Source: Chloroflexota bacterium
GTDB lineage: Bacteria; Chloroflexota; UBA6077; FW602-bin22; JAMCWG01
Reading direction: 5' to 3'
Length of the DNA stretch: 64,000 bases
Assembly: GCA_023475235.1 (NCBI GenBank)
Contig: JAMCWG010000116.1
Coordinates: 1-64,000 of the forward strand
In this document: positions 1 to 64,000 of the stretch, one piece after another
Layout of the letters: every line of letters starts with the position of its first letter
Numbering within the stretch: the stretch's first letter is position 1
Position numbers and translations under genes: made by a program
Notes under the pieces: model-generated
Seen by the model: the letters and a program-made list of their open reading frames with translations, nothing else
Databases searched by the model: none
Told to the model about the DNA's origin: nothing

Positions 1-140
1 GCCTTGTCGTGCCCGCGGTCAGCCTTGAGCAAGATCCGGGCGTGGGCTAGTCGTCTGGCGGCGCCCTTACCCGCCGATATCAGGGCTTTGAGCGCTTGGC
101 GCTCATCATCAGTCAGGGTAACAACATGCTTCTTTACCAT
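1..140 (-). pseudogene. IS630-type transposase, N-terminal part (gene runs off the left window edge)
   Basis: Reverse strand from the ATG at 140 reads MVKKHVVTLTDDERQALKALISAGKGAARRLAHARILLKADRGHDK, the HTH N-terminus typical of IS630-family transposases. Not in the ORF track because it is open-ended. Confidence 0.8.
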
Positions 141-166
141 AACTCAAGGATACAACATCCTTGAAC

Positions 167-331
167 ATGTATCAAACTACCGATGACGGACCAATAGGTA
201 TTCCTTTTATCGACGACCTAGCAGATTACAATGCCAGTATCGAAAGACTGAAAGGTCTGGGAATACATACCGTTTATCCGGGGCACGGCAAGCCATTCTC
301 GATGGAACGGTTTGTGAGAAGCCACCGATGA
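167..331 (+). pseudogene. C-terminal remnant of a metallo-beta-lactamase-fold hydrolase
   Basis: Frame reads MYQTTDDGPIGIPFIDDLADYNASIERLKGLGIHTVYPGHGKPFSMERFVRSHR*; the VYPGHG motif is typical of MBL-fold C-termini. It abuts the IS630 end. Confidence 0.65.
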
Positions 332-344
332 TTAGGAGGATAGG

Positions 345-1052
345 ATGACTTCAATGAATCGGGTTGCCGCTGTCGAAACTGCGGACTCCGCCTGGAGGGA
401 TCTCTACAGAATTAGCGGAGCGGCTGCCCTGGCCACGCTGGTGTTGATTCCAGTCCAGATGATCGTCTTCATCGCCTCTCCGCCGCCCAGCACTGTGATC
501 GACTACTTCACGCTGTTTCAGAACAGCAAGCTGCTTGGACTCCTGACCCTCGATCTCTTGTACGTCGTTGACAATGTTCTCCTGATTCCGGTCTTCCTCG
601 CCCTCTATGTTGCCCTTAGACGAGCCAGTGAATCTTTCATAGCAATGGGTACGGCCCTCGGCCTGCTGGGGATCGTGGCCCTCTTCACATCGAACACGTC
701 TTTCAACATGCTTTCCCTCAGCGACCAATACGCGGCCGCGACAACGGATGTGAAGAGATCCATGCTCCTGGCAGCAGGGCAGGCGATGCTCGCTACCTAC
801 CAGGGCACCGCTTACCACGTGAGCTACGTCCTCGGGTCCGTTGCAGGGATAGTAATCTCGGCTGTCATGCTGCGGAGCAACATCTTCAGCAAAGCAACCG
901 CTTATTCGGGAATCCTGGCAAATGTGATCGGACTAGGCCTTTTCGTGCCAACAATAGGCATCTGCTTCGCGCTCACTTCTGTCGTGCCATTCTTGGCGAT
1001 ATGGTACATCCTGATTGCCCGAAGGCTCTTCCAGCTAGGCAGGGCATCTTGA
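345..1052 (+). CDS. DUF4386-like integral membrane protein
   Basis: 235 aa, multiple hydrophobic segments, DUF4386-like pattern; RBS-like aggagg upstream. Confidence 0.65.
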   Translation: MTSMNRVAAVETADSAWRDLYRISGAAALATLVLIPVQMIVFIASPPPSTVIDYFTLFQNSKLLGLLTLDLLYVVDNVLLIPVFLALYVALRRASESFIAMGTALGLLGIVALFTSNTSFNMLSLSDQYAAATTDVKRSMLLAAGQAMLATYQGTAYHVSYVLGSVAGIVISAVMLRSNIFSKATAYSGILANVIGLGLFVPTIGICFALTSVVPFLAIWYILIARRLFQLGRAS

Positions 1053-1122
1053 GAGGAGGACGCTTCCCCAAGAACCGTTATCAGGAGCACTGGGGTGGAT
1101 ATTGTGCTGAAAGGAGAGAACG

Positions 1123-1656
1123 ATGACAGGACCAGTTTTGGTTGCATACGCAACCCGCTATGGCTCAACGCGGGAGGTGGCAGAAGCAGTCGCGGCGACG
1201 CTGCGCGAACGTGGGATTGAGGTAGATATTCAGCCCATGCGGGAAATGCGCACCCTCGAAGGGTATCACGGGGTCGTGCTGGGTGCGCCGTTCTACATGG
1301 GAAACTGGCACAATGACGCTCAGCGCTTCCTGTCGCAACACCGTGAAGCTCTCGCGCAACGGCCGGTGGCCATCTTCGCGCTTGGCCCGCTGAGTACCGA
1401 CGAACAGGAGCTACTTGATTCGCGCGACCAGCTTGACAAGGAGCTCGAGAAGTATCCCTGGTTGACACCGGTCGCCTGTGAGATGTTTGGCGGCAAGTAT
1501 GACCCGTCGAAGCTGAGCTTCTCTCACAGGTTACTGGCCGCTCTGCCAGCTAGCCCGCTCCATGGCTCGCCAGCAAGCGATCTGCGGGACTGGACGGCGA
1601 TCCGCGCCTGGGCGAGCAACCTGGCGACGGAGCTTCAACATGCTTCGGCACAGTAG
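1123..1656 (+). CDS. Flavodoxin-domain protein (HemG/protoporphyrinogen-oxidase-like)
   Basis: VLVAYATRYGSTREVAEAVAATL is an FMN-binding flavodoxin signature; also GAPFYMGNWH. Confidence 0.75.
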   Translation: MTGPVLVAYATRYGSTREVAEAVAATLRERGIEVDIQPMREMRTLEGYHGVVLGAPFYMGNWHNDAQRFLSQHREALAQRPVAIFALGPLSTDEQELLDSRDQLDKELEKYPWLTPVACEMFGGKYDPSKLSFSHRLLAALPASPLHGSPASDLRDWTAIRAWASNLATELQHASAQ

Positions 1657-1950
1657 GGAGGCATAGATGAGAAGCGTAACAGCGGAAGGGAGTGTGCTCA
1701 CGAACGATCTCAAGGTGTTTCGCTGGGAGCGCTGCCCAGGTGGACCGGCTGGTTCGCATGGGCGAGCGCGTTCCTCTGCGTCGTCGCCATTCCGTCGATG
1801 TACGCCGAATCCGTCGACCACACCGGCTTCTACAACGCTGCCGGGTGGGGGCCCTCGATCATCGCCAACGTCCCGCCGCTCATCTGGTTCGTCATCGCCA
1901 GCGTCTCGATGATCCGGAAGCAGCAGCCAACCGGCTTTTCTACAAGATAG
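1657..1950 (+). pseudogene. Small membrane-protein frame without a start codon (probable frameshifted gene)
   Basis: Frame reads ...GALPRWTGWFAWASAFLCVVAIPSMYAESVDHTGFYNAAGWGPSIIANVPPLIWFVIASVSMIRKQQPTGFSTR*, with two TM-like stretches. The ATG with a good RBS (1667) is in another frame. Confidence 0.45.
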
Positions 1951-2177
1951 GGCTCCGTTGGCCGACCCGCACGGGCCCGATGCTCAAGACGTGCAGGGCC
2001 AAAATGTGCTACCATAGACAACAACAATCGGTGACCTGGTTTTGCGCGCTTTGGAACATCCCTTCACGGTCCAAGAGCCACGCACCAGGAGCTCGCTCCG
2101 GCCAGGCTTAGCCGCCATCTGGACCTATGCTTCCCAGGGGCGAGCGCAGCAAGAATCGGGGACATTGAGGAGGAGAG

Positions 2178-3305
2178 ATGACTAACCGAGAACGCGTGCT
2201 GGCCATCCTGGCCAGGAAGAGCCCAGACCGGATACCCTGGCTGCCACGGCTCAAGCTATGGTACGAGGCCCAGTTGCGCGCCGGCACTATGCCCAAGCGG
2301 TTCGCCGGTATGAGCCTGCGGGAGCTCGAGCGCGCGGTTGGCACCGGCACGCCCGCCCGCGACGGCAAGATCTTCAAGCAGCGCTACGAAAACGTGGAGG
2401 TAGTGGTCACGAAGAAGGGCAACGATACCTTCACCGAGTATCGCACGCCCGTCGGCACGCTGACCGAGCACGAGTACGTCAGCCCCGAGCTGGCCGCCGC
2501 CGGGCTGCCGGGCCGCCATCAGAAGTACCTCACGCAGGGTCTGGAGGACTACAAGGTCTGGGAGTACATCGCCGAGCACACCTACTACGATCCCACGTAT
2601 GAGGAATACATCGCCTACGAGAGGGACGAGATCGACGACGAGGGCTTCCCGCTGGTGTCGGTGGGGGATGTCCCCTTCCATTATTTCCTTCTGCACCTGG
2701 CCGGCTACAACGACGCCTACCTGCAATTGGCCGACCACACCGAAGCCATCGAGCACATGTTCAAAGTGATGTACCAGGTGGACAAAGAGCGCCTGTGGCC
2801 GGCCATCCTGAACTCGCCGGCCACGCTCGTCAACCACGGCTCCCACTTCGATTCGCGGATTACTCCTCCTCCCTATTTCCGCAAATACATTACTCCCTAT
2901 TACAGAGAGTTCTCCGCGCTACTGCACGCCAAAGGCAAGTACCTCTCCTATCACGCCGACAACGACAACCATCTGCTCTTGCCGCTGATCCCTGAGGCGG
3001 GGTATGATATGGGTGAGTGCTTCGCCTCGTGGCCGATGAACAGGCTGACCACCGGCGAAGCGTACAAGGCCTGGTACCCGACGAAGACCATCATCTGGGG
3101 CGGCATCCCATCGGTGGCTTTCAGCGTCGGCTTCTCCGACCAGGAGTTCGAGGACTTTATGGACAACCTGTTCAAGAGCATCGCCCCCGGCGATAACATC
3201 ATCCTGGGAATTGGCGACAACCTGATGCCCGGTCACAAGATCGAGCGTGTGGAGCGAGTTAGCCAGCTAGTGCGGGAGCGAGGCAACATACCCATCAAAG
3301 TCTAG
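2178..3305 (+). CDS. Uroporphyrinogen decarboxylase (URO-D) superfamily protein
   Basis: MTNRERVLAILARKSPDRIPW N-terminus and ...YHADNDNHLLLPLIPEAGYD; typical URO-D/MtaA-like family. Confidence 0.75.
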   Translation: MTNRERVLAILARKSPDRIPWLPRLKLWYEAQLRAGTMPKRFAGMSLRELERAVGTGTPARDGKIFKQRYENVEVVVTKKGNDTFTEYRTPVGTLTEHEYVSPELAAAGLPGRHQKYLTQGLEDYKVWEYIAEHTYYDPTYEEYIAYERDEIDDEGFPLVSVGDVPFHYFLLHLAGYNDAYLQLADHTEAIEHMFKVMYQVDKERLWPAILNSPATLVNHGSHFDSRITPPPYFRKYITPYYREFSALLHAKGKYLSYHADNDNHLLLPLIPEAGYDMGECFASWPMNRLTTGEAYKAWYPTKTIIWGGIPSVAFSVGFSDQEFEDFMDNLFKSIAPGDNIILGIGDNLMPGHKIERVERVSQLVRERGNIPIKV

Positions 3306-3387
3306 AGGCGGGCCAGGCACATCTCGATGCTCAAGACCAGCAACTGTAGCGCGGAGCCCGCTTGGAAGTTGACCGCCGCTCTGACCA

Positions 3388-3416
3388 ACCTCACCCCCGC
3401 CCTTCGGGGGTGAGGT
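3388..3416. repeat. Perfect 11-bp stem hairpin (acctcaccccc/gggggtgaggt)
   Basis: Read directly; intergenic between the URO-D gene and the enolase-superfamily gene. Confidence 0.7.
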
Positions 3417-3482
3417 CATCCCTATGGCCCACCGAGCATTCGCAGGGCTAACATCCAGACCAGCTTGAGGAGACACACGTCG

Positions 3483-4631
3483 ATGAAAATCACCAAGATC
3501 GAGGGCGTCCTCGCCCGTTTCCCGCTCCCGAAGGAGATGCGGGCCGTCTGGGCGCCCGGACAGGTGAGCCGCTCCATCGGACTCACCGTCGTTAAGATCC
3601 ACACCGATGAGGGCATCACCGGCATCGGCGCCTCCCACGTGGTCGGCGACGTCCAGGTGCTGGCCAGCATACGCTCGCTGGCGGCCCCGTTCTTCCTCGG
3701 CAAGGACCCATTTCAAATGGACGAGCACATTCGCACGCTGTACAGCGCGAGCTTCTTCGGCTCCCGTCTCTGGCTGGTCGACCAGGCCCTGTGGGACATC
3801 GTGGGCAAAGCTGCCGGCCAGCCCATCTACCGGCTGTGGGGTGCCGCACAGGAGCGGATACCCGCCTACGCCGCCCCCAACGAGCCCCGCTCGCCCAGGG
3901 AGACGGCCGAGCTCGCCCTGCGCCTGCGCGAGGAGGGCTTCAAGGCCATCAAGCTAAGCCTGCACGACCAGCAGATGAAGGACGATATCGCCCTGGTGCA
4001 GGCCGTGCGAGATGAAGTGGGCGACACCATGGCGATAATGACCGATGCTAACCAGGCCCTGCTCGCCAACGCGCCGGAGCCCCATCCCAGGTGGGACTAT
4101 CGGCGCGCGCTGGCCACGGCCCGGGCCCTGGATGCGCTCGACGTATACTACCTGGAGGAACCCCTCTATATCTACATCTACGATTTCGACGCCATCGCCC
4201 GCCTGACGGCCGAGACGGACATCCTCATCGCTGGCGGGGAGTGGAACGTCGGCACCCACGAGTTCCGGTGGCTGCTGGAGAAGGGCGCCTACGACATCCT
4301 GCAGCCCGATGCCACCCAGTCGGACGGCCTGTTCCAGATGCACAAGGTGGCCGCCATGGCCCAGGCGAGGGGGAAGAAGTTCATCCCCCATACCTGGGGC
4401 AACGGCATCGGCCTGGCCGCCAACCTGCAGGTGGCCCTTTCTGCAGCCAATTGCCCGTTCTTCGAGTATCCCTACGACCCCGTTTCGTTGCCCGTAGAAG
4501 TGAACCAGTGGATGCTCCAGGAGCCTCTGCGGGTGGACAAAGAAGGGTACATCAACGCTCCCACGGGGCCGGGCCTGGGCATAACCCTGAATGACGAGCT
4601 GATCGAGAAGTACACCACCCATCGGATGTAA
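3483..4631 (+). CDS. Enolase-superfamily (mandelate racemase/muconate lactonizing enzyme-like) protein
   Basis: MKITKIEGVLARFPLP start; HTDEGITGIG, AIKLSLHDQ, MTDANQAL, YLEEPL; start placed after an RBS. Confidence 0.85.
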   Translation: MKITKIEGVLARFPLPKEMRAVWAPGQVSRSIGLTVVKIHTDEGITGIGASHVVGDVQVLASIRSLAAPFFLGKDPFQMDEHIRTLYSASFFGSRLWLVDQALWDIVGKAAGQPIYRLWGAAQERIPAYAAPNEPRSPRETAELALRLREEGFKAIKLSLHDQQMKDDIALVQAVRDEVGDTMAIMTDANQALLANAPEPHPRWDYRRALATARALDALDVYYLEEPLYIYIYDFDAIARLTAETDILIAGGEWNVGTHEFRWLLEKGAYDILQPDATQSDGLFQMHKVAAMAQARGKKFIPHTWGNGIGLAANLQVALSAANCPFFEYPYDPVSLPVEVNQWMLQEPLRVDKEGYINAPTGPGLGITLNDELIEKYTTHRM

Positions 4632-4775
4632 GCGCGCCGCGGCCCCCAGCGGCGCCATACCGGCGGGAGGCCAGCCAGCCCTGGGCCCGCGTCCCTTTGA
4701 GCAAGCCCGTGGTGGGCGTTGAGCTAATCCGTGCTCTGCCGCGCTGGAGAGCACACAACGAGGGAGAAGCCGGCG

Positions 4776-5627
4776 ATGCGATGGTCGATGCTATTGGTTA
4801 TCGGTGGTGCCTGGCTGACCATGTTGATGGGGGGTTGCAGTGGCGCCGGCATCGCCGCCGATGACGCCCTGGACCGGCTGGCGAACGGCCCCGGCGTCAT
4901 CATCGGCATGGGCGCCGACAGAGCCACCGCCATCGCCGCCCCCCTGGCCACTATCACGAGGACTGCTACTCCCACGACGCGGCCGACGTTGACCCCAACC
5001 CCGACGCCCATCCCACCCACCCCGACGGTTACATCCACGCCTACCCCTGTGTCGAAGCCCCTGGCCCTGGTGGCCAAGGGCTTCGGTCAGAAGCTCGGCC
5101 CGGTAGGATACGCCTTCGTGGTGGAGAACCCGAATCCGGGCCTTGCCGTCGAGAACAGCCTTTACCAGGTAGCCGCCTACGACGACCAGGGGAAGGTCTT
5201 GAGGACCGATTCCGGCAGCATCGGTCTGCTGCTGCCAGGACAGAAGCTGGGCTTTGCGAGCGACCTTTTCCTGCTCAAGCAGGACAGCGCCGTGGCGCGC
5301 CTGGAGGTGCAGATCAAGCCTGGCACCGTTACCTCCACGAAGCCCCTGCCGGCGCTCACCGTGGACAACGTCAGCTACCGGCACGACATCTGGTACCCTA
5401 AAGTCACGGGCGTGATAAAGAACCCCTACCCGAAGGCCATCGACCGCGTGCGCGTCTCGGCCATCCTCTACGATGATGCCGGCGGAATCATCGGCGGTGG
5501 CGCCAGTTATGTGAAGTTCGTTCCAGCCAACGGCGAGGCCGCAGTCGAGGTGAACGTCATCACGTCGGGCCGGCCGGCGAAGGTGGAGCTGCACCCGGCC
5601 ATCGGCGCGCTGTCGCAGTTGCAATAG
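4776..5627 (+). CDS. Secreted lipoprotein with T/P-rich linker and FxLYD-like domain
   Basis: Lipobox LMGGCSGAG, TPTTRPTLTPTPTPIPPTPTVTSTPTP linker. Confidence 0.6.
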   Translation: MRWSMLLVIGGAWLTMLMGGCSGAGIAADDALDRLANGPGVIIGMGADRATAIAAPLATITRTATPTTRPTLTPTPTPIPPTPTVTSTPTPVSKPLALVAKGFGQKLGPVGYAFVVENPNPGLAVENSLYQVAAYDDQGKVLRTDSGSIGLLLPGQKLGFASDLFLLKQDSAVARLEVQIKPGTVTSTKPLPALTVDNVSYRHDIWYPKVTGVIKNPYPKAIDRVRVSAILYDDAGGIIGGGASYVKFVPANGEAAVEVNVITSGRPAKVELHPAIGALSQLQ

Positions 5628-5656
5628 GCAAAGATCAAAGATCATGCTTACAATAC

Positions 5657-6952
5657 ATGATAGGAACCCTGCTCGGCCTGGTGCCGCGTTCGGAGGGGGA
5701 TACTACACAGACAAGCCAGAGCGCTAGATTGGCAGTATTCAGCGGGCGAGTCCGGGTCTTCGGCGCGTTACAGCACTACAACTACCGGCTGTACTGGACG
5801 GGACTGCTTGTCTCCGTCATCGGCTGGCAGGTGCAGAACCTGGCCCTCGGCTGGCTGGTGCTGCGACTGACCGATTCCCCGTTCTGGCTGGGGATGGTGG
5901 CGTTCGCCTCGGCCGTTCCCACCATCGCACTCTCCCTTCTCGGCGGCGTCGTCGCCGACCGGGTGGACAAGCGGCGCCTTCTCATGCTCACGCAGATGTC
6001 GGCGGCCACGCTGGCCACCCTTCTGGCTACCCTGACCGCCACCGATGTTGTGGGCCTCCTCGCGATCCTCGGCATCGCCGTCGCCGCGGGGATCGTGGTG
6101 GCCTTCGATCAACCGGCCCGCCTGGCCCTCGTCCCTTACCTAGTGAGCCGGGGCGACCTGATGAACGCCATCGCCCTGACCTCCGCGGCCTGGCAGGTCA
6201 GCCGCATCATCGGCCCCGCCATCGCCGGCATTCTCGTGGGCCTGGCCGGCGAAGCCCTCTGCTTCTACATCACGGCCGTCGGGTTCACGGTCCTGGCGCT
6301 GGCCTTCTACTCCCTCAAGCTGGACCCCACATCCAAAGACGTGCACACCGGGGGAATGTGGACTGACCTGGCCCAGGGCACCCGCTACGTCAAGGACAAT
6401 CCCCTCTTTGCCACCCTCATCATCACCACGCTCCTGAACAGTGTTTTCGGCATGTCGTACTTCTATATGATGCCTGTGTTCGCCCGGGATGTCCTTCAGG
6501 TGGGGTCCACGGGCCTGGGATTCTTGGTGGGAGCGTCGGGGCTCGGCGCGCTGTTGGGCACGCTGGTGACGGCCTCCCTCGGCTCGTTCCGACGCCGGGG
6601 CTGGCTCCTGCTGGGGGGCGCCGCCGCCTTCGGCATCGCTCTCGTCCTGTTCGCCGCATCCGGCTCGTACGCTCTCTCTCTCGGGCTGCTGGGAGCCGCC
6701 GGCCTGTTCAACTCGCTCTATATGACGACGGCCAACACCATACTCCAGTCCAGGGTACCGGATGTGCTGCGGGGTCGAGTCATGAGCATATACAGCCTGA
6801 CCTGGAGCATGATGCCCCTGGGAGGAATGGTCAGCGGGACCATCGCCACCTTCGCGGGCGCGCCGCTCGCCGTCGGCCTGGGCGGCGCCATCGTCACCTG
6901 CTTCGCCCTGGCGGTGGCTGTCTTCTCCCATCACACGCGGGAGGTGAGCTGA
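5657..6952 (+). CDS. MFS transporter (MFS_3/enterobactin-exporter-like)
   Basis: ~12 TM pattern; GGVVADRVDKRRLLMLTQM motif. Confidence 0.8.
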   Translation: MIGTLLGLVPRSEGDTTQTSQSARLAVFSGRVRVFGALQHYNYRLYWTGLLVSVIGWQVQNLALGWLVLRLTDSPFWLGMVAFASAVPTIALSLLGGVVADRVDKRRLLMLTQMSAATLATLLATLTATDVVGLLAILGIAVAAGIVVAFDQPARLALVPYLVSRGDLMNAIALTSAAWQVSRIIGPAIAGILVGLAGEALCFYITAVGFTVLALAFYSLKLDPTSKDVHTGGMWTDLAQGTRYVKDNPLFATLIITTLLNSVFGMSYFYMMPVFARDVLQVGSTGLGFLVGASGLGALLGTLVTASLGSFRRRGWLLLGGAAAFGIALVLFAASGSYALSLGLLGAAGLFNSLYMTTANTILQSRVPDVLRGRVMSIYSLTWSMMPLGGMVSGTIATFAGAPLAVGLGGAIVTCFALAVAVFSHHTREVS

Positions 6953-6995
6953 GGCAGCGCCGGGCCGCTCCGATAGACATCAAGGTATGGCCGGC

Positions 6996-8153
6996 TCAGT
7001 AGCGGAGTATGGCGGCGACGAGGCCGCTATCCGGCATGTCTGCCAGCTCAACGGCAAACACCGTCCCCTTGTTGACGAAACTGTAGATAGCGGAGAAGTT
7101 CACTAGGTCCTCGTCGCCCGGCTCCGGGCCGCTGTGAAGCTCGACGGTGGCAGTGTCGGGATCGAACCGGCCCCACTGCTCGGCTTCTTTCAGCGTAAAC
7201 AGCGTGTCGACACGGCCGTAGTACGCCGCCGGGACCACCTCCCTTATGTCGTTGGCGACCCGCCCGGACCCTATCAGGTTCCTGTACCGCTCGTAGGCGT
7301 CCCTTTGCGCCTGAATGAGATAAGGGAGCACGACATTCCAGGCCCGGTCGTGCAGGACACTCGGGTTTACAGCTTCCGGGTTTCCGGCAACAGCCTCGTC
7401 GACAAGCAAGGGGTAGGTATTCGCCTCTTTGTAGATCGGCAGCAGGTAATCGACCGTCGCCAGCACCAGAGGCGCGTGCTGGTCTCGAAGCGGCTCGTGC
7501 AGCCCTTTGTCGACTATGTAGGTGTATCTGAGGATCCGGTCTTTATCGTACTCTTCCCCCACCCCTTGCCCGTATACCCTCTCTGCGCGCTCGCCGATGG
7601 GGGCAGCCGGCGCCGTATCGGTGTGAAACTGAAGCTCCCTTCCGGGCTGGTCGTACCGGAGGGCTTCGGCCAGGCTCTTGGGCACGCTTTCGGGTGTGAT
7701 GTCCCTTATGCTGTCGCGCGTGCAATGGAACAGCTTGACCATCTTCTGGCTCAGCGCCAGGATGTAGAACAGCCCATCATTGGTGAGAAGCGGGAATAGA
7801 GGCTGGACCTCGAAGCGGTCGGTGACCACAACCCGCTCCTCAAACTCAACCGGCAGCGAGTAATGTCGAAACTGCTGCCGGGAGGCGAAGACGGCCAGCC
7901 CGGTGCTCTGGTGCTGCCAGAAGAAAGGGTCCTCCAGAAGCTCGGCCGCGGGCCGCAGCAGGTCCCTGGCCGTCGTGCCGCGGATGCCTCTCGCCATCAT
8001 GTCCGCTTCGGCCTGCCGGAGGAGTTTTTTCAGTCGGATGGGGTCCTCCTGTGTGTCCGTTCCGGCCCGATGGGTGGGCATATAGATTGATACACAGGGA
8101 TCAGCACGATACTCGGCCAGCGTCTTTAGCTCTTCTCGGGAGAGGATATCCAC
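6996..8153 (-). CDS. baeRF-type (bacterial/archaeal eRF1-like) domain protein
   Basis: LAEYRADPCVSIYMPTHRAG...IRLKKLLRQAE...GLAVFASRQQFRHYSLP; typical of baeRF families. Confidence 0.7.
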   Translation of the reverse strand: MDILSREELKTLAEYRADPCVSIYMPTHRAGTDTQEDPIRLKKLLRQAEADMMARGIRGTTARDLLRPAAELLEDPFFWQHQSTGLAVFASRQQFRHYSLPVEFEERVVVTDRFEVQPLFPLLTNDGLFYILALSQKMVKLFHCTRDSIRDITPESVPKSLAEALRYDQPGRELQFHTDTAPAAPIGERAERVYGQGVGEEYDKDRILRYTYIVDKGLHEPLRDQHAPLVLATVDYLLPIYKEANTYPLLVDEAVAGNPEAVNPSVLHDRAWNVVLPYLIQAQRDAYERYRNLIGSGRVANDIREVVPAAYYGRVDTLFTLKEAEQWGRFDPDTATVELHSGPEPGDEDLVNFSAIYSFVNKGTVFAVELADMPDSGLVAAILRY

Positions 8154-8395
8154 GTCTCACACTCCTTTCCGGCCTGCCGTCAGGTTGGCTGGCCTGGCAG
8201 GTTCTGGCTCGGAGGACCCGGGTCCGATACATCAGTCTGGCCGCGCCCGGGCCGTGCCGGACTATCCCTGGCGGAGGGCAGAGCGAGGGGGACAGCACAC
8301 CCTGGCCCGAAGCTGTTCAAGCCTTGCCATCAATACCATGATACCACGAGGACCGCGGGCCGCCAGGCATTCGCTTCCCTTGCAGGGTCTTTGGG

Positions 8396-8500
8396 TTGTC
8401 ACCCTGAGCGTCAGCGAAGGGTCTCCGTTGTCATTTCCCAGGCAGTCTCTAGCGGCCACATACAGGGCACCTAGATGCTTCGCTGCGCTCAGCATGACAA
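8396..8500. repeat. Inverted pair of a dispersed repeat: ttgtcaccctgagcgtcagcgaagggtct ... agatgcttcgctgcgctcagcatgacaa
   Basis: Arms 8396-8424 and 8473-8500; a single arm recurs at 48160-48188. Confidence 0.75.
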
Positions 8501-8635
8501 CTCGGCTCATAACCGAAAGGCCCTCGCTTGGCTTGCTCAAGCCTTGCGAAATTACAGCAATGATTGTAAAGTGGCTGTGATGCGGCAGTTGAATGTTCGG
8601 CAACATAAATAAAGCCGGGAGGTTCACTGAGCGAG

Positions 8636-10375
8636 ATGAAAAGAGCGAAACGGCTGGCCCCCCTCATCATACTGCTTATCTGTGTGGCGGTCCTCGGCAC
8701 GTTGTTGGTGGTCCCTCCGCCTGCAGCCCGGGCGGGCGTGGGCTTCTGGTCTTCCAGCGGCCCCGCCGATATCATCGGCACTGTAGCCGTAGCTCCCGGA
8801 AACGGCCAGGTCGTCTACGCCATCGGCCAGCAGGGCTTGTGGAAGACCGCCGACGGCGGCAGTACATGGTCGCTCGCCGGCGCGGCGAAGCTCAACTCCT
8901 ACGCACCGATTGCCGTCGACCCTACTAATGCCAGCGCCCTCTACAGCGGCGGGACGGATACCCTGCGCGGCATCGTCAAGAGCACGGACGGCGGAGGTAG
9001 CTGGGCCGTCCTCCGCCCCAATGTCGATGCTACCGCCCTCGCCGTCGATCCCACCCGTCCCAACATCATCTACGCCGGCGTCGTGACCGGCGGCTCTATG
9101 CAGTTGCTCAAGAGCTTCGACAGCGGGGCAACCTGGGCGGCAGTCACCAATCAGTACGTCGCCAGCCCCGGCATTCCCTCGGTGGTCGGCATTGCGGTTG
9201 ACCCATCCCGGCCGGACACCGTTTACGCGGCCCTGCAATCGTATCACACGGGCTTTGTGCTCCGCACCGACAACGGGGGCGCGAACTGGATGACGCTCAG
9301 CACTGGCTCTATGGTGCCCCTGATGCTGCCGACCGCGCTGGCCATCTCTCCGAGCACCGGCGGTTCCTCCAGGGTCTACGTGGCGTGGGGGCTGATGGGC
9401 TCGAAGGCGCTGCTGAGGAGCTCCGACAACGGCAATACCTGGCAGAACGTGACCCCCAACCTCCCTTCGGGTGGCGCGTCCATCACCAGCCTGGTCGTGC
9501 CCGACACGAGCGCGACCGTAGTCGCCGCCATTTCCGGGGTCCTTCCCAGCACGGGAGTGCCGGGTGGCGTGTATATCTCTCTGAACGCGGGCGACTCCTG
9601 GGCGTTGCTGGCCCCGCTCGCCCAAAACCCGAACAAGCTGGCGTTGGGAGGGGATTCGCTCACCCTCCACGCCGGCACCGACAACGGCGTCTGGGAATAC
9701 ACCACGCCACCAGGTGGCCTCCAGCGCCCGGTCGACCCCAGATTTCGCAGTTACTACGACACCCACGACGGCCTGCGCGTCCTGGGCGCGCCGGTATCTT
9801 CTCCAACTATGGTCGGCAAGTATTATTCCCAGTACTTCGAAAAGGGTCGCATCGAAGACCATACGGGCGAGAGCCCCGATCCCAACTGGCAGTTCATGTA
9901 CGGCTTGCTGGTCGACGAGCTCCAGCAGGGAGGGTCGGGCCTGCCCGTGGGAGGCGACGCTTCGACCGTGACGTACGCGACCGTCAGAGGCCAGGCCGCG
10001 CCCAACCTCCGGGTGCCGCCTCCTCCCGGCTTCACCGGCGGGACGGCGTACCAGCCCGACGGGTCGATGTTCATACCCTTCACGGCAGACTTATCTCCTG
10101 CCAACGGGCACAACGTCTTCGGCCCATTCTGGGACTACATCAACCGGGGCGATCTGTTCCCGGGCGGCTGGCTGCACGACATCGGCCTGCCCATAACCGA
10201 GCCTACGGGCGCGGTAGTGGACAAGGGCAACGTTAAGGGACGGCAGATCATCATTCAGGCTTTTCAGCGCACCATCCTGACCTACGACCCGCTGAACCCT
10301 CTTGAGTGGCAGGTCGAGCGGGCCAACGTCGGCACCGATTACCGCAAGGCCTTCCCAGGCAGAGTGCCGAACTAG
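8636..10375 (+). CDS. Secreted BNR/sialidase-like propeller protein with a C-terminal Chloroflexota-type LGxPxS domain
   Basis: Signal peptide; repeated SxDGGxxW motifs; C-terminal GLRVLGAPVSSP...YYSQYFEKGRIEDHTGE. Confidence 0.7.
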   Translation: MKRAKRLAPLIILLICVAVLGTLLVVPPPAARAGVGFWSSSGPADIIGTVAVAPGNGQVVYAIGQQGLWKTADGGSTWSLAGAAKLNSYAPIAVDPTNASALYSGGTDTLRGIVKSTDGGGSWAVLRPNVDATALAVDPTRPNIIYAGVVTGGSMQLLKSFDSGATWAAVTNQYVASPGIPSVVGIAVDPSRPDTVYAALQSYHTGFVLRTDNGGANWMTLSTGSMVPLMLPTALAISPSTGGSSRVYVAWGLMGSKALLRSSDNGNTWQNVTPNLPSGGASITSLVVPDTSATVVAAISGVLPSTGVPGGVYISLNAGDSWALLAPLAQNPNKLALGGDSLTLHAGTDNGVWEYTTPPGGLQRPVDPRFRSYYDTHDGLRVLGAPVSSPTMVGKYYSQYFEKGRIEDHTGESPDPNWQFMYGLLVDELQQGGSGLPVGGDASTVTYATVRGQAAPNLRVPPPPGFTGGTAYQPDGSMFIPFTADLSPANGHNVFGPFWDYINRGDLFPGGWLHDIGLPITEPTGAVVDKGNVKGRQIIIQAFQRTILTYDPLNPLEWQVERANVGTDYRKAFPGRVPN

Positions 10376-10396
10376 CGTGTAGAAGCCTCTCACCCC

Positions 10397-10426
10397 GGGG
10401 CGGGCCGCTGTGCCCGCCCCTTTTTT
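10397..10426 (+). terminator. Rho-independent terminator
   Basis: ggggcgggc-cgctgt-gcccgcccc followed by tttttt, just after the 8636-10375 CDS. Confidence 0.85.
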
Positions 10427-10564
10427 CTATCTCGCAGCCCCTCGAGGGCACACTCCTGCGAGCCGGCTTCGTAGCTTCAGCATCTCGGATGGCATGGCAC
10501 GCTTCTTGCAGCGTAGCGAAGTGGGAGCCACGGAAGGCCCGCAGGCAACAAGAGGAGTGGGAAG

Positions 10565-10759
10565 ATGCCAAGAGTTAACCCGATCCAGCTACAGAAGTAC
10601 TTGAAGGGGATGAAGTATCCGGCCAAGAAACAGGACTTGATCGCTCGTGCCAGCCAGGAAGGCGCCGACGAAAATGTCCGCCGGACCCTCCAGCAATTGC
10701 CGGACCAGCAGTACCAGACGCCTGCCGAGGTAAGTCAGGCCGTCGGTAGGATCAAGTAA
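10565..10759 (+). CDS. DUF2795 domain protein
   Basis: MPRVNPIQLQKYLKGMKYPAKKQDLIARASQEGAD...; typical DUF2795 pattern. Confidence 0.8.
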   Translation: MPRVNPIQLQKYLKGMKYPAKKQDLIARASQEGADENVRRTLQQLPDQQYQTPAEVSQAVGRIK

Positions 10760-10870
10760 CGTCCTCAAACGCGATCTGGCCAGCGCAACCCCTACCTGGC
10801 GCGCCGGAAAGTATGGAGGCCCGATAGGGATGTGGGACGTCCGTAACGGGGCTTGGCCGGATCCCGAGTG

Positions 10871-11986
10871 TCACGCCGCAAGGTCATAGCCGGTCGGAAT
10901 GCCCTCCGCCTCGGGAGTAGCAGTCTCCGAAAGCACCTCTAGAGCCGCCGTCACCACCTCGTGCGTCGAGAACTCCAGGCACCTCATATCATCGCGGGCG
11001 CAAGTGGAGGCGTAACACGGGCTGCAGGAGACCGGCCTTTGCAGGATGCGGCTGGGCAGCCGGCGCGGCGCCCACTGAGACACAAGGTCCGTGCCCGAGA
11101 ACAGTACGACGCTCGGCGTGCGGAAGGCCTCGGCGAGATGCATCGAGCTTGTGTGGGCCGATAGCAGCAGCCGCGCCCCCCTTACCAGCACCGCCCATTC
11201 GGGGACGCTCGTCTCGCTGGCCAGCACGATGGGGCCGGTACGCATAGCTGCCGCCACCGCTTCCGTATGCCGCTGGTCGCCCTCCGCCCCGGCGAGCACG
11301 ACCGGCACGCCCGTCTCCCGGGCCAAGATGTCGGCGACAGCTCCAAACCTATTGGGGGAATATGCACGCGCCGGGCAGCTCACTCCCGGGTCCAACAAGA
11401 TGTGCGGCCGGCCGGGGTCCAGCCCCTTCTGCGCCAGCTTGCGCATCGCCGCGGCGCCGACAGTCTTCGGGATACGCAGCCGCAGGTCGCGACTGCGGAT
11501 GGCGAACCCGGCGCTTTCGAGCAGATGGAGGTTGCGCTCAGCCTGATGCACGGCGTCGTCGGGCGGAGGAACGGCCCGGCTCAGCAGGCCGCCGCCAAGC
11601 TCTTTCGATTGCCCCAGGCGCACCGGTATGCCGGCAAGATAACAGGCGTAGGCTGCCCCGTACGGTGTTTGGGAGAAGCTGGTGAAGATAAAAGCGGCAT
11701 CGAACTTCTTCTCTCGGAGGGCCCGCACGAGCTGCAGCTCCCGGTCAGCATCGAGGGGCAGCCGGTCTTCCACATCCTGCCATACGGCCCGCCAGGCGAT
11801 GACATCATCGACCTCGGGCAGCATCTCCGCCGCCGCGGCGCCTGCGGGGCTGGCCAGGAGCGTCACCCTGACGCCAGGTAGATTCTCCTTAATGGCGCGG
11901 AGGGCCGGAGAAAGCATGACCACATCGCCAACGCTATCGAGCCGGGCTACCACCAGGTTCCTTATGTACTGCCAGGGCTGGTTCAT
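10871..11986 (-). CDS. Glycosyltransferase family 9 (heptosyltransferase-like)
   Basis: NLVVARLDSVGDVVMLSPALRAIKENLPGVRVTLLAS; LLDPGVSCPARAYSPNRFG; ATGA overlap with the upstream gene. Confidence 0.8.
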   Translation of the reverse strand: MNQPWQYIRNLVVARLDSVGDVVMLSPALRAIKENLPGVRVTLLASPAGAAAAEMLPEVDDVIAWRAVWQDVEDRLPLDADRELQLVRALREKKFDAAFIFTSFSQTPYGAAYACYLAGIPVRLGQSKELGGGLLSRAVPPPDDAVHQAERNLHLLESAGFAIRSRDLRLRIPKTVGAAAMRKLAQKGLDPGRPHILLDPGVSCPARAYSPNRFGAVADILARETGVPVVLAGAEGDQRHTEAVAAAMRTGPIVLASETSVPEWAVLVRGARLLLSAHTSSMHLAEAFRTPSVVLFSGTDLVSQWAPRRLPSRILQRPVSCSPCYASTCARDDMRCLEFSTHEVVTAALEVLSETATPEAEGIPTGYDLAA

Positions 11987-13062
11987 TGCAGCCTCCGCTC
12001 GGCCAGCAGCTCTTCCGCGGCAGAAACCACTGCCTCCGGCGTCACCTGGCGTAAGCAGGCGTGGTCGGTAGGGCAGATTCGGCTCTGGCAGAAGGCACAC
12101 GGCACTTGATGGTATAGCAGCCGGTGAGGGACCCGCCACGGTCCCCACTGCTCAGGCGGGCTGGTCAACGCAAAGAGGACGACCTCCGGCGTTTTCAGGG
12201 CAGCGGCCAGATGCTGCGGGCCGGTGTTGTTTGTGATGACGATATCGGCCACGGCCACCAGCCCCGCGAACCCCCGGAATGTGCTGCGGCCGACCCAGTT
12301 GAGCGAGGGGCGGGTCATCCGCTGCTGGATACGCTGGACAAGGCCTGCCTCACTCGATGATCCGGTGAAGACAATCTGACAACCGAGCCGCCTGTCCAGC
12401 AGATCGGCGATCTCGGCATAGCCATCCCAGGGGTAAGTACGAGCGGGCGTGTTGCAGCCGGGGTGGATGACGGCGAGGGGTTGCTCGGACCGCATCCCCT
12501 CGCTCGCCAGCCGGTCCAGCACCGAAGCCCTCAACTGCGTGTCCACCTTGAGCACGAGATCATCGGAGCGGCTATGGAAGCCCACCGTCCCGACCAGGTC
12601 GAGGGCTCGCTGCACCTCGTGCACGATGGGCAGCGGCGGTGGCCGGTGGCAGGTCGTGAGCAACGAGCCGGACCGGTCGGTGGAGATGGCCAATCGCAGC
12701 GGGACGTCGGCCACATAGCACATATAGGCGGCTGGCAGGGGACTCTGCCAGGAGCTGGTGAAGATGACGGCCCCGTCGAAGCGTTGGGCCCTGATCCGAG
12801 CGATCATCTCCTGCTCGCGCTGGCTATCCTGAGGGAGGCACTGCCACACATCCATCCAGGGCGCTTCATATACGATGACGTCGTCGATGTCGGGGTCGAG
12901 CTCCGCTACTTGGGCGCCGGCAGCACTGGCCAGCAGCGTTACCTTAACGCCGGGCAGTGTCTCTTTGATTGCCCGAATCGCCGGTGTGGACAGCAGGACA
13001 TCGCCGAAGTTGTCCAGGCGAACAACCAGCACATTCTTGACTTCAAGCCATCGCTGATCCAA
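11983..13062 (-). CDS. Glycosyltransferase family 9 (heptosyltransferase-like), paralogue
   Basis: NVLVVRLDNFGDVLLSTPAIRAIKETLPGVKVTLLAS; start uncertain (TTG at 13062 after GAGGAG; ORF open to 13146). Confidence 0.8.
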   Translation of the reverse strand: MDQRWLEVKNVLVVRLDNFGDVLLSTPAIRAIKETLPGVKVTLLASAAGAQVAELDPDIDDVIVYEAPWMDVWQCLPQDSQREQEMIARIRAQRFDGAVIFTSSWQSPLPAAYMCYVADVPLRLAISTDRSGSLLTTCHRPPPLPIVHEVQRALDLVGTVGFHSRSDDLVLKVDTQLRASVLDRLASEGMRSEQPLAVIHPGCNTPARTYPWDGYAEIADLLDRRLGCQIVFTGSSSEAGLVQRIQQRMTRPSLNWVGRSTFRGFAGLVAVADIVITNNTGPQHLAAALKTPEVVLFALTSPPEQWGPWRVPHRLLYHQVPCAFCQSRICPTDHACLRQVTPEAVVSAAEELLAERRLQ

Positions 13063-13293
13063 CTCAAGCTCCTCAGCGCCGTGCAACACCGCGCACAACA
13101 GACCAGCGCCAGCCGGTGACGCCCAAATCCACCACATATAGTGCAAGTTTTATGCCACGGAAGCCCGAAAACCCGAAGATAGAGGGGCAATTCTAGAAGC
13201 AATATGCTGATTGCGGGCAGGAAAGCACCTGCCTTGCCCCCACCCGGCGCAGGCTGTAAGATAGCGCTGCTCGACAAACCATAGGAGGAATCG

Positions 13294-14979
13294 TTGCGAA
13301 CACCCCTTTCCCTGTTCACTTTGGCGGCAGTCCTGCTGCCCCTGCTCGGGGCCTGCGCCGCGGCTACGCCCACGGCAACACCCCTCCGGCCTGCCGCGGC
13401 ACCCACCGCTGCGCCAACGGTTACGCCCAGGCCAGCAGTGCCAACTCCTACCGCTGTCCCTACGGCCCCGGCCGCAACCCCGACGCCGGCGCCCAAAGTC
13501 CAGCGCGGCGGAACGATAACGCTGGTGGAGACGCGGCCATACTCCACGATGGACCCTCACGAAGCATCTACCAGCCTGCCGGGGGCTTTCCTGCTCTTCG
13601 ACGGGCTCATGAATTTCGAGCGAGACGCGAAGACCGGCGAGTGGGGACCGAAGGCCGAGCTGGCCGAGACATGGACGATGCCCGATCCGAAGACCATCGT
13701 CTTCAAGCTGCGCAGGGACGTGAAATTCCACGACGGCAGCCCGTGGAACGCCGAGGTCGCCAAATGGAACATCGACCGGTGGCTCAACGACCCCAAGTAT
13801 TACCAGAAAGCCTACATCGAATCGATCGCCGGCGCAGACGTCATCGACGAATACACGCTCAAAGTAAACCTGAAGCGGCCTTCGGCCTCCACGCTGGTGT
13901 TGCTAGGGCGCGCTGCCGAGCACAGCGGCTTCAGCATGATGTCCCAGGAATCCTTCGAGAAGCTGGGCTACGAAAAGACGCAGTCAACCGCCGTCGGCAC
14001 CGGCCCGATGGAGTTCGAGCAGTGGCTTCGGGATGACCGGCTCATACTGAAGCGGAACCCTAACTACTGGAAGATGGGCGAGGATGGCCGGCCACTGCCC
14101 TACATTGATCGTTATATCGAGCGCACCATCCTGGACCCGGCGGTGGCGTTGATCGAGCTTAAGGCCGGCAACGCACAGATTATGAAGGAGGCGGAGCCGA
14201 GGGATGCGGCTTCGATCAAGGCAAGTCCCGACCTGGTCCACGACGAGCTGCCCTGGGCAGCCACCCTCCATTTCAACACCGTTTTCAGCTTCAGTGGCGG
14301 CATCTTTTCCAAAGACTTGAAGCTGCGCCAGGCTGCGCAGTACGCGATCGATCGCGAGTCGCTGGCCAGGGCTATGGGATTCGGTATCGCCAGGGCCCAT
14401 TACTACCCGTGGTGGGGCGAGGGCATGCTGGGCTATGACGAAAAGAACCCCCGGTACGATTTCCAGCCCGAGAGGGCGGCCCAATTGCTGAAGGCTGCCG
14501 GCTACCCCAACGGGATTGACATCACCCTGTCGGTGATCGCTCGCCAGCCGGAGCAGCGCATCGGCGAGATCGTCCAGAATATGTGGAACAAGGTAGGCAT
14601 TCGCACGACCATCGACAGTATGGACCGGCTGGTGTGGAATACCAAGATGCGCGGGCAGGACTACGACGCCGGCCTCTACCGCGGGAACACATATCCCGAC
14701 GCGGACTTGGCCAAGCGGGCGCTGTTATCGGATGCCGGATCGAACTTCTCCGGGGCAAAGATTCCCGAGCTGGACAAGTGCATGGCCGAGGGAGATGCCG
14801 AGTACGACCGGGCCAAGCGAAGCGAGATATACAAGCGCTGCCAGAAGATCATCTATGAGAATGCCTATCTTGCCGTCGGCTACAGCGTGCCGATGAACTA
14901 TGTGTACCGCAAGGACCTCAAGGGCGTTGCGTATAGCTGGACAACGGTAGACCTGAGGTCGGCGTGGCTGCAGCGCTGA
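13294..14979 (+). CDS. ABC transporter substrate-binding lipoprotein, peptide type (SBP_bac_5)
   Basis: TTG start after aggagg; lipobox LLGACAAA; GGTITLVETRPYSTMDPHEAS..; VVFKLRRDVKFHDGSPWNAEV. Confidence 0.85.
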   Translation: MRTPLSLFTLAAVLLPLLGACAAATPTATPLRPAAAPTAAPTVTPRPAVPTPTAVPTAPAATPTPAPKVQRGGTITLVETRPYSTMDPHEASTSLPGAFLLFDGLMNFERDAKTGEWGPKAELAETWTMPDPKTIVFKLRRDVKFHDGSPWNAEVAKWNIDRWLNDPKYYQKAYIESIAGADVIDEYTLKVNLKRPSASTLVLLGRAAEHSGFSMMSQESFEKLGYEKTQSTAVGTGPMEFEQWLRDDRLILKRNPNYWKMGEDGRPLPYIDRYIERTILDPAVALIELKAGNAQIMKEAEPRDAASIKASPDLVHDELPWAATLHFNTVFSFSGGIFSKDLKLRQAAQYAIDRESLARAMGFGIARAHYYPWWGEGMLGYDEKNPRYDFQPERAAQLLKAAGYPNGIDITLSVIARQPEQRIGEIVQNMWNKVGIRTTIDSMDRLVWNTKMRGQDYDAGLYRGNTYPDADLAKRALLSDAGSNFSGAKIPELDKCMAEGDAEYDRAKRSEIYKRCQKIIYENAYLAVGYSVPMNYVYRKDLKGVAYSWTTVDLRSAWLQR

Positions 14980-15182
14980 CCCCGCTTCTTCACGACGGGC
15001 ATCCCCACGGGCTGGCTGTGCCAACAGACAGGGATATGCGCCGGTAGCCGTTCACGGTGCGCCGCTCTCTCAGACAGAAGACATCTTTGGCCGAGTTGTA
15101 GGGCTTAGGCAAGCTGAATGGCCGGAATAGGTCGCCAGACTCGCCTGTGTGTCCAATTGATCTCCGAGGCGACTCTCGCCAG

Positions 15183-15220
15183 AGGCGAGTCGCCTGCGGA
15201 GACTGGCGAGCGACTCGCCT
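15183..15220. repeat. 11-bp perfect inverted repeat aggcgagtcgc/gcgactcgcct
   Basis: Arms 15183-15193 and 15210-15220. Confidence 0.7.
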
Positions 15221-15270
15221 TTGAGCTTGTGATTTTTTCGATTTGCGGCCGACAAACTGGCTCGCACAGC

Positions 15271-15290
15271 GAAGCATGTTGAAGCATGTT
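15271..15290. repeat. Tandem duplication of gaagcatgtt
   Basis: Two perfect 10-bp copies next to the truncated transposase. Confidence 0.8.
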
Positions 15291-15331
15291 ACTGGGGCGC
15301 AGCCGTTTTCAGCGGCCCAAAACCAATTAAA

Positions 15332-16285
15332 TCACAGCCTCTTTGGCGAGAAGTTGGTGTAGTCCTCGATCAGCCGGTAAAGCTGCTGCATCAGCGTGTA
15401 GGCCTGCCTGGTGCAATACCGATCGTAGCCCACCTGCCGGCGTACCATCGACCAGTTCTTCTGCTCCACATAGGCCTGGTCGTTCTTCCGGTAGGACCTG
15501 CCGCGGGTGAAGTGGATGCCCTCTCGTTGGCAGTAAGGGAATATCACCCGGTTCAGGAACTCTCCACCGTTGTCGGTGTGCAATTCCCGCAGCGCAAACG
15601 GTAAGCCCCTACGTATCTTGTGAATGCCTGCCCCTACCCAGCCGGTGCGTACATCTACGGCCATCAGGGAGTTGATGTAGAAGCCCTCTGTGCTTTGCCC
15701 ACAATGGGCCAACAGGTCGGCCTGCACCGAGCCTGGTTGCACTCCCTCCCAGTCTTCGAAGGTTCGAATGGGCACCTGGTCCTTGATGGCATTGCTAGAC
15801 AAACTCTGAGTGTAAGGCCGGCGCAAGGACTGCATATGGTAGGGCTTCAGCAGCCGGTCGATGGTAGAGGGACTAACTCGCAACAACTGCTCTCTTACCT
15901 CCGGTGCCAACCTGAGCTCGCCGTGTTGCTCCAGCGTGGGGACGATCTGGGCCAGGAACGGGGCCAGGCGCTTAGAGCAAATGCCATCGGCAGCCTCCCA
16001 AGCGATCTTCAAGGCTTGGACTACTGCCGGACCATATACCGGCTGTGGCTTCTTCTTGACGCAGCCGGCACCAACAGGACAGTGGCGCAGCAAACGAATA
16101 GCGGCCTTGTGATGATATCCAGTGGTCTGGCAGAACTCGGCTAGTATCACCGCTTTCGCCTTTCGGTCTGACACCTGGTAGCGTGGGCGCAGGGTCGCTG
16201 CATACTCGTGAATACTCTTGCGGGTCACATTGCCTCCCAGTTCGGTAACACTTCATTTGAGGCAACTATACCCCGTTCGGTAACA
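15332..16285 (-). mobile_element. Degraded ISNCY-like IS: integrase-catalytic-domain transposase, 3' truncated, with left terminus at ~16285
   Basis: ORF 15332-16228 has RPRYQVSDRKAKAVILAEFCQTTGYHHKAAIRLL, LHTDNGGEFLN, RSYRKNDQAYVEQKNWSMVRRQVGYDRY; ends prematurely at DYTNFSPKRL. Direct repeats gttcggtaaca at 16240-16250 and 16275-16285. Confidence 0.75.
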
Positions 16286-16309
16286 GTTATCGTAAGTCAG
16301 ATCGTTTTC

Positions 16310-16338
16310 TTGACAACCAATTGGGCTAAGTATAGAAT
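16310..16338 (+). promoter_or_regulatory. Sigma70-type promoter TTGACA-N17-TAGAAT
   Basis: ttgaca 16310-16315, spacer 17, tagaat 16333-16338; upstream of the HpcH-like gene. Confidence 0.6.
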
Positions 16339-16468
16339 GATGGCCGCGCGGCTAGTGATGCTCCCCGCGTCGCCTACGCCGCCGGCTATGCTGGTCACAC
16401 GCCAGGCGGGCCGATCCAACGGAGGCGGCCGACGTCTGGACAAACGTATAACACGAGGAGGTAGACTG

Positions 16469-17404
16469 GTGGCAGTCGATTATGTACCGTCAAGCATTAT
16501 GCCTGCTGTACTCCGATCGGTAATGTACACCCCGGGCAGCAACCCACAACTATTGGAAAAGGCCCGCTTTTTCACGGCTGACGTCGTGGTTGTTGACCTG
16601 GAGGACTCGGTTGCCCCGGCCGAGAAGCTTAATGCCCGAGAAATCGCCAAGGAATGGATCCCCAGAGTAGCCGACAGCGGCGGCGACGTCTATGTGCGTG
16701 TCAATGGGCTGGATACCGGCCTGCTGCACGGCGACCTCGAAGCAGTTGTCCAGCCAGCACTGAACGGCATCGTCTTCCCCAAGGCCGAAGGCCCGGATGA
16801 CATCGCCTACGTAGATAAGAAGCTGACCGAGCTCGAGATGCTGCGCGGTCTTCCCGTAGGTCATACGAAGATCCAGTGCATCGTCGAAACCGGTAAGGGC
16901 GTCTGGAACGCCTACTGGACGGGCACCGCCAACTATCGCATCAATTCCCTGGTATTCGGCGCCGTCGACTACACCCGCGATATGCGCGTCACCCTGACCA
17001 AGGAGGCCGACGAGCAGTATTTCGCCCGCTCTCAGGTCGCCGTGGCCGCCCGCGGCGCCCACGTTGTGGCCATCGATCCGCCGTGGGCCTTCTTCACCGA
17101 CGTGGAAGGCTTCATCAAGGACTGCGACAAGGGACGGCAGATGGGCTACGAGGGGCGGATGCTGATCCATCCCAACCAGATCGAGCCTTCCCACAAGCAC
17201 TACGCCCCGCCGGAAGACCGCGTCGCACTGGCCCGCGAGCAGATCGCGGCCTTCGAAGAGGGAATGCGACAGGGCAAAGGCTCCGTGCCTCTCAAGGGCG
17301 GAATGGTGGACTACCCCGTGTACCGCGCCGCTCGCGACCTGATGGACAAGGTCGAGCGCATCGCCGCCAAAGACCGGGAGAAGGCGGCCAAGCGAAAGGT
17401 CTAA
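16469..17404 (+). CDS. HpcH/HpaI aldolase / citrate lyase beta-like protein
   Basis: RSVMYTPGSNPQLLEKARFFTADVVVVDLEDSVAPAEK; IHPNQIE; GTG start after gaggagg. Confidence 0.85.
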   Translation: MAVDYVPSSIMPAVLRSVMYTPGSNPQLLEKARFFTADVVVVDLEDSVAPAEKLNAREIAKEWIPRVADSGGDVYVRVNGLDTGLLHGDLEAVVQPALNGIVFPKAEGPDDIAYVDKKLTELEMLRGLPVGHTKIQCIVETGKGVWNAYWTGTANYRINSLVFGAVDYTRDMRVTLTKEADEQYFARSQVAVAARGAHVVAIDPPWAFFTDVEGFIKDCDKGRQMGYEGRMLIHPNQIEPSHKHYAPPEDRVALAREQIAAFEEGMRQGKGSVPLKGGMVDYPVYRAARDLMDKVERIAAKDREKAAKRKV

Positions 17405-17509
17405 GCGCAAGTTCGGCGTCCGGGATTGTCCCGTAGCCGGGCGGGTATACCTGCTCCTCCGGCCGACGGCCCATACTCAGGGGGAACATCGGAGCCGAAA
17501 ATGGGAGAT

Positions 17510-17548
17510 ATGGCCTGCGAGTTGCACTCGCAGGCCATTTTTGTTTTT
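17510..17548 (+). terminator. Strong Rho-independent terminator
   Basis: 13-bp perfect stem atggcctgcgagt-tgc-actcgcaggccat followed by ttttgttttt. Confidence 0.9.
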
Positions 17549-17694
17549 AGGAGATTCAGGGGCGTCGATGGCCTCGCTCGAATCCGGCTTGGAGAGCGGC
17601 AGCGATCACCAAGAGGCAGGATGCACTGCTGCCCGGTGTCGCGAGCTCAATCGGGCGCCACGCGGTCGCCGCCGTGCCGGGCTTTCCAGGTCGA

Positions 17695-18057
17695 TCACTC
17701 CACCCCCGGACGTCTCGATGGCACGCCGACCACCCTATCCAGGTTGATAGAGAACATAATCCCGTTGTTCGGCCCGGCGAGGTCGCCGGTTATCCGCTGG
17801 GTCGCTTCCATTAGCCCTTCCACCAGCTCGGCGGGCACGACGGTGAACATCAATTTGCCGAGCGCCTCACCACCGCTCATGATCTCGTCGAGCGACGGCA
17901 ATAACGGACAATCGTCCCGGCTCAGGCGGTCCAGGCAGGCTTGGGCCCCAGTAGCGTCAAGTATCGTCGCCCCCGAGGCCCCAGCCTTTCGCCAGGCTTC
18001 GACGATCCCGGTCACACGCCCTATGTCCTGGAGGACCAGCACCACCACACTAAACAT
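17695..18057 (-). CDS. PII-like (P-II family) regulatory protein
   Basis: MFSVVVLVLQDIGRVTGIVEAWRKAGASGATILDATG...; overlaps the antiporter stop by a few bases. Confidence 0.6.
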   Translation of the reverse strand: MFSVVVLVLQDIGRVTGIVEAWRKAGASGATILDATGAQACLDRLSRDDCPLLPSLDEIMSGGEALGKLMFTVVPAELVEGLMEATQRITGDLAGPNNGIMFSINLDRVVGVPSRRPGVE

Positions 18058-19258
18058 TGACCTTCTCCCCCGCTTCCACAAATGACGCCCGCAGCAGCAA
18101 AGGCGTCACTATCGTCGTGAACAACACCATTATAACAGTTACCGAGAAGAGTTCCTGATTAATGAGCCCGTTGCCCAGTCCAAACGCGGCTACGATCAGG
18201 CCGACCTCTCCTCGCGAGATCATCCCGACTCCCACCTGCAACGCCTCACGGGGCTTGAAGCGGTAGATCAGCCCACCGATCCCGCAGCCGGCTACCTTGG
18301 TGACGACGGCCAGCACGAGCACCACGATCAGAAAACCGAGATAGCTGCCGTTCAAGGCACGCGCGTTCACGGCCAGGCCGATGCTGACGAAGAAGATGGG
18401 GACCAGGATACTGTAGGTCAGGGTGTGCATCTTCTCCTCGATGGTGCGGCGAAGCTCCGTTCGGGTGAGCAGCACGCCGGCCACGTACGCGCCGGTGATG
18501 GCTGCGATCCCCGCAAACTCCTCAGCGCCCCACGCGTACACCAGGGCCAGCGTTATCGCTGCGGCCGCCAGGCCCTCGCTTATGTTGGCTCGAGCCACCC
18601 AGGAGGTCAATCGGGCGAATGCGAATCTACCGACCACAACGGCGAGTGCAAAGTACACGATGACTTTCACGATCACCAGCGCGACGCCGGCTGCTCCACC
18701 GGCGCCCGTGGCCAGCGCAGCGAAAAGTGAGAGCACCACCAGGGCTTCCACATCGTCCACGACGGCGGCGGCTAGTATGGTGAGCCCGGCAAGGCTGCGG
18801 AGGACACCCAGCTCTACCAGCGTCCGCGCCGAGATGCTGACGCTGGTGGCCGCCAGCACGATGCCGAGGAATATCGCGCTGCTCAGATCGAGCTTGAACA
18901 GCGGTGCCAGCGCCGCGCCTCCGAGAATGGGCACCAGCACGCCGAGGGTGGCGACCGTGGTCGCGGCTCCTCCGACCCGGCGCAGGTCGCTCAGGTCCGT
19001 TTCCAGGCCCGCCAGAAACAGCAGCATCACCGCACCGAGGCTGCCGAGCAGGAAGATGGTGTCCTGCAAGTGCGGGCCGCCCAGCGACGCGTTGGACATC
19101 ACGTCGAGCACGGTCGGTCCCAGTAGCACACCGACCAGCAGCTCCCCGAACACAGCCGGCTGGCCGGCGCGCGAGCTGAGCCAGCCGGCCCCCTTGGCGG
19201 CGGCGATGATCAGGGCCAGCATTAGGTAAAACTCGATTGCAGGCAGGCTAGGGCTCAC
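18050..19258 (-). CDS. Kef/CPA2-type cation:proton antiporter
   Basis: WLSSRAGQPAVFGELLVGVLLGPTVLD; LFLAGLETDLSDLRRV; ISRGEVGLIVA. Start uncertain (ORF open to 19384). Confidence 0.85.
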   Translation of the reverse strand: MSPSLPAIEFYLMLALIIAAAKGAGWLSSRAGQPAVFGELLVGVLLGPTVLDVMSNASLGGPHLQDTIFLLGSLGAVMLLFLAGLETDLSDLRRVGGAATTVATLGVLVPILGGAALAPLFKLDLSSAIFLGIVLAATSVSISARTLVELGVLRSLAGLTILAAAVVDDVEALVVLSLFAALATGAGGAAGVALVIVKVIVYFALAVVVGRFAFARLTSWVARANISEGLAAAAITLALVYAWGAEEFAGIAAITGAYVAGVLLTRTELRRTIEEKMHTLTYSILVPIFFVSIGLAVNARALNGSYLGFLIVVLVLAVVTKVAGCGIGGLIYRFKPREALQVGVGMISRGEVGLIVAAFGLGNGLINQELFSVTVIMVLFTTIVTPLLLRASFVEAGEKVNV

Positions 19259-19419
19259 GTACTGATGCTTTACCTTCCGTTTTTTTCGCCCGATTCCCAC
19301 ACCAGGCGTAGACCGAATCGCAGAATTTGGAACATCCTCTTTTGTTGACCCTTCTACGGCAGGCCTCAGGCCCGCGCCCTCCAAAAAGGCCGGGCATGCC
19401 CGAGCATATCCAGCCGCTC

Positions 19420-20619
19420 CTACCCCCGTGCCGGGACGGCCGCCGGTCGGGCCATCACCGCGGCGAAGGAGGCTGAGCCCAGCGCCAGCAGGGCCGCCAC
19501 GGCCACGAACCCCGGCATATACCCCAGATTGGCCACTAGCAGTCCCATCGCGATGGGGCCGGAAGCGTGACCGATGTCCATTATGGAGCTGAGCACGCCC
19601 AGGGCCGAGCCGTGATGGCTGGCCTTGGCCATCTCGGACACGTAGGCAGAAGTAGACGCCGTCACCACCGCCAGCCCGAGGCCGAAGACGATCCCTACCG
19701 GGACCAACAGCACGAAGCTTTGCGCGAAGGGCACCAGGGCCATCCCTACGCCGCTGGTGACCAGCCCGGCCACGATCATCGGCTGGCGGCCCATCCGATC
19801 GGAAGTGCGCCCCATGATCGGCTTCATCAGCGTGGTGGTCAGCAACTGGGCCCCGAAGATGACGCCGACCTCCCAGGGGGAGAGCTTGATGACGAAGACG
19901 GCATAGAGCGGCAGGAAGGTCTCCAGTGCGCCGTAGGAGAAGTACTGCAGGGCTTCCATCGTAGAGGTCGCCAGAATAGGCACGTTACCCACTATCTGGC
20001 GGAGGCCGTCCAGCGTTTCCCTCCACCGGTGCGCCAGCAGCCCCGGCTGCCCGGCGCCGGCTCGCGACCTGTCCTTCGGCAGAGCGAATGCCGCGGCCAG
20101 GGCCAGCACTCCCCCGACGCCGCACACGATGTAGACCCATTGGTAGGTGTTGTTAGTATAGGAAAGGATGAAGCCGCCGGCCAGCGGGGCGATGAACCGG
20201 CCGATGAGAGTGGCCGACGAGTACCATCCCATCTTCTCTCCCCGGCTCGCGGAGAACAGGTCGGCCACCAGCGCCATCGCCACCGGACCGAAGATAGCCG
20301 TGGCAAAGCCATGGTAGACGCGCACCAACACCAACTGCCAGGGCGAGTGCACCAGCAGGTACAGGAACGGCGCTGAGGCGAAGATGAACCCTGCCACAAG
20401 GATCACCCGCCGCCGGCCGTAGATGTCGGACAGGACGCCAGCGGGCACGCTGCTCACAATGCCCACCACCGTCGACGCGGCGGCGATGAAGCCGATATTG
20501 CCCTCCGTGGCCCCCAGGGCGCTGGCGAACAGGGGCAGGGCGGGGTTCTTGGAGATCGTGGTGCTGAAGATGCCGAAAAGACCAGTGGCGCACAGCAGCA
20601 GGAACGGACTGAAGCGCAT
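19420..20619 (-). CDS. MFS transporter
   Basis: 12-TM pattern; VPAGVLSDIYGRRRVILVA; GRTSDRMGRQPMIVAG. Confidence 0.85.
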   Translation of the reverse strand: MRFSPFLLLCATGLFGIFSTTISKNPALPLFASALGATEGNIGFIAAASTVVGIVSSVPAGVLSDIYGRRRVILVAGFIFASAPFLYLLVHSPWQLVLVRVYHGFATAIFGPVAMALVADLFSASRGEKMGWYSSATLIGRFIAPLAGGFILSYTNNTYQWVYIVCGVGGVLALAAAFALPKDRSRAGAGQPGLLAHRWRETLDGLRQIVGNVPILATSTMEALQYFSYGALETFLPLYAVFVIKLSPWEVGVIFGAQLLTTTLMKPIMGRTSDRMGRQPMIVAGLVTSGVGMALVPFAQSFVLLVPVGIVFGLGLAVVTASTSAYVSEMAKASHHGSALGVLSSIMDIGHASGPIAMGLLVANLGYMPGFVAVAALLALGSASFAAVMARPAAVPARG

Positions 20620-20792
20620 CGGCTCACCTCTAAAGCAACGCGCGCCGTGTCGACGGCGCGACCGAATTCTTAGCCCCTGGATTGTACTACATATCGGCCG
20701 GGCATGCGCTGGCCCTGCCCTCGCGCTGCTCTACAGGGTTGCTATAGCCTGGCGGCCACCACCCCAGATGAAAGCTATGGCAGACCGGCTGG

Positions 20793-20825
20793 AACCTTGC
20801 GCAGGTTGCGAACCTGCGCAAGGTT
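20793..20825. repeat. 15-bp perfect hairpin aaccttgcgcaggtt-gcg-aacctgcgcaaggtt
   Basis: Direct reading; related hairpin at 35115-35152. Confidence 0.8.
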
Positions 20826-20889
20826 TGCCTGGGCCTCATCGAGCCCTTCTTTACGCGCATATCAGCGCAGGTATCTGAGCGACGGGCAG

Positions 20890-22158
20890 CTAACGCACCC
20901 CACGGATTACGTCAACGCCAACATATGGCCGCAGCACCTCAGGCACCGCCACGCTGCCGTCAGCCTGCTGGTAGTTCTCCAGAATAGCGGCCAGGGTGCG
21001 GCCCACGGCCAGGGCAGAGCCGTTGAGGGTGTGCACAAACTCCGGATGGGCGCCCGGCGCTGGCCGGTACCGGATATTGGCGCGACGCGCCTGGAAGTCC
21101 TCGAAGTTGCTACAGGACGATATCTCGACGTAGCGGTCCTGGCCGGGGAGCCAGGCTTCGGGATCGAACTTCATCGTCGCCGAGAAGCCCAGATCGCCGG
21201 TGCACATCTGCACGATACGATAGGGAATGGCCAGGCGGCGCAGGACGTCGCAGGCATCGTCCAGCAGCTTTTCCAGCTCCTGGTACGATGTGGACGGCTC
21301 GGTGAATTTGACCAGCTCAACTTTAACGAACTGGTGGACTCGGATCATCCCGCGCGTGTCGCGGCCTGCGGCACCGGCTTCGCGGCGGAAGCAGGCGGTG
21401 TAGCAGGCGTACTTCAACGGCAGCACGCCGGCGTCCAGTATCTCCTGCCGGTGGAGGTTGGTCACCGGCACCTCGGCAGTCGGAATGAGGAACAGGTCGT
21501 CGACCTCGCAGTGGTAAGCATCCTCCTCGAACTTAGGGAGCTGCCCGGTGCCGGTCATGCTTTCCCGCCGCACCAGGTAGGGGGCCGCCACCTCCAGGTA
21601 GCCGTGCTCCCTGGAGTGCAGCTCGAGCATCCAGTCGATGATGGCGCGCTCCAGGCGGGCGCCCAGTCCCCTGAGAAAATAGAAGCGCGGCCCGGAGACC
21701 TTCACGCCGCGCTCGAAGTCGGCAATGCCCAGGCGGTCGGCGATCTCCCAGTGCGGGAGCGGCTCGAAATCGAAGGTGGGAAGCTCGCCGTGCCGGCTTA
21801 CCTCGATATTGTCCCGGTCATCCAGGCCGACGGGCACGCTGGGGTGGGGGAGGTTGGGGACCAGCAGCAGCAGCCCGTTCAGATCAGCGTCCACCTGGTC
21901 TACCCTGGCGTCCAGCTCCTTGATGCGGTCGCCCAACTGCCGCATCTCCGCGATCAATTCGGGCGGCTTCTGCTTCATACGTCCGATCTGCTGCGAGACC
22001 TCGTTGCGCCGTGCCCGCAGCGCCTCCACCTCGGCGAGCAGCTCGCGGCGCTCGCAGTCCAGGCGTAGTATCTCGTCGACAGGAGCTGTGTCACCCTTGT
22101 GGGCGACGCCCTCCCGCACCAGGTCGGGGTGCTCGCGGATGAAGCGCAGGCTCAGCAT
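20890..22158 (-). CDS. serS: Seryl-tRNA synthetase
   Basis: [63 protein letters not shown]; full length. Confidence 0.97.
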
Positions 22159-22225
22159 TGGTCGTTTACCTCAGCACTTTTGAAGATAAGGATAGCCATA
22201 GTGGAGTATCTGGTCAAATCCCGGC

Positions 22226-22417
22226 TCGAGGATTTAGGGCCTTTTCAAAGTCCGTTCATTCGGCTGCTCGTGGGGCTTACCTCACCCCCTGGCCCCCTCT
22301 CCGCGCGCGGAGAGGGGGCGGCCGAAGGCCGGAGGTGAGGTTAATGGCCGCTGGTAAGGCAATCGAAATGTTGTCTGCCTTCTGGTTGACGACTTTGAAA
22401 AGGCCCTGTCGAGGATT
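22226..22417. mobile_element. MITE-like element (copy 1): 17-bp TIR, 9-bp direct flanking repeats
   Basis: TIRs agggccttttcaaagtc (22236-22252) and gactttgaaaaggccct (22391-22407); TCGAGGATT at 22226-22234 and 22409-22417; internal GC-rich hairpin. Confidence 0.75.
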
Positions 22418-22465
22418 ACCGTCAGTGGACAACCGGACGCCGGGTAGCCGCCTGGCACTTGATGG

Positions 22466-23971
22466 CTATCCCTGCGACCGGAGCTGAGGGAAGAGGATGA
22501 CGTCGCGGATCGAGTGCTGGTCGGTGAAAAGCATAGCCAGGCGGTCGACGCCGACGCCCAGCCCGCCGGTGGGCGGCATGCCGTGCTCCAGCGCCACCAC
22601 GAAATCTTCGTCCATCTGATGGGCCTCATCGTCGCCGGCAGCAGCGTCGGCGCGCTGCTGCAGGAAGCGCTCGCGCTGGTCCAGCGGGTCGTTCAGCTCG
22701 CTGAAGGCATTGGCTATCTCGATCCCGCCCACGAAGCCCTCGAAGCGCTCCACCACGCCAGGCGCGCCCGGCTTCTTCTTGGCCAGCGGCGAGAGCTCGA
22801 CGGGATAATCGAGCAGGAAGGTCGGCTGGATGGCCTTCGGCTCGACATATGTGTCGAGCAGCTCATCGATGAGCTTGCCGCGCGGCGTTCCCCGCACCAC
22901 GGTCAGTCTGGCCTCTACCATCCGCTTGGCCAGGGCATCGGCGGTGGGATAGCGGTCGTAATCGATGCCGCTCTCCTCAAGAATGGCCTCTCGCAGCGTC
23001 ACCCGCCGCCAGGGCGGAGTGAGGTCGATAGTATGGCCCTTCCAGGGGAATTGCAAGGTCCCCAGCACTTCCCGGGCGATAGAGGCCAGCATCTCCTCCA
23101 CGAGCACCATCATATCGTTGTAGTCGGCGTAGGCCTGATAGCACTCCATCATAGTGAATTCCGGATTATGGGTGGTGGAAACACCTTCGTTGCGAAAGTC
23201 CTTGCCGATCTCGTACACCCGGTCCAGGCCGCCGACGATGAGCCGCTTCAGGTATAGCTCGCTGGCGATGCGGAGGAACAGCCGCCGGTCCAGGGCATTA
23301 TGATAGGTCTCAAACGGACGGGCCGCCGCACCGCCGTACAGCGGCTGGAGAATGGGCGTCTCAACCTCGATGAAGCCATGCGTGTTCAGGTAGCATCGCA
23401 TCGCGCCGACGATCGCGCTGCGCGTCTGGAACACCTGGCGCACCGTTTCGTTGCTCACCAGATCCAGATAGCGCTGACGATACCGCGTCTCGACGTCGGT
23501 GAGCCCGTGCCACTTCTCCGGCAGCGGGCGCAGTGCCTTGGCCAGCAGCACGAACTCCTGGACTTGCAGGGTGACCTCCCCCGTGCGCGTCTGAAAAAGG
23601 GTGCCGCGCGCCCCGATGAAATCGGCGATGTCCAGGTCCGAGCGGAAGGACTGGTACCTGTCACCCATGACGTCCTGGCGAAAATAAAGCTGGATGCGGC
23701 CGCTGCCGTCCTGCACGTGGCAGAACGACGCCTTGCCCATGATGCGCATGCTGACGATGCGGCCGGCCAGGGAGACTTCACCGGCGCCGCCTTGCTCGAA
23801 GGCCAGCCGGGCCTCTGCGGCGGTGTGGGTGCGTTGAAAGCGCGGCGGGTACGGGTCGACTCCCTGCTCCACCAGCCGGAGCAGCTTCTGCAGTCGCTGC
23901 CCGCGCAGGTCGTCGTATTCTTCGGTAGTGGCCGCAGGGGCCGACTGGTCGACTTCTTCTGCGTGTGTCAA
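22466..23971 (-). CDS. lysS: Lysyl-tRNA synthetase (class II)
   Basis: SLAGRIVSMRIMGKASFCHVQDGSGRIQLY; FRNEGVSTTHNPEFTMMECYQAYADY; PPTGGLGVGVDRLAMLFTD. Confidence 0.97.
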   Translation of the reverse strand: MTHAEEVDQSAPAATTEEYDDLRGQRLQKLLRLVEQGVDPYPPRFQRTHTAAEARLAFEQGGAGEVSLAGRIVSMRIMGKASFCHVQDGSGRIQLYFRQDVMGDRYQSFRSDLDIADFIGARGTLFQTRTGEVTLQVQEFVLLAKALRPLPEKWHGLTDVETRYRQRYLDLVSNETVRQVFQTRSAIVGAMRCYLNTHGFIEVETPILQPLYGGAAARPFETYHNALDRRLFLRIASELYLKRLIVGGLDRVYEIGKDFRNEGVSTTHNPEFTMMECYQAYADYNDMMVLVEEMLASIAREVLGTLQFPWKGHTIDLTPPWRRVTLREAILEESGIDYDRYPTADALAKRMVEARLTVVRGTPRGKLIDELLDTYVEPKAIQPTFLLDYPVELSPLAKKKPGAPGVVERFEGFVGGIEIANAFSELNDPLDQRERFLQQRADAAAGDDEAHQMDEDFVVALEHGMPPTGGLGVGVDRLAMLFTDQHSIRDVILFPQLRSQG

Positions 23972-23979
23972 GCTTTAGC

Positions 23980-24447
23980 CTACTCGATGCCGATTATCGT
24001 GTAACGGATGGTGCCAGCCGGCACGGACACTTCCACAAGGTCGCCGATCTTGTGACCGAGGAGGGCCCGGCCCACGGGCGATTCGTTGGAGATCTTGCCG
24101 GTGCGGGGGCTCGCCTCTGCCGAGCCTACGATAGTGAAGCTATCCTGCTTATTGTCCTCACTAACTACCGCCACCTTCGCTCCGAGTGTCACTGAATCGT
24201 GCGAATGGTTGCCATCGATGAGCTGGGCGCGAGATATGATGTTCTGCAGGGTCAGAATACGTCCCTCGATGAAGCCTTGCTCATTCTTAGCCTCCTCGAA
24301 ATCGGCATTGTCTGTGACGTCGCTGAACTCTTTGGAGGCGCGGATGCGCTCGGCCACCTGCGGTCTGCGGACTTCGCACAGGTAGCGGAGCTCATTCTCC
24401 AGCTTCTCCAAACCCTCACGAGTCAAGTACGCGGGCTTGTCGTGCAT
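23980..24447 (-). CDS. greA: Transcription elongation factor GreA
   Basis: MHDKPAYLTREGLEKLENELRYLCEVRRPQVAERIRASKEFSDVTDNADFEEAKNEQGFIEGRI; AGGAGA RBS. Confidence 0.96.
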   Translation of the reverse strand: MHDKPAYLTREGLEKLENELRYLCEVRRPQVAERIRASKEFSDVTDNADFEEAKNEQGFIEGRILTLQNIISRAQLIDGNHSHDSVTLGAKVAVVSEDNKQDSFTIVGSAEASPRTGKISNESPVGRALLGHKIGDLVEVSVPAGTIRYTIIGIE

Positions 24448-24489
24448 GTTGTCTTCTCCTAACATCAAACGACTTCCCTTACACTTAGC

Positions 24490-24518
24490 AAAAAACTGAG
24501 AGACGTGCGTGCTCTCAG
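24490..24518 (-). terminator. Intrinsic terminator in the greA 5' leader
   Basis: Minus strand CTGAGAG-cacgcacgt-CTCTCAG-TTTTTT, between the promoter and the greA start. Confidence 0.75.
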
Positions 24519-24539
24519 CTGCTCATTGACGGCGACATC

Positions 24540-24568
24540 ATTATATAACAGCACAAGCCCCTTGTCAA
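24540..24568 (-). promoter_or_regulatory. Consensus sigma70 promoter of greA: TTGACA-N17-TATAAT
   Basis: Minus strand TTGACA (24568-24563), 17-nt spacer, TATAAT (24545-24540). Confidence 0.88.
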
Positions 24569-24586
24569 AATGAACGACTCGCACAC

Positions 24587-24612
24587 GTAGTGACGACTTA
24601 AGTCGGCACTAC
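24587..24612. repeat. Palindromic dispersed repeat gtagtgacgacttaagtcggcactac
   Basis: Contains the perfect palindrome cgacttaagtcg; related sequence at 37575-37624. Confidence 0.7.
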
Positions 24613-24637
24613 GCCGCCGCCGGGAGCGCCCCTACCC

Positions 24638-25786
24638 CTAGGGGCAGGGCTCCAGTGGCCCCAGCATCGTCGACGCTATCCACTCTCGCTCGCTCAACAG
24701 GTCTGCCAGCTTGGCCGGCGCCGTCGGGGACCCCAGGTCGGCGGCCTGCTGATAGGCGTCGGCCGCCGGCTGCGACCAGCACTTGTGCATTCCCTTCGGG
24801 TACTTAGCAGTTGCATCCTCCAAGTCCGCCAGCACCTCCCAGGCCTCCCAGTTCTCTCCCTCCAGCTCCACCGCCTGCCTGGCCCATTCCAGCCCGCGGG
24901 GGTAGTGCTGCTGCCTGAGCATTTCTCGTTCCTCGCCAGCGCGTGTCCCGTCCTCGGTCATCCAGTGCACCGCCCGTGCGCCGGATATGTAGTCGATGGC
25001 CGAGGCCCTTCCGGCGGTGATGGCGTCTTCAGCCGCACGAAGGGTCTGCCAGGTGGTAGCAGGAACGTAAACGGCGCGCACATCCTCGGTTGGCTCGAAG
25101 TCGCGCATCTGCCAGACCACCCGGGACGTACTGGACTCGCCGGCCGCCGGGTCCGCGGCGACGAAGGCCCCGCCGTCTCGAGCCGTGGCGATGACGGTGG
25201 CTTCGCCGATAGTGCCGTCCCACAGCGCACCCGAAGTGAGCACATAGAACAGGTTCACGGCGCCGTTCCCCTCGCTGAGCTTCTGATCGTAGCCGACGTT
25301 CAGTCGCACCGGCACCCCGCGCGGAAAGGCCATATCCCACACGAACCACTCGTCTCCCCAACTGCTCGCGCTCGGGTCTAGAACGACGCGCTCCCTGCGG
25401 GGCTGATACTGGGTAACGCCGGCCCAGGCCCGGAAGTTGCCGAGCTGCGACGGAGAGAACCCCACCTGCTTAGGGTACTCGCCGACATTGACCGGGTAAT
25501 TGTACTCGGGAAAGCCCACCTTCATCTTGGTATCTGGGCCATTGTTCAGCAGGTCGAAGACCGCGCTCACCACGGCGTAGACTGCGCCGTCGCGCTCGAT
25601 CACCCGCAGGTCCACGGTCTCGGCCACCATTCGGACCCTGTTGTCCACGAGCCCGGGCTTGAGCCCTACCGGCGACTCCCACATCGGCGCCGAGTCGGCC
25701 CTGGACGGTAGCGTAGCCACCATCGCCTGATAGCCCATCAGGACCGTCAGGCCGAGACACGTCAGCTTGCGCACCCAGGAAAGCAT
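24638..25786 (-). CDS. Secreted hypothetical protein, DUF4424-like
   Basis: Signal peptide MLSWVRKLTCLGLTVLMGYQAMVATLPSRA; VDLRVIERDGAVYAVVSAVFDLLNNGPDTKMKVGFPEY. Confidence 0.5.
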   Translation of the reverse strand: MLSWVRKLTCLGLTVLMGYQAMVATLPSRADSAPMWESPVGLKPGLVDNRVRMVAETVDLRVIERDGAVYAVVSAVFDLLNNGPDTKMKVGFPEYNYPVNVGEYPKQVGFSPSQLGNFRAWAGVTQYQPRRERVVLDPSASSWGDEWFVWDMAFPRGVPVRLNVGYDQKLSEGNGAVNLFYVLTSGALWDGTIGEATVIATARDGGAFVAADPAAGESSTSRVVWQMRDFEPTEDVRAVYVPATTWQTLRAAEDAITAGRASAIDYISGARAVHWMTEDGTRAGEEREMLRQQHYPRGLEWARQAVELEGENWEAWEVLADLEDATAKYPKGMHKCWSQPAADAYQQAADLGSPTAPAKLADLLSEREWIASTMLGPLEPCP

Positions 25787-25806
25787 TTGTCCTTCCTCCG
25801 TAGCAT

Positions 25807-27186
25807 TCAGTCGAACTGGAGCCCCAGAGCGGCCAGCTCGCCCTTGACCCGCAGATACTTCGCCTCCCATTCCGGCTTGATGCGGCCGCGCACCAGGTCG
25901 TAGCACTGGTCGATGTGCTGGCCGGGCTCGGCAGGCTTGCCGTTCAGGGTGGGGGCAAACTTATCCATCACCTCATCGGCCCCGGCCCGCGTCAGCCCGG
26001 CCCGCTGGGTGGCCCGCGCCACCTCCGCCATCCACTCCGCCTCGAACGGCGTCTGCCCGGCGTTCATCATCGCCCGATGGTGACGGGAAGAGGTCATGTT
26101 GAGGCCGTTGATGGGGGCGGCTATGCTGCCGGTAGCGATCTCCCGCAGGTAGGTCTCCGAGCCGGGGCCGCAGACCCAACCAGCACCCGTGAAACCGATG
26201 ATGTTAGCGTGGCGGCTGAGCGCCTGGCAGACGACCGAGCGGGCCCGGCTCATCCGCCGGTTGGTGCCCACCGTCTTCAGGGTGGAGTTGGTGAGACGGC
26301 CGACGCCGCCCGTGTAACACCAGGCGTGGCGGTACACCAGGAAGCCGGCGATGGGCTTGGCCACACTCGCCACCAGCGCCCCCTCGACATCGCCGCAGAA
26401 GCCGCCCACGCTCTCGCCGCCGCCGCCGTTGACGGCGAACGCGCCGTAGTCGCGGTACACGATGGCCGCCGTCAGCAGGTCCTGCTCCATCTTCATATCG
26501 GGCAGGGTGGACAGGAGCACCCCATCGGTGCGACGCAGCCCGTAATCGGGGTCCATCGGCGCGATCAGGGCGGCAGCGCGGGTGCTGATGGGGTAGAGGG
26601 CGACGGCCATGCCGGGGCGCCCCGCCCTACAGACGCCATCGCGCATCCAGAACAGCTCGCGGCGGGCGGCATATGCCTCCGTCGGCAGGCCGAAGACCTC
26701 CCGCCCATCCGTCTGCGTGAAGTTGATGCCCTCCATATAGTCGCCCTCTGGCAGTCGGGCAGTGTCCTTTATCACTAATGGCGCGTACTCCTCGCTGAAG
26801 GGGGCATGGTGGCCGGGGCACTGGTTCAGCCGCTCTTTCGTCTCGATCTGCTTCTTGGTGATCGTCCGGGCGTCGCGTCCCGTGCCGACGATCACCCGAG
26901 GCTGCGCCTCCCGGCAGGCTTCCAGCACCTCTTCGCGGCTGAACCGGACCACCCGGCCGGTGCTGATGCAGTACATTCCTACTTCGGACAGGAAGGCAAC
27001 CCCGGCCTCGAAGGCCCGGTCCGCCAGCGCATCGTCCGTATTGAACCAGGTGCCATCGTCGTCGCAGCGTATGTCGAAGCGCCTGGCAATCTCGGCGCAC
27101 TTGCGAAAGAGGCCCATGTTCCAGGCCTTTTCCTCCATCTTCGGACCCTTCTGGGTCCGCTCGGCAATATCCAGCAGACTGATCAT
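25807..27186 (-). CDS. Trimethylamine methyltransferase (MttB) superfamily protein, non-pyrrolysine type
   Basis: Long uninterrupted ORF; RVVRFSREEVLEACREAQPR, PISTRAAALIAPMD, ASRHHRAMMNAGQTPFEAEWMAEVARATQRAGLTRAGADEVMDKF. Confidence 0.75.
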   Translation of the reverse strand: MISLLDIAERTQKGPKMEEKAWNMGLFRKCAEIARRFDIRCDDDGTWFNTDDALADRAFEAGVAFLSEVGMYCISTGRVVRFSREEVLEACREAQPRVIVGTGRDARTITKKQIETKERLNQCPGHHAPFSEEYAPLVIKDTARLPEGDYMEGINFTQTDGREVFGLPTEAYAARRELFWMRDGVCRAGRPGMAVALYPISTRAAALIAPMDPDYGLRRTDGVLLSTLPDMKMEQDLLTAAIVYRDYGAFAVNGGGGESVGGFCGDVEGALVASVAKPIAGFLVYRHAWCYTGGVGRLTNSTLKTVGTNRRMSRARSVVCQALSRHANIIGFTGAGWVCGPGSETYLREIATGSIAAPINGLNMTSSRHHRAMMNAGQTPFEAEWMAEVARATQRAGLTRAGADEVMDKFAPTLNGKPAEPGQHIDQCYDLVRGRIKPEWEAKYLRVKGELAALGLQFD

Positions 27187-27240
27187 CGCCTATTTTTCTC
27201 CTACGAGTGGAAATAGCAATTGCGCGGCACGACCGGCGGG

Positions 27241-27471
27241 CTAACTGGATTTCGCCCAGGCTTCCAGCGCCTTCAACAGCCAGTACAGAATGGCAAACAG
27301 CAGGGCCACGCCGATCATCACGCCCAGGCCGATCAACGCGAATTCCTGGCCGTAGATGAGCCACATCAGCGCGCCGCCGAACACCACAATGATGCCGAAG
27401 CCGCCGACCACGAGCACCCATTCGGTATGGGCCTTGTGCTCGCCTGGGGTCAGCGGCCCCTCGCTCCTCAT
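27241..27471 (-). CDS. Small two-TM membrane protein
   Basis: 76 aa, two hydrophobic helices, between MttB-like and GGT genes. Confidence 0.5.
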   Translation of the reverse strand: MRSEGPLTPGEHKAHTEWVLVVGGFGIIVVFGGALMWLIYGQEFALIGLGVMIGVALLFAILYWLLKALEAWAKSS

Positions 27472-27493
27472 GCCTGTCCTCCCGGCAGTTCGG

Positions 27494-29125
27494 CTAGTAT
27501 CCCGTCGCCTCGCCGTCAGAGCGGGGGTCTACGCCGGCGTAGCGCACGCCGGTGACCGGGTCGACCTGGACCAGCATCACCGACCCGCCGCCGGCATAGG
27601 ATCCAACGACCTTCGTCCGATGCCCGAGCGCTTCCAGCCCGCCCACCACCCCGGCCGGGATGCGGTCCTCCAGTATTAGCTGGAATGGGTCATCGATGTT
27701 GATGGGATCGGTGCCGGGCGTGCTGATCCAGCGCGGTGCTTCGGCGGCCTCCTGGACGTTCATCCCGTAGTCGATGAGATTGCACAGTATCTGGGCGTTG
27801 ATCTGAGGCTGCCGGTCGCCGCCCGGCGTGCCGCCGACGATATACGGCAAACCGTTCCGAAGGACCATGTAGCAGTTGAGGGTGTGCATGGTCTTCTTGC
27901 CGGGGGCGATGATATTTGGATGCCCCTCCACCAGGCTGAAGCCGCGGCCGGCCCGGTTGTTCGGCAGTATGCCGGTATCGCCCACCATCTGGGCGCAGCC
28001 GAAGGCATTCGACAGGCTGTGGATAAAGGAGATGGCATTGCCCTCTCGGTCCACGACGCAGAAATAGGTGGTGTCGCCGTCGAGCTCGCCGGGTTGGCCC
28101 GCCGCCGGATCATTGTTGGCCTTGCGTGGGTCGATCTCGGAGCTCCGCCGGGCGGCGTACTTCTTGGAAAGCATCCCCTTGAGCGGAAACTTCACGAAGG
28201 CCGGGTCGCCGGCGTACCTGACGCGGTCGCTGAAGGCCAGCTTCTTGGCTTCCACCTGGGTATGAATGCTCTCCACGCTATTGAATCCCATCCCGGCAAG
28301 ACTGAAGCACTCGAGCAGGTTCATCATCTCCAAATGGATGAGCCCCTGGGAAGGAGGAGCTGTCTGGAGCACATCGTAACCGCGATAGGTGACGCACAGC
28401 GGCTCGTACACCTCGGTGCGGTGCTCGGCGAAGTCCTCCGTCGTGAACAGGCCGCCGTTGGCCTGCGAGAACTCGACGAACGCCCTGGCAATAGCACCTT
28501 TGTAAAAGATATCACGGCCGCCCTCGGCGATCATCCGCCAGCTACGGCCCATATCCTTCTGCACCAGGATATCGCCGGGCCGGAACGGCTCGCCGCCCGG
28601 CTTGAGGAGGACCTTCGTCGTGGTGGGGTAGCGGGCCAGAAGTGAAGCGTTCGCGATCATGCTCTCGCCCACGTGCTGGCTGACGGGGAAGCCGCTCTCG
28701 GCATACTCGATGGCCGGCTGGACCAGCTCAACCATCGAGCGCGTGCCGAACCGTTCTAGAATCGTGAAGTAGGCATCCACGCCGCCGGGCACCGACGGGG
28801 CGAGCATACCGTGGGGAGGCATCTTCTGGTAGCCGCGACTGCGGAAGTACTCGGGCGTGGCGCCCCGGGGAGCGACGCCGCTGCCGTTTATGCCGAAGAC
28901 CCGCCCGGTCCTGGCCTGATAATAGATGGCGAACACATCCCCGCCCAGCCCGCACATCATCGGCATTGTAACGGTGAGCACGGCAGCCGTGGCGATGGCC
29001 GCGTCGGCGGCGTTACCACCAGACATCAAAACGCGCAGGCCAGCCGCGGAGGCCAGTTGCTGGGCCGAGGCTACCACGCCGTTGGAGCACATAACCACGC
29101 TGCGGTGTTGGGTCGGTACAGACAC
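27494..29125 (-). CDS. Gamma-glutamyltransferase family protein
   Basis: GLRVLMSGGNAADAAIATAAVLTVTMPMMCGLGGD; DTTYFCVVDREGNAISFIHSLSNAFG; GGTPGGDRQPQ. Confidence 0.9.
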   Translation of the reverse strand: MSVPTQHRSVVMCSNGVVASAQQLASAAGLRVLMSGGNAADAAIATAAVLTVTMPMMCGLGGDVFAIYYQARTGRVFGINGSGVAPRGATPEYFRSRGYQKMPPHGMLAPSVPGGVDAYFTILERFGTRSMVELVQPAIEYAESGFPVSQHVGESMIANASLLARYPTTTKVLLKPGGEPFRPGDILVQKDMGRSWRMIAEGGRDIFYKGAIARAFVEFSQANGGLFTTEDFAEHRTEVYEPLCVTYRGYDVLQTAPPSQGLIHLEMMNLLECFSLAGMGFNSVESIHTQVEAKKLAFSDRVRYAGDPAFVKFPLKGMLSKKYAARRSSEIDPRKANNDPAAGQPGELDGDTTYFCVVDREGNAISFIHSLSNAFGCAQMVGDTGILPNNRAGRGFSLVEGHPNIIAPGKKTMHTLNCYMVLRNGLPYIVGGTPGGDRQPQINAQILCNLIDYGMNVQEAAEAPRWISTPGTDPINIDDPFQLILEDRIPAGVVGGLEALGHRTKVVGSYAGGGSVMLVQVDPVTGVRYAGVDPRSDGEATGY

Positions 29126-29254
29126 GATTCTCCTCCTCAGGAAAACGTTGTTGATTCGCTCCAGGCCTGAACCGGTCGCGTGGGGCATCTTCAGCTATGG
29201 CAGCAAGCCGATTGGTTTATGACAAAGCTTATGATAGAGCGACGATACCCGCGA

Positions 29255-29587
29255 TTATCCGGACGAGTCCCCCAGGGTCTCGCACAGCGCCTCGGTGACC
29301 ATTCGGTAGATCCGTGAAGGATCGTAGACGACGAAGCGCTGGCGCTGTGTCACGAGGTCTTCCCGGTCCTTGCTGCCCATCCATTTGTTAAGCGCTTCCT
29401 GGCTATCCCATAGTTGTAGCAATACGAATTCATTCCGATCAGTAACGTTCTGGGCCGCCATCTGCCAGATCATACCCCAGCGCCTGCGAACGGGCTCGGT
29501 CTCGTCAAGCCACTTGATGGCTTCCTGAGTCTTGCCCGGGAGAAAGCGTACCGGCCGGACGACCAGCACTCGTGGCATCTCTACCAT
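29255..29587 (-). CDS. Small ABM/dimeric alpha-beta barrel-like protein
   Basis: 110 aa; FLPGKTQEAIKWLDETEPVRRRWG...EFVLLQLWDSQEALNKWMGS. Confidence 0.4.
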   Translation of the reverse strand: MVEMPRVLVVRPVRFLPGKTQEAIKWLDETEPVRRRWGMIWQMAAQNVTDRNEFVLLQLWDSQEALNKWMGSKDREDLVTQRQRFVVYDPSRIYRMVTEALCETLGDSSG

Positions 29588-29715
29588 CTCCCTCCTCCTT
29601 CATGTTACCAGCTTCAGCCCTCCCCGCGAATCCGTGGGCATTATAACAGAAAGGCAGTTGCACGACGGTGTCGACGGAGCTATGCCTGAAATGCGACGAA
29701 CGACGAAACTTAACG

Positions 29716-29741
29716 TTAGGCCCGCGCACCCGCGGGCCTAA
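29716..29741. repeat. 11-bp hairpin ttaggcccgcg-cacc-cgcgggcctaa
   Basis: Direct reading, downstream of lon. Confidence 0.7.
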
Positions 29742-29787
29742 GGTACTGGCTCTCCGAAGCCAGGGGCCACCGCCTCAGCCTTCTCAG

Positions 29788-32301
29788 CTAGCCCGGCGTC
29801 TCGTCGGCCAGCGCTCGCTCGCTCTCGGCGGCAGCCTCCCTGGTGCGATCGCCGACGCCCGCCGCTACCGGTTCCTCCTTCGCGGCCCCCGGGGCCGGGA
29901 AGCTCCCCTCCGGCAGCGCCGCCCGCAGCGCCTCGTCAATGCTTTCTGCCAGTACGAACGTCATCTCCGAGCGTAGCGCCGGCGGCAGGTCGTCGAGATC
30001 GATCTCGTTCCGCTTGGGCAGAATGACGGTGCGGATGCCGGCCCGATGGGCCGCCAGCACTTTCTCCTTGATGCCGCCTACCGGCAGCACCCTCCCCCGA
30101 AGGGTGATCTCGCCTGTCATCGCTACCCCCTGGCGGACGGGCTTGCCCATCAGCAGCGAGGCCAGCGACACCGTCATCGCCACGCCCGCCGACGGGCCAT
30201 CCTTCGGCGTCGCGCCGGCGGGGACGTGGACATGGATGTCGCTGTTCTCGAAGAAGTTGGCGGGAATACCCAACTGCCGCACGTTCGAGCGAATGTAGGT
30301 GAGCGCCGCCTGGGCGGATTCGCGCATGACATCGCCCAGTTGCCCGGTGAGCAGCAGGCCCTTGCTCCCGGCCATCAGGCTGGCCTCGATGAAGATGATG
30401 TCGCCACCCACCGGCGTCCAGGCCAGACCCGTGGCTACACCGGGACGCTCGATGATCTCGGCAACCTCGCTGAAGTACGGTGGGCGGCCCAGGTACTTGG
30501 TCACCAGATCGGGAGTGACGACGATTGTCCCTTCTTGGCCTTCCGCCTTGTCTCTGGCCGCTTTGCGGCATATGCTGGCGATCTCCCGCTCCAGGTTGCG
30601 TACCCCGGCCTCGCGCGTATACTCGCGAATTATGCGTCTGAGGGCCTCCTCCTCGAAGCTGACCTCATCTTTGTTCAGCGCGTTCGCGGCGACCTGTTTG
30701 GAGACCAGATAGTTCTCGGCGATGCGAAGCTTCTCCTCCTCGGTATATCCCGGCAGGCTCAGGATTTCCATTCGGTCCCGCAGCGGCGCCGGTATCGGGT
30801 CGAGCAGGTTGGCCGTGGTAATAAACATCACATGCGACAGGTCGAAGGGAACATTCAAGTAATTGTCGCGGAAGTCCTTGTTCTGCTCCGGGTCCAGCAC
30901 CTCGAGGAGGGCCGACGTCGGATCACCCCGCCAGTCGGCGCCCACCTTGTCCACCTCGTCCAGCATGAACACCGGATCGGCCGACTCGGCGCGATGTATC
31001 GCCTGGACGATCCGGCCGGGCATCGCCCCGATGTAGGTGCGGCGATGGCCCCGTATCTCGGCCTCGTCCCGGATGCCCCCCAGCGACATGCGCACGAACT
31101 TGCGTCCCAACGCCCGGGCAATGGACTGGCCGAGGGATGTCTTTCCCACGCCGGGCGGCCCCACGAAGCAGAGGATGGGCTCGCGCGACAGCTCAGACTC
31201 GCTGGTCCGCTCCCGCTTCAGCTTCACCACCGCCAGGTATTCGAGGATGCGCTCCTTGACCTTTTCGAGATCGTAGTGGTCCTCATCCAGGATCCGCCGG
31301 GCCCGCGGCACATCGATGGCCCCCTCGGTATACTTCTTCCACGGCATACCGGTGAGCCAGTCCAGGTAAGTCTTGATGATGGAGTACTCGGGCGACGCCG
31401 GCTGCAGGCGTTCCAGTCGTCCCAGCTCGCGGCGCGCCTCTCGCTCCGCCTCTTCCGGCATATTGGCCTGCTCGATCTTCTCGCGCAGCATGTTTATCTC
31501 GGCGGCTTGCTCGTCGGCCTCGCCCAGCTCTCGCTGGATCGCCTTCATCTGCTGGCGGAGAAGGTATTCGCGCTGCGTCTTCTCCATCTCATTCTGGGCC
31601 TGGGTCTGAATCTTCTTGCCCAGCTCCAGGACTTCCAGCTCGCGGGTCAGGAACGTCACCAGGCGCTCCAGCTTCGTCCGCACGCTGTCCAGCTCCAGCA
31701 ACTCTTGCCGGAGGGACAGGTCCATTCGCAGGGCAGAGGCCAGGACATAGGCCAAATGCCGTGGATCGTCCACATTGATGACCAGCGTGGACAACTCTTC
31801 TGGCATATGCGGCACCAGGGCAGCCATCCGCTGGAAAAGACCCTGGGCGTTGCGCATGAGCGCCTCCACCTCTACGGTACTCTCCGCCTGCTCCCTCGAT
31901 ATCTCGATGCTGGCCCTGAGGTAGGGCTGCTCCTGGGTGTAACCGACTATGCGGATGCGCTCGAGTCCCTGGACGACGAGGCGGACTGTGCCGTCGGGCA
32001 CGCGCAGCATCTGGGCCACGCGCGCTACGGTGCCCATCGTGTACAACTGCCCGGGGCCCGGCAGGTCCACCCGGGGGTCCTGCGACGCCACCAAGCCGAC
32101 CAGCCGGTTGCTGGTGGCCACATCGTTGACCAGGAGGAGCGACCGTTCCTGTCCCACGAGTATCGGGTATACGGTCAAGGGGTAGACGACGGTGTCCTTC
32201 AGCGGCAGGATGGGCAGCTCGTTAGGGATGCTAGGCGGACCTTCGTTGACCTCTCCTGGAGGGGACAAGTTATTCTCAGCCAACTGGCGCTCCTGTATCA
32301 C
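29788..32301 (-). CDS. lon: ATP-dependent protease La
   Basis: LPILPLKDTVVYPLTVYPI; GPPGVGKTSLGQSIARALGRKFVRMSLGGIRDEAEIRGHRRTYIGAMPG; PKDGPSAGVAM; GTGA overlap with hsp20. Confidence 0.97.
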   Translation of the reverse strand: MIQERQLAENNLSPPGEVNEGPPSIPNELPILPLKDTVVYPLTVYPILVGQERSLLLVNDVATSNRLVGLVASQDPRVDLPGPGQLYTMGTVARVAQMLRVPDGTVRLVVQGLERIRIVGYTQEQPYLRASIEISREQAESTVEVEALMRNAQGLFQRMAALVPHMPEELSTLVINVDDPRHLAYVLASALRMDLSLRQELLELDSVRTKLERLVTFLTRELEVLELGKKIQTQAQNEMEKTQREYLLRQQMKAIQRELGEADEQAAEINMLREKIEQANMPEEAEREARRELGRLERLQPASPEYSIIKTYLDWLTGMPWKKYTEGAIDVPRARRILDEDHYDLEKVKERILEYLAVVKLKRERTSESELSREPILCFVGPPGVGKTSLGQSIARALGRKFVRMSLGGIRDEAEIRGHRRTYIGAMPGRIVQAIHRAESADPVFMLDEVDKVGADWRGDPTSALLEVLDPEQNKDFRDNYLNVPFDLSHVMFITTANLLDPIPAPLRDRMEILSLPGYTEEEKLRIAENYLVSKQVAANALNKDEVSFEEEALRRIIREYTREAGVRNLEREIASICRKAARDKAEGQEGTIVVTPDLVTKYLGRPPYFSEVAEIIERPGVATGLAWTPVGGDIIFIEASLMAGSKGLLLTGQLGDVMRESAQAALTYIRSNVRQLGIPANFFENSDIHVHVPAGATPKDGPSAGVAMTVSLASLLMGKPVRQGVAMTGEITLRGRVLPVGGIKEKVLAAHRAGIRTVILPKRNEIDLDDLPPALRSEMTFVLAESIDEALRAALPEGSFPAPGAAKEEPVAAGVGDRTREAAAESERALADETPG

Positions 32302-32759
32302 CCATTGGGGAGGGAAATCGACACGCGAGTCGGCCGCGGAGTTTCTTCCGCCACCTTGGGCAGCGTGATAGAGATCATGCCGTTCTGGTAGCTGGCCTCC
32401 ACCCGCTCGGCGTCTATGGCTACGGGTATTGGGACTTCGGCACGGAACTCCCCGTACCAGATATCCATCTTATGAATGACGGTTCGAGGTGGTGTATCCT
32501 CCTCATCCCGCTTGCCCGACACGACCAGGCAATCTGGATACAGCAATACCTCGATCTTGTCTTCAGCCGTGCCTGCTACTTCAATCTTCACGACCAGGTC
32601 AGAGGCCGTTTCGTAGACATCCGTACGGGGGCTACAGACGCCGCGTGGGGTACGAGGTAACGCGCTGCACACATCCCACCATGCATTCATCATCTGTTCC
32701 ACACCGCGTTCCATCCCTACCACGGCCCTCAGAGGACTATAAATGAACCGCACTCGCAT
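32298..32759 (-). CDS. Hsp20/alpha-crystallin small heat shock protein
   Basis: PRTDVYETASDLVVKIEVAGTAEDKIEVLLYPDCLVVSGKR...GEFRAEVPIPVAID. Confidence 0.9.
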   Translation of the reverse strand: MRVRFIYSPLRAVVGMERGVEQMMNAWWDVCSALPRTPRGVCSPRTDVYETASDLVVKIEVAGTAEDKIEVLLYPDCLVVSGKRDEEDTPPRTVIHKMDIWYGEFRAEVPIPVAIDAERVEASYQNGMISITLPKVAEETPRPTRVSISLPNG

Positions 32760-32899
32760 TTGCTGCACCCCTTGTGAAGCTACCTGATCACCCGCCGCTC
32801 GGCACAAGCACTATCCATCGCCAGTGCCGAACGAATCGCCGCTCTTTTCCCCTCTGTCTTCTTAGAATCATAACACGAGGTGTGACTGCCGACAAGTTC

Positions 32900-33982
32900 A
32901 GGTGCTGACGTTCAGACCTGAGATGGGACAGGGGGCAAGACGATCTGCTTGAAATACTGCCACGCCTTGAGCACGACCTGCCTTATGGCCTTATGCGCCA
33001 ACTTCAGCTTGTGCTTCAGGAGCACGAAAAGACCAGAATAGCGGGCCCAATTTTTTTCCCCCGCCGTAAGCCGCATCCCGCAGTTGCTCACCCACCAATA
33101 CCCCGATGGCGTAGGCTATGAGCAGCAGCGCTACCATCTTCTCCATATTCTCTCGGCTCTTGTTCATCACCTTGTCCAGTCCCAGTAGGTCCTTCGTATC
33201 CTTGAAGCTTTCCTCGATCTTCATTCGAGCTCGGTAAGTCTCCAGCGCCGCTTCACATTCCAGGCTGGTGATTAACCACAAAGGCTCGCTCAAGCCCGGC
33301 TTCCAGTATCCCACCAGGTTTACCTTTACTTTGCCTCGGTAGTACACACCTTTGTGATACACGGTCTGGCCCGGCGATATGGTAAGGCTTATCGGCTTCT
33401 TTTCCTCATCCAGAATGCTCACCCCGTTGCTGGTATTCAACCGGATGACGAAGTTGATGCTCTCAACCACCAGGTCCTCCAACAATCCCTCGTAGCTGAA
33501 CTCTCGGTCCAGCACCAGTGGCTTGTCCCCGATCATCTCCCGCAGCTTGGCAAATGCACGATTGTGCTCCTGATTGCGGCTAGTTGCCTCTTTGGCAATA
33601 GTCCGAGAGGAGTAGCTAATGAAATGAAACGGAACCACCCTACCTCGATAAGGAGTGCCCAACAGCAGGAGCCAGAAGCCCCGCGTCTTGCCGTCTTTCA
33701 GCCTGCCCACATAGGCCGTCCTCTTGGCTTGGGGACGGGCGATCTCGGTAGGATCAGCCAGAATGTAGGGCGCTTGCTCCCAGTAGAGGCGCAGGAGGGC
33801 CAAGAATGCCTTTCATTATCGCCGAGCCCTTGCGCACCTCATCGGAACGACCAAAGAGCTGATCAGCGAACTTCTCAATATCCGAGAGCCTGAGATCTTT
33901 TGCCACGGTATACCCCTTCCTAGGATTATCTATCCAGGATACACCAACTTCCGTCTCAACTCACGTCTGAACGTCAGCAGGT
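32900..33982 (-). mobile_element. Degraded IS4-type insertion sequence (transposase with 5' deletion/frameshift and a 3' frameshift at an A7 tract)
   Basis: TIR cores tgctgacgttcaga 32903-32916 and tctgaacgtcagca 33966-33979; ORF 32991-33803 has GDKPLVLDREFSYEGLLEDL and YRARMKIEESFKDTKDLLGLDKVM. N-terminal fragment VAKDLRLSDIEKFADQLFGRSDEVRKGSAIMKGIL lies just upstream in another frame; C-terminal NWARYSGLFVLLKHKLKLAHKAIRQVVLKAWQYFKQIVLPP lies beyond the A7 tract. Confidence 0.85.
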
Positions 33983-33990
33983 GGTGACGG

Positions 33991-34347
33991 TTGCGGTTGC
34001 AGACCGTGTGTCCGAGTTGGAAGAGACGTGTTGTTGAAAGTATTTGCAGGCGACTTGAAAAAGCCCAGCGAGTTTCCGAGCACCACGAGGAGTTTGAGGC
34101 TGCCGTGTGCGAGGCTTTCTCCTTCCTCGGCGTTGACGCTGAGCACATCGGTGGCGCCGGCGATACCGATGTGCTGTTGAAGACGCAAGATGCACTCGTC
34201 TTCCTTGGAAGCCGAGCTGTGGGCATCCTCCAGGAAGTGCCCGGAAGCGGCGAGGCCTGCTGTCTCGCTATGAGCCCCGAAACCGCCAGACGTCGCCTCT
34301 CGGCCCTGGCCGAAGCGTTTGGCAGTACTACCGAATTCGTCGAATAA
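33991..34347 (+). pseudogene. Truncated protein with a possible PD-(D/E)XK restriction-endonuclease-like half
   Basis: EHHEEFEAAVCEAFSFLGVDAEHIGGAGDTDVLL; immediately abuts the IS4-type remnant. Confidence 0.4.
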
Positions 34348-34415
34348 CTCCTATAATGCTAATACCGTAACCCCACGCGCGGCAACGGCCGCCGCATCTC
34401 AATTCACAGGAGAGG

Positions 34416-35105
34416 ATGAAGATGGACCTGGACAAGATCCGTAACCTCGTCGAATTTGACACCCCGACCGTATCCAACGGCATCGGCCTCCTCAACTTCC
34501 GCGATCCCACCGTGGGCTACACCGGACCCGACGTCCGCTGCCTGATGCCGGACATGGGCGTCCGCGTCGGCGTAGCGGTCACCTGCCGAATGGACACTAC
34601 TACGGCAGGCACCGAGACGGTGGGCAGCCTGTTCAACGACTGGCTGCGCCTCATCTACGAGGCGTCGAAGGGCGAAGACGGCAAGCCGATGCCCGTATTC
34701 GCCGTGATGGAAGCAGTTGGCCCGCGGCCACGCCACGTCGTCACCATCGGCGACGGCATGGGCACGCGGATGCGAATTGCCGGCGCCGCCGCCTTTATCA
34801 GCAACGGCAGCGTTCGCGATATCGAGGGCCTGCGCGGCGTCCCTATGCCGTGCTGGGCCGCCGGGCTCACCCCGATGCACGGCCGGCTGCGCTGGCTGGA
34901 TGTGGGCAGCCCAGTGGTCATCGACGGCATGACGGTGCGGACCGGCGACTACATCCACGCCGACATCAACGGCTCGGTCCTCATACCCAAGGAGATCGCC
35001 GACCAGGCGTACGACAAGGCGATGGAGGTGCGGAACAACGAGGCCGCGGGCTTCGCCAGGATGCACAGCATGACCATCGAGCAGTACTTCGCGTCGCTGA
35101 AGTAG
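34416..35105 (+). CDS. RraA-family protein (RraA-like aldolase/demethylmenaquinone methyltransferase-like)
   Basis: LVEFDTPTVSNGI...; VSNGSVRDIEGLRG; DYIHADINGSVLIPKEIADQ. Confidence 0.85.
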   Translation: MKMDLDKIRNLVEFDTPTVSNGIGLLNFRDPTVGYTGPDVRCLMPDMGVRVGVAVTCRMDTTTAGTETVGSLFNDWLRLIYEASKGEDGKPMPVFAVMEAVGPRPRHVVTIGDGMGTRMRIAGAAAFISNGSVRDIEGLRGVPMPCWAAGLTPMHGRLRWLDVGSPVVIDGMTVRTGDYIHADINGSVLIPKEIADQAYDKAMEVRNNEAAGFARMHSMTIEQYFASLK

Positions 35106-35114
35106 GCATTCAGG

Positions 35115-35152
35115 GAATCCCTGCGCAGATCCTGGAACCTGCGCAGGGATTC
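35115..35152. repeat. 14-bp hairpin gaatccctgcgcag...ctgcgcagggattc
   Basis: Arms 35115-35128 and 35139-35152; shares ggaacctgcgca with 20793-20825. Confidence 0.75.
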
Positions 35153-35196
35153 TCCAGACGACGGCCCTACAGCTTGATGTGGGGGATCAATCGGCG

Positions 35197-36372
35197 ATGG
35201 CCGCGGAACATAGGTCAATCATCCACGTCGACCTCGACGCCTTCTTTTGCTCGGTCGAGGAGCTGCTCGACCCGAGCATTCGCGGCCGGCCCATCATCGT
35301 GGGGGCTGACCCGCGCGGCCGCGGCGTGGTTGCGGCTGCCTCCTACGCCGCGCGGCGCTACGGCGTGCACTCGGCGATGCCCATTGGCCACGCGGCGCGC
35401 CTCTGTCCCCACGCCGTCTTCCTGCGCCCCCGCCACGATATTTACGGACAGTATTCCCGCAGAGTGATGGCCCTGCTGGGCGAGTACACTCCCCTGCTGG
35501 AGCAGATCTCTGTCGACGAAGCGTTCCTGGATGTCACGGGCAGCCGCGAGCTCTTCGGCCCCGCCGAGGACATCGGCCGCGCTATCCAGCGACGAGTGCA
35601 GGACGAGATAGGGTTGCCCTGCACGGTGGGCATCGCCACCAACAAGCTGGTGGCCAAGGTGGCCTCCGACTCCGGCAAGCCCCACGGCTTGGTGGTCGTG
35701 GGGCCCGGACGGGAGGCGACGTTCCTCGCCCCTCTGGGAGTTGAGAAGCTATGGGGAGTGGGGCCCGTGACGGCCCAGCGGCTGCGCGCGCAGGGCGTGC
35801 GCACCATCGCGGACCTGGCAGCCATACCGGCAGAGAGGTTGCGTGCCCAGTTCGGCAAAATGGGCGGGTACCTGCACCTCCGGGCCAACGGCGTCGACGA
35901 GGGGCCGGTCGAGCCCGCCCGGCAGCGCAAGTCGATATCCCAGGACCACACCTTCGAGCGGGACACTGGCGATTCGGAGCGCGTCGAGGCCAAGCTGCTG
36001 GAGCTGAGCGAGGGGGTGGCGGCACTGCTGCGGCGCAATGAATGGCGCGCCCGCACCGTCACTCTGCGCCTGCGATACACCGACTTCACCACCATTACCC
36101 GCAGCCAGACGCTGGCCCAGCCCACGGCCCTGGCCGAAGCCATCTACGGCACGGGGGTGCAGCTCCTGCGCCGCCAGTGGCGCGGCCAGCCGCCCCTCCG
36201 GCTGATCGGGATCGGCGCCAGCAATCTGGTGCCCGATGCCGAGGTGCAGCCCACCCTCTTCGACCTGGCCGATGAGAAGCGGGAGGGGCTGGCCCGGACC
36301 GTGGACCAGCTTCGGGAGCGCTTCGGCGACGCGGCCCTGCGCCGTGCCAGGACGATAAAGCGGGAGGAGTAG
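35197..36372 (+). CDS. dinB: DNA polymerase IV (Y family)
   Basis: IIHVDLDAFFCSVEELLDPSIRGRPIIVG; YTPLLEQISVDEAFLDVTG; ATNKLVAKVASDSGKPHG. Confidence 0.95.
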   Translation: MAAEHRSIIHVDLDAFFCSVEELLDPSIRGRPIIVGADPRGRGVVAAASYAARRYGVHSAMPIGHAARLCPHAVFLRPRHDIYGQYSRRVMALLGEYTPLLEQISVDEAFLDVTGSRELFGPAEDIGRAIQRRVQDEIGLPCTVGIATNKLVAKVASDSGKPHGLVVVGPGREATFLAPLGVEKLWGVGPVTAQRLRAQGVRTIADLAAIPAERLRAQFGKMGGYLHLRANGVDEGPVEPARQRKSISQDHTFERDTGDSERVEAKLLELSEGVAALLRRNEWRARTVTLRLRYTDFTTITRSQTLAQPTALAEAIYGTGVQLLRRQWRGQPPLRLIGIGASNLVPDAEVQPTLFDLADEKREGLARTVDQLRERFGDAALRRARTIKREE

Positions 36373-36502
36373 GACCAGGCGTGCTCAGTCTCCAATGGCC
36401 TTCAGGCCCAGTGCCTGCATCTGTTGATGCTGGCAGCAATTTGCGGCCAGGTCCGTGGGCCGCAGGGGTAGGGGCCGACCCGCGTGTCGGCCCGAACGAT
36501 GG

Positions 36503-37438
36503 CTACAGTCCCAGCACCCTCTTCGCGTTGCCGGACAGTATGGCGTCGATTTCCCACTCGCTGAACTTCACGCCGGGCGGCGCCGCGAAGGGTAGCTCCT
36601 GAATGGCCTTGATGAAGGTCGTGTTCAGCACCAGCGCCTCGAACTCGGGCGCGTCGGAGCCGAAGATCACCGCCTCGATGCCGCACCAATCGATGACCTC
36701 GCGCAGGAGGATGCAGAAGCGCGCGTAGTCGCGGGCGGCGAAGAACTGCCACATCGCCAGATCGCCGAACAGGTTGTGGCGGAACTGGGCCAGCCCGGCC
36801 CAATCGGCCCACCAGTTGCGGCCCATATGGGCAGCCACCACCTTCAGCTCCGGGAAGTCCAGGCAGACATCGTCCAGCAGGTTGGGGTGGACGAACTTGG
36901 ACTGCCGCGGCGGAGGCAGGGGCCCGGTGTGAGTGAGCAGCGGTATCTTCAGCTCCTGGGCCGCACTCAGCATAGCGTAAGCCTCCGGGCTGTTGGGATA
37001 GAAGCCATGGTCGGGATGCCACTTCAGGCCGCGCATTCCATATTCTTCGATGCAGCGGCGCAGAAGGCCTGGCGCGTCCTTGCGGCGGGGGTCCACCCCG
37101 GCGAAGGCAATGAGGCGGTCGGGATGCTGCCCGACCCAGTCGGCGCAGGTCTTGTTGGCGGCCAGCACGGCCGCTTCGTCGGGGAACTCCGCCCAGCGGT
37201 CCATCGCCACGACCACCGTGATGTCGATGTTGGCCTCGTCCATCCGGCTGAGCAGCCTGCTGCCATCGGGATCGGGAGCATTTAGCACGCGGAGCCGCTC
37301 CATAATCTCCTGCGCCGTCAGAGGCAGGCCGTTGCGACCGCCGGCCCCGTAGTTGCTGGCCATCGTCCGTGCCCGCTCGGCGAGATCGCCCTCGGTCATC
37401 GGCTTGTGGGGAAAGTGGTAGTGAAAGTCGATTATCAC
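36503..37438 (-). CDS. Amidohydrolase_2 family protein
   Basis: IIDFHYHFP metal-binding start; GLKWHPDHGFYPN; IFGSDAP; GTG start after ggaggag. Confidence 0.8.
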   Translation of the reverse strand: MIIDFHYHFPHKPMTEGDLAERARTMASNYGAGGRNGLPLTAQEIMERLRVLNAPDPDGSRLLSRMDEANIDITVVVAMDRWAEFPDEAAVLAANKTCADWVGQHPDRLIAFAGVDPRRKDAPGLLRRCIEEYGMRGLKWHPDHGFYPNSPEAYAMLSAAQELKIPLLTHTGPLPPPRQSKFVHPNLLDDVCLDFPELKVVAAHMGRNWWADWAGLAQFRHNLFGDLAMWQFFAARDYARFCILLREVIDWCGIEAVIFGSDAPEFEALVLNTTFIKAIQELPFAAPPGVKFSEWEIDAILSGNAKRVLGL

Positions 37439-37554
37439 CGGCGCTCCTCCCTGCAATCACAAGAACAAATTGTCATAGTAAAATGCTACGCCAGGCGACG
37501 CGGCCTGTCAACGATTACCGGTGGTCAGCCGGATCGACTCCTCACTCCCGCGTA

Positions 37555-37650
37555 GAGGTGAAGCATTTGCCTTCGTAGTGACGACTTCAGTCGTGACTGT
37601 CGTAGCGACTAAAGTCGCCACTACCGATGGTGGCAAATGCTCCGCCCCTC
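37555..37650. repeat. Nested palindromic (BIME/MITE-like) intergenic element
   Basis: Outer arms gaggtgaagcatttgcc (37555-37571) / ggcaaatgctccgcccctc (37632-37650); inner stem gtagtgacgacttcagtcg...cgactaaagtcgccactac. Confidence 0.7.
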
Positions 37651-37701
37651 GTATTGGTTTCTCGATGGGTGAAGGCCGTGCGCCAATAGCGCCGCCTTGG
37701 A

Positions 37702-38796
37702 TTACACCACGTACTTCTTGACGGTATCCGGGTTCAGCTCAAGGCCTAGCCCCGGCCGGTCCTTGAACGGCGACCACATACCATTCTTCTGCTGGGGAAA
37801 GTCTACGAACAGGAGCTTGTCGTCGTCCTCCACCACGCGAAGGTACTCGACGACCTTCAGGTTTGGCGTGGCGCAGGCCAGGTGGAGATGCACCGTCTGC
37901 ACGGCGTGGGGCGCGACGGGCAGGTTGAATGCCTGGGCCAGGTGGGCCACCTTCATCCACTCGGTGATGCCTCCCACCCTGCCCACATCCGGCTGCACGA
38001 TGTCCGCGCCGCCCCGGGTAATCAGGTCCTTGAAGCCGTACTTGGTGTACTCGTGCTCGCCCGTCGCCACCGGTATGTCGATTGCCGCCGCCACCGCGGC
38101 CAGCCCGTCGATATCGTCGGCCAGCACCGGCTCCTCGAACCAGCCCACATTGTACTGGGCGAACTCACGGGCCATGTAGATGGCCTGCTTGGCGTAGTAG
38201 CCGTTGTTGGCGTCGATGTAGATCTCCACATCGTCCCCCAGGGCCTTACGCACGGCCGCCAATCGGTGGACGTCCTCCCGCTCGGCCTGGCCGAAGTCCT
38301 TGCCCACCTTCATCTTCACCCGCGGGATGCCCTGCTCTACATAGCCCATCTGCTCCCTTATTAGCTCTTCCTCGGTGAAATCGGTCCATCCCCCACTGCC
38401 GTAGATGGGCACGCTGTCGGTGTAAGGCCCCAACAACTGGTAGAGGGGCACCTTGTGGTACTTGGCCCGGAGGTCCCAGAGGGCGATGTCCACGGCGGAG
38501 ATGGCGCAGAAGGCGATGCCCTTGCGGCCGACCCCGCGCACGGTCCAGAACATCTCCCACCAGCGCTTCTCGATGAAGAGGGGGTCCTTGTCCAGCAGGA
38601 CGTCCTTGAGGGTGGTCTCGATGACGGCCTGGATGCCGCGATTGCCGGCGGCCCAGCCCAGCCCCTCGATGCCCTCGTCGGTCAGGATGTGCACGAAGCA
38701 AATGCTGCGCCTGGTGCCGGCCTTGAGAATTGTAGCGTCCATGATCCCTTTACGGGGCAGCTCGATGAAGGTGGTGCGAACGTCGGTGATCTTCAC
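37702..38796 (-). CDS. Enolase-superfamily (mandelate racemase-like) protein
   Basis: VKITDVRTTFIELP; VKMKVGKDFG; IDANNGYYAKQA; WFEEPVLADDIDG; VATGEHEYT. Confidence 0.88.
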   Translation of the reverse strand: MKITDVRTTFIELPRKGIMDATILKAGTRRSICFVHILTDEGIEGLGWAAGNRGIQAVIETTLKDVLLDKDPLFIEKRWWEMFWTVRGVGRKGIAFCAISAVDIALWDLRAKYHKVPLYQLLGPYTDSVPIYGSGGWTDFTEEELIREQMGYVEQGIPRVKMKVGKDFGQAEREDVHRLAAVRKALGDDVEIYIDANNGYYAKQAIYMAREFAQYNVGWFEEPVLADDIDGLAAVAAAIDIPVATGEHEYTKYGFKDLITRGGADIVQPDVGRVGGITEWMKVAHLAQAFNLPVAPHAVQTVHLHLACATPNLKVVEYLRVVEDDDKLLFVDFPQQKNGMWSPFKDRPGLGLELNPDTVKKYVV

Positions 38797-39187
38797 AGCA
38801 AGCTCCTTTTCGCCTTGCGTTTTTCTTCGCTGGGGCTCTGGGAAAAAGGGAGATGGCGGGTCGCGCTGGCGTCCTGTGATGACCATAGCATATGCTTCGA
38901 CGCTTATGCAAGTATTCTGGCCTGCGGCAATTCGCCGAAGGGCGACGTATTGCATGCCACCGTTCCAGCAATTAGAATAGCTCGAAATGGACCTGGCTGA
39001 GGCGGCGAGGGGCCGTGAGAGCACGATTTCGCGCACTATTGTGCTTGAGCGTCCCTGATATCGCTGTGTATGCTGCCCACTCAGCCGGGAGTGGAGGCCG
39101 CACGACCGCCGCTGGGCGGGGAAAGGGTCTGCTCTTAAAATAGCGAAGCATTTTCATCCGCGGTGGTGTCCCAAAGGAACATGGGAA

Positions 39188-39343
39188 CTTTTCATTGTCG
39201 CCAAGCGGTAGCCTTGTGACATATGGTATGCCTCGCCCGCGGCGATGAACCTCACCTCCGGCCTCCGGCCACCCCTCGCCACGGCGAGGGGCCAGGGGGT
39301 GAGGTAAACCACATGGGCAGCCGAATCGCCGGACAATGAAAAG
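39188..39343. mobile_element. MITE-like element (copy 2, inverted relative to copy 1)
   Basis: Terminal repeats cttttcattgtc (39188-39199) / gacaatgaaaag (39332-39343); interior homologous to 22241-22402 when reverse-complemented. Confidence 0.7.
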
Positions 39344-39387
39344 ACCCCGGGGCGTGGAGTAGGCGTCTTGACGACGAGGAGACCTGG

Positions 39388-41514
39388 ATGATCCACCGAA
39401 GTCCCTCATCTGCGGCCGCTGGCCTGGCCGTGTTGCTGATAGCGCTTTCCGTGTGGGGCGGGTCGCTCGGATACGCGTCGCCGCCAGCGCCGTCGACGCC
39501 TGAGCAGGCCTCTCCCTCGCCCGCCAGGACCGGGCACCCGAAGCTGGACTCGGCGCTCGCTGCCCTGGTCGATGCTTATCAACAGGGAGGAGCGGCACGG
39601 GCTCGCGCCCTGGCAGAGGCAAGCGGGCTTCGACTGCAGGATACCAGAGTGCGCGTCATCGTGGAGGCAGCAGACCCGGCCGGGTCCGCCGAGCCGGCGA
39701 CCAGGGCTGCGGGAGGCTCGGCGATCGTGAGCTACGGACGGCTGGCGCGTGCTGAGGTGCCCATATCCCAGTTGACAGCGCTGGCCGAGCAGCCGAATGT
39801 GCGGAGAGTGCGACGTCCGCTCCGGCCCACGGCCGTGGCTACCGGCCAGGGAGTGGCCCTGAGCGGCGCCGACGTCTGGCAAGGGGCAGGCTACAACGGC
39901 GCGGGTGTAAAGGTAGCCATTGTGGACCTGGGCTTTCAGGGCTACACCTCTCTGCTGGGCACCGAGTTGCCGGCCACCGTGAACACCGCCTGCACACAGC
40001 AGCCACTGGAGAATGGAGAAAGGCACGGCGCGGCGGTGGCCGAGATCGTCCACGATATGGCACCCGCGGCCTCACTCTACCTGGTGAACATCAATGACGA
40101 AGTCGACCTGGGCAATGCCGTCGACTGCTTGATTGCCGATGGTGTTTCGGTGGCCAATCACTCGGTCGCCTGGGGGTACGAAGCGGCCGGCGACGGCACG
40201 GGCGTGGTGAACGGCATCGTCAACCGGGCGGTGAGTGGCGGCATCTTCTGGACCAACGCCGCCGGCAATTACCAGAAGAGTCACTGGGGAGGGACCTGGA
40301 GCGATCCCGACGGCAACGGCTGGCTGAACTTCGCCGCCGCCGACGAGATCAACACCATTTACGCCGGGGGAGACACCTGCGTCTTCTTGCGCTGGAACGA
40401 CCATTGGGGCACCTCCAGCAACGACTATGACTTGTATTTGTTCCCGTCTGGCCTCGCCCCGGCATACGATAGTTACGGCAATGTCATCAACGCTACGGCG
40501 ATGAGCACTGACTATCAGAATGGGACGGGCGACCCGCTGGAATGGTTATGCGCGAATGTCTCGGGCGGATACTATGACATACGCGTCAAACGGGCCAATG
40601 CCAATGGAGCTTCAACCTTTGATCTGTTAACTTACGGGAATACACTGAAGTACCAGACGGCCGCCGGTAGCCTGCCCAATCCGGCCGACAATGCCTCGCC
40701 GGGGATGGCCAGCGTTGGAGCGGTGCCGTGGAGCAGCCCCACCAGCTTGGAGTCGTTTTCCTCGGAGGGTCCCACGACGGACGGGCGCATCAAGCCCGAC
40801 CTGGCCGGGCCCGACGGCGTGAGCAGCATAGCATATTCCGGCAGCTTTTACGGCACCAGCGCCTCGTCTCCGCACGTGGCCGGCGCGGCCGCGCTGGTGA
40901 AGCAGGCATTCCCGGCCTACACTCCCGCCAATATCCGCGCATACCTGGAGAGCACGGCCACGGACCTCGGGACGCCCGGCAAGGACGACCTATTCGGTGC
41001 CGGTCGCCTGCTGGTGCCGGCCCCGATTACGGGCACCGTTGCCATCGGCGGCCACGTCGGACTGCAGGGCCGGCCTGCGCCGCCCAGCAGCCAATGGGTG
41101 ATCACGGCCACCCTCGGCATATATCCCCCGGGCGGCGCTGCGCCATCCAGCGTGTACACCCCTACCACCGATGCGTCGGGCAATTTCACTGTTACCACGG
41201 GCATCACCTACACAAATTCGGCGCCTGGGATGTACGATGTGCGGGTGAAGGGGATCAATACGCTGGCCCGCCGGCTGCTCAACCAGCCTATGACCAGTAC
41301 CCACCGGCTCCTTGATTTCGGCACCCTCAAAGAGGGCGACGCCGACGGCGATAACTATGTCAATATCACGGACTTCTCGGTGCTCCGCAGCGGCTTTGGG
41401 CTGTGCCAGGGGAATGCCGGCTACGATCCCCGCACCGACTTCAATCAGGACGGATGCACCACGATCCTCGACTTCTCGCTGCTGCGCACGAACTTCGGGC
41501 AGGCGAGCGAGTAA
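39388..41514 (+). CDS. Secreted S8 (subtilisin-like) serine protease with C-terminal dockerin-like module
   Basis: VKVAIVDLGF (Asp), ERHGAAVAEIVHD (His), FYGTSASSPHVAGAAALVK (Ser); C-terminus GDADGDNYVNITDFSVLRSGFG...DFNQDGCTTILDFSLLRTNFG. Confidence 0.88.
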   Translation: MIHRSPSSAAAGLAVLLIALSVWGGSLGYASPPAPSTPEQASPSPARTGHPKLDSALAALVDAYQQGGAARARALAEASGLRLQDTRVRVIVEAADPAGSAEPATRAAGGSAIVSYGRLARAEVPISQLTALAEQPNVRRVRRPLRPTAVATGQGVALSGADVWQGAGYNGAGVKVAIVDLGFQGYTSLLGTELPATVNTACTQQPLENGERHGAAVAEIVHDMAPAASLYLVNINDEVDLGNAVDCLIADGVSVANHSVAWGYEAAGDGTGVVNGIVNRAVSGGIFWTNAAGNYQKSHWGGTWSDPDGNGWLNFAAADEINTIYAGGDTCVFLRWNDHWGTSSNDYDLYLFPSGLAPAYDSYGNVINATAMSTDYQNGTGDPLEWLCANVSGGYYDIRVKRANANGASTFDLLTYGNTLKYQTAAGSLPNPADNASPGMASVGAVPWSSPTSLESFSSEGPTTDGRIKPDLAGPDGVSSIAYSGSFYGTSASSPHVAGAAALVKQAFPAYTPANIRAYLESTATDLGTPGKDDLFGAGRLLVPAPITGTVAIGGHVGLQGRPAPPSSQWVITATLGIYPPGGAAPSSVYTPTTDASGNFTVTTGITYTNSAPGMYDVRVKGINTLARRLLNQPMTSTHRLLDFGTLKEGDADGDNYVNITDFSVLRSGFGLCQGNAGYDPRTDFNQDGCTTILDFSLLRTNFGQASE

Positions 41515-41582
41515 TGGCAGCGAGGCGCCGGCTTTCGACGGGCGCTCAGTGAGAAGTGGAGTGCTCCTCTTCCATTCGTCAC

Positions 41583-41611
41583 TTGAACCGAGATACTCCT
41601 CACGTTATACT
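41583..41611 (+). promoter_or_regulatory. Putative sigma70 promoter TTGAAC-N17-TATACT
   Basis: ttgaac 41583-41588, tatact 41606-41611, upstream of the CDS at 41655. Confidence 0.6.
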
Positions 41612-41654
41612 CTAGCTGGCCTTGCGTCGTAGTCCACACTGCTGAGGTGCGACG

Positions 41655-44114
41655 ATGCGATCTGCGCTGTTGTTGATGGTATTGGCTGTGGCCTCCATTC
41701 TCGCTTTGACGGCGGTCCACTTCTTCCCTCAGGCTGCGGACAACTCTGTGGCTGCTGCTCCTCCGCCTCCTCAATCGACGCCTGGGATGCCCATCCAGGC
41801 CTGGGTGGCGCGCTACAACGGCCCGGACAATGGTGATGACTATGCGACTGCCAGCGCGGTCGATGCGAGCGGCAATGTCTACGTCACCGGCTATTCGATG
41901 GGCAGCAACACCGGCAAGGACTACTTGACGGTCAAGTACAGCCCCAACGGTAGCGTTCTGTGGGCTGTCCGTTACAATGGACCGGCTAATGGTGACGATG
42001 TGCCCGTCGCACTAGCCCTGCACTCCCAGGGGAATGTCTACGTCACCGGAGGATCATCCGGCAGCGGGACCAGCACCGACTACGCGACCATCAAGTATGA
42101 TTCGAATGGCAATCAGCTATGGGTGGTGCGCTATGATGGGCCTATTAGCCAGAGAGACGGCGCCGCGGCTGTGGCCGTCGATGCGGCCGGAAACGTTTAT
42201 GTGACCGGTTCTGCGTCAACCGGCCCCCTCATCGGGCTGAACTATCCTTCCGATTACGCCACCGTCAAGTACGACGCGGCGGGCCACCAACAGTGGGTCG
42301 CTATGTATGCCGGCCTCGGTGACCCCAGTCGTTCGGACCGGGCGACTGCCCTCGCCTTGGATGGGCAGAACAACGTATATGTCACCGGCGTCTCCTATGG
42401 GAATGCCAGCACCTGGGACGATTTCGCCACCGTGAAATACGATACCAACGGGAACCAGTTGTGGGTAGCCCGCTACAACGGCCCGGACAGCAAGCGCGAC
42501 TGGCCTTGGAAGATAGTAGTGGACGGGGCCGGCAACGCGTACGTGACGGGCTCTAGTATGAGGACCAGCGGGCTGGATTATGCGACAGTCAAGTATGACA
42601 CCAACGGGAACCAGGTATGGTCCTCGCTCTGGGGCGGTCCGGACAATAGTGATGATGTGCCCCAGGCGATAGCGCTTGACGGGGCGGGAGGTATCTACGT
42701 CACTGGCGCGTCCGGTCCCCCGACTGCCAGCGACATAGTCACGGTAAGGTACGATGGCGGCGGAAACGAGATGTGGGTTGCTCGCTACGATAAGCCGGTC
42801 ACCAACCCCTACGGCGGCCCCTATGATGATCGTCCCTCTGCTATGGCAGTAGACGCCCATGGCAATGCTTATGTTGCCGGCCAGTCGTGGATCTGGGGTT
42901 CGGACCCGCTGGAGTTGGTCACCATCAAGTATGGGCTCGACGGCAGCCAGCAATGGATTAGCCGATACACCGGGGTGACGAACACTTGCGAGAACGTAGC
43001 CCAGTCGATTTCGGTCGATCAAAAGGCGAATGTGTATGTCGCAGGCTACACTTGTGGCGCTCCCTCGTCCTCGTATGATTACCTGGCTGTGAAGTATGTA
43101 CAGCCGACGCCGGGCGTGAGCAACCCGCTGATGGCCGTCACCTTGCCCGTTTCGGGCACCACCGTCTACGCCCCCTTCGAGCTGCAGGGATGGGCCCTCG
43201 ACTTCGGCGCTCCTGCTGGAACGGGCGTATCGGCGGTCGGCGTCTACGCCCTGCCGCAGCCCTCCGGCGCGCCGATCAGCCTTGGCCTGGCCACCTACGG
43301 CGAGGCTCGGCCCGACATCGGCACAGCATACGGCGACCAGTTCGCCAATGCCGGGTTTCGGATCTGGGTACCGGCGGGTGTGCTGCCGGCGGGCAGCTAC
43401 ATCCTGCGCTCCTACGCTTACAGCACAGTAGGGGCAGCCTGGAACAACGCCTACGATGTGCTGCTGAGCGTGGCCGCGGCCAGTACGGCGACACCGAGTC
43501 CCACGGGCACGGCCACCGCCACGCCCACCGTGACGAACACACCTACGGTGACGAACACGCCTACGGCCAGCAGCACGCCTACCGTCGCGAATACGCCCAC
43601 GGCTACAGGCACGCCGACGCGGACGCCGCAGCCGGGGGAGGCGGCTACGCTGCTCGGCCACGTGGCCCTGGAGGGGCGGATCAACCCGACGCCCCATGCG
43701 TCGTATGCCATTACGGTAAGCCTTGTCTTGCTTCAGCCGGGGACGGACATCGTCGGCTACCAGTCCTCGCTGGTGGCCGATCAGTCGGGTTACTTCACCG
43801 TGACCAATCTGACCGCCGGCACCTATGATCTGCGCGCCAAGGGCAGTCACACGCTGAGCCGCAAGCTGGGGAGCGCAGCGCTGGTCTCGGGCGACAACAG
43901 CGTGGACTGGGCGAGCCGGGGGCCGTTGAGAGAAGGGGATGCCGATGACGACAACTATGTGACGATCCTGGACTTCTCGGTTGTGCGCGCTGGGTTCGGC
44001 AAGTGCGAGGGAGATGCCGGCTACGGTGCCCGCACCGACTTCAATCAGGACGGATGCACCACGATCCTCGACTTCTCGCTGCTGCGCACGAATTTCGGGC
44101 AGGCTGGGGAGTAG
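41655..44114 (+). CDS. Secreted SBBP-like beta-propeller protein with T/P linker and C-terminal dockerin-like module
   Basis: About 8 repeats of W-x3-Y-x-G-P...GNVYVTG-S...TVKYD; TP-rich linker; C-terminus GDADDDNYVTILDFSVVRAGFG...DFNQDGCTTILDFSLLRTNFG. Confidence 0.85.
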   Translation: MRSALLLMVLAVASILALTAVHFFPQAADNSVAAAPPPPQSTPGMPIQAWVARYNGPDNGDDYATASAVDASGNVYVTGYSMGSNTGKDYLTVKYSPNGSVLWAVRYNGPANGDDVPVALALHSQGNVYVTGGSSGSGTSTDYATIKYDSNGNQLWVVRYDGPISQRDGAAAVAVDAAGNVYVTGSASTGPLIGLNYPSDYATVKYDAAGHQQWVAMYAGLGDPSRSDRATALALDGQNNVYVTGVSYGNASTWDDFATVKYDTNGNQLWVARYNGPDSKRDWPWKIVVDGAGNAYVTGSSMRTSGLDYATVKYDTNGNQVWSSLWGGPDNSDDVPQAIALDGAGGIYVTGASGPPTASDIVTVRYDGGGNEMWVARYDKPVTNPYGGPYDDRPSAMAVDAHGNAYVAGQSWIWGSDPLELVTIKYGLDGSQQWISRYTGVTNTCENVAQSISVDQKANVYVAGYTCGAPSSSYDYLAVKYVQPTPGVSNPLMAVTLPVSGTTVYAPFELQGWALDFGAPAGTGVSAVGVYALPQPSGAPISLGLATYGEARPDIGTAYGDQFANAGFRIWVPAGVLPAGSYILRSYAYSTVGAAWNNAYDVLLSVAAASTATPSPTGTATATPTVTNTPTVTNTPTASSTPTVANTPTATGTPTRTPQPGEAATLLGHVALEGRINPTPHASYAITVSLVLLQPGTDIVGYQSSLVADQSGYFTVTNLTAGTYDLRAKGSHTLSRKLGSAALVSGDNSVDWASRGPLREGDADDDNYVTILDFSVVRAGFGKCEGDAGYGARTDFNQDGCTTILDFSLLRTNFGQAGE
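43500..43630 (+). repeat. Degenerate tandem repeat encoding the TPTVTNTPTxxxTPT linker
   Basis: Repeats of acgaacacgcctacggtg-like units within the CDS. Confidence 0.7.
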
Positions 44115-44122
44115 CGGACAGC

Positions 44123-44644
44123 TTACGGCGAGCCGGCCCTGCCGGCTCGCGGGCCCTGGCCACGGGCGCGGCGCAGCACGGCGGCAAGAAGTCCGCCGGC
44201 GAGGCCGCCGGTCGCGCCGAGCAGCAGCCCGACGATGGCCGACATAATGGCGAACTCCGCGAGCTCTACCGCACCTTCCAGCCATCCCCCCGATTCGGCG
44301 AGTGGCCTTCCCAGGACCAAGCGGTAGAGCAACATCCACAATAAGAGCTCGCCCAGCAGGTTGATCTCAATGAGGAGCAGACCGGCCTGCAGGCCGGCTC
44401 CGATGCTGGGCCCGATCCGCCGCGCACCCGTGGGCGGGCCCTGCCGCCACCACCCCACCAGGGCGCCAACCGCAAAGGGCAGGAGCAAATTCAGGTAGAT
44501 GGCGACCGGGTGCATCCCGATGGGTCTGCCCGCGGCGTCGAACAGCCACGTGGCCAGCGTGGTCACCCAGACGGCGAGCCAGCATATAAGGAACAACGTC
44601 GCCGCCAGCGGGTGTGTCTGCATCTCCTGCCAAATCCACCTCAA
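44123..44644 (-). CDS. Hypothetical multi-TM membrane protein
   Basis: 173 aa with ~4 hydrophobic segments. Confidence 0.5.
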   Translation of the reverse strand: MRWIWQEMQTHPLAATLFLICWLAVWVTTLATWLFDAAGRPIGMHPVAIYLNLLLPFAVGALVGWWRQGPPTGARRIGPSIGAGLQAGLLLIEINLLGELLLWMLLYRLVLGRPLAESGGWLEGAVELAEFAIMSAIVGLLLGATGGLAGGLLAAVLRRARGQGPRAGRAGSP

Positions 44645-44904
44645 TCAGGCCATCCCCTTCCTCGTATGGTCGCATCGAGGGCGATGGTCGGGTCGAGCCC
44701 GACCATGATTGTCCCCATTCGTCGGGCAGCGGGGACAACCACCATGGTCACGACCTCGCCCTCGCCCAGGCGAGTTCTCCTGCGGCGAATGTTCCATCGC
44801 CTCTGGCGACCTTTGGCGACATTCGTATGAGATGGGTCGTGACCATCGGCATGGCATGAGGAGTGCTGCCGCTCCCGGCCGGGGCCCCGCGGGGGCACGA
44901 TGAC

Positions 44905-46131
44905 TCAGCCTCCCTCCTTGGCCGCCACGGCCGCGTGCAGGACCTGGTACTCCGGCCGGTAGTCCTTTATGCGGATCCGCTGGGTGAAGATGAGCGATAG
45001 GGCAACGAAGAATGCCCCGAACATAAAGGATACCTCGTAGCCGAAGGTCTGCCACAGCAGCCCTCCCGTAATCGGAATCACGATGGCCGCCATGTGGCTG
45101 GTGCTGATCCCCATCGCCAGGCTGGTCGAGAGGTCTTTCGGGTCGGCTATCTTGCGCAGGTAGGTGTTGATGCTCATCCCGGCCACCATAAAGATGCGGC
45201 CCAGCACGTACATCGCGCACAGGTACCAGACATTGTGCACGAGGGCGAAGCCGCCGAAGGCGATGATGTGCATGACATAGGCCAGGGTGAGCACCGAACG
45301 CTCGCCCCTGGTATCCACCAGCTTGCCGAAGATGGGCGCCACCCACCAGTTGGTGATCGCGTTGAACAGGAGCAGCAGGGTGATGTTCTGGACGCTCACT
45401 CCGTATATGTCCACCAGGGCGAAAAGGGCGAAGGTCTGGAAGATCTCGAAGCGACAGCCGTCCAGGAAATTGAGCACATAGTACAGCCAGTACTGGCGCT
45501 TCAAGACGAAGCTCTGCTGCCGCACGGCGCCCTTGAGGGGCGGGAGGAAGAACAGCCCGATGCCGCCCAGTATGACGACGATGGCCGACACGAAGAACAT
45601 GCCCCGCATCGTGACGATGCTCACGATCAGGTAGGTGAGGACCATCGCCACCAGGGTGCCGACGGACCCGATGCTGGACAGGCGGCCCATTATGCGGCCC
45701 TCTTCGCCCGGCTTGGCCAGGCTGAGGCCGAGCGTATAGTAGAGCTGGGCCCAGCCATGGAAGCCGACGCCCCCGATCACGACGACCACCATTAGCTGGT
45801 TGAAGTTCTGGGCGAGGCCATAGCCGCCGTAGCCCAGGGCCATCAGCAGTATGGAGGCGGCCGCTACCTTGGCCGGCGCGAAACGCATGGTGAGGGCGGC
45901 CAGGGCCACGATGATGAACCCCGTGAACTCGCGCCCGGCCGTCATGAAGCCCATCTGGGCACCCTCCATCCCCAGGTCTTGCTTGAAGAAGTTGGTCTGG
46001 ATGGACTGGGTGATGCCGGAGTTGAAGTTGATGGCGAAGACGGCGAGGGCGAGAAGGGCGAAGGCCCAGTTCTGCGCTATCGCGGCTAGTCCCGCCTGCG
46101 GGAGGCTGAGGCTCGAACGCACCATTCTCAT
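44905..46131 (-). CDS. MFS transporter
   Basis: 12-TM hydrophobicity; start at MRMVRSSLSLPQAG (46131). Confidence 0.8.
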   Translation of the reverse strand: MRMVRSSLSLPQAGLAAIAQNWAFALLALAVFAINFNSGITQSIQTNFFKQDLGMEGAQMGFMTAGREFTGFIIVALAALTMRFAPAKVAAASILLMALGYGGYGLAQNFNQLMVVVVIGGVGFHGWAQLYYTLGLSLAKPGEEGRIMGRLSSIGSVGTLVAMVLTYLIVSIVTMRGMFFVSAIVVILGGIGLFFLPPLKGAVRQQSFVLKRQYWLYYVLNFLDGCRFEIFQTFALFALVDIYGVSVQNITLLLLFNAITNWWVAPIFGKLVDTRGERSVLTLAYVMHIIAFGGFALVHNVWYLCAMYVLGRIFMVAGMSINTYLRKIADPKDLSTSLAMGISTSHMAAIVIPITGGLLWQTFGYEVSFMFGAFFVALSLIFTQRIRIKDYRPEYQVLHAAVAAKEGG

Positions 46132-46154
46132 CTGCAACCCTCGAAAGGAAATGA

Positions 46155-47075
46155 TCACCCAACAGCCGCCAGGAATGATGCGACGTCCTCCCGGCTCGGC
46201 ATGGAGGGCTGGGCCCCCGGCCTGGTGACAGAGAGCGCGGCCACCGCGCTGGCGTAGTATACAGCATCCGGCAGCGAACGTCCCTCGGCGAAGGCGACCC
46301 CCAGCCCGCCGGCGAACGCATCGCCGGCCGCGGTCGCGTCCACCGCCTGCACCGGCCACGCTGGAAAGTGGCGCACCAGCGCGTGGGTCACCAGCAGCGC
46401 TCCGCGGCTGCCCAGGGTGATCACTGCCGCTTCCGCCCCCTGCTGCAGGAGCTTTCGTCCGGCCGTCTCGGCGCTGGACAGGTCGCTCACCGCCACGCCA
46501 GTCAGTACCTGCGCCTCGATCTCGTTCGGCGTCAACAGGGCTGCAGCGCGGATGACCTCTGCCGGGATGGGCCGGGCCGGCGCGGGGTTCAGCAGGAACG
46601 GCACGTTGTGTTGCTGGGCCAGCGCCGCGGCCGCCGAAACGGCCTCCTCCGGGACCTCTAGCTGTGCCATCACGACCTGGGCCTCACGGATGGCCTCCGC
46701 CGCCGACTGCACGTCTGCCGCCGTGAGCCGGGCGTTGGCCCCGGAGGCGACCACGATGGTGTTCTGCCCAATTTCGTCCACCGTTATCAGGGCCACGCCG
46801 GTGGGTGCTCCGGGATCCCGCAGGGTGTGCTCCAGTCCCACCCCCGCTTCGCGGAGGCTGGCCCCCAACTGGTCGCCGAACGCGTCGGTGCCCACCCGGC
46901 CGACGAAACACACCGCGGCCCCCAGGCGGGCCGCGGCCACGGCCTGGTTGGCGCCCTTGCCGCCGGGTGCCGTGTAGAAGCGGGCCCCGAGCACGGTCTC
47001 TCCCGGCTGGGGCAGCCGAGGCGCTCGCACGACCAGGTCCATATTGGCGCTGCCCACGACGATGATGCGGGCCAT
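46155..47075 (-). CDS. rbsK: Ribokinase (PfkB family)
   Basis: IIVVGSANMDLVVRAPRLPQPGETVLGARFYTAPGGKGANQAVAAARLGA; VDATAAGDAFAGGLGVA. Confidence 0.9.
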   Translation of the reverse strand: MARIIVVGSANMDLVVRAPRLPQPGETVLGARFYTAPGGKGANQAVAAARLGAAVCFVGRVGTDAFGDQLGASLREAGVGLEHTLRDPGAPTGVALITVDEIGQNTIVVASGANARLTAADVQSAAEAIREAQVVMAQLEVPEEAVSAAAALAQQHNVPFLLNPAPARPIPAEVIRAAALLTPNEIEAQVLTGVAVSDLSSAETAGRKLLQQGAEAAVITLGSRGALLVTHALVRHFPAWPVQAVDATAAGDAFAGGLGVAFAEGRSLPDAVYYASAVAALSVTRPGAQPSMPSREDVASFLAAVG

Positions 47076-47084
47076 TGCTGCCTC

Positions 47085-48032
47085 CTAGAAGCCCCGCCGA
47101 AGGCCCGCCCTCCGGGCCAGATGCACCGCCTCCAGGTACTCGGCAACCATGGTGGGCCGGGCCAGCGGCGCTATGCGGTGGGCCTTGTGGCAGGGATGGT
47201 ATTGGTCCATAACATTTACATAAGTATTCGGGGAGATCTCCCGGGCGAGGAAGCCCACGATTTCTTCTGTGCCGGCCAGCCCGCCGGGCAGGACGAGATG
47301 GCGGACCAGAAGCCCTCTACGGGCGACACCTCGCTCGTCGACCTCCAGGTCCCCCACCTGACGGTGCATCTCCTGCACGGCGCGGCGGTTGACCGGAGGA
47401 TAATGGGCCACGCCGGAGAGCCGCTCGCCGGTCGCGGCGTCGGCGTACTTCATATCGGGCATATAGATATCAACCACGCCGTCCAGCAGGCGTAGCGCCA
47501 CCAGCGAGTCGTAGCCGCCGGTGTTGTACACCAGCGGCAGGCGCAGGCCCCGCTCGACGGCCACGAGCAGCGCCGCGAGGATTTGGGCGACGACGTGGCT
47601 CGGCGAGACCAGGTTGATGTTGTGGCAACCCATCGCCTGCAGCCGCAGCATCATCGATGCGAGCTGGTCGTCGGTGACCTCACTTCCCTCGTCAAGCTGG
47701 CTGATCTCGTAGTTCTGACAATAAATGCACTCGAGGTTGCAGGCGGAGAAGAAGATGGTCCCCGACCCGCCCTGCCCGACCAGCGGAGGCTCCTCGCCGA
47801 AGTGGGGGTGGCAGCTCCACACCACGGCGCGGCGTCCGGTGCGGCACTTCCCCCGCTCGCCGGCCAGCCGGTCCACTGCACATACGCGCGGGCACAGCAC
47901 ACACCTGGCCAGGCCCCGCCGAGCGCGCTCGACCCGACGGGCGAGCTCGCCCGAACGGTACAGATCGAGGTAAGCCGGCAGGGGAATGGACATCTCGACA
48001 AGAATAGTAACAGCCGTGCACGTTGGGGTCAA
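47085..48032 (-). CDS. Radical SAM protein (PflA-like)
   Basis: CVLCPRVCAVDR; FFSACNLECIYCQNYEIS (CxxxCxxC); YMPDMKYAD. Start uncertain. Confidence 0.85.
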   Translation of the reverse strand: MTPTCTAVTILVEMSIPLPAYLDLYRSGELARRVERARRGLARCVLCPRVCAVDRLAGERGKCRTGRRAVVWSCHPHFGEEPPLVGQGGSGTIFFSACNLECIYCQNYEISQLDEGSEVTDDQLASMMLRLQAMGCHNINLVSPSHVVAQILAALLVAVERGLRLPLVYNTGGYDSLVALRLLDGVVDIYMPDMKYADAATGERLSGVAHYPPVNRRAVQEMHRQVGDLEVDERGVARRGLLVRHLVLPGGLAGTEEIVGFLAREISPNTYVNVMDQYHPCHKAHRIAPLARPTMVAEYLEAVHLARRAGLRRGF

Positions 48033-48159
48033 CGCTACGGTGCGGGAGCTTAGCGCGTTTTCAAGGGCCGGGTTTATGTAATCCCGAGGGAGCGAAGCTT
48101 TCAGGATTCCATAGTCTGGGGTGCGGGAGACCGATAAACAGCGTCACTCAATTCGGTAG

Positions 48160-48188
48160 AGACCCTTCGCTGGCGCTCAGGGTGACAA
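48160..48188. repeat. Dispersed repeat arm agacccttcgctggcgctcagggtgacaa
   Basis: Matches the reverse complement of 8396-8424 almost perfectly. Confidence 0.75.
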
Positions 48189-48287
48189 CGAAAGAGCCTG
48201 GCCGCAGCTTGCCGTGCCGCCTGGTTGTGGTATTATATGTGCTTCAAGAAGACCAGGCCAAGATGAGACGGAAAGGAACGCTCGTCG

Positions 48288-48488
48288 ATGAATGAATGGA
48301 AGTGCAGGCTGCTCGAAGTCGATGGTATGGAGAGCTTAGGCGACGAGTTTCGCAAGACTGGCCAAGAAGGATGGGAGCTTGTCAGCCTTGCGCCGGAGGC
48401 TGAGGAGTGTGTGAGCGCATTCGGCCCTCAGCACGTTGCTGGAAAACAGAAATACCTGGCGACCTTCAGGCGTCGACTTCAGGCGTAG
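48288..48488 (+). CDS. DUF4177-like small protein
   Basis: MNEWKCRLLEVDGMESLGDEFRKTGQEGWELVSLAPE... Confidence 0.6.
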   Translation: MNEWKCRLLEVDGMESLGDEFRKTGQEGWELVSLAPEAEECVSAFGPQHVAGKQKYLATFRRRLQA

Positions 48489-48528
48489 ACGCATATTCGT
48501 CGCATCAGCAGCGCGGCGCAAGTGGCCT

Positions 48529-51132
48529 CTACCAGCGCACGCGGAGCAGGGTGCTGTCCCGGCCGAAGAAGAGGCCGAGCAGCCAGTCGGTGAACACCCG
48601 GATCCGGTTGTACCTGCCCATCATAACGGCAGAGTACGCGACCATACGTACCAGACGGGTGAGGAAGCCGTGGGTCCTGAAGCCGTAGATCTCGGCTACG
48701 GCGGACCGTGGGCCCAGGGCAATGATCTGCCCCATATGCCGGTATCGGTACGGTTGCTTGGGCCGGCCCTCCAGCTCGGCGACGATGTTGGCGGCGACGA
48801 CTTTGGGCTGGCGAACGGCTATGTGCGCCGTGGGTGGGAGGGGTTGCCCCATCCGCTCATCGTCGAAATGGGCGTTGTCGCCCAGTGCGTACACGCCGGG
48901 ATAGCTGGGCACTTCAAGATACTCATTCACTATCACACGATGGATGGCGTCTTTTTCCACCGGCAGCGCGGCTACGACCGGGCTGGCAACGATGCCGGGC
49001 GCCCAGACGACGGTATGCGTCGAAATGACGCGCCCGCAGTTGAGCTCCACACAGTTCGGCCGCACCCTGGTGACCTGCGTGCCGGTCAGCACCTCGACGC
49101 CTTGCTTCTCGAGGACGCGCCGAGCGATGGAGCTGAGCTCGGGGTCGATCTCCGGCAGGATACGCTCGTCGCTCTGGGTGAGGATGACGCGCACGCTCTC
49201 CGGGCTGATCTTCGTGTATTCCTTCAACAGCGAGCCATATATAAAGTCCCGCAGCTCGGCCACGAGCTGGACGCCGATCGTGCCGCCGCCCACTACCACA
49301 AAAGTCACCAGCGGGGCCGGATCTCCTTCCATAGCTGAGGCAGCCTCGAACATCCGGATAACGTGGTTTCGCAGCACTATGCCATCGCGCAGCGTCTTGA
49401 GGGTGAAGACCCTGCTATCGGGCCCCGGCAGCGCCCGGCGGTCGGTCACGCTTCCCAGCGCCAGCACGAGGACGTCGTACTGCATATCCCCGCGGCTGGT
49501 GTGGACCGTCCGGCTTGCCAGATCGACGGACAGCACCTCTGCTTGGACGAACGAGAAGAGCCGCTTCCCGCGCAGGCGGCGAATGGGGAGTGCGATATGC
49601 CGTGTCTCGATGCCGCCGGTGGCCACTTCGTGCAGCAAAGGCGTGAAGAGGAAGAAATTCTCGTCGCTGACGAGGGAAATCGAGATATCCGGGCGCCTGC
49701 CCAGGGCTCGCTCCAGGTGAAGCGTGGTGTACACCCCGGCGAAGCCGCCGCCCAGCACAAGGACCCGCTTCTCGTGGGGCGCATCCAGGTCGCTCGCCGG
49801 GCCGCCGGCCCTCACCTTCGGCGGCATGAAGACGGCCTGCAGCATCTCGCTCCACATGCTGGGCCAGAGGGTGCGCTGGAGTATGGAGCGATAACTGTAC
49901 GCGCCGGTGAACATCCCCCAGGTTATCTGGTCCAGGCAGCGCTGGGCGTAGGGCTTGTTCTGCTCAGCAGAGAGCATACGCGCCCGAATGTCGAAGAAGT
50001 GGCGCGATTTGCTGGTGTAGTGGTGCATAGCGAACAGCATACGGCCGTACCGGTTGTCGTCCGACAGCTCCTGAAACGTCGGCTGATAGTGGCGTCGGAA
50101 GCTGTCCTCGGCGACGCCGTGCTCCACTGCGGTGAGCGCGGCCTGCCGTGCCGTCTGGAAGGCCGTGCCGATGCCGTCTTTGTACAGGCGGCTGACCGCG
50201 GCATCGCCTACGGCCACGAACCGCTCCCCGAAGGGATGGCTGGCGGGGCCCAGCGGGACCAGCGGCACGCAGCCGCAGCTCCGCTTATGTCCTGCTGGCA
50301 GCACGTCCCGCACTATCGGGTGGGCGAGGAACTCCTGGACCGTCATCGGTGCGGGCCCGCGGCTCAGAAGCGAGACGTTGATGTACTCCCCCTTGGGGAT
50401 CAGCGTGCCGAAGACCAGTCCGGTGTTCGGCAGAAGGAAGACGTGCACTTTGTTTTCCAGCGCGCTCGCCACTCCCTCGGCCCCAAGCTGGAGCTCGTCC
50501 TGGGCCATTCGCTGGGTGGGCGGGGGCTTGTACGGCGGCGGCATGTGCTGCAGCAGCCGCGAGTTCACCCCGCACGCCAGCACCACCAGATCGAACTCGC
50601 GCTCTGCGCCGCGGAAGACCACACGCGGGCGCTCACCGGGTGCGGCAAATGCGATCGAGCTGACGGTCCCCTGGGCTAGCTCCACTCCCTGCTCGACGGC
50701 CTTCTGCAGCAGGAACCCGTCGAAGCTGACACCTCGTTCGAAGAGCGCTCCGCGAGGGCCGCTGCCGCGATACACGCTGAGAATGGTCGCCCGAGGATCA
50801 GGCTGCGGCGTCTCGATGGTGCCGAAAGGCGTGTGCAGACAGTAGGCAGAGATGCGGCTCAGCACTACTGAATCGGGAAGCTCCAGGCCCAGGCAGGACA
50901 GGTTGCGTACCAGCGACGAGGAAAGGATACCGGCGCACATATTGCAGCCGGCTTTGCCGGACTCAAGAAATGATTTCTCTTCGTACAGGGTGATGCGCAG
51001 GTCAAGGTTTCTGCGTCGGGCGTGGTTGAGCAAGTGGAGGGCGAAGAAGCTTCCTGCGGGTCCACCACCGACAATCGCCACCTGGCTGCCAGTTACCAGC
51101 CTCGCCGAGCCAGCATTCATAGCTCTCAGCAT
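48529..51132 (-). CDS. Fusion: geranylgeranyl-reductase-like FAD oxidoreductase + type II NADH dehydrogenase-like domain
   Basis: N-half VAIVGGGPAGSFFALHLL...GDAAVSRLYKDGIGTAF; C-half RVLVLGGGFAGVYTTLHLE...VVVGGGTIGVQLVAEL...YALGDNAHF. One continuous 867-aa ORF. Confidence 0.85.
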   Translation of the reverse strand: MLRAMNAGSARLVTGSQVAIVGGGPAGSFFALHLLNHARRRNLDLRITLYEEKSFLESGKAGCNMCAGILSSSLVRNLSCLGLELPDSVVLSRISAYCLHTPFGTIETPQPDPRATILSVYRGSGPRGALFERGVSFDGFLLQKAVEQGVELAQGTVSSIAFAAPGERPRVVFRGAEREFDLVVLACGVNSRLLQHMPPPYKPPPTQRMAQDELQLGAEGVASALENKVHVFLLPNTGLVFGTLIPKGEYINVSLLSRGPAPMTVQEFLAHPIVRDVLPAGHKRSCGCVPLVPLGPASHPFGERFVAVGDAAVSRLYKDGIGTAFQTARQAALTAVEHGVAEDSFRRHYQPTFQELSDDNRYGRMLFAMHHYTSKSRHFFDIRARMLSAEQNKPYAQRCLDQITWGMFTGAYSYRSILQRTLWPSMWSEMLQAVFMPPKVRAGGPASDLDAPHEKRVLVLGGGFAGVYTTLHLERALGRRPDISISLVSDENFFLFTPLLHEVATGGIETRHIALPIRRLRGKRLFSFVQAEVLSVDLASRTVHTSRGDMQYDVLVLALGSVTDRRALPGPDSRVFTLKTLRDGIVLRNHVIRMFEAASAMEGDPAPLVTFVVVGGGTIGVQLVAELRDFIYGSLLKEYTKISPESVRVILTQSDERILPEIDPELSSIARRVLEKQGVEVLTGTQVTRVRPNCVELNCGRVISTHTVVWAPGIVASPVVAALPVEKDAIHRVIVNEYLEVPSYPGVYALGDNAHFDDERMGQPLPPTAHIAVRQPKVVAANIVAELEGRPKQPYRYRHMGQIIALGPRSAVAEIYGFRTHGFLTRLVRMVAYSAVMMGRYNRIRVFTDWLLGLFFGRDSTLLRVRW

Positions 51133-51181
51133 AAGGGAAAAAAGGAGTCAGAGCAAGTGGGTGCGGTCGACCAGCATTTGC

Positions 51182-51210
51182 TTGACCGGTCGGTCTCTGA
51201 TTAGTATCAT
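51182..51210 (+). promoter_or_regulatory. Putative sigma70 promoter TTGACC-N17-TATCAT
   Basis: ttgacc 51182-51187, tatcat 51205-51210, upstream of the CDS at 51250. Confidence 0.55.
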
Positions 51211-51249
51211 TACAAGCAATTAAGATGTAGCTGTGGGGTATGCCAAAGG

Positions 51250-52299
51250 ATGCGGACGATACTCGTCGGAGCGTTGGTCGTGAGCCTCCTGATGGCCGGT
51301 CGGCCTCAGCCGGCAGCCTCGGCGTCAGCGCTGGAGTGGGAGCTTCCCTCTGGCCACTTCTTCACCCAGGCGAACGGCTTCCCGACGGGCAGCAGCCCCA
51401 AAGGCTTCAGCGTGACCGACGACGGAGGCGTTCGCTTCTGGAGCGAGTTCCAGCGTCTGGGCGGCGTCGACAGCCTGGGCTACCCCGTCTCGCGCCGTTT
51501 CATCTGGGATGGATACGTCTCCCAGGCGATGCAGAAGGGCGTGCTGCAGTGGCGTCCTGACCAGGGAAAGGCCCTCCTGGTGAACGCCCTGGACCAGTTG
51601 ACTGCCGCCTCGAAAGACGACTGGCTGTTCAACGTGCGTGGCACGCCGCGGCCGCTCGATAGCAGCTTCGATGCGGGCAAGAGCCCGAGCGACATCGTCA
51701 ATGCCCGGCTGGCCCTGCTCGACGCGCGCCCGGCTATGCGAGACGCCTACTTCGGCGTGGACGAGCCGCTCCAGCGCTATGGCTTGCCCACTTCTCGGGT
51801 AGAGGATATGGGCACTGCCTATGTGGTCCGGCTGCAGCGTGCGGTGCTGCAGGAATGGAAGGTCGATACAGCGTGGGCCAGGGCCGGACAGGTGACCGTG
51901 GCCAACGGCGGCGACCTCGCAAAAGAGGCGGGCATACTCCCGGCCAAAGCCCCCTATCCCGAGGACCCGCCGCCGGGCCTTTGGAAGCCCCAGGCCGGCG
52001 AGTATCGGGTGAGCGGCGATGCCACCTGGTACGGCGGCCAGTTCCACGGCCGGAAGATGGCGAACGGCCAGACCTACGATATGAACGACGTCACTACCGT
52101 GGCCAGCAATATGTATCCCCTGGGGACCAAAGTGAAAATCACCCACGGGACCACCGGCGCCAGCATCACGGCAGTGGTAAAGGACACCGGCGGCTTCCGC
52201 TTCCCCATCGTGGCGGACCTGAGCTTCGCCGCCTTCGGCAAGCTGGCCGACCCCAAAGTAGGGAGAATCCCGGCGGTAGTGGAGGTCCTGCCTCCTTAG
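51250..52299 (+). CDS. Secreted protein: Chloroflexota-type LGxPxS domain plus RlpA-like double-psi beta-barrel
   Basis: Signal peptide; FQRLGGVDSLGYPVSRRFIWDG; C-terminal SGDATWYGGQFHGRKMANGQTYDMNDVTTVASNMYPLGTKVKITH. Confidence 0.8.
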   Translation: MRTILVGALVVSLLMAGRPQPAASASALEWELPSGHFFTQANGFPTGSSPKGFSVTDDGGVRFWSEFQRLGGVDSLGYPVSRRFIWDGYVSQAMQKGVLQWRPDQGKALLVNALDQLTAASKDDWLFNVRGTPRPLDSSFDAGKSPSDIVNARLALLDARPAMRDAYFGVDEPLQRYGLPTSRVEDMGTAYVVRLQRAVLQEWKVDTAWARAGQVTVANGGDLAKEAGILPAKAPYPEDPPPGLWKPQAGEYRVSGDATWYGGQFHGRKMANGQTYDMNDVTTVASNMYPLGTKVKITHGTTGASITAVVKDTGGFRFPIVADLSFAAFGKLADPKVGRIPAVVEVLPP

Positions 52300-52306
52300 G
52301 GGGCGA

Positions 52307-52885
52307 CTACTTCGCCTTCGGCCCTTGGAAGTCTTCGTGGAAGCGGCTGGGAGTGGGCTCTTCCTGTCCCTGATACTTGCTGCCCAGGACGGCGGAGCCG
52401 TACGGGTGCTCGACCGGCGTGGTCATCCGCAGGAAGGATATCTGCCCGATGCGCATGCCATAGTACAACGTGATGGGAAGGTTGGCGACGTTGCTCAGCT
52501 CCAGGGTGAGGCGTCCCTGCCAGCCCGGATCGACGTAGCCGGCAGTGGAGTGTATGATCAGCCCGAGCCGTCCCAGCGAGCTCTTGCCCTCCAGCCGTCC
52601 CACGATGTCGTCCGGCAGCCCCACCCATTCCAGCGTGCTGCCCAGCACGAACTCGCCGGGATGGAGCATAAACGGCTCGTCGGGCTTGACCTCGACTAGC
52701 TCGGTGAGGCCATCCTGGTTGCAGCGGACGTCGATATAGGGGTAGCGAGTGTTGCGGAACACCCGGAACTGGCTGCTCAGATGGAGGTCGACGCTGGAGG
52801 GCTGGAGGCAAGCCGGGTCGAAAGGGCGAATGACGATGCGGCCAGCATCGAGCTGCTCTTTGATCGTCTTATCACTCAATACCAC
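52307..52885 (-). CDS. dcd: dCTP deaminase
   Basis: VLSDKTIKEQLDAGRIVIRPFDPACLQPSSVDLHLSSQFRVF; EGKSSLGRLGLIIHSTAGYVDPGWQG. Confidence 0.93.
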   Translation of the reverse strand: MVLSDKTIKEQLDAGRIVIRPFDPACLQPSSVDLHLSSQFRVFRNTRYPYIDVRCNQDGLTELVEVKPDEPFMLHPGEFVLGSTLEWVGLPDDIVGRLEGKSSLGRLGLIIHSTAGYVDPGWQGRLTLELSNVANLPITLYYGMRIGQISFLRMTTPVEHPYGSAVLGSKYQGQEEPTPSRFHEDFQGPKAK

Positions 52886-52970
52886 CGGCGTGTCTCCTTC
52901 AGAAGCTGCAACCGCGGGCATCGGGGCGGGACGTCGCGTCTCAGCCCTCCAATTCCCCCGGCGGCATCGA

Positions 52971-54212
52971 TCATATCCCGGCCGATACCCGGGGGGTCGG
53001 TTGTTTCAGTGTGATATCGAAGCGCAACACCAGCCACGCAATGGGGCCGCTGGGGTTGCTCATCGGCTCGGTCTCCACTTCCAAGACCGACACCCGCGCG
53101 CGGAGCGCCGCCCCTTCCAGGGTCATCGAGCGCCCGGGTTCGGCTGGAAGCGCGGCTTGAATGGGCTGGCTGTTCAGCCAGTCCTCCAGGTCTTGAGGCC
53201 TGTCGTAGTATAGTCCCCGGCTGACCAGCACGGTGTTGCGGAGCACGTGCGGATTTCGATAATCGTGCAGCCAGACCACCATCGTGTGGTATCGCTCGGG
53301 CCGGCTGGGGTCCGACGCCAGGCCAGGGCTGAGGCCGCAGGCGCCGATGAGCACGGCGGTCTGGTCCTCCAGGATGGGGTACACCTCCTGGTAGGGGTCC
53401 TGCCCTGCCCGGTAAGTAGACTGAAACGAGAGCAACAGGCGTCCGGGCTCGGCCACGGGCTCGGGGGGTGGCTCGACTCCCCACGGGCGCGGCGACGGCT
53501 CGATATCAGCTTCGTACGACGCCGGCCTTCTCGCGGTCATGCTCCGCTCTCTCCGTCGGGCCGACTGCCGGCTGGAGGTGAGGCGACTCCACCACTGCTT
53601 GGGGGCTTCGAGCCAGCGGGCCGGCGTCGGTTCTTCTATCGGCTCTGCCGGCGGAGCGCTGGCCCTCCCCATCGAATCGTCTATCGGCTCGGCTGGCGGT
53701 CTCAGCCGCCTGGCTCCCTGGCCGAGGCCGGCGAAGGCCGTGCTCCAGCGGCCGCGCGTGACGCTGGCCATGAAGGACCCCACCATCAGAAGCAGGAACA
53801 CCACCAGCAGGGTCGTCCCCAGCCAGCCCAGATCGTCTTTCGATCCCTGGCCGGAGGGACGGCCTGCCGGCTTAGATAGCCCCAGGTCCTTCGCCAGGCG
53901 GCCCAGGCTTTGAGCTTCCCGCGGCTGGTCGGGATGTGTCTTCGGGTAGTTGGACGCCAGGTCGTCCACTACCTGATCGGAGCCTTTCTCCCCCAACAGC
54001 GCCAGGCGATCGCGTGCGTTGTTCAGCACGCCCTCCCGGTCATACAAGTAGGCAATCAGAACGATCGTCTCATCAGTTGGGGCATCTCTCATCAGCGGGT
54101 CGACGATGGGTGGCAGGGTGGAGGCCAGAAGGACACCCAGCAGGAGTATGCTAACAAACACCACTGCTGAGATGATCAGCCAGCCACTTTCGCCGCGCCG
54201 GTGTGGACGCAC
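52971..54212 (-). CDS. Membrane-anchored hypothetical protein
   Basis: N-terminal TM, then LIAYLYDREGVLNNARDRLALLGEKG...; GTG start abutting the upstream gene. Confidence 0.6.
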   Translation of the reverse strand: MRPHRRGESGWLIISAVVFVSILLLGVLLASTLPPIVDPLMRDAPTDETIVLIAYLYDREGVLNNARDRLALLGEKGSDQVVDDLASNYPKTHPDQPREAQSLGRLAKDLGLSKPAGRPSGQGSKDDLGWLGTTLLVVFLLLMVGSFMASVTRGRWSTAFAGLGQGARRLRPPAEPIDDSMGRASAPPAEPIEEPTPARWLEAPKQWWSRLTSSRQSARRRERSMTARRPASYEADIEPSPRPWGVEPPPEPVAEPGRLLLSFQSTYRAGQDPYQEVYPILEDQTAVLIGACGLSPGLASDPSRPERYHTMVVWLHDYRNPHVLRNTVLVSRGLYYDRPQDLEDWLNSQPIQAALPAEPGRSMTLEGAALRARVSVLEVETEPMSNPSGPIAWLVLRFDITLKQPTPRVSAGI

Positions 54213-54890
54213 TCACCACTCCACTAGCCGATAGTACACGAAACCGGTGGAACCTTCGAACTCGATTTCGTACCACCAGGGCTCGCCCGGAGAAACCGCC
54301 TCGCCTTCCACCACTCGCAGGATACGTACCTTGGCTTCAGCCGGTAGAATGCGAATGACGGGAGAGTTGACCGTCGCCGGCTTGATGCGCAGGTTGGTCG
54401 ATCCGCCGCCCTCCGGACGGATCACGCCCGGGCGCGGGAGCTGATTTGCCGCGAGCGGCGGAAGCCGGCCGCCGGGGGCAGGGGTAGGCGTGGTGCTCGC
54501 TGCTGGTGGTGTCGGAATCGACGCCATTGCCGTGGGCGAGGCGGCCGGAGCGCCGGGCTTTGCCTTCGGCGTGCCCGTTGTCTTCGGAGTAGTTGCCAGC
54601 GCTTCGGCCAGGCGACGCAACGCCACAGCCTGGTCCCTCTTCTGAGGGTCGCGATCATATTTATCGGACATCGACCGTAGCGTGCCGGGAAGGTCGTAGC
54701 CCTTCAGCCAGGCCAGGCGGTCCCTCACGCTGTCGATGCTCTCTCCCTCAGCGTACAGGGTAGCAGCCATCGCCAGGTAGGACTCGATGCTTGCGTTGCG
54801 GGGCCCCGAAATCCGAGTTCCGAGCACCAGACCCAGGGCCAGGCCCAATGCCGCAAGTCCCAGCATTAGCGCTGTGCGGCTGAACTGCAC
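54213..54890 (-). CDS. Membrane-anchored SH3b-like domain protein
   Basis: N-terminal TM; MAATLYAEGESIDSVRDRLAWLKGYD; C-terminal LRIKPATVNSPVIRILPAEAKVRILRVVEGEAV...WYEIEFEGSTGFVYYRLVEW. Confidence 0.65.
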   Translation of the reverse strand: MQFSRTALMLGLAALGLALGLVLGTRISGPRNASIESYLAMAATLYAEGESIDSVRDRLAWLKGYDLPGTLRSMSDKYDRDPQKRDQAVALRRLAEALATTPKTTGTPKAKPGAPAASPTAMASIPTPPAASTTPTPAPGGRLPPLAANQLPRPGVIRPEGGGSTNLRIKPATVNSPVIRILPAEAKVRILRVVEGEAVSPGEPWWYEIEFEGSTGFVYYRLVEW

Positions 54891-54914
54891 AGGCGGCTCC
54901 TTTTCGGCGAATAG

Positions 54915-55775
54915 TTACATATACTGGTCAATAATAGCAGCCAAACGTTGTCTAGTTTCGACAGGCACCAGATGTTTCTCGGTTACCAGGGCATCGCTCA
55001 GTGCCCGCTGGCAATGGCAAGTGTGCATGGGCGGCATCGACGGAATAGCTTTGAGCAGCACTTGCTGCGAGGTCGCCACGTTCTTGAGCAGGTTCATTAC
55101 CACCATCTCTGCCGTGACGGCTTCCGTGGTCTCGTGCCAGACATCGTAATCGGTGACCATAGCCAGCGCGCCGTAGCAGATCTCGGCTTCGCGGGCCAGC
55201 TTGGCCTCCGGTATGGCCGTCATACCGATGATGTCCATTCCCCATTGCCGGTAGACCCGCGACTCGGCTTTGGTGGAGAACTGGGGACCTTCGATGCACA
55301 CGTAAGCCCCCCCTTTGTGCACCCGGGGGGTGACACTCAAGGCCGTCTCGTAAAGGTGCTGGCTGAGCGCCGGGCAGAAAGGCTCGGCCATCCCCACGTG
55401 GGCCACCAGGCCATCGCCGAAGAAGGTGCCGACCCGGCCGCGCGTCCGGTCGAAGAGCTGGTCCGGGACCACGATATCGAGAGGCGCGTAGTCCTCTCGC
55501 AGGCTGCCCACGGCGCTGACGGAGACGATCGATTCTATGCCGAGCAGCTTCAGCGCGTAGATATTGGCGCGGAAGGGCAATTCGCTGGGGCTGATGCGGT
55601 GCCCCCGGCCGTGCCTGGGAAGAAAGGCGACCGATGTGTCGCCCAGGTTGCCGATGGTTATGGCGTCGCTGGGAGCGCCGAAAGGCGTGTCGATTCGGAC
55701 TTCTTCGACATTGGTCAGGCCTTCCATCTGATAGAGGCCGCTGCCTCCGATTACCCCCACTTTTGCTCGCGCCAT
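54915..55775 (-). CDS. mtnP: S-methyl-5'-thioadenosine phosphorylase
   Basis: VGVIGGSGLYQMEGLTNVEEVRIDTPFGAPSDAITIG; FLPRHGRGHRISPSELPFRANIYALK; CIEGPQFSTKAES. Confidence 0.93.
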   Translation of the reverse strand: MARAKVGVIGGSGLYQMEGLTNVEEVRIDTPFGAPSDAITIGNLGDTSVAFLPRHGRGHRISPSELPFRANIYALKLLGIESIVSVSAVGSLREDYAPLDIVVPDQLFDRTRGRVGTFFGDGLVAHVGMAEPFCPALSQHLYETALSVTPRVHKGGAYVCIEGPQFSTKAESRVYRQWGMDIIGMTAIPEAKLAREAEICYGALAMVTDYDVWHETTEAVTAEMVVMNLLKNVATSQQVLLKAIPSMPPMHTCHCQRALSDALVTEKHLVPVETRQRLAAIIDQYM

Positions 55776-56036
55776 CTGTTCTCCTTCGTTGCCAGTGTCG
55801 TTCGGTGTAGGACTGCATTCGAATATCGTATGTGATTATAGGGACTAGTTAAGTCGGGGTCAACTTATATTTATTATCTGGAGTTTATTACGGTCACTCG
55901 AATTGACACTCACCGCTTCAGACGCTATCATCCCTGTGGCAGGCCAATCGGTGATGGGCCTGCGCTTACGACGACTTTCGGAGCGAGCGGCTGCCCGACG
56001 GCCGCTCCCTCAAGATTATCACGGTAGGAACTGCTA

Positions 56037-56858
56037 ATGGCTCGCTCACGATCACGACGCTCATCAGGAGGTGGCCTTCCACTTGTTCTGGGCACCCTTG
56101 CCCTGCTGTTGCTCTTCGGGGTGATCGGCTTCGCTGCCTACGTGTACTTCTTCGTGCCCCCCGACGAGGAGAACGGGAATGATTCCGGGAACGTCGTCCA
56201 GGCCAACGTGGCCGCGGCGCCCACCCCCACGCTGTCCGCTTCGGTCGTCTACTCGGGAACCGCCGCCACGCCGGCAGGCTCGCAGCCCAGGGCGACGCCT
56301 GCATCGGGTGCCAGCGGCTCTCCCACGCCACGAGGGGGAACGGCGTTGCCCACGCCGAGCGGTTCCGGTCCGACTCCGACCACGGGTGCGCCTCTGAGCG
56401 GGACCTTGACGTATCGGTCTACCCAATTCCCGTACTCGTTGAGCTATCCAGAGACATGGTCGCCGCGGCCTGGAGGCGTCAAGGTAGGCAATCTAACGGC
56501 AGATGCCTTCCTGGGGCAGAGCCAGAGCGGCTTCACGCCCAGCATCACCCTCTATGCCCAGCCGGTGGCCGCGGGCGTGGAGAGCGAGACGTTTGCGCTC
56601 ACCAACCTGCAGAGCCTGGGCGCCGGTGGCATCCAGGCCCAGGCGCAACCGGAGTCTGTCCCACCGGGAGCCCGGGCGATGATCGTGAAATACCCCGTAT
56701 CGTCGGGCGAGCTCCGCTACAATGTGACCCAGGTCCTCTTCGTCCAGCAAGGCATGGGATGGGTAGTCACGCTGTCCACCCCGTTAGCGGATAACGGGAG
56801 CGGCCTCGCCGCGTTGCGACAGATGCTGGCGTCTTTCCGGAGCGAGCGGCCGGGGTAG
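56037..56858 (+). CDS. Membrane-anchored secreted protein with T/P linker, PsbP-like C-terminal half
   Basis: N-terminal TM; TP-rich linker; YRSTQFPYSLSYPETWSPRPGG. Confidence 0.5.
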   Translation: MARSRSRRSSGGGLPLVLGTLALLLLFGVIGFAAYVYFFVPPDEENGNDSGNVVQANVAAAPTPTLSASVVYSGTAATPAGSQPRATPASGASGSPTPRGGTALPTPSGSGPTPTTGAPLSGTLTYRSTQFPYSLSYPETWSPRPGGVKVGNLTADAFLGQSQSGFTPSITLYAQPVAAGVESETFALTNLQSLGAGGIQAQAQPESVPPGARAMIVKYPVSSGELRYNVTQVLFVQQGMGWVVTLSTPLADNGSGLAALRQMLASFRSERPG

Positions 56859-56883
56859 GCGGGCTGGCAGGTCGCCAATCCAG

Positions 56884-56912
56884 TTGACAGTTACGTCGAC
56901 AGAGCGTATAAT
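56884..56912 (+). promoter_or_regulatory. Consensus sigma70 promoter TTGACA-N17-TATAAT upstream of rpmH
   Basis: ttgaca 56884-56889, tataat 56907-56912. Confidence 0.9.
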
Positions 56913-56944
56913 CCCTTACAAGAGCCAGAACGAAAGGTGAAAAC

Positions 56945-57085
56945 TTGCCGAAGCGAACATATCAACCAAAAAGCATCCCTCGCAAGCGAGAACACGGGTT
57001 CCTGGCACGGATGAGCACTCGCGGCGGGAGAGCAGTCCTGAGGGCGCGGCGTCTGAAAGGGATAAAACGGCTAACGGTAGTCTAA
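56945..57085 (+). CDS. rpmH: Ribosomal protein L34 (missed by the ORF track)
   Basis: TTG start: (M)[45 protein letters not shown]; followed by rnpA. Confidence 0.95.
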
Positions 57086-57157
57086 GTACTTCGGATGATT
57101 GCGCCGGTGGCAGAAAAAGAGCGGGGGCACCCCGCCAAAGCCACCGGCAATTGCTTC

Positions 57158-57544
57158 ATGTGGAAGCAACACCGATTGACCAAGCGGGCGGAGTTCGAAA
57201 AGGTACGCCGGGACGGGAAAGCCTGGGGCAATCCCTGGGTAGTTGTCTACGCCTCTCCAAACGCCGTTTCTGTGACCCGATTCGGGTTTTCGATAGGCAG
57301 GCGGTTGGGGACGGCTGTGGTGCGGAATCGGGTACGCCGGAGGCTCCGGGAAATAGTGCGACGGTACACCGAGCGGCTGCGCCCAGGCTGGGACCTGGTG
57401 ATCATAGCCCGGCAGCGGGCAGTGGCTGCTTCGTACCAGGAGTTGCAGGCGGCGATGCACCAGGCCCTGGAACGGACCGGACTACTGGCCGAGCGAGGAT
57501 CGAATGATGAGCCAGAAACCGGCCGGGGAGCGGGCCGGGTGTGA
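57158..57544 (+). CDS. rnpA: Ribonuclease P protein component
   Basis: [60 protein letters not shown]. Confidence 0.93.
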
Positions 57545-57770
57545 GCCGGCCAGGTCGCTCTCCCAGACGATGGTGATGGGGTTGATACGATTGTATCAGC
57601 GCACACTCTCCAGGGTGCTTCCCCCGTCCTGTCGCTTCTATCCTACCTGCTCAGAGTATGGGTGGGAAGCGGTGCGCCGATATGGCGTGTGGCGCGGCGG
57701 GTGGCTGATTGTGAAGCGGTTAGCCAGGTGCCATCCGTTCAATCCTGGCGGTTACGATCCGGTCCGGTAG
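57504..57770 (+). CDS. yidD: Membrane protein insertion efficiency factor YidD
   Basis: [61 protein letters not shown]. Confidence 0.95.
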
Positions 57771-57811
57771 CTTCACTTACACGGGCTGACAGGGGGTATA
57801 TTTAGGAATTT

Positions 57812-58687
57812 ATGGGTGAACTTTGGGCCGCAGTCATAAATACTCTTGCTGCAGGCCTGGTGTACTTTCATTCTACATTTGCTCAGTGGGGCTTGCCCGG
57901 CGGGTGGGCCCTCTCTATAGTCGCGTTCACGGTAGTAATCAGAATTTTGACTTTCCCGCTCACGTACCAGCAGCTCAAGTCCTCGCGCGCGATGCAGGAG
58001 CTCCAGCCGAAGCTAAGGGAGATCCAGAAGCAGTACGCCAAGGACAAAGAGAAGCAGATGCAGGAGCAGATGCGACTCTACAAAGAGCACGGTGTCAACC
58101 CCGCGCTGGGATGCGTGCCGATGCTCATCCAGATGCCAATATGGTTCGCGCTGTACCGTGCGCTGTATGAGCTGCCTCAGCTCTACCCCGATTTCGCACA
58201 GCCGTTTCTGTGGATTACGAATCTGGCCCAGCCGGAGGCCCTGTTAGCATGGCCACCGATGGGATGGCCGATACTGACCCTGTTCACGGGCATATCGCAG
58301 TGGGCGCTGCAAAAAATGATGACGCCCCACTCCGATGATCCACAGCAGCAGATGATGAACTCGATGATGCAGTTTATGCCGCTGATGTTTGTGTTCTTTG
58401 CATTCCAAGTGCCGGCAGGGCTGGTGCTATATTGGGCTACTTCAAACCTCTTTAGTCTGGTTCAACAGTACTTCATGACTGGATGGGGCTCGCTTCTCCC
58501 CGCTCGGCAGACCCTGGCTACTGCCGCGACCGGCGCTGGTATGACGGCCAGAGCATCATCCGCCATCGGGAGCGGCGCGGATGCCCAGGTGGCCAGCGGC
58601 AACCCTGGCAATGGCAGGGATGCCGGCGGCGATTCTGGCGAGGCGTCGGAGCGGTCGCGAAGGCGACGGGGGAGAAAAAAGAAGTAG
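57812..58687 (+). CDS. yidC: Membrane protein insertase YidC/Oxa1
   Basis: AFTVVIRILTFPLTYQQLKSSRAMQELQPKLREIQKQY; NPALGCVPMLIQMPIWFALYRAL. Confidence 0.95.
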   Translation: MGELWAAVINTLAAGLVYFHSTFAQWGLPGGWALSIVAFTVVIRILTFPLTYQQLKSSRAMQELQPKLREIQKQYAKDKEKQMQEQMRLYKEHGVNPALGCVPMLIQMPIWFALYRALYELPQLYPDFAQPFLWITNLAQPEALLAWPPMGWPILTLFTGISQWALQKMMTPHSDDPQQQMMNSMMQFMPLMFVFFAFQVPAGLVLYWATSNLFSLVQQYFMTGWGSLLPARQTLATAATGAGMTARASSAIGSGADAQVASGNPGNGRDAGGDSGEASERSRRRRGRKKK

Positions 58688-58770
58688 ACCAAGCAGGCTA
58701 CCAGGACCGGCCGTATAGAGGGCTGTCGGTTATAACTTCTAGTGAGCCCTGTGCTTCGAAGGAGGACGGT

Positions 58771-59436
58771 GTGGAAAGCCTGGAGATAACGGCCAAGAGT
58801 GTAAGAGAGGCGATAGAAATCGCGGTCGCCCGATTACAGGTCCCAGAGGATCGCCTCGAGATATCGATCCTTTCGGAGGGGAGTCGCGGCATACTAGGTA
58901 TTGGTGGAGAGAGCGCTCGAATCCTCGTTTCGGTCCGGGGGGCCGAGGCGGAGCCACCGTCCGCCGAGAGAATAAAAGAAGTGGCGCAGGAAGTCTTGCA
59001 GACGATCCTCGACGGCATGCACATTCCGGCCAGCGTCACGGTTCGTAAGCCTGCCGAGGCGGCAGGCCCCGACGAGGAGCCGGTAGTGCTGGACATAACC
59101 GGCGAGAATATGGGCATCCTGATCGGCCGGCGCGGCGAGACGCTTAGCTGTCTGCAGTTTCTCACCAACCTCATCGTGGGACGCCGGCTCCAGTACTGGC
59201 CCAGGGTAATAGTAGATGTCGAAGGCTACCGTCTGCGCCGGGAGGAATACCTGAGTGGACTGGCCCGGCGTGTTGCCGACCGGGTGCGCACCCGCAGGCA
59301 GCCCGTGACCCTCGACCCTATGCCAGCCCACGAGCGCCGGGTGGTGCATCTCGCGCTGCGGAACAGCCCGTACGTCACGACCGAGAGCATCGGCGAGGGT
59401 GACGAGCGCAGAGTAGTCATCTCCCCCAAAGCCTGA
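58771..59436 (+). CDS. jag: Jag/KhpB RNA-binding protein (KH + R3H)
   Basis: VESLEITAKSVREAIEIAVARLQV; ENMGILIGRRGETLSCLQFLTNLIV; R3H region AHERRVVHLALRNSPYVTTESIGEGDERRVVISP; GTG after ggagga. Confidence 0.92.
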   Translation: MESLEITAKSVREAIEIAVARLQVPEDRLEISILSEGSRGILGIGGESARILVSVRGAEAEPPSAERIKEVAQEVLQTILDGMHIPASVTVRKPAEAAGPDEEPVVLDITGENMGILIGRRGETLSCLQFLTNLIVGRRLQYWPRVIVDVEGYRLRREEYLSGLARRVADRVRTRRQPVTLDPMPAHERRVVHLALRNSPYVTTESIGEGDERRVVISPKA

Positions 59437-59438
59437 CC

Positions 59439-60293
59439 TTGTCACCGCCGTTCTCTGGACTGGCATTCCTGGTCGTCGGGCATATCTGCCGCGACCTGAC
59501 GCCGGGCGGCGAGCGGCTCGGCGGATGCGCTGCCTACGCGGCGCTGACGGCCCATCGGCTGGGAGCGACGGTCAGGGTCGTCACCGCAGCGGGCCCGGAC
59601 CTCGCGCTGGACGACACATTCGACGGGATCGATGTCCGGTGCGCCCCCTCCGAGCGCACCACTACCTTCTGCAATATCTATTCCGACAACCGCCGCCGCC
59701 AGGTGCTGCTGGCCCAGGCTACGCCCATTCAGGACATTCCCCCCGAATGGCGAAAGGGCACCGTCGTCCTGTTGGGCCCTATCGCCCAGGAAGTACCCCC
59801 TGATTTGATCAAGCTTTTCTCTGATTCACTGGTGGCCGTCGCGCCCCAGGGCTGGATGCGGAAATGGGATGAGCGCGGGAACGTCCGGCAATGTCCCTGG
59901 CGGGATGCCGAATCGGTCCTGCGTCGGTCGGATGCCGCCATCTTGAGCGCCCACGACATGGGCGACGATTCTCAGTTGCTCGCCCAATATGCCCGGTGGG
60001 CGCGGCTGCTTGCAGTCACGCAGGGCCCCGCCGGGGCTACCGTGCACTGCCGGGGCCAGCGCGTGCATTGCCCGGCGTGGCCGGCTGTGGAGGCCGACCC
60101 AACCGGCGCGGGAGACGTCTTTGCGGCGGCGTTCTTGCTCCATCTGGCACGACGCGGTGACCCGCGGACTGCCGCCGACTTCGCCAACTGTGTGGCCAGC
60201 TTTGCCGTGGAGCGGCCCGGCCTGGCCGGCGTGCCCTCTTGGGAAGAGGTGAGGGAGCGATGGCGGCGCGGTGGAGAAAGCCTGCCCATCTGA
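59439..60293 (+). CDS. PfkB-family carbohydrate kinase
   Basis: FLVVGHICRDLTPGGERLGGCAAYAALTAHRLGA; DPTGAGDVFAAAFLLHLA. Confidence 0.85.
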   Translation: MSPPFSGLAFLVVGHICRDLTPGGERLGGCAAYAALTAHRLGATVRVVTAAGPDLALDDTFDGIDVRCAPSERTTTFCNIYSDNRRRQVLLAQATPIQDIPPEWRKGTVVLLGPIAQEVPPDLIKLFSDSLVAVAPQGWMRKWDERGNVRQCPWRDAESVLRRSDAAILSAHDMGDDSQLLAQYARWARLLAVTQGPAGATVHCRGQRVHCPAWPAVEADPTGAGDVFAAAFLLHLARRGDPRTAADFANCVASFAVERPGLAGVPSWEEVRERWRRGGESLPI

Positions 60294-60365
60294 GCGCAGA
60301 CGGCGCGGCCAGGCGCGTTGACTTCGTAACGTGCAGCCGAGCCAAGTGAGCGAAAGCCGTCGCGT

Positions 60366-60393
60366 GAGCAGGCCGATTTGTATCGGCCTGCTC
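60366..60393. terminator. Bidirectional terminator-like hairpin between convergent genes
   Basis: 12-bp perfect stem gagcaggccgat-ttgt-atcggcctgctc. Confidence 0.7.
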
Positions 60394-60410
60394 ATATTAT
60401 TGATTGCTGG

Positions 60411-61592
60411 TTACTGCGAAGGCAGCGTGCCCAACGTCACTTTTATGCTCGTCTTTTGGTTGCCTCTGAGCACCGTCAGCGTGACCGTATCTCCCGGCTT
60501 GTGCGTGCTGATGGCCTTGGCCAGGTCGGAGTCTCCCACCAAAGGGGTGCCATCGATCTCGGTGATGACATCTTGCGCGCGAAGGCCGGCGGTAGCGGCA
60601 GGCGAGCCCGGAACGACTTGCTGGACGACCACGCCTGAGGTCTGGTTGATGCCCAACTGGGCGGCGATGGGGGGATTGAGCGGGACGTAGCTGACGCCCA
60701 TGAACGCGTGGACGACCTGCCCCGTGGCCACGAGCTGATCGGCGATCGGCTTCGCGGCGTTGATGGAGATAGCGAATCCGATGCCGACGGCCTGTACGCC
60801 CGGCTCTGCCTGGCCGGCGACCAGGGTGTTGATCCCGATCACCTGCGCGTCCAGGTTCAGCAAGGGCCCGCCTGAGTTCCCGGGATTGATGGGCGCGTCC
60901 GTCTGGACGACATCGAACAGGAACGGCCCTTGGCTGGTGGCTGCGCCCGGGATAGCAGAGCTGGACCCCGGCTCTTGGACGGTCCGGCCGAGGGCGCTCA
61001 CCGTGCCCTTGGTCACCGTGGGCCCGCCGGGAAGGGCAAGGGCATTGCCGATGGCTACCACCCAGTCGCCTATCTGCAGTTGGCTCGAGTCACCCAACTG
61101 GGCGATGGGCAGGTTGTCGCCGGTGATCTGGACCACCGCCAGGTCGGTCTGGGGGTCACGTCCGATCAGCTTGCCGTCGAACGACCTTCCGTCCGGCAGC
61201 GACACCAGCAGTTGCTGCGCCCCCTCGACGACGTGGTTGTTGGTCAGGACATGCCCTTGATTGTCGTAGATGACCCCGGAGCCGACACCTTGCGGCACGG
61301 CGAACGGGCGGTTGAACTGGTCGGTCTGGATCTGCTGACTGGTGATCTGCACGACGGATGGCCTGGCGGCTGCAGCCACATCGCGGATAGCGTTGCGGAA
61401 ATCGCCGTTCGTCGCCGCCACCGTGCTCCCAGAAGGCGCCTGCTGTGTGGTCGGCGCGACGGCCGCGGCAGGAGGCGCAGCGGTGACGCCCGTCGGTGCG
61501 ATGCTGGCTAACTGGCAGCCGGCACCGAACAGGACGATCATCATCGCTACGAGCAACACCGCCGCAAATCCTCGGAAACCGTGAGTCTTCAT
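60411..61592 (-). CDS. HtrA/DegP-type serine protease with PDZ, lipoprotein
   Basis: Lipobox VLFGAGCQLA; GSGVIYDNQGHVLTNNHVVEGA; TDAPINPGNSGGPLLNLDAQVIGIN; C-terminal PDZ. Confidence 0.93.
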   Translation of the reverse strand: MKTHGFRGFAAVLLVAMMIVLFGAGCQLASIAPTGVTAAPPAAAVAPTTQQAPSGSTVAATNGDFRNAIRDVAAAARPSVVQITSQQIQTDQFNRPFAVPQGVGSGVIYDNQGHVLTNNHVVEGAQQLLVSLPDGRSFDGKLIGRDPQTDLAVVQITGDNLPIAQLGDSSQLQIGDWVVAIGNALALPGGPTVTKGTVSALGRTVQEPGSSSAIPGAATSQGPFLFDVVQTDAPINPGNSGGPLLNLDAQVIGINTLVAGQAEPGVQAVGIGFAISINAAKPIADQLVATGQVVHAFMGVSYVPLNPPIAAQLGINQTSGVVVQQVVPGSPAATAGLRAQDVITEIDGTPLVGDSDLAKAISTHKPGDTVTLTVLRGNQKTSIKVTLGTLPSQ

Positions 61593-61666
61593 TTCGTCCT
61601 CCTTCACTCTAATAGCCTCTCCAATTAAAATAATGGCGCGCCGCACGGCAATCGTTGCCCAATTCC

Positions 61667-62947
61667 CTACTGTGGGGTTGTGCTCTGGGTCAGCTCTTGC
61701 AGGGCCCGCAGCAGTTGGGTATCCTGGCTGGCCTGGAGCTGCTCCGGCGTGAGGCTGCTCTCTTCTTCGGGGATGAGCGGGACTGCGTCCGGGGGCAGCG
61801 CCACCTGGATGTTGGGTACGATGCCGTGGTGCCATATCTGGTGTCCGTCCGGCGTCAGCCACTCTGAAGTTCCCAGCAGGACCGCCGACCCGTCGCTCAG
61901 GTTGTATTGTGTGAGCACGGTGCCGGTGCCGAAGGTAATCGTTCCCACCAGTGGGGCGCGCTTATGGTCCTGTATGGCCCCGGCCACGACCTCTGCCGAG
62001 CTGGCGCTGCCTTCGTTGACCAGGACGACCAGCGGGTCATCGAGGGCCACGCCGCCTGATTGCACGGGAAACGGCCTTGTGTGGCCCTGCGCGTCCCGCT
62101 CGAGAAGAACGTTCCCATCCCGCAGGAACTGGCTGGCCGTCCCGACAGCTTCCTGCAGCAGGCCGCCCGGATTGTTTCGCAGGTCGAGGATGAGGCCCGT
62201 CGCGCCGGCGGCGTGGGCAGCGTTGATGGCTGCCACGAGCTGATCGGTGCTGTGCTCGCCGAATTCGCTGACCTGCACGTGAGCGACGGTGGTGCCCGGC
62301 AGCGTCGCCCAGGAGACCATCGGCACCTTCACTTCGGCACGGACGATGGTGATATTGGTGAGGCTGGTCTCCCCACGATGAATCACGGTCAAAGTCACGC
62401 TGGTGCCCGGCTTACCGCGCACCAGGGAAACGATCTGGTCCAGCGAGAGGCTCGATACGTCCTGGCCGTCGACTCGAACGATAGTGTCTCCGGGGCGCAG
62501 GCCTGCCTTTTGAGCAGGAGACCCAGGAATTGGGGCTACGATGGTGGGCCGGCCATTGCGCACTCCGAGCTCGGCGCCGATCCCTTGGAGCTGTCCGGAC
62601 AGGGATTCCTGCTCTGACTTCAAGTCCTGGGGCGAGAGAAAGCGGGTGTGGCCCACATCTCCGAGTGAGGCGAGCATTCCCTGAATGGCCCCGTAGGTCA
62701 TTTGGACGGGGTTGATTGCGCTCCGGTCGACGTAGTGCTGCTGGACCAGGTCCCACGTCTCCCAGAATATGCTGAAAGTGGAGGCAACATCGGGGGGCTC
62801 GAATACGAGCGTGCCGGGGAGCACGCCGGCACGCTCGGCCGAGACACCGCCAACAAAGCCTCCACCGAGCAAAATCAAGGCGGCGATGAGGGCCAGCAAA
62901 ACGCGTATTCTGGGCTTGTGTAGCTGCTTCATCTTCACCTGAAGCAT
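61667..62947 (-). CDS. ctpA: S41 C-terminal processing peptidase
   Basis: GQLQGIGAELGVRNGRPTIVAPIPGSPAQKAGLRPGDTIVRVDG; LDLRNNPGGLLQEAV; LVVLVNEGSASSAEVVAGAIQD. Confidence 0.93.
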   Translation of the reverse strand: MLQVKMKQLHKPRIRVLLALIAALILLGGGFVGGVSAERAGVLPGTLVFEPPDVASTFSIFWETWDLVQQHYVDRSAINPVQMTYGAIQGMLASLGDVGHTRFLSPQDLKSEQESLSGQLQGIGAELGVRNGRPTIVAPIPGSPAQKAGLRPGDTIVRVDGQDVSSLSLDQIVSLVRGKPGTSVTLTVIHRGETSLTNITIVRAEVKVPMVSWATLPGTTVAHVQVSEFGEHSTDQLVAAINAAHAAGATGLILDLRNNPGGLLQEAVGTASQFLRDGNVLLERDAQGHTRPFPVQSGGVALDDPLVVLVNEGSASSAEVVAGAIQDHKRAPLVGTITFGTGTVLTQYNLSDGSAVLLGTSEWLTPDGHQIWHHGIVPNIQVALPPDAVPLIPEEESSLTPEQLQASQDTQLLRALQELTQSTTPQ

Positions 62948-63181
62948 AACAGAATAAAGGAACTGCTCGTGATCTATGTGCAGGAGAGATTAAATAGACC
63001 AAACGCTGGGCCAGAGTGCAATAAGCACAGAGGCCAAGTCCCCAGTAATATTATACAACATTGTCCGGCCCGCACCTTCGAATGTTATGGCCCTGGCGTT
63101 CATTACCCTGTCCGTCGCCTGATCAGGCGGAGATCAGGCCGTCGATCGCAAAGCCCCAACGCCGCTGGCTGGAAGCCTCAC

Positions 63182-63267
63182 CTAAACTAAAGCCAAAGTG
63201 AAACTCGCGTGGTTTTCCCGGGATTCCATGTAGATCCCACCTTAGCTTTGGTTTAGTGTGCGCACAC
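63182..63267. promoter_or_regulatory. Operator-like palindromes upstream of the sugar-acid gene
   Basis: Imperfect inverted repeat ctaaactaaagccaaagtga (63182-63201) / ccaccttagctttggtttag (63237-63256), plus perfect palindrome gtgtgcgcacac (63256-63267). Confidence 0.5.
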
Positions 63268-63331
63268 GAGATAGAGTACAATACGCAGAGGGCAGCGAAA
63301 TTATGACTGAGTCACGAGGAGGAAGACTACG

Positions 63332-64000
63332 GTGAAGGTAGGCATACACGCCGGTGCCCAGGATATCAAAGGGCTGATCGAGTTCTGCAAGCGCATCAAT
63401 GTCGATGAAATCTGCCTTTCAGCGTCGTCTATCGACGGCTACAAACAGAACGGCTACCCGGACCCGGCCAGCCTGAAGCGGGTCATCGACGCTCTGAACA
63501 AGGCGGGGATTAACGTGCCGACGATGAACATCGGCCGCCCAAGCCCGGCAGCGCTGCTGGGGGAGCTTTCGGCTCGCGGCGAGGCGGAAGCATTCCGGCG
63601 GACGGTCCAGGTGGTGGGCGAGGCGGGCGTGTACAGCGCGCTGTACTACAACCGCGCGCCGGCTCCGGCGCCCGGGATTTCAGAGGAAGAGCAGTGGGTC
63701 CGGATGCTCGCCTTCTTTCGACCGATTATCGAACAGGCTGAGAAGTCCGGTCTGCGGCTGGCCGCCCACGCTTACTACATCCCCGGCACCATGCTCGTCT
63801 GGGACGAGGCCACCAACTGGCGGTTTTTCGAGGCCCTGCCCAGCGAGTACAATGCACTCACCTACTGCACCAAAATGTACATGGGCGGCGACGACGTATA
63901 CGAGACCATTCCCGCCTACGGCGACAAGATCGTCTTCGCTCACGCCCGCGACTTGAAGCGCAGCGTGGGGACGGACTACTGGCTCCGCTACGATGAGACG
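63332..64000 (+). CDS. TIM-barrel sugar isomerase/mannonate dehydratase-like protein (3' cut by the window)
   Basis: GTG start after gaggagg: VKVGIHAGAQDIKGLIEFCKRINVDEICLSASSIDGYKQNGYPDPASLKRVIDALNKAGINVPTMNIGRPSPAAL...HARDLKRSVGTDYWLRYDET. Not in the ORF track because it is open-ended. Confidence 0.75.
   Translation, partial: MKVGIHAGAQDIKGLIEFCKRINVDEICLSASSIDGYKQNGYPDPASLKRVIDALNKAGINVPTMNIGRPSPAALLGELSARGEAEAFRRTVQVVGEAGVYSALYYNRAPAPAPGISEEEQWVRMLAFFRPIIEQAEKSGLRLAAHAYYIPGTMLVWDEATNWRFFEALPSEYNALTYCTKMYMGGDDVYETIPAYGDKIVFAHARDLKRSVGTDYWLRYDET

Follow-up and report, generated by a model that had tools for sequence, protein, structure and literature searches.

A gene-less type II MITE between lysS and serS of a Chloroflexota bacterium and its likeness in the ends to an ISAs1-family insertion sequence

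Members of the ISAs1 family of insertion sequences are about 1.2-1.5 kb in length and have a single ORF and inverted repeats. Gene-less relatives of insertion sequences, the type II MITEs, have been described under the names of Chunjie in Geobacter and QMITE1/2 in Coxiella (PMC10969869). Short palindromes can also accumulate inside one another; the organelle DNA of Volvox has palindromes that were inserted into other palindromes (PMC2670323), and the pneumococcal BOX, RUP and SPRITE repeats form element-in-element clusters (PMC10969869). Here, I describe a short element that separates lysS and serS in a 64-kb stretch of DNA from a Chloroflexota bacterium (the whole stretch that was analysed, hereafter the window). 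It very probably belongs to a type II MITE family with many copies, whose 18-bp ends an ISAs1-family transposase recognises, or once recognised, in trans. The features of the window are as follows.

20890-22158, minus strand: serS, seryl-tRNA synthetase, the downstream neighbour (tblastn in relatives)
22189-22217, minus strand: promoter-like TTGACC-17-TATCCT between the MITE and serS (a consensus match only)
22226-22234, no strand: left target-site duplication TCGAGGATT (14 of 28 copies are arranged likewise)
22235-22408, plus strand: MITE of 174 bp without a transposase gene (65 matches in its own genome)
22235-22252, plus strand: left TIR of 18 bp, TAGGGCCTTTTCAAAGTC (perfect over 17 bp, with an outermost base unlike that of the right end)
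22280-22340, no strand: palindromic core CCTCACC...GGTGAGG with the hairpin GGCCCCCTCTCCGCGCGCGGAGAGGGGGC
22391-22408, minus strand: right TIR of 18 bp, which reads CAGGGCCTTTTCAAAGTC on the minus strand
22409-22417, no strand: right target-site duplication TCGAGGATT
22466-23971, minus strand: lysS, lysyl-tRNA synthetase, the upstream neighbour (orthologues within the taxonomic order are 61-66% identical)
39123-39349, no strand: a second, older copy of the long-end subfamily (flanks GGGCGGGGA / GGGCGTGGA, 8/9 alike)

Since lysS and serS both lie on the minus strand, the element comes after the end of lysS and before the start of serS. A first-pass annotation, made from the sequence alone, had placed a transposase-free element between two tRNA synthetase genes of the same strand and had given it perfect 17-bp TIRs with a 9-mer on both sides. 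This description was confirmed, and the positions are exactly as it gave them. The arms at 22236-22252 and 22391-22407 are complementary at 17 of 17 positions, and TCGAGGATT is found at 22226-22234 and at 22409-22417. The 9-mer had been said to lie one base outside the TIRs; its position is correct, but the extra base (T at 22235 and G at 22408) is in fact where the element starts. The other perfectly duplicated copies have such a base as well, lying each time between the end and the 9-mer: a pyrimidine at the left end and almost always a purine at the right end. It is therefore taken as the outermost base of an 18-bp end (YAGGGCCTTTTCAAAGTC in the window MITE). Thus, the T and the G belong to the element, the window MITE is 174 bp in length, and the duplication abuts it directly. 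The 17-bp arm, when up to three mismatches are allowed, is found within the window only at the two known sites (expected 0.11).

The element's own genome (2.85 Mb in 196 contigs, estimated to be 75% complete) was then the subject of a copy search. The 65 matches of the window element were obtained with blastn, and the 17-bp end with up to two mismatches matched 63 times, versus once for the reversed control pattern. Pairing of left and right ends gave 27 transposase-free copies, and the second window copy brings the sample to 28. That copy has a left end AGGGTCTGCTCTTAAAATAGC at 39124 and a degenerate right end GACAATGAAAAGACCCC, and its 8/9 duplication was read by eye from the sequence. The copies elsewhere are about 150-590 bp in size. 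The matches listed from 60 related genomes cover the central palindrome alone (positions about 44-84 of the element), with neither arms nor ends. The ends and arms are therefore confined to the own genome among these matches, which indicates a lineage-specific element, while the core repeat is common to many genomes of the phylum. A similarity search for the element in plasmids gave no match, and an exact-pattern scan of named genome contigs returned single matches in Streptomyces and Roseibium, which is the chance level. Numerous contigs of the genome start or stop inside or near a copy (the starts of L019, L045, L055, L058, L014, L028, and L054), and the MITE family seems to fragment the assembly. 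Elsewhere in the order, in the genomes G005 (L097:1501-1580) and G003 (L098:1501-1641), stretches of 80 and 141 bp lie between similar ends and have unrelated interiors; these are possibly sister MITEs.

The duplications were compared among the 28 two-ended copies. A perfect duplication was found in 14 copies, a near-perfect or shifted one in 6, and no clear one in 8. Identical 9-mers lie exactly one base from the AGGG/CCCT ends in 12 copies, while the duplications at C78, C165:57709, and C67 are 8 to 10 bp in length and shifted by one base. Some copies were first taken as hairpin-ended and duplication-free; it was revealed that they have a longer outer end (AGGGCCTGCTCTTAAAATAGCGAAGCATTTTCATCCGCGG...) and that most have a duplication of their own. 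With this longer end, two duplications are perfect (C25 and C143) and two are 8/9 (C77 and C183). When mismatched flank pairs were used as a control, 9 of 9 positions agreed in 2 of 812 pairs, both of them C11 rows with a common flank. Many additional TIR-bounded copies are thus present with 9-bp duplications of their own, and the earlier reading of the flanking 9-mer as a target-site duplication is borne out by the same offset in further copies with differing 9-mers.

A full-length insertion sequence of 1271 bp with perfect 17-bp ends (AGGGTCATGTCAAAGTC) lies at C11:11656-12926. Its single ORF encodes a 395-aa transposase, which scores 175 bits against the ISAs1 model NF033564 (cut-off 70) and 65 bits against DDE_Tnp_1_assoc PF13808 (cut-off 32.3); the score against PF01609 is under the cut-off. 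The length, the one ORF, and the inverted ends fit the ISAs1 layout. It is the sole full-length copy found in the genome, C54 having a remnant, and its flanks GCGGCCGGT / GCGGCCGAA are alike at 7 of 9 positions. The next ISAs1 element in the class is carried by G009 and has the ends CAGGGCGCATGCGTTCTA/TAGAACGCATACGCCCTG (CAGGG...CCCTG); these begin with CAGGG, so that a YAGGG start is common to both ISAs1 elements. The first-pass annotation had proposed that a full-length IS with the same ends should be sought, and the C11 element answers to this with 14 of 17 positions like the window MITE end and 17 of 17 like one end of six MITE copies (C11, C48, C105, C25, C183, and C169). Four of these six copies have a perfect duplication. 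On C11, a 172-bp MITE copy is followed by one GCGGCCGGT and then by the 1271-bp IS. This tandem of a MITE and an ISAs1-family element (C11:11473-12926, L004:1501-2954), with a single shared 9-mer between them, suggests that one target site was used repeatedly. In blastn, the MITE interior gave no match to the C11 IS beyond the ends. Since the likeness is confined to the ends, the element falls under the type II MITEs as PMC10969869 uses the term.

In the proposed mechanism, an ISAs1-family DDE transposase supplied in trans would recognise the 18-bp MITE ends and would excise or copy the MITE, which would then be inserted at a 9-bp staggered target, so that a 9-bp duplication would remain. Which transposase did this is a separate question. 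At 3 of 17 positions, the end carried by most copies (AGGGCCTTTTCAAAGTC) is unlike the IS end, and the interiors are dissimilar; the C11 IS thus need not be the parent of the MITE. The same two points speak for mobilisation of the MITE by a different transposase, such as an ISAs1-like element that was lost or that lies in the unassembled quarter of the genome, and so do the incompleteness of the assembly with its 196 contigs and the end pairs of like type that enclose, elsewhere in the order, the 80- and 141-bp stretches without this interior. This alternative deserves to be taken seriously, although I do not consider it the probable one, because it leaves aside the six copies with an exact IS end, four of them with perfect duplications, and the tandem on C11, in which a MITE and the IS share one 9-mer. 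From these sequence features, I infer that the C11 transposase, rather than a lost or unassembled relative, probably recognised the MITE ends and moved the copies. Some observations speak against the reading as a MITE family mobilised by an ISAs1-family transposase; there is one full-length transposase in the 75% complete genome, its own duplication is 7/9, and 8 of the 28 copies have no clear duplication.

Are there orthologous sites without the insertion? The lysS-serS gap is 307 bp here, of which the element and the duplication make up 183 bp, while it is about 10 bp in G005, about 2 bp in G009, and less than 50 bp in G002. The MITE insertion thus appears to have opened a lysS-serS pair that is tight in relatives, and the MITE accounts for the unusually long spacer. 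An influence of the insertion on serS expression is plausible. For another copy, the comparison can be made at the protein level. An ABC ATPase of 691 aa with two domains has the C145 copy in its linker, where the copy keeps the reading frame and brings in no stop codon. The orthologue of G007 aligns to residues 2-285 and 396-684 of this protein, and the two aligned parts adjoin in G007; the MITE-derived stretch is therefore absent there. The orthologue of G001 has an extra linker of its own with a different sequence, so that G007 is the cleaner comparison for this site. The duplication of the C145 copy is only 7/9. The MITE contributes about 114 in-frame codons to this ABC transporter ATPase (C145:7947-10019, L067:148-2223), and the gene remains open. 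Of 17 copies that were examined for a reading frame restored across the duplication, only the one at C145 yielded a clear interrupted gene. The empty sites that the first-pass annotation had suggested looking for are thus represented at the protein level for the C145 copy and by the tight lysS-serS spacing for the window copy. Its proposal of a non-autonomous transposon is supported by the copies, the duplications, the IS with shared ends, and these uninterrupted orthologues.

The minus-strand RNA of the whole element folds at -94.9 kcal/mol (z -8.7 versus shuffles). Such a fold, far better than that of the shuffles, and the repetition of the core palindrome throughout the phylum would suit a REP/BIME-like or attenuator-like regulatory palindrome between lysS and serS that is flanked by the 9-mers by chance. 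I regard this as highly improbable, since most copies have differing 9-bp duplications at the same offset, and since the copies lie beside unrelated genes and in one case inside a gene. Moreover, the element was looked for upstream of serS in related genera and was not seen to be conserved there. Terminator, Rfam, and T-box-type readings of the spacer were rejected; no terminator-like site was found in the lysS-serS spacer and no Rfam match in the window. A REP/RAYT reading was likewise rejected, as the Y1 (IS200-like) transposase, PF01797, gave no match in the 75% complete genome while the controls were positive.

The interior of the MITE consists of two arms of 44 and 67 bp, whose layout is constant among the copies, and a core. 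Conservation is 0.94-0.95 in the ends and 0.87 in the adjoining arms. The core between CCTCACC and GGTGAGG consists of hairpins strung in a chain, with a length between 14 and 449 nt depending on the copy, and its units include CTCGCC-NN-GGCGAG and CCTCTCC-GCGC-GGAGAGG. The unit CTCGCCRYGGCGAG occurs 72 times in the own genome and 0 to 4 times in relatives. The hairpin units are also found outside the MITE, both in the own genome and elsewhere in the phylum. One such array in the window, at 15130-15219, includes CTCGCCAGAGGCGAG among its units and lacks MITE ends. In the copy at C165:53254, the core has the opposite orientation to the ends. It may be asked whether the MITE serves chiefly to carry the hairpin array, the latter being an active, independent palindromic element that was inserted into an ISAs1-type MITE and then grew and spread with it. 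The occurrence of the core without MITE ends, its inversion at C165:53254, and its variable length between constant arms are consistent with this. On the other hand, the ends and duplications alone account for the copy number of the complete elements, and the absence of a Y1 transposase leaves the palindromes with no enzyme found for them. I consider this reading rather unlikely; it is compatible with mobilisation by an ISAs1-family transposase and does not exclude it. As a speculation that I would call improbable, the MITE might be a moving nursery, in whose core hairpin units multiply, invert, and recombine and with which they travel. If this is true, a DDE-mobilised MITE and self-multiplying palindromes would make up one composite selfish repeat, which could also extend genes by in-frame coding segments.

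To return to the preferred reading of a MITE mobilised in trans, there is good support for a new family within a class of elements already known, the gene-less type II MITEs. No dedicated description of a MITE family tied to ISAs1 was found in the literature searched. The present family may thus serve as a well-documented MITE family linked to the ISAs1 transposase family, with a concrete candidate donor/transposase pair, and its variable hairpin array as a bacterial case for how short palindromes multiply inside one another. The family resembles ISAs1 elements (H-repeat type DDE transposases) in that the C11 transposase passes the NCBIfam model and in the YAGGG ends and 9-bp duplications; it differs in that the MITE has no transposase and has only its ends in common with the IS. 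Chunjie and QMITE1/2 share with it TIRs and duplications on a scale of 50-500 bp, dozens of copies, a wide size range, and a likeness to an IS in the ends only, while their ends and transposase family are different (PMC10969869). In contrast to these, the size range here comes from the hairpin chain within a frame that stays constant. Like the C145 copy, Rickettsia palindromic elements (PMC3733652, PMC10969869) lie in frame in protein genes. However, only one such case was seen here, TIRs are present, and the duplication at C145 agrees at 7 of 9 positions. Finally, as in the Volvox palindromes and the BOX, RUP and SPRITE clusters, short hairpin units are nested and strung into longer mosaic repeats, but here the array lies inside a bacterial DNA-transposon MITE and its units are G+C rich.

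Follow-up and report, generated by a model that had tools for sequence, protein, structure and literature searches.

An element pair with matched arm changes

Two short sequences in a 64,000-nucleotide stretch of a Chloroflexota genome (the window) are closely related, and their arms differ between the copies on both sides with pairing kept, which raises the question of what drives such paired changes. The original prediction read them as compensatory and suggested that it is the fold as such that is copied or under selection, as in REP/BIME-like elements or structured mobile RNAs. In a BLAST-type comparison of the reported stretches the two copies align end to end (75% identity, E=3.6e-22), and the arms described for copy 1 (CTTTTCAAAGTC/GACTTTGAAAAG) and copy 2 (CTTTTCATTGTC/GACAATGAAAAG), as well as the inner stems (CTCTCCGC.../CTCGCC...), are exact. 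The alignment therefore stands, whereas the limits of both elements had to be redrawn (Table 1): position 39188, which had been taken as an end of copy 2, is internal. The inner arms of copy 2 are 88% complementary, and its 59-bp extension is also the true outer end of four other elements (L008, L009, L011, and L021). Perfect 9-bp duplications lie beyond this extension in L008 and L011, so the outer end of copy 2 is real.

Table 1. Positions of the two elements and their parts in the window.
Feature	Position	Strand	Remarks
Putative MITE copy 1	22236..22407	+	172 bp; serS (20890-22158, -) and lysS (22466-23971, -) on either side
Copy 1 left terminal inverted repeat, AGGGCCTTTTCAAAGTC	22236..22252	+	17 bp, 100% complementary to 22391-22407
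Copy 1 right terminal inverted repeat	22391..22407	-	17 bp, perfect
Copy 1 left 9-bp target duplication, TCGAGGATT	22226..22234	+	exact
Copy 1 right 9-bp target duplication, TCGAGGATT	22409..22417	+	exact
Copy 1 palindromic core, TTACCTCACC...GGTGAGGTTAA	22277..22344	+	repeat also found alone and in other genomes
Copy 1 inner hairpin module, CTCTCC-GCGCGC-GGAGAG type	22292..22319	+	
Putative MITE copy 2	39124..39348	-	225 bp; flanked by MR_MLE gene (37702-39036, -) and S8 peptidase gene (39388-41514, +)
Copy 2 extended end, AGGGTCTGCTCTTAAAATAGCG...	39124..39182	+	59 bp, outside the arm first described
Copy 2 inner end box, CTTTTCATTGTC	39188..39199	+	arm first described
Copy 2 other terminal inverted repeat, GGGGTCTTTTCATTGTC	39332..39348	-	
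Copy 2 palindromic core	39247..39308	-	
Copy 2 inner hairpin module, CCCCTCGCC-AC-GGCGAGGGG type	39272..39291	-	
Copy 2 left target duplication, GGGCGGGGA	39114..39122	+	
Copy 2 right target duplication, GGGCGTGGA	39350..39358	+	8/9 match to GGGCGGGGA

A family of elements with ISAs1-type ends

The genome (2.85 Mb in 196 contigs, 75% complete) contains 64 BLAST matches to copy 1. A search for the 17-bp end with up to three mismatches returned 94 matches, compared with seven for the reversed control, so a chance origin of the ends is excluded. These ends (YAGGGCCTTTTCAAAGTC) were paired into 31 elements, one of which is a resident IS; about 30 are putative MITEs. An exact 9-bp duplication at one fixed offset accompanies 14 of the 31 elements and none has an exact duplication of 10 bp or more. 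When small offsets were allowed, at least eight of nine positions matched in 20 of the 31 (shuffles treated in the same way: mean 0.77, maximum 5), and a clear duplication was not found in 11. The putative MITEs are 149-588 bp long, are mostly occupied by palindromes, and lack a transposase gene. A search for transcription signals gave only weak consensus matches: near copy 1 a single promoter-like site, and near copy 2 two sites resembling terminators.

The intact resident IS is located on contig C11 (G000, C11:11656-12926) and has AGGGTCATGTCAAAGTC at both ends, near-identical to the MITE ends. Its transposase of 405 amino acids matches the ISAs1 family (NF033564, E=2e-51, 175 bits against a cut-off of 70; PF13808, E=7e-18). 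Five putative MITEs (L003, L006, L011, L030, and L016) combine the exact end of this IS with a different end at the opposite side. At one locus on the same contig (L003, 1492-2945) an element is adjacent to the ISAs1 IS and has a target, GCGGCCGGT, in common with it, and the left end of the element is the IS end. At three positions the resident IS end departs from the common MITE end, so that the enzyme responsible for moving most copies may be missing or unassembled in this 75% complete genome.

The part of the original prediction that called the elements mobile is borne out by their transposon ends, target duplications, and unrelated flanks among copies, and by a resident transposase of the matching family. 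Terminal inverted repeats, a duplication of fixed length, short gene-less bodies, and a related autonomous element are what characterizes MITEs, and assignment of the family to this class follows, at the level of sequence, from its ends and 9-bp duplications, the near-identical ends of the resident IS, and the same end in other Chloroflexota. We thus consider it highly probable that an ISAs1-type family of MITEs includes both window copies as non-autonomous members, and that their arms are variant ends and their interior is a captured modular palindrome. As end identity and the duplications suggest, an ISAs1-family DDE transposase would recognize the YAGGGYCTTTTCAWWGTC ends and insert the element with duplication of a 9-bp target. 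This enzyme would probably be supplied in trans by the intact IS on contig C11 or by a relative.

Distribution in other Chloroflexota

A scan of public genomes for the 17-bp end returned many records, with chance matches among them. Paired ends occur mostly in records labeled Chloroflexi/Chloroflexota or Dehalococcoidia. In other Chloroflexota the end AGGGCCTTTTCAAAGTC bounds 17 further putative MITEs and two ISs (L157 and L323), in which fragments of an ISAs1 transposase were identified (E=4e-19 for L157; E=3e-21, 76 bits for L323). The transposase frame of both ISs (L157, 3239-4434; L323, 1501-2695) is broken at an A-run whose length differs between the two (A6, A7), and the break could stem from slippage, from decay, or from an error of assembly. 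Duplications matching at eight or more of nine positions flank 12 of the 18 paired elements from these genomes (shuffled mean 0.74).

The interiors of these elements are unrelated to those of the window copies and belong to several palindrome types. Because the interiors differ completely and the ends are kept, conservation lies in the ends rather than in an interior fold. The ISAs1-type shell of some other Chloroflexota surrounds paired CGTCATTCCCGCGAAAGCGGGAATCCA units that fit the published layout of CGTC-tagged REPs (PMC3733652). Such elements were considered as vehicles of these REPs and rejected: among about 30 REP loci of three genomes the shell is present on both sides only in L310, L319, and L321, most sampled units lie outside any shell, and capture of existing repeats is more likely. 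We found no publication in the open-access literature that combines ISAs1, MITEs, and Chloroflexi.

Arm changes follow end types

The arms of the family comprise few end types, foremost CAAAG and CATTG. Three elements (L008, L098, and L112) have one end of each type. L008 has a perfect duplication, CCGGTTATG, and thus appears to have moved with mixed ends; since several mixed-ended elements, among which we count those with the IS end on one side only, have perfect 9-bp duplications, pairing of the arms is not needed. The change described as compensatory is therefore better viewed as a variant end sequence, CAAAG or CATTG, that is not always paired within an element, and the arm changes would be end variants that can be mixed within one element.

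Mismatches between the arms of an element are nevertheless fewer than in shuffles (34; shuffled mean 51.6; fraction 0.0002), which shows that the ends have to some extent evolved jointly. Specificity of the transposase for both ends explains this, and selection on structure could add to it. Across arm positions in this genome, 11 have changed on both sides and still match, compared with 34 that are mismatched; in the other genomes the respective numbers are 0 and 14. Joint change is what one would expect of two ends that a single transposase recognizes, and a fold need not be invoked.

Homogenization of the arms by template switching (quasipalindrome correction) could have produced the two-base paired change of copy 2 in a single event, neither ends nor fold being under selection. 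Compensatory changes of several bases in hairpins can arise in this way (PMC8794818), and another study reports arm homogenization and spacer inversion through switching between inverted repeats (PMC8604942). Within this family the core is inverted between the inner arms in L013 and L024, and the inner modules resemble switch products; template switching may have acted in these elements. As the source of the arm change it is unlikely, however: the CATTG-type end recurs with different interiors (L104, L110, L113, and L025), so that it behaves like an end type that is inherited, and many arms are still mismatched.

Paired changes could also be driven by selection on folded RNA or DNA, be it a mobile structured RNA or a site bound by protein as in BIMEs, a reading that we rate as very improbable. 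Both copies fold better than all dinucleotide shuffles (z -6.8 for copy 1 and -6.0 for copy 2), and most of the interiors from other genomes are likewise unusually foldable, but inverted repeats fold by construction and those interiors differ wholly between genomes while the ends are kept. In a 14-copy alignment five arm pairs have changed on both sides, compared with 2.2 in shuffles. These pairs come from few sequences, however, and are to be set against the mixed-ended elements with perfect duplications. The core stem (ACCTCACC/GGTGAGGT) shows no covariation in the same alignment; because it is invariant, it is uninformative either way. Membership in a known RNA family was rejected, as no Rfam match reached the gathering score in the window, L041, or L022. 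Selection or copying of the fold as such is consequently not supported, in view of the mixed-ended elements, the excess of mismatched over co-changed arm positions, the invariant core stem, and the exchanged modules described below. A selected RNA or DNA fold behind the paired changes is neither needed nor supported.

That a RAYT (Y1) transposase mobilizes the elements as a REP/BIME family is scarcely credible: the genome has two RAYT-like genes, but they are flanked by other repeats, such as GTAGGGGCG, and the long terminal repeats and 9-bp duplications of the present elements point to a DDE transposase. These REP-associated tyrosine transposase-like genes (L289, 1090-1755; L290, 1147-1716) lie beside GTAGGGGCG-type or GGGCGATCACCAGG repeats, and their NCBIfam matches (59.9 and 67.1 bits) fall below the curated cut-off of 80. 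Neither a GTAG nor a CGTC tag was found in the window MITE.

Interior palindromes are modular

Under the preferred reading, that of non-autonomous elements with variant ISAs1-type ends, the interior would be a captured palindromic repeat (ACCTCACCCC...GGGGTGAGGT), and its central hairpin an exchangeable module, one that lengthens, shortens, and inverts. Between fixed flanks the inner module measures 18, 19, 24, 31, 51, 114, 126, 162, 181, 194, 221, 311, or 440 nt (a 362-nt match of the module search was left out as unrelated sequence). The internal stem reported to vary while staying paired corresponds to the 18- and 24-nt forms. The 51-nt module contains both of these simple hairpins, joined by a third hairpin; as this intermediate holds both, the stems are hairpin blocks that were exchanged, as opposed to sequences that compensated point by point. 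Modules probably change through template switching or slippage during replication at inverted repeats, as their forms suggest.

Palindromes of the ACCTCACCCC...GGGGTGAGGT type without these ends occur in other genomes of the order, class, and phylum. At one locus (L071, 1316-1453) a CCCCACCCC-type palindrome related to the core lies within another kind of MITE-like inverted repeat (GTGCTAGTGGGTCACGCTGCA). In a genome of the same order (L072, 1501-1600 region) the core palindrome is present in tandem, apparently within coding sequence. These occurrences are most simply explained if the transposon shell captured palindromes that already existed.

Outside the putative MITEs, too, short GC palindromes (TCGCCnnnGGCGA units, frequently nested) form arrays, at 15130-15219 of the window and elsewhere in its genome (L254-L288); one of these (L268) is close to a transposase gene. 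With up to two mismatches TCGCCnnnGGCGA units have 23 sites, compared with none for the reversed control. A tentative and somewhat doubtful idea is that MITE interiors serve as a nursery, in which GC-rich hairpins of about 14-28 bp (TCGCCnnnGGCGA type) would insert into, or arise from, one another to form arrays of 18-440 nt inside a single MITE frame and would also spread independently in the genome. Iterated template switching or some enzyme would be candidate mechanisms for such spread. The CCTCACCCC motif was not found in the open-access literature searched.

Comparison with known elements and implications

The elements are most like members of the ISAs1 family (NF033564; PF13808 and DDE_Tnp_1), given the near-identical 17-bp ends of the resident IS and the 9-bp duplications, and ISs of other Chloroflexota share the same end and have ISAs1-like transposases. 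They differ from an ISAs1 IS in that they are without a transposase gene and have a palindromic repeat as interior, so that they do not correspond to an internally deleted IS. Bacterial MITEs such as Correia/NEMIS, ERIC, RUP, and Chunjie are similar in size (~150-600 bp), in having terminal inverted repeats, and in being noncoding, foldable, and, as in the window, intergenic, but their end sequences and interiors are different. Palindromic interiors are shared with REP/BIME elements and CGTC-tagged REPs (PMC3733652), whereas here the mobile unit would be the transposon shell. Double-hairpin and repetitive hairpin elements of mitochondria (e.g., PMC2800124) likewise consist of short hairpin units in arrays, a likeness by resemblance alone, and the present units are inside MITE cores of a bacterial genome.

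The two copies illustrate clearly how RNA covariation can be mimicked by the ends of a transposon and by modular hairpins, a trap for structure-based scans. The ISAs1-type MITE shell is shared among Chloroflexota and encloses palindromic interiors of unrelated sequence. Of greatest remaining interest are the graded nested arrays and their relatives outside the MITEs. With such a graded series, ideas on how short palindromes of bacteria originate can be tested by comparison.
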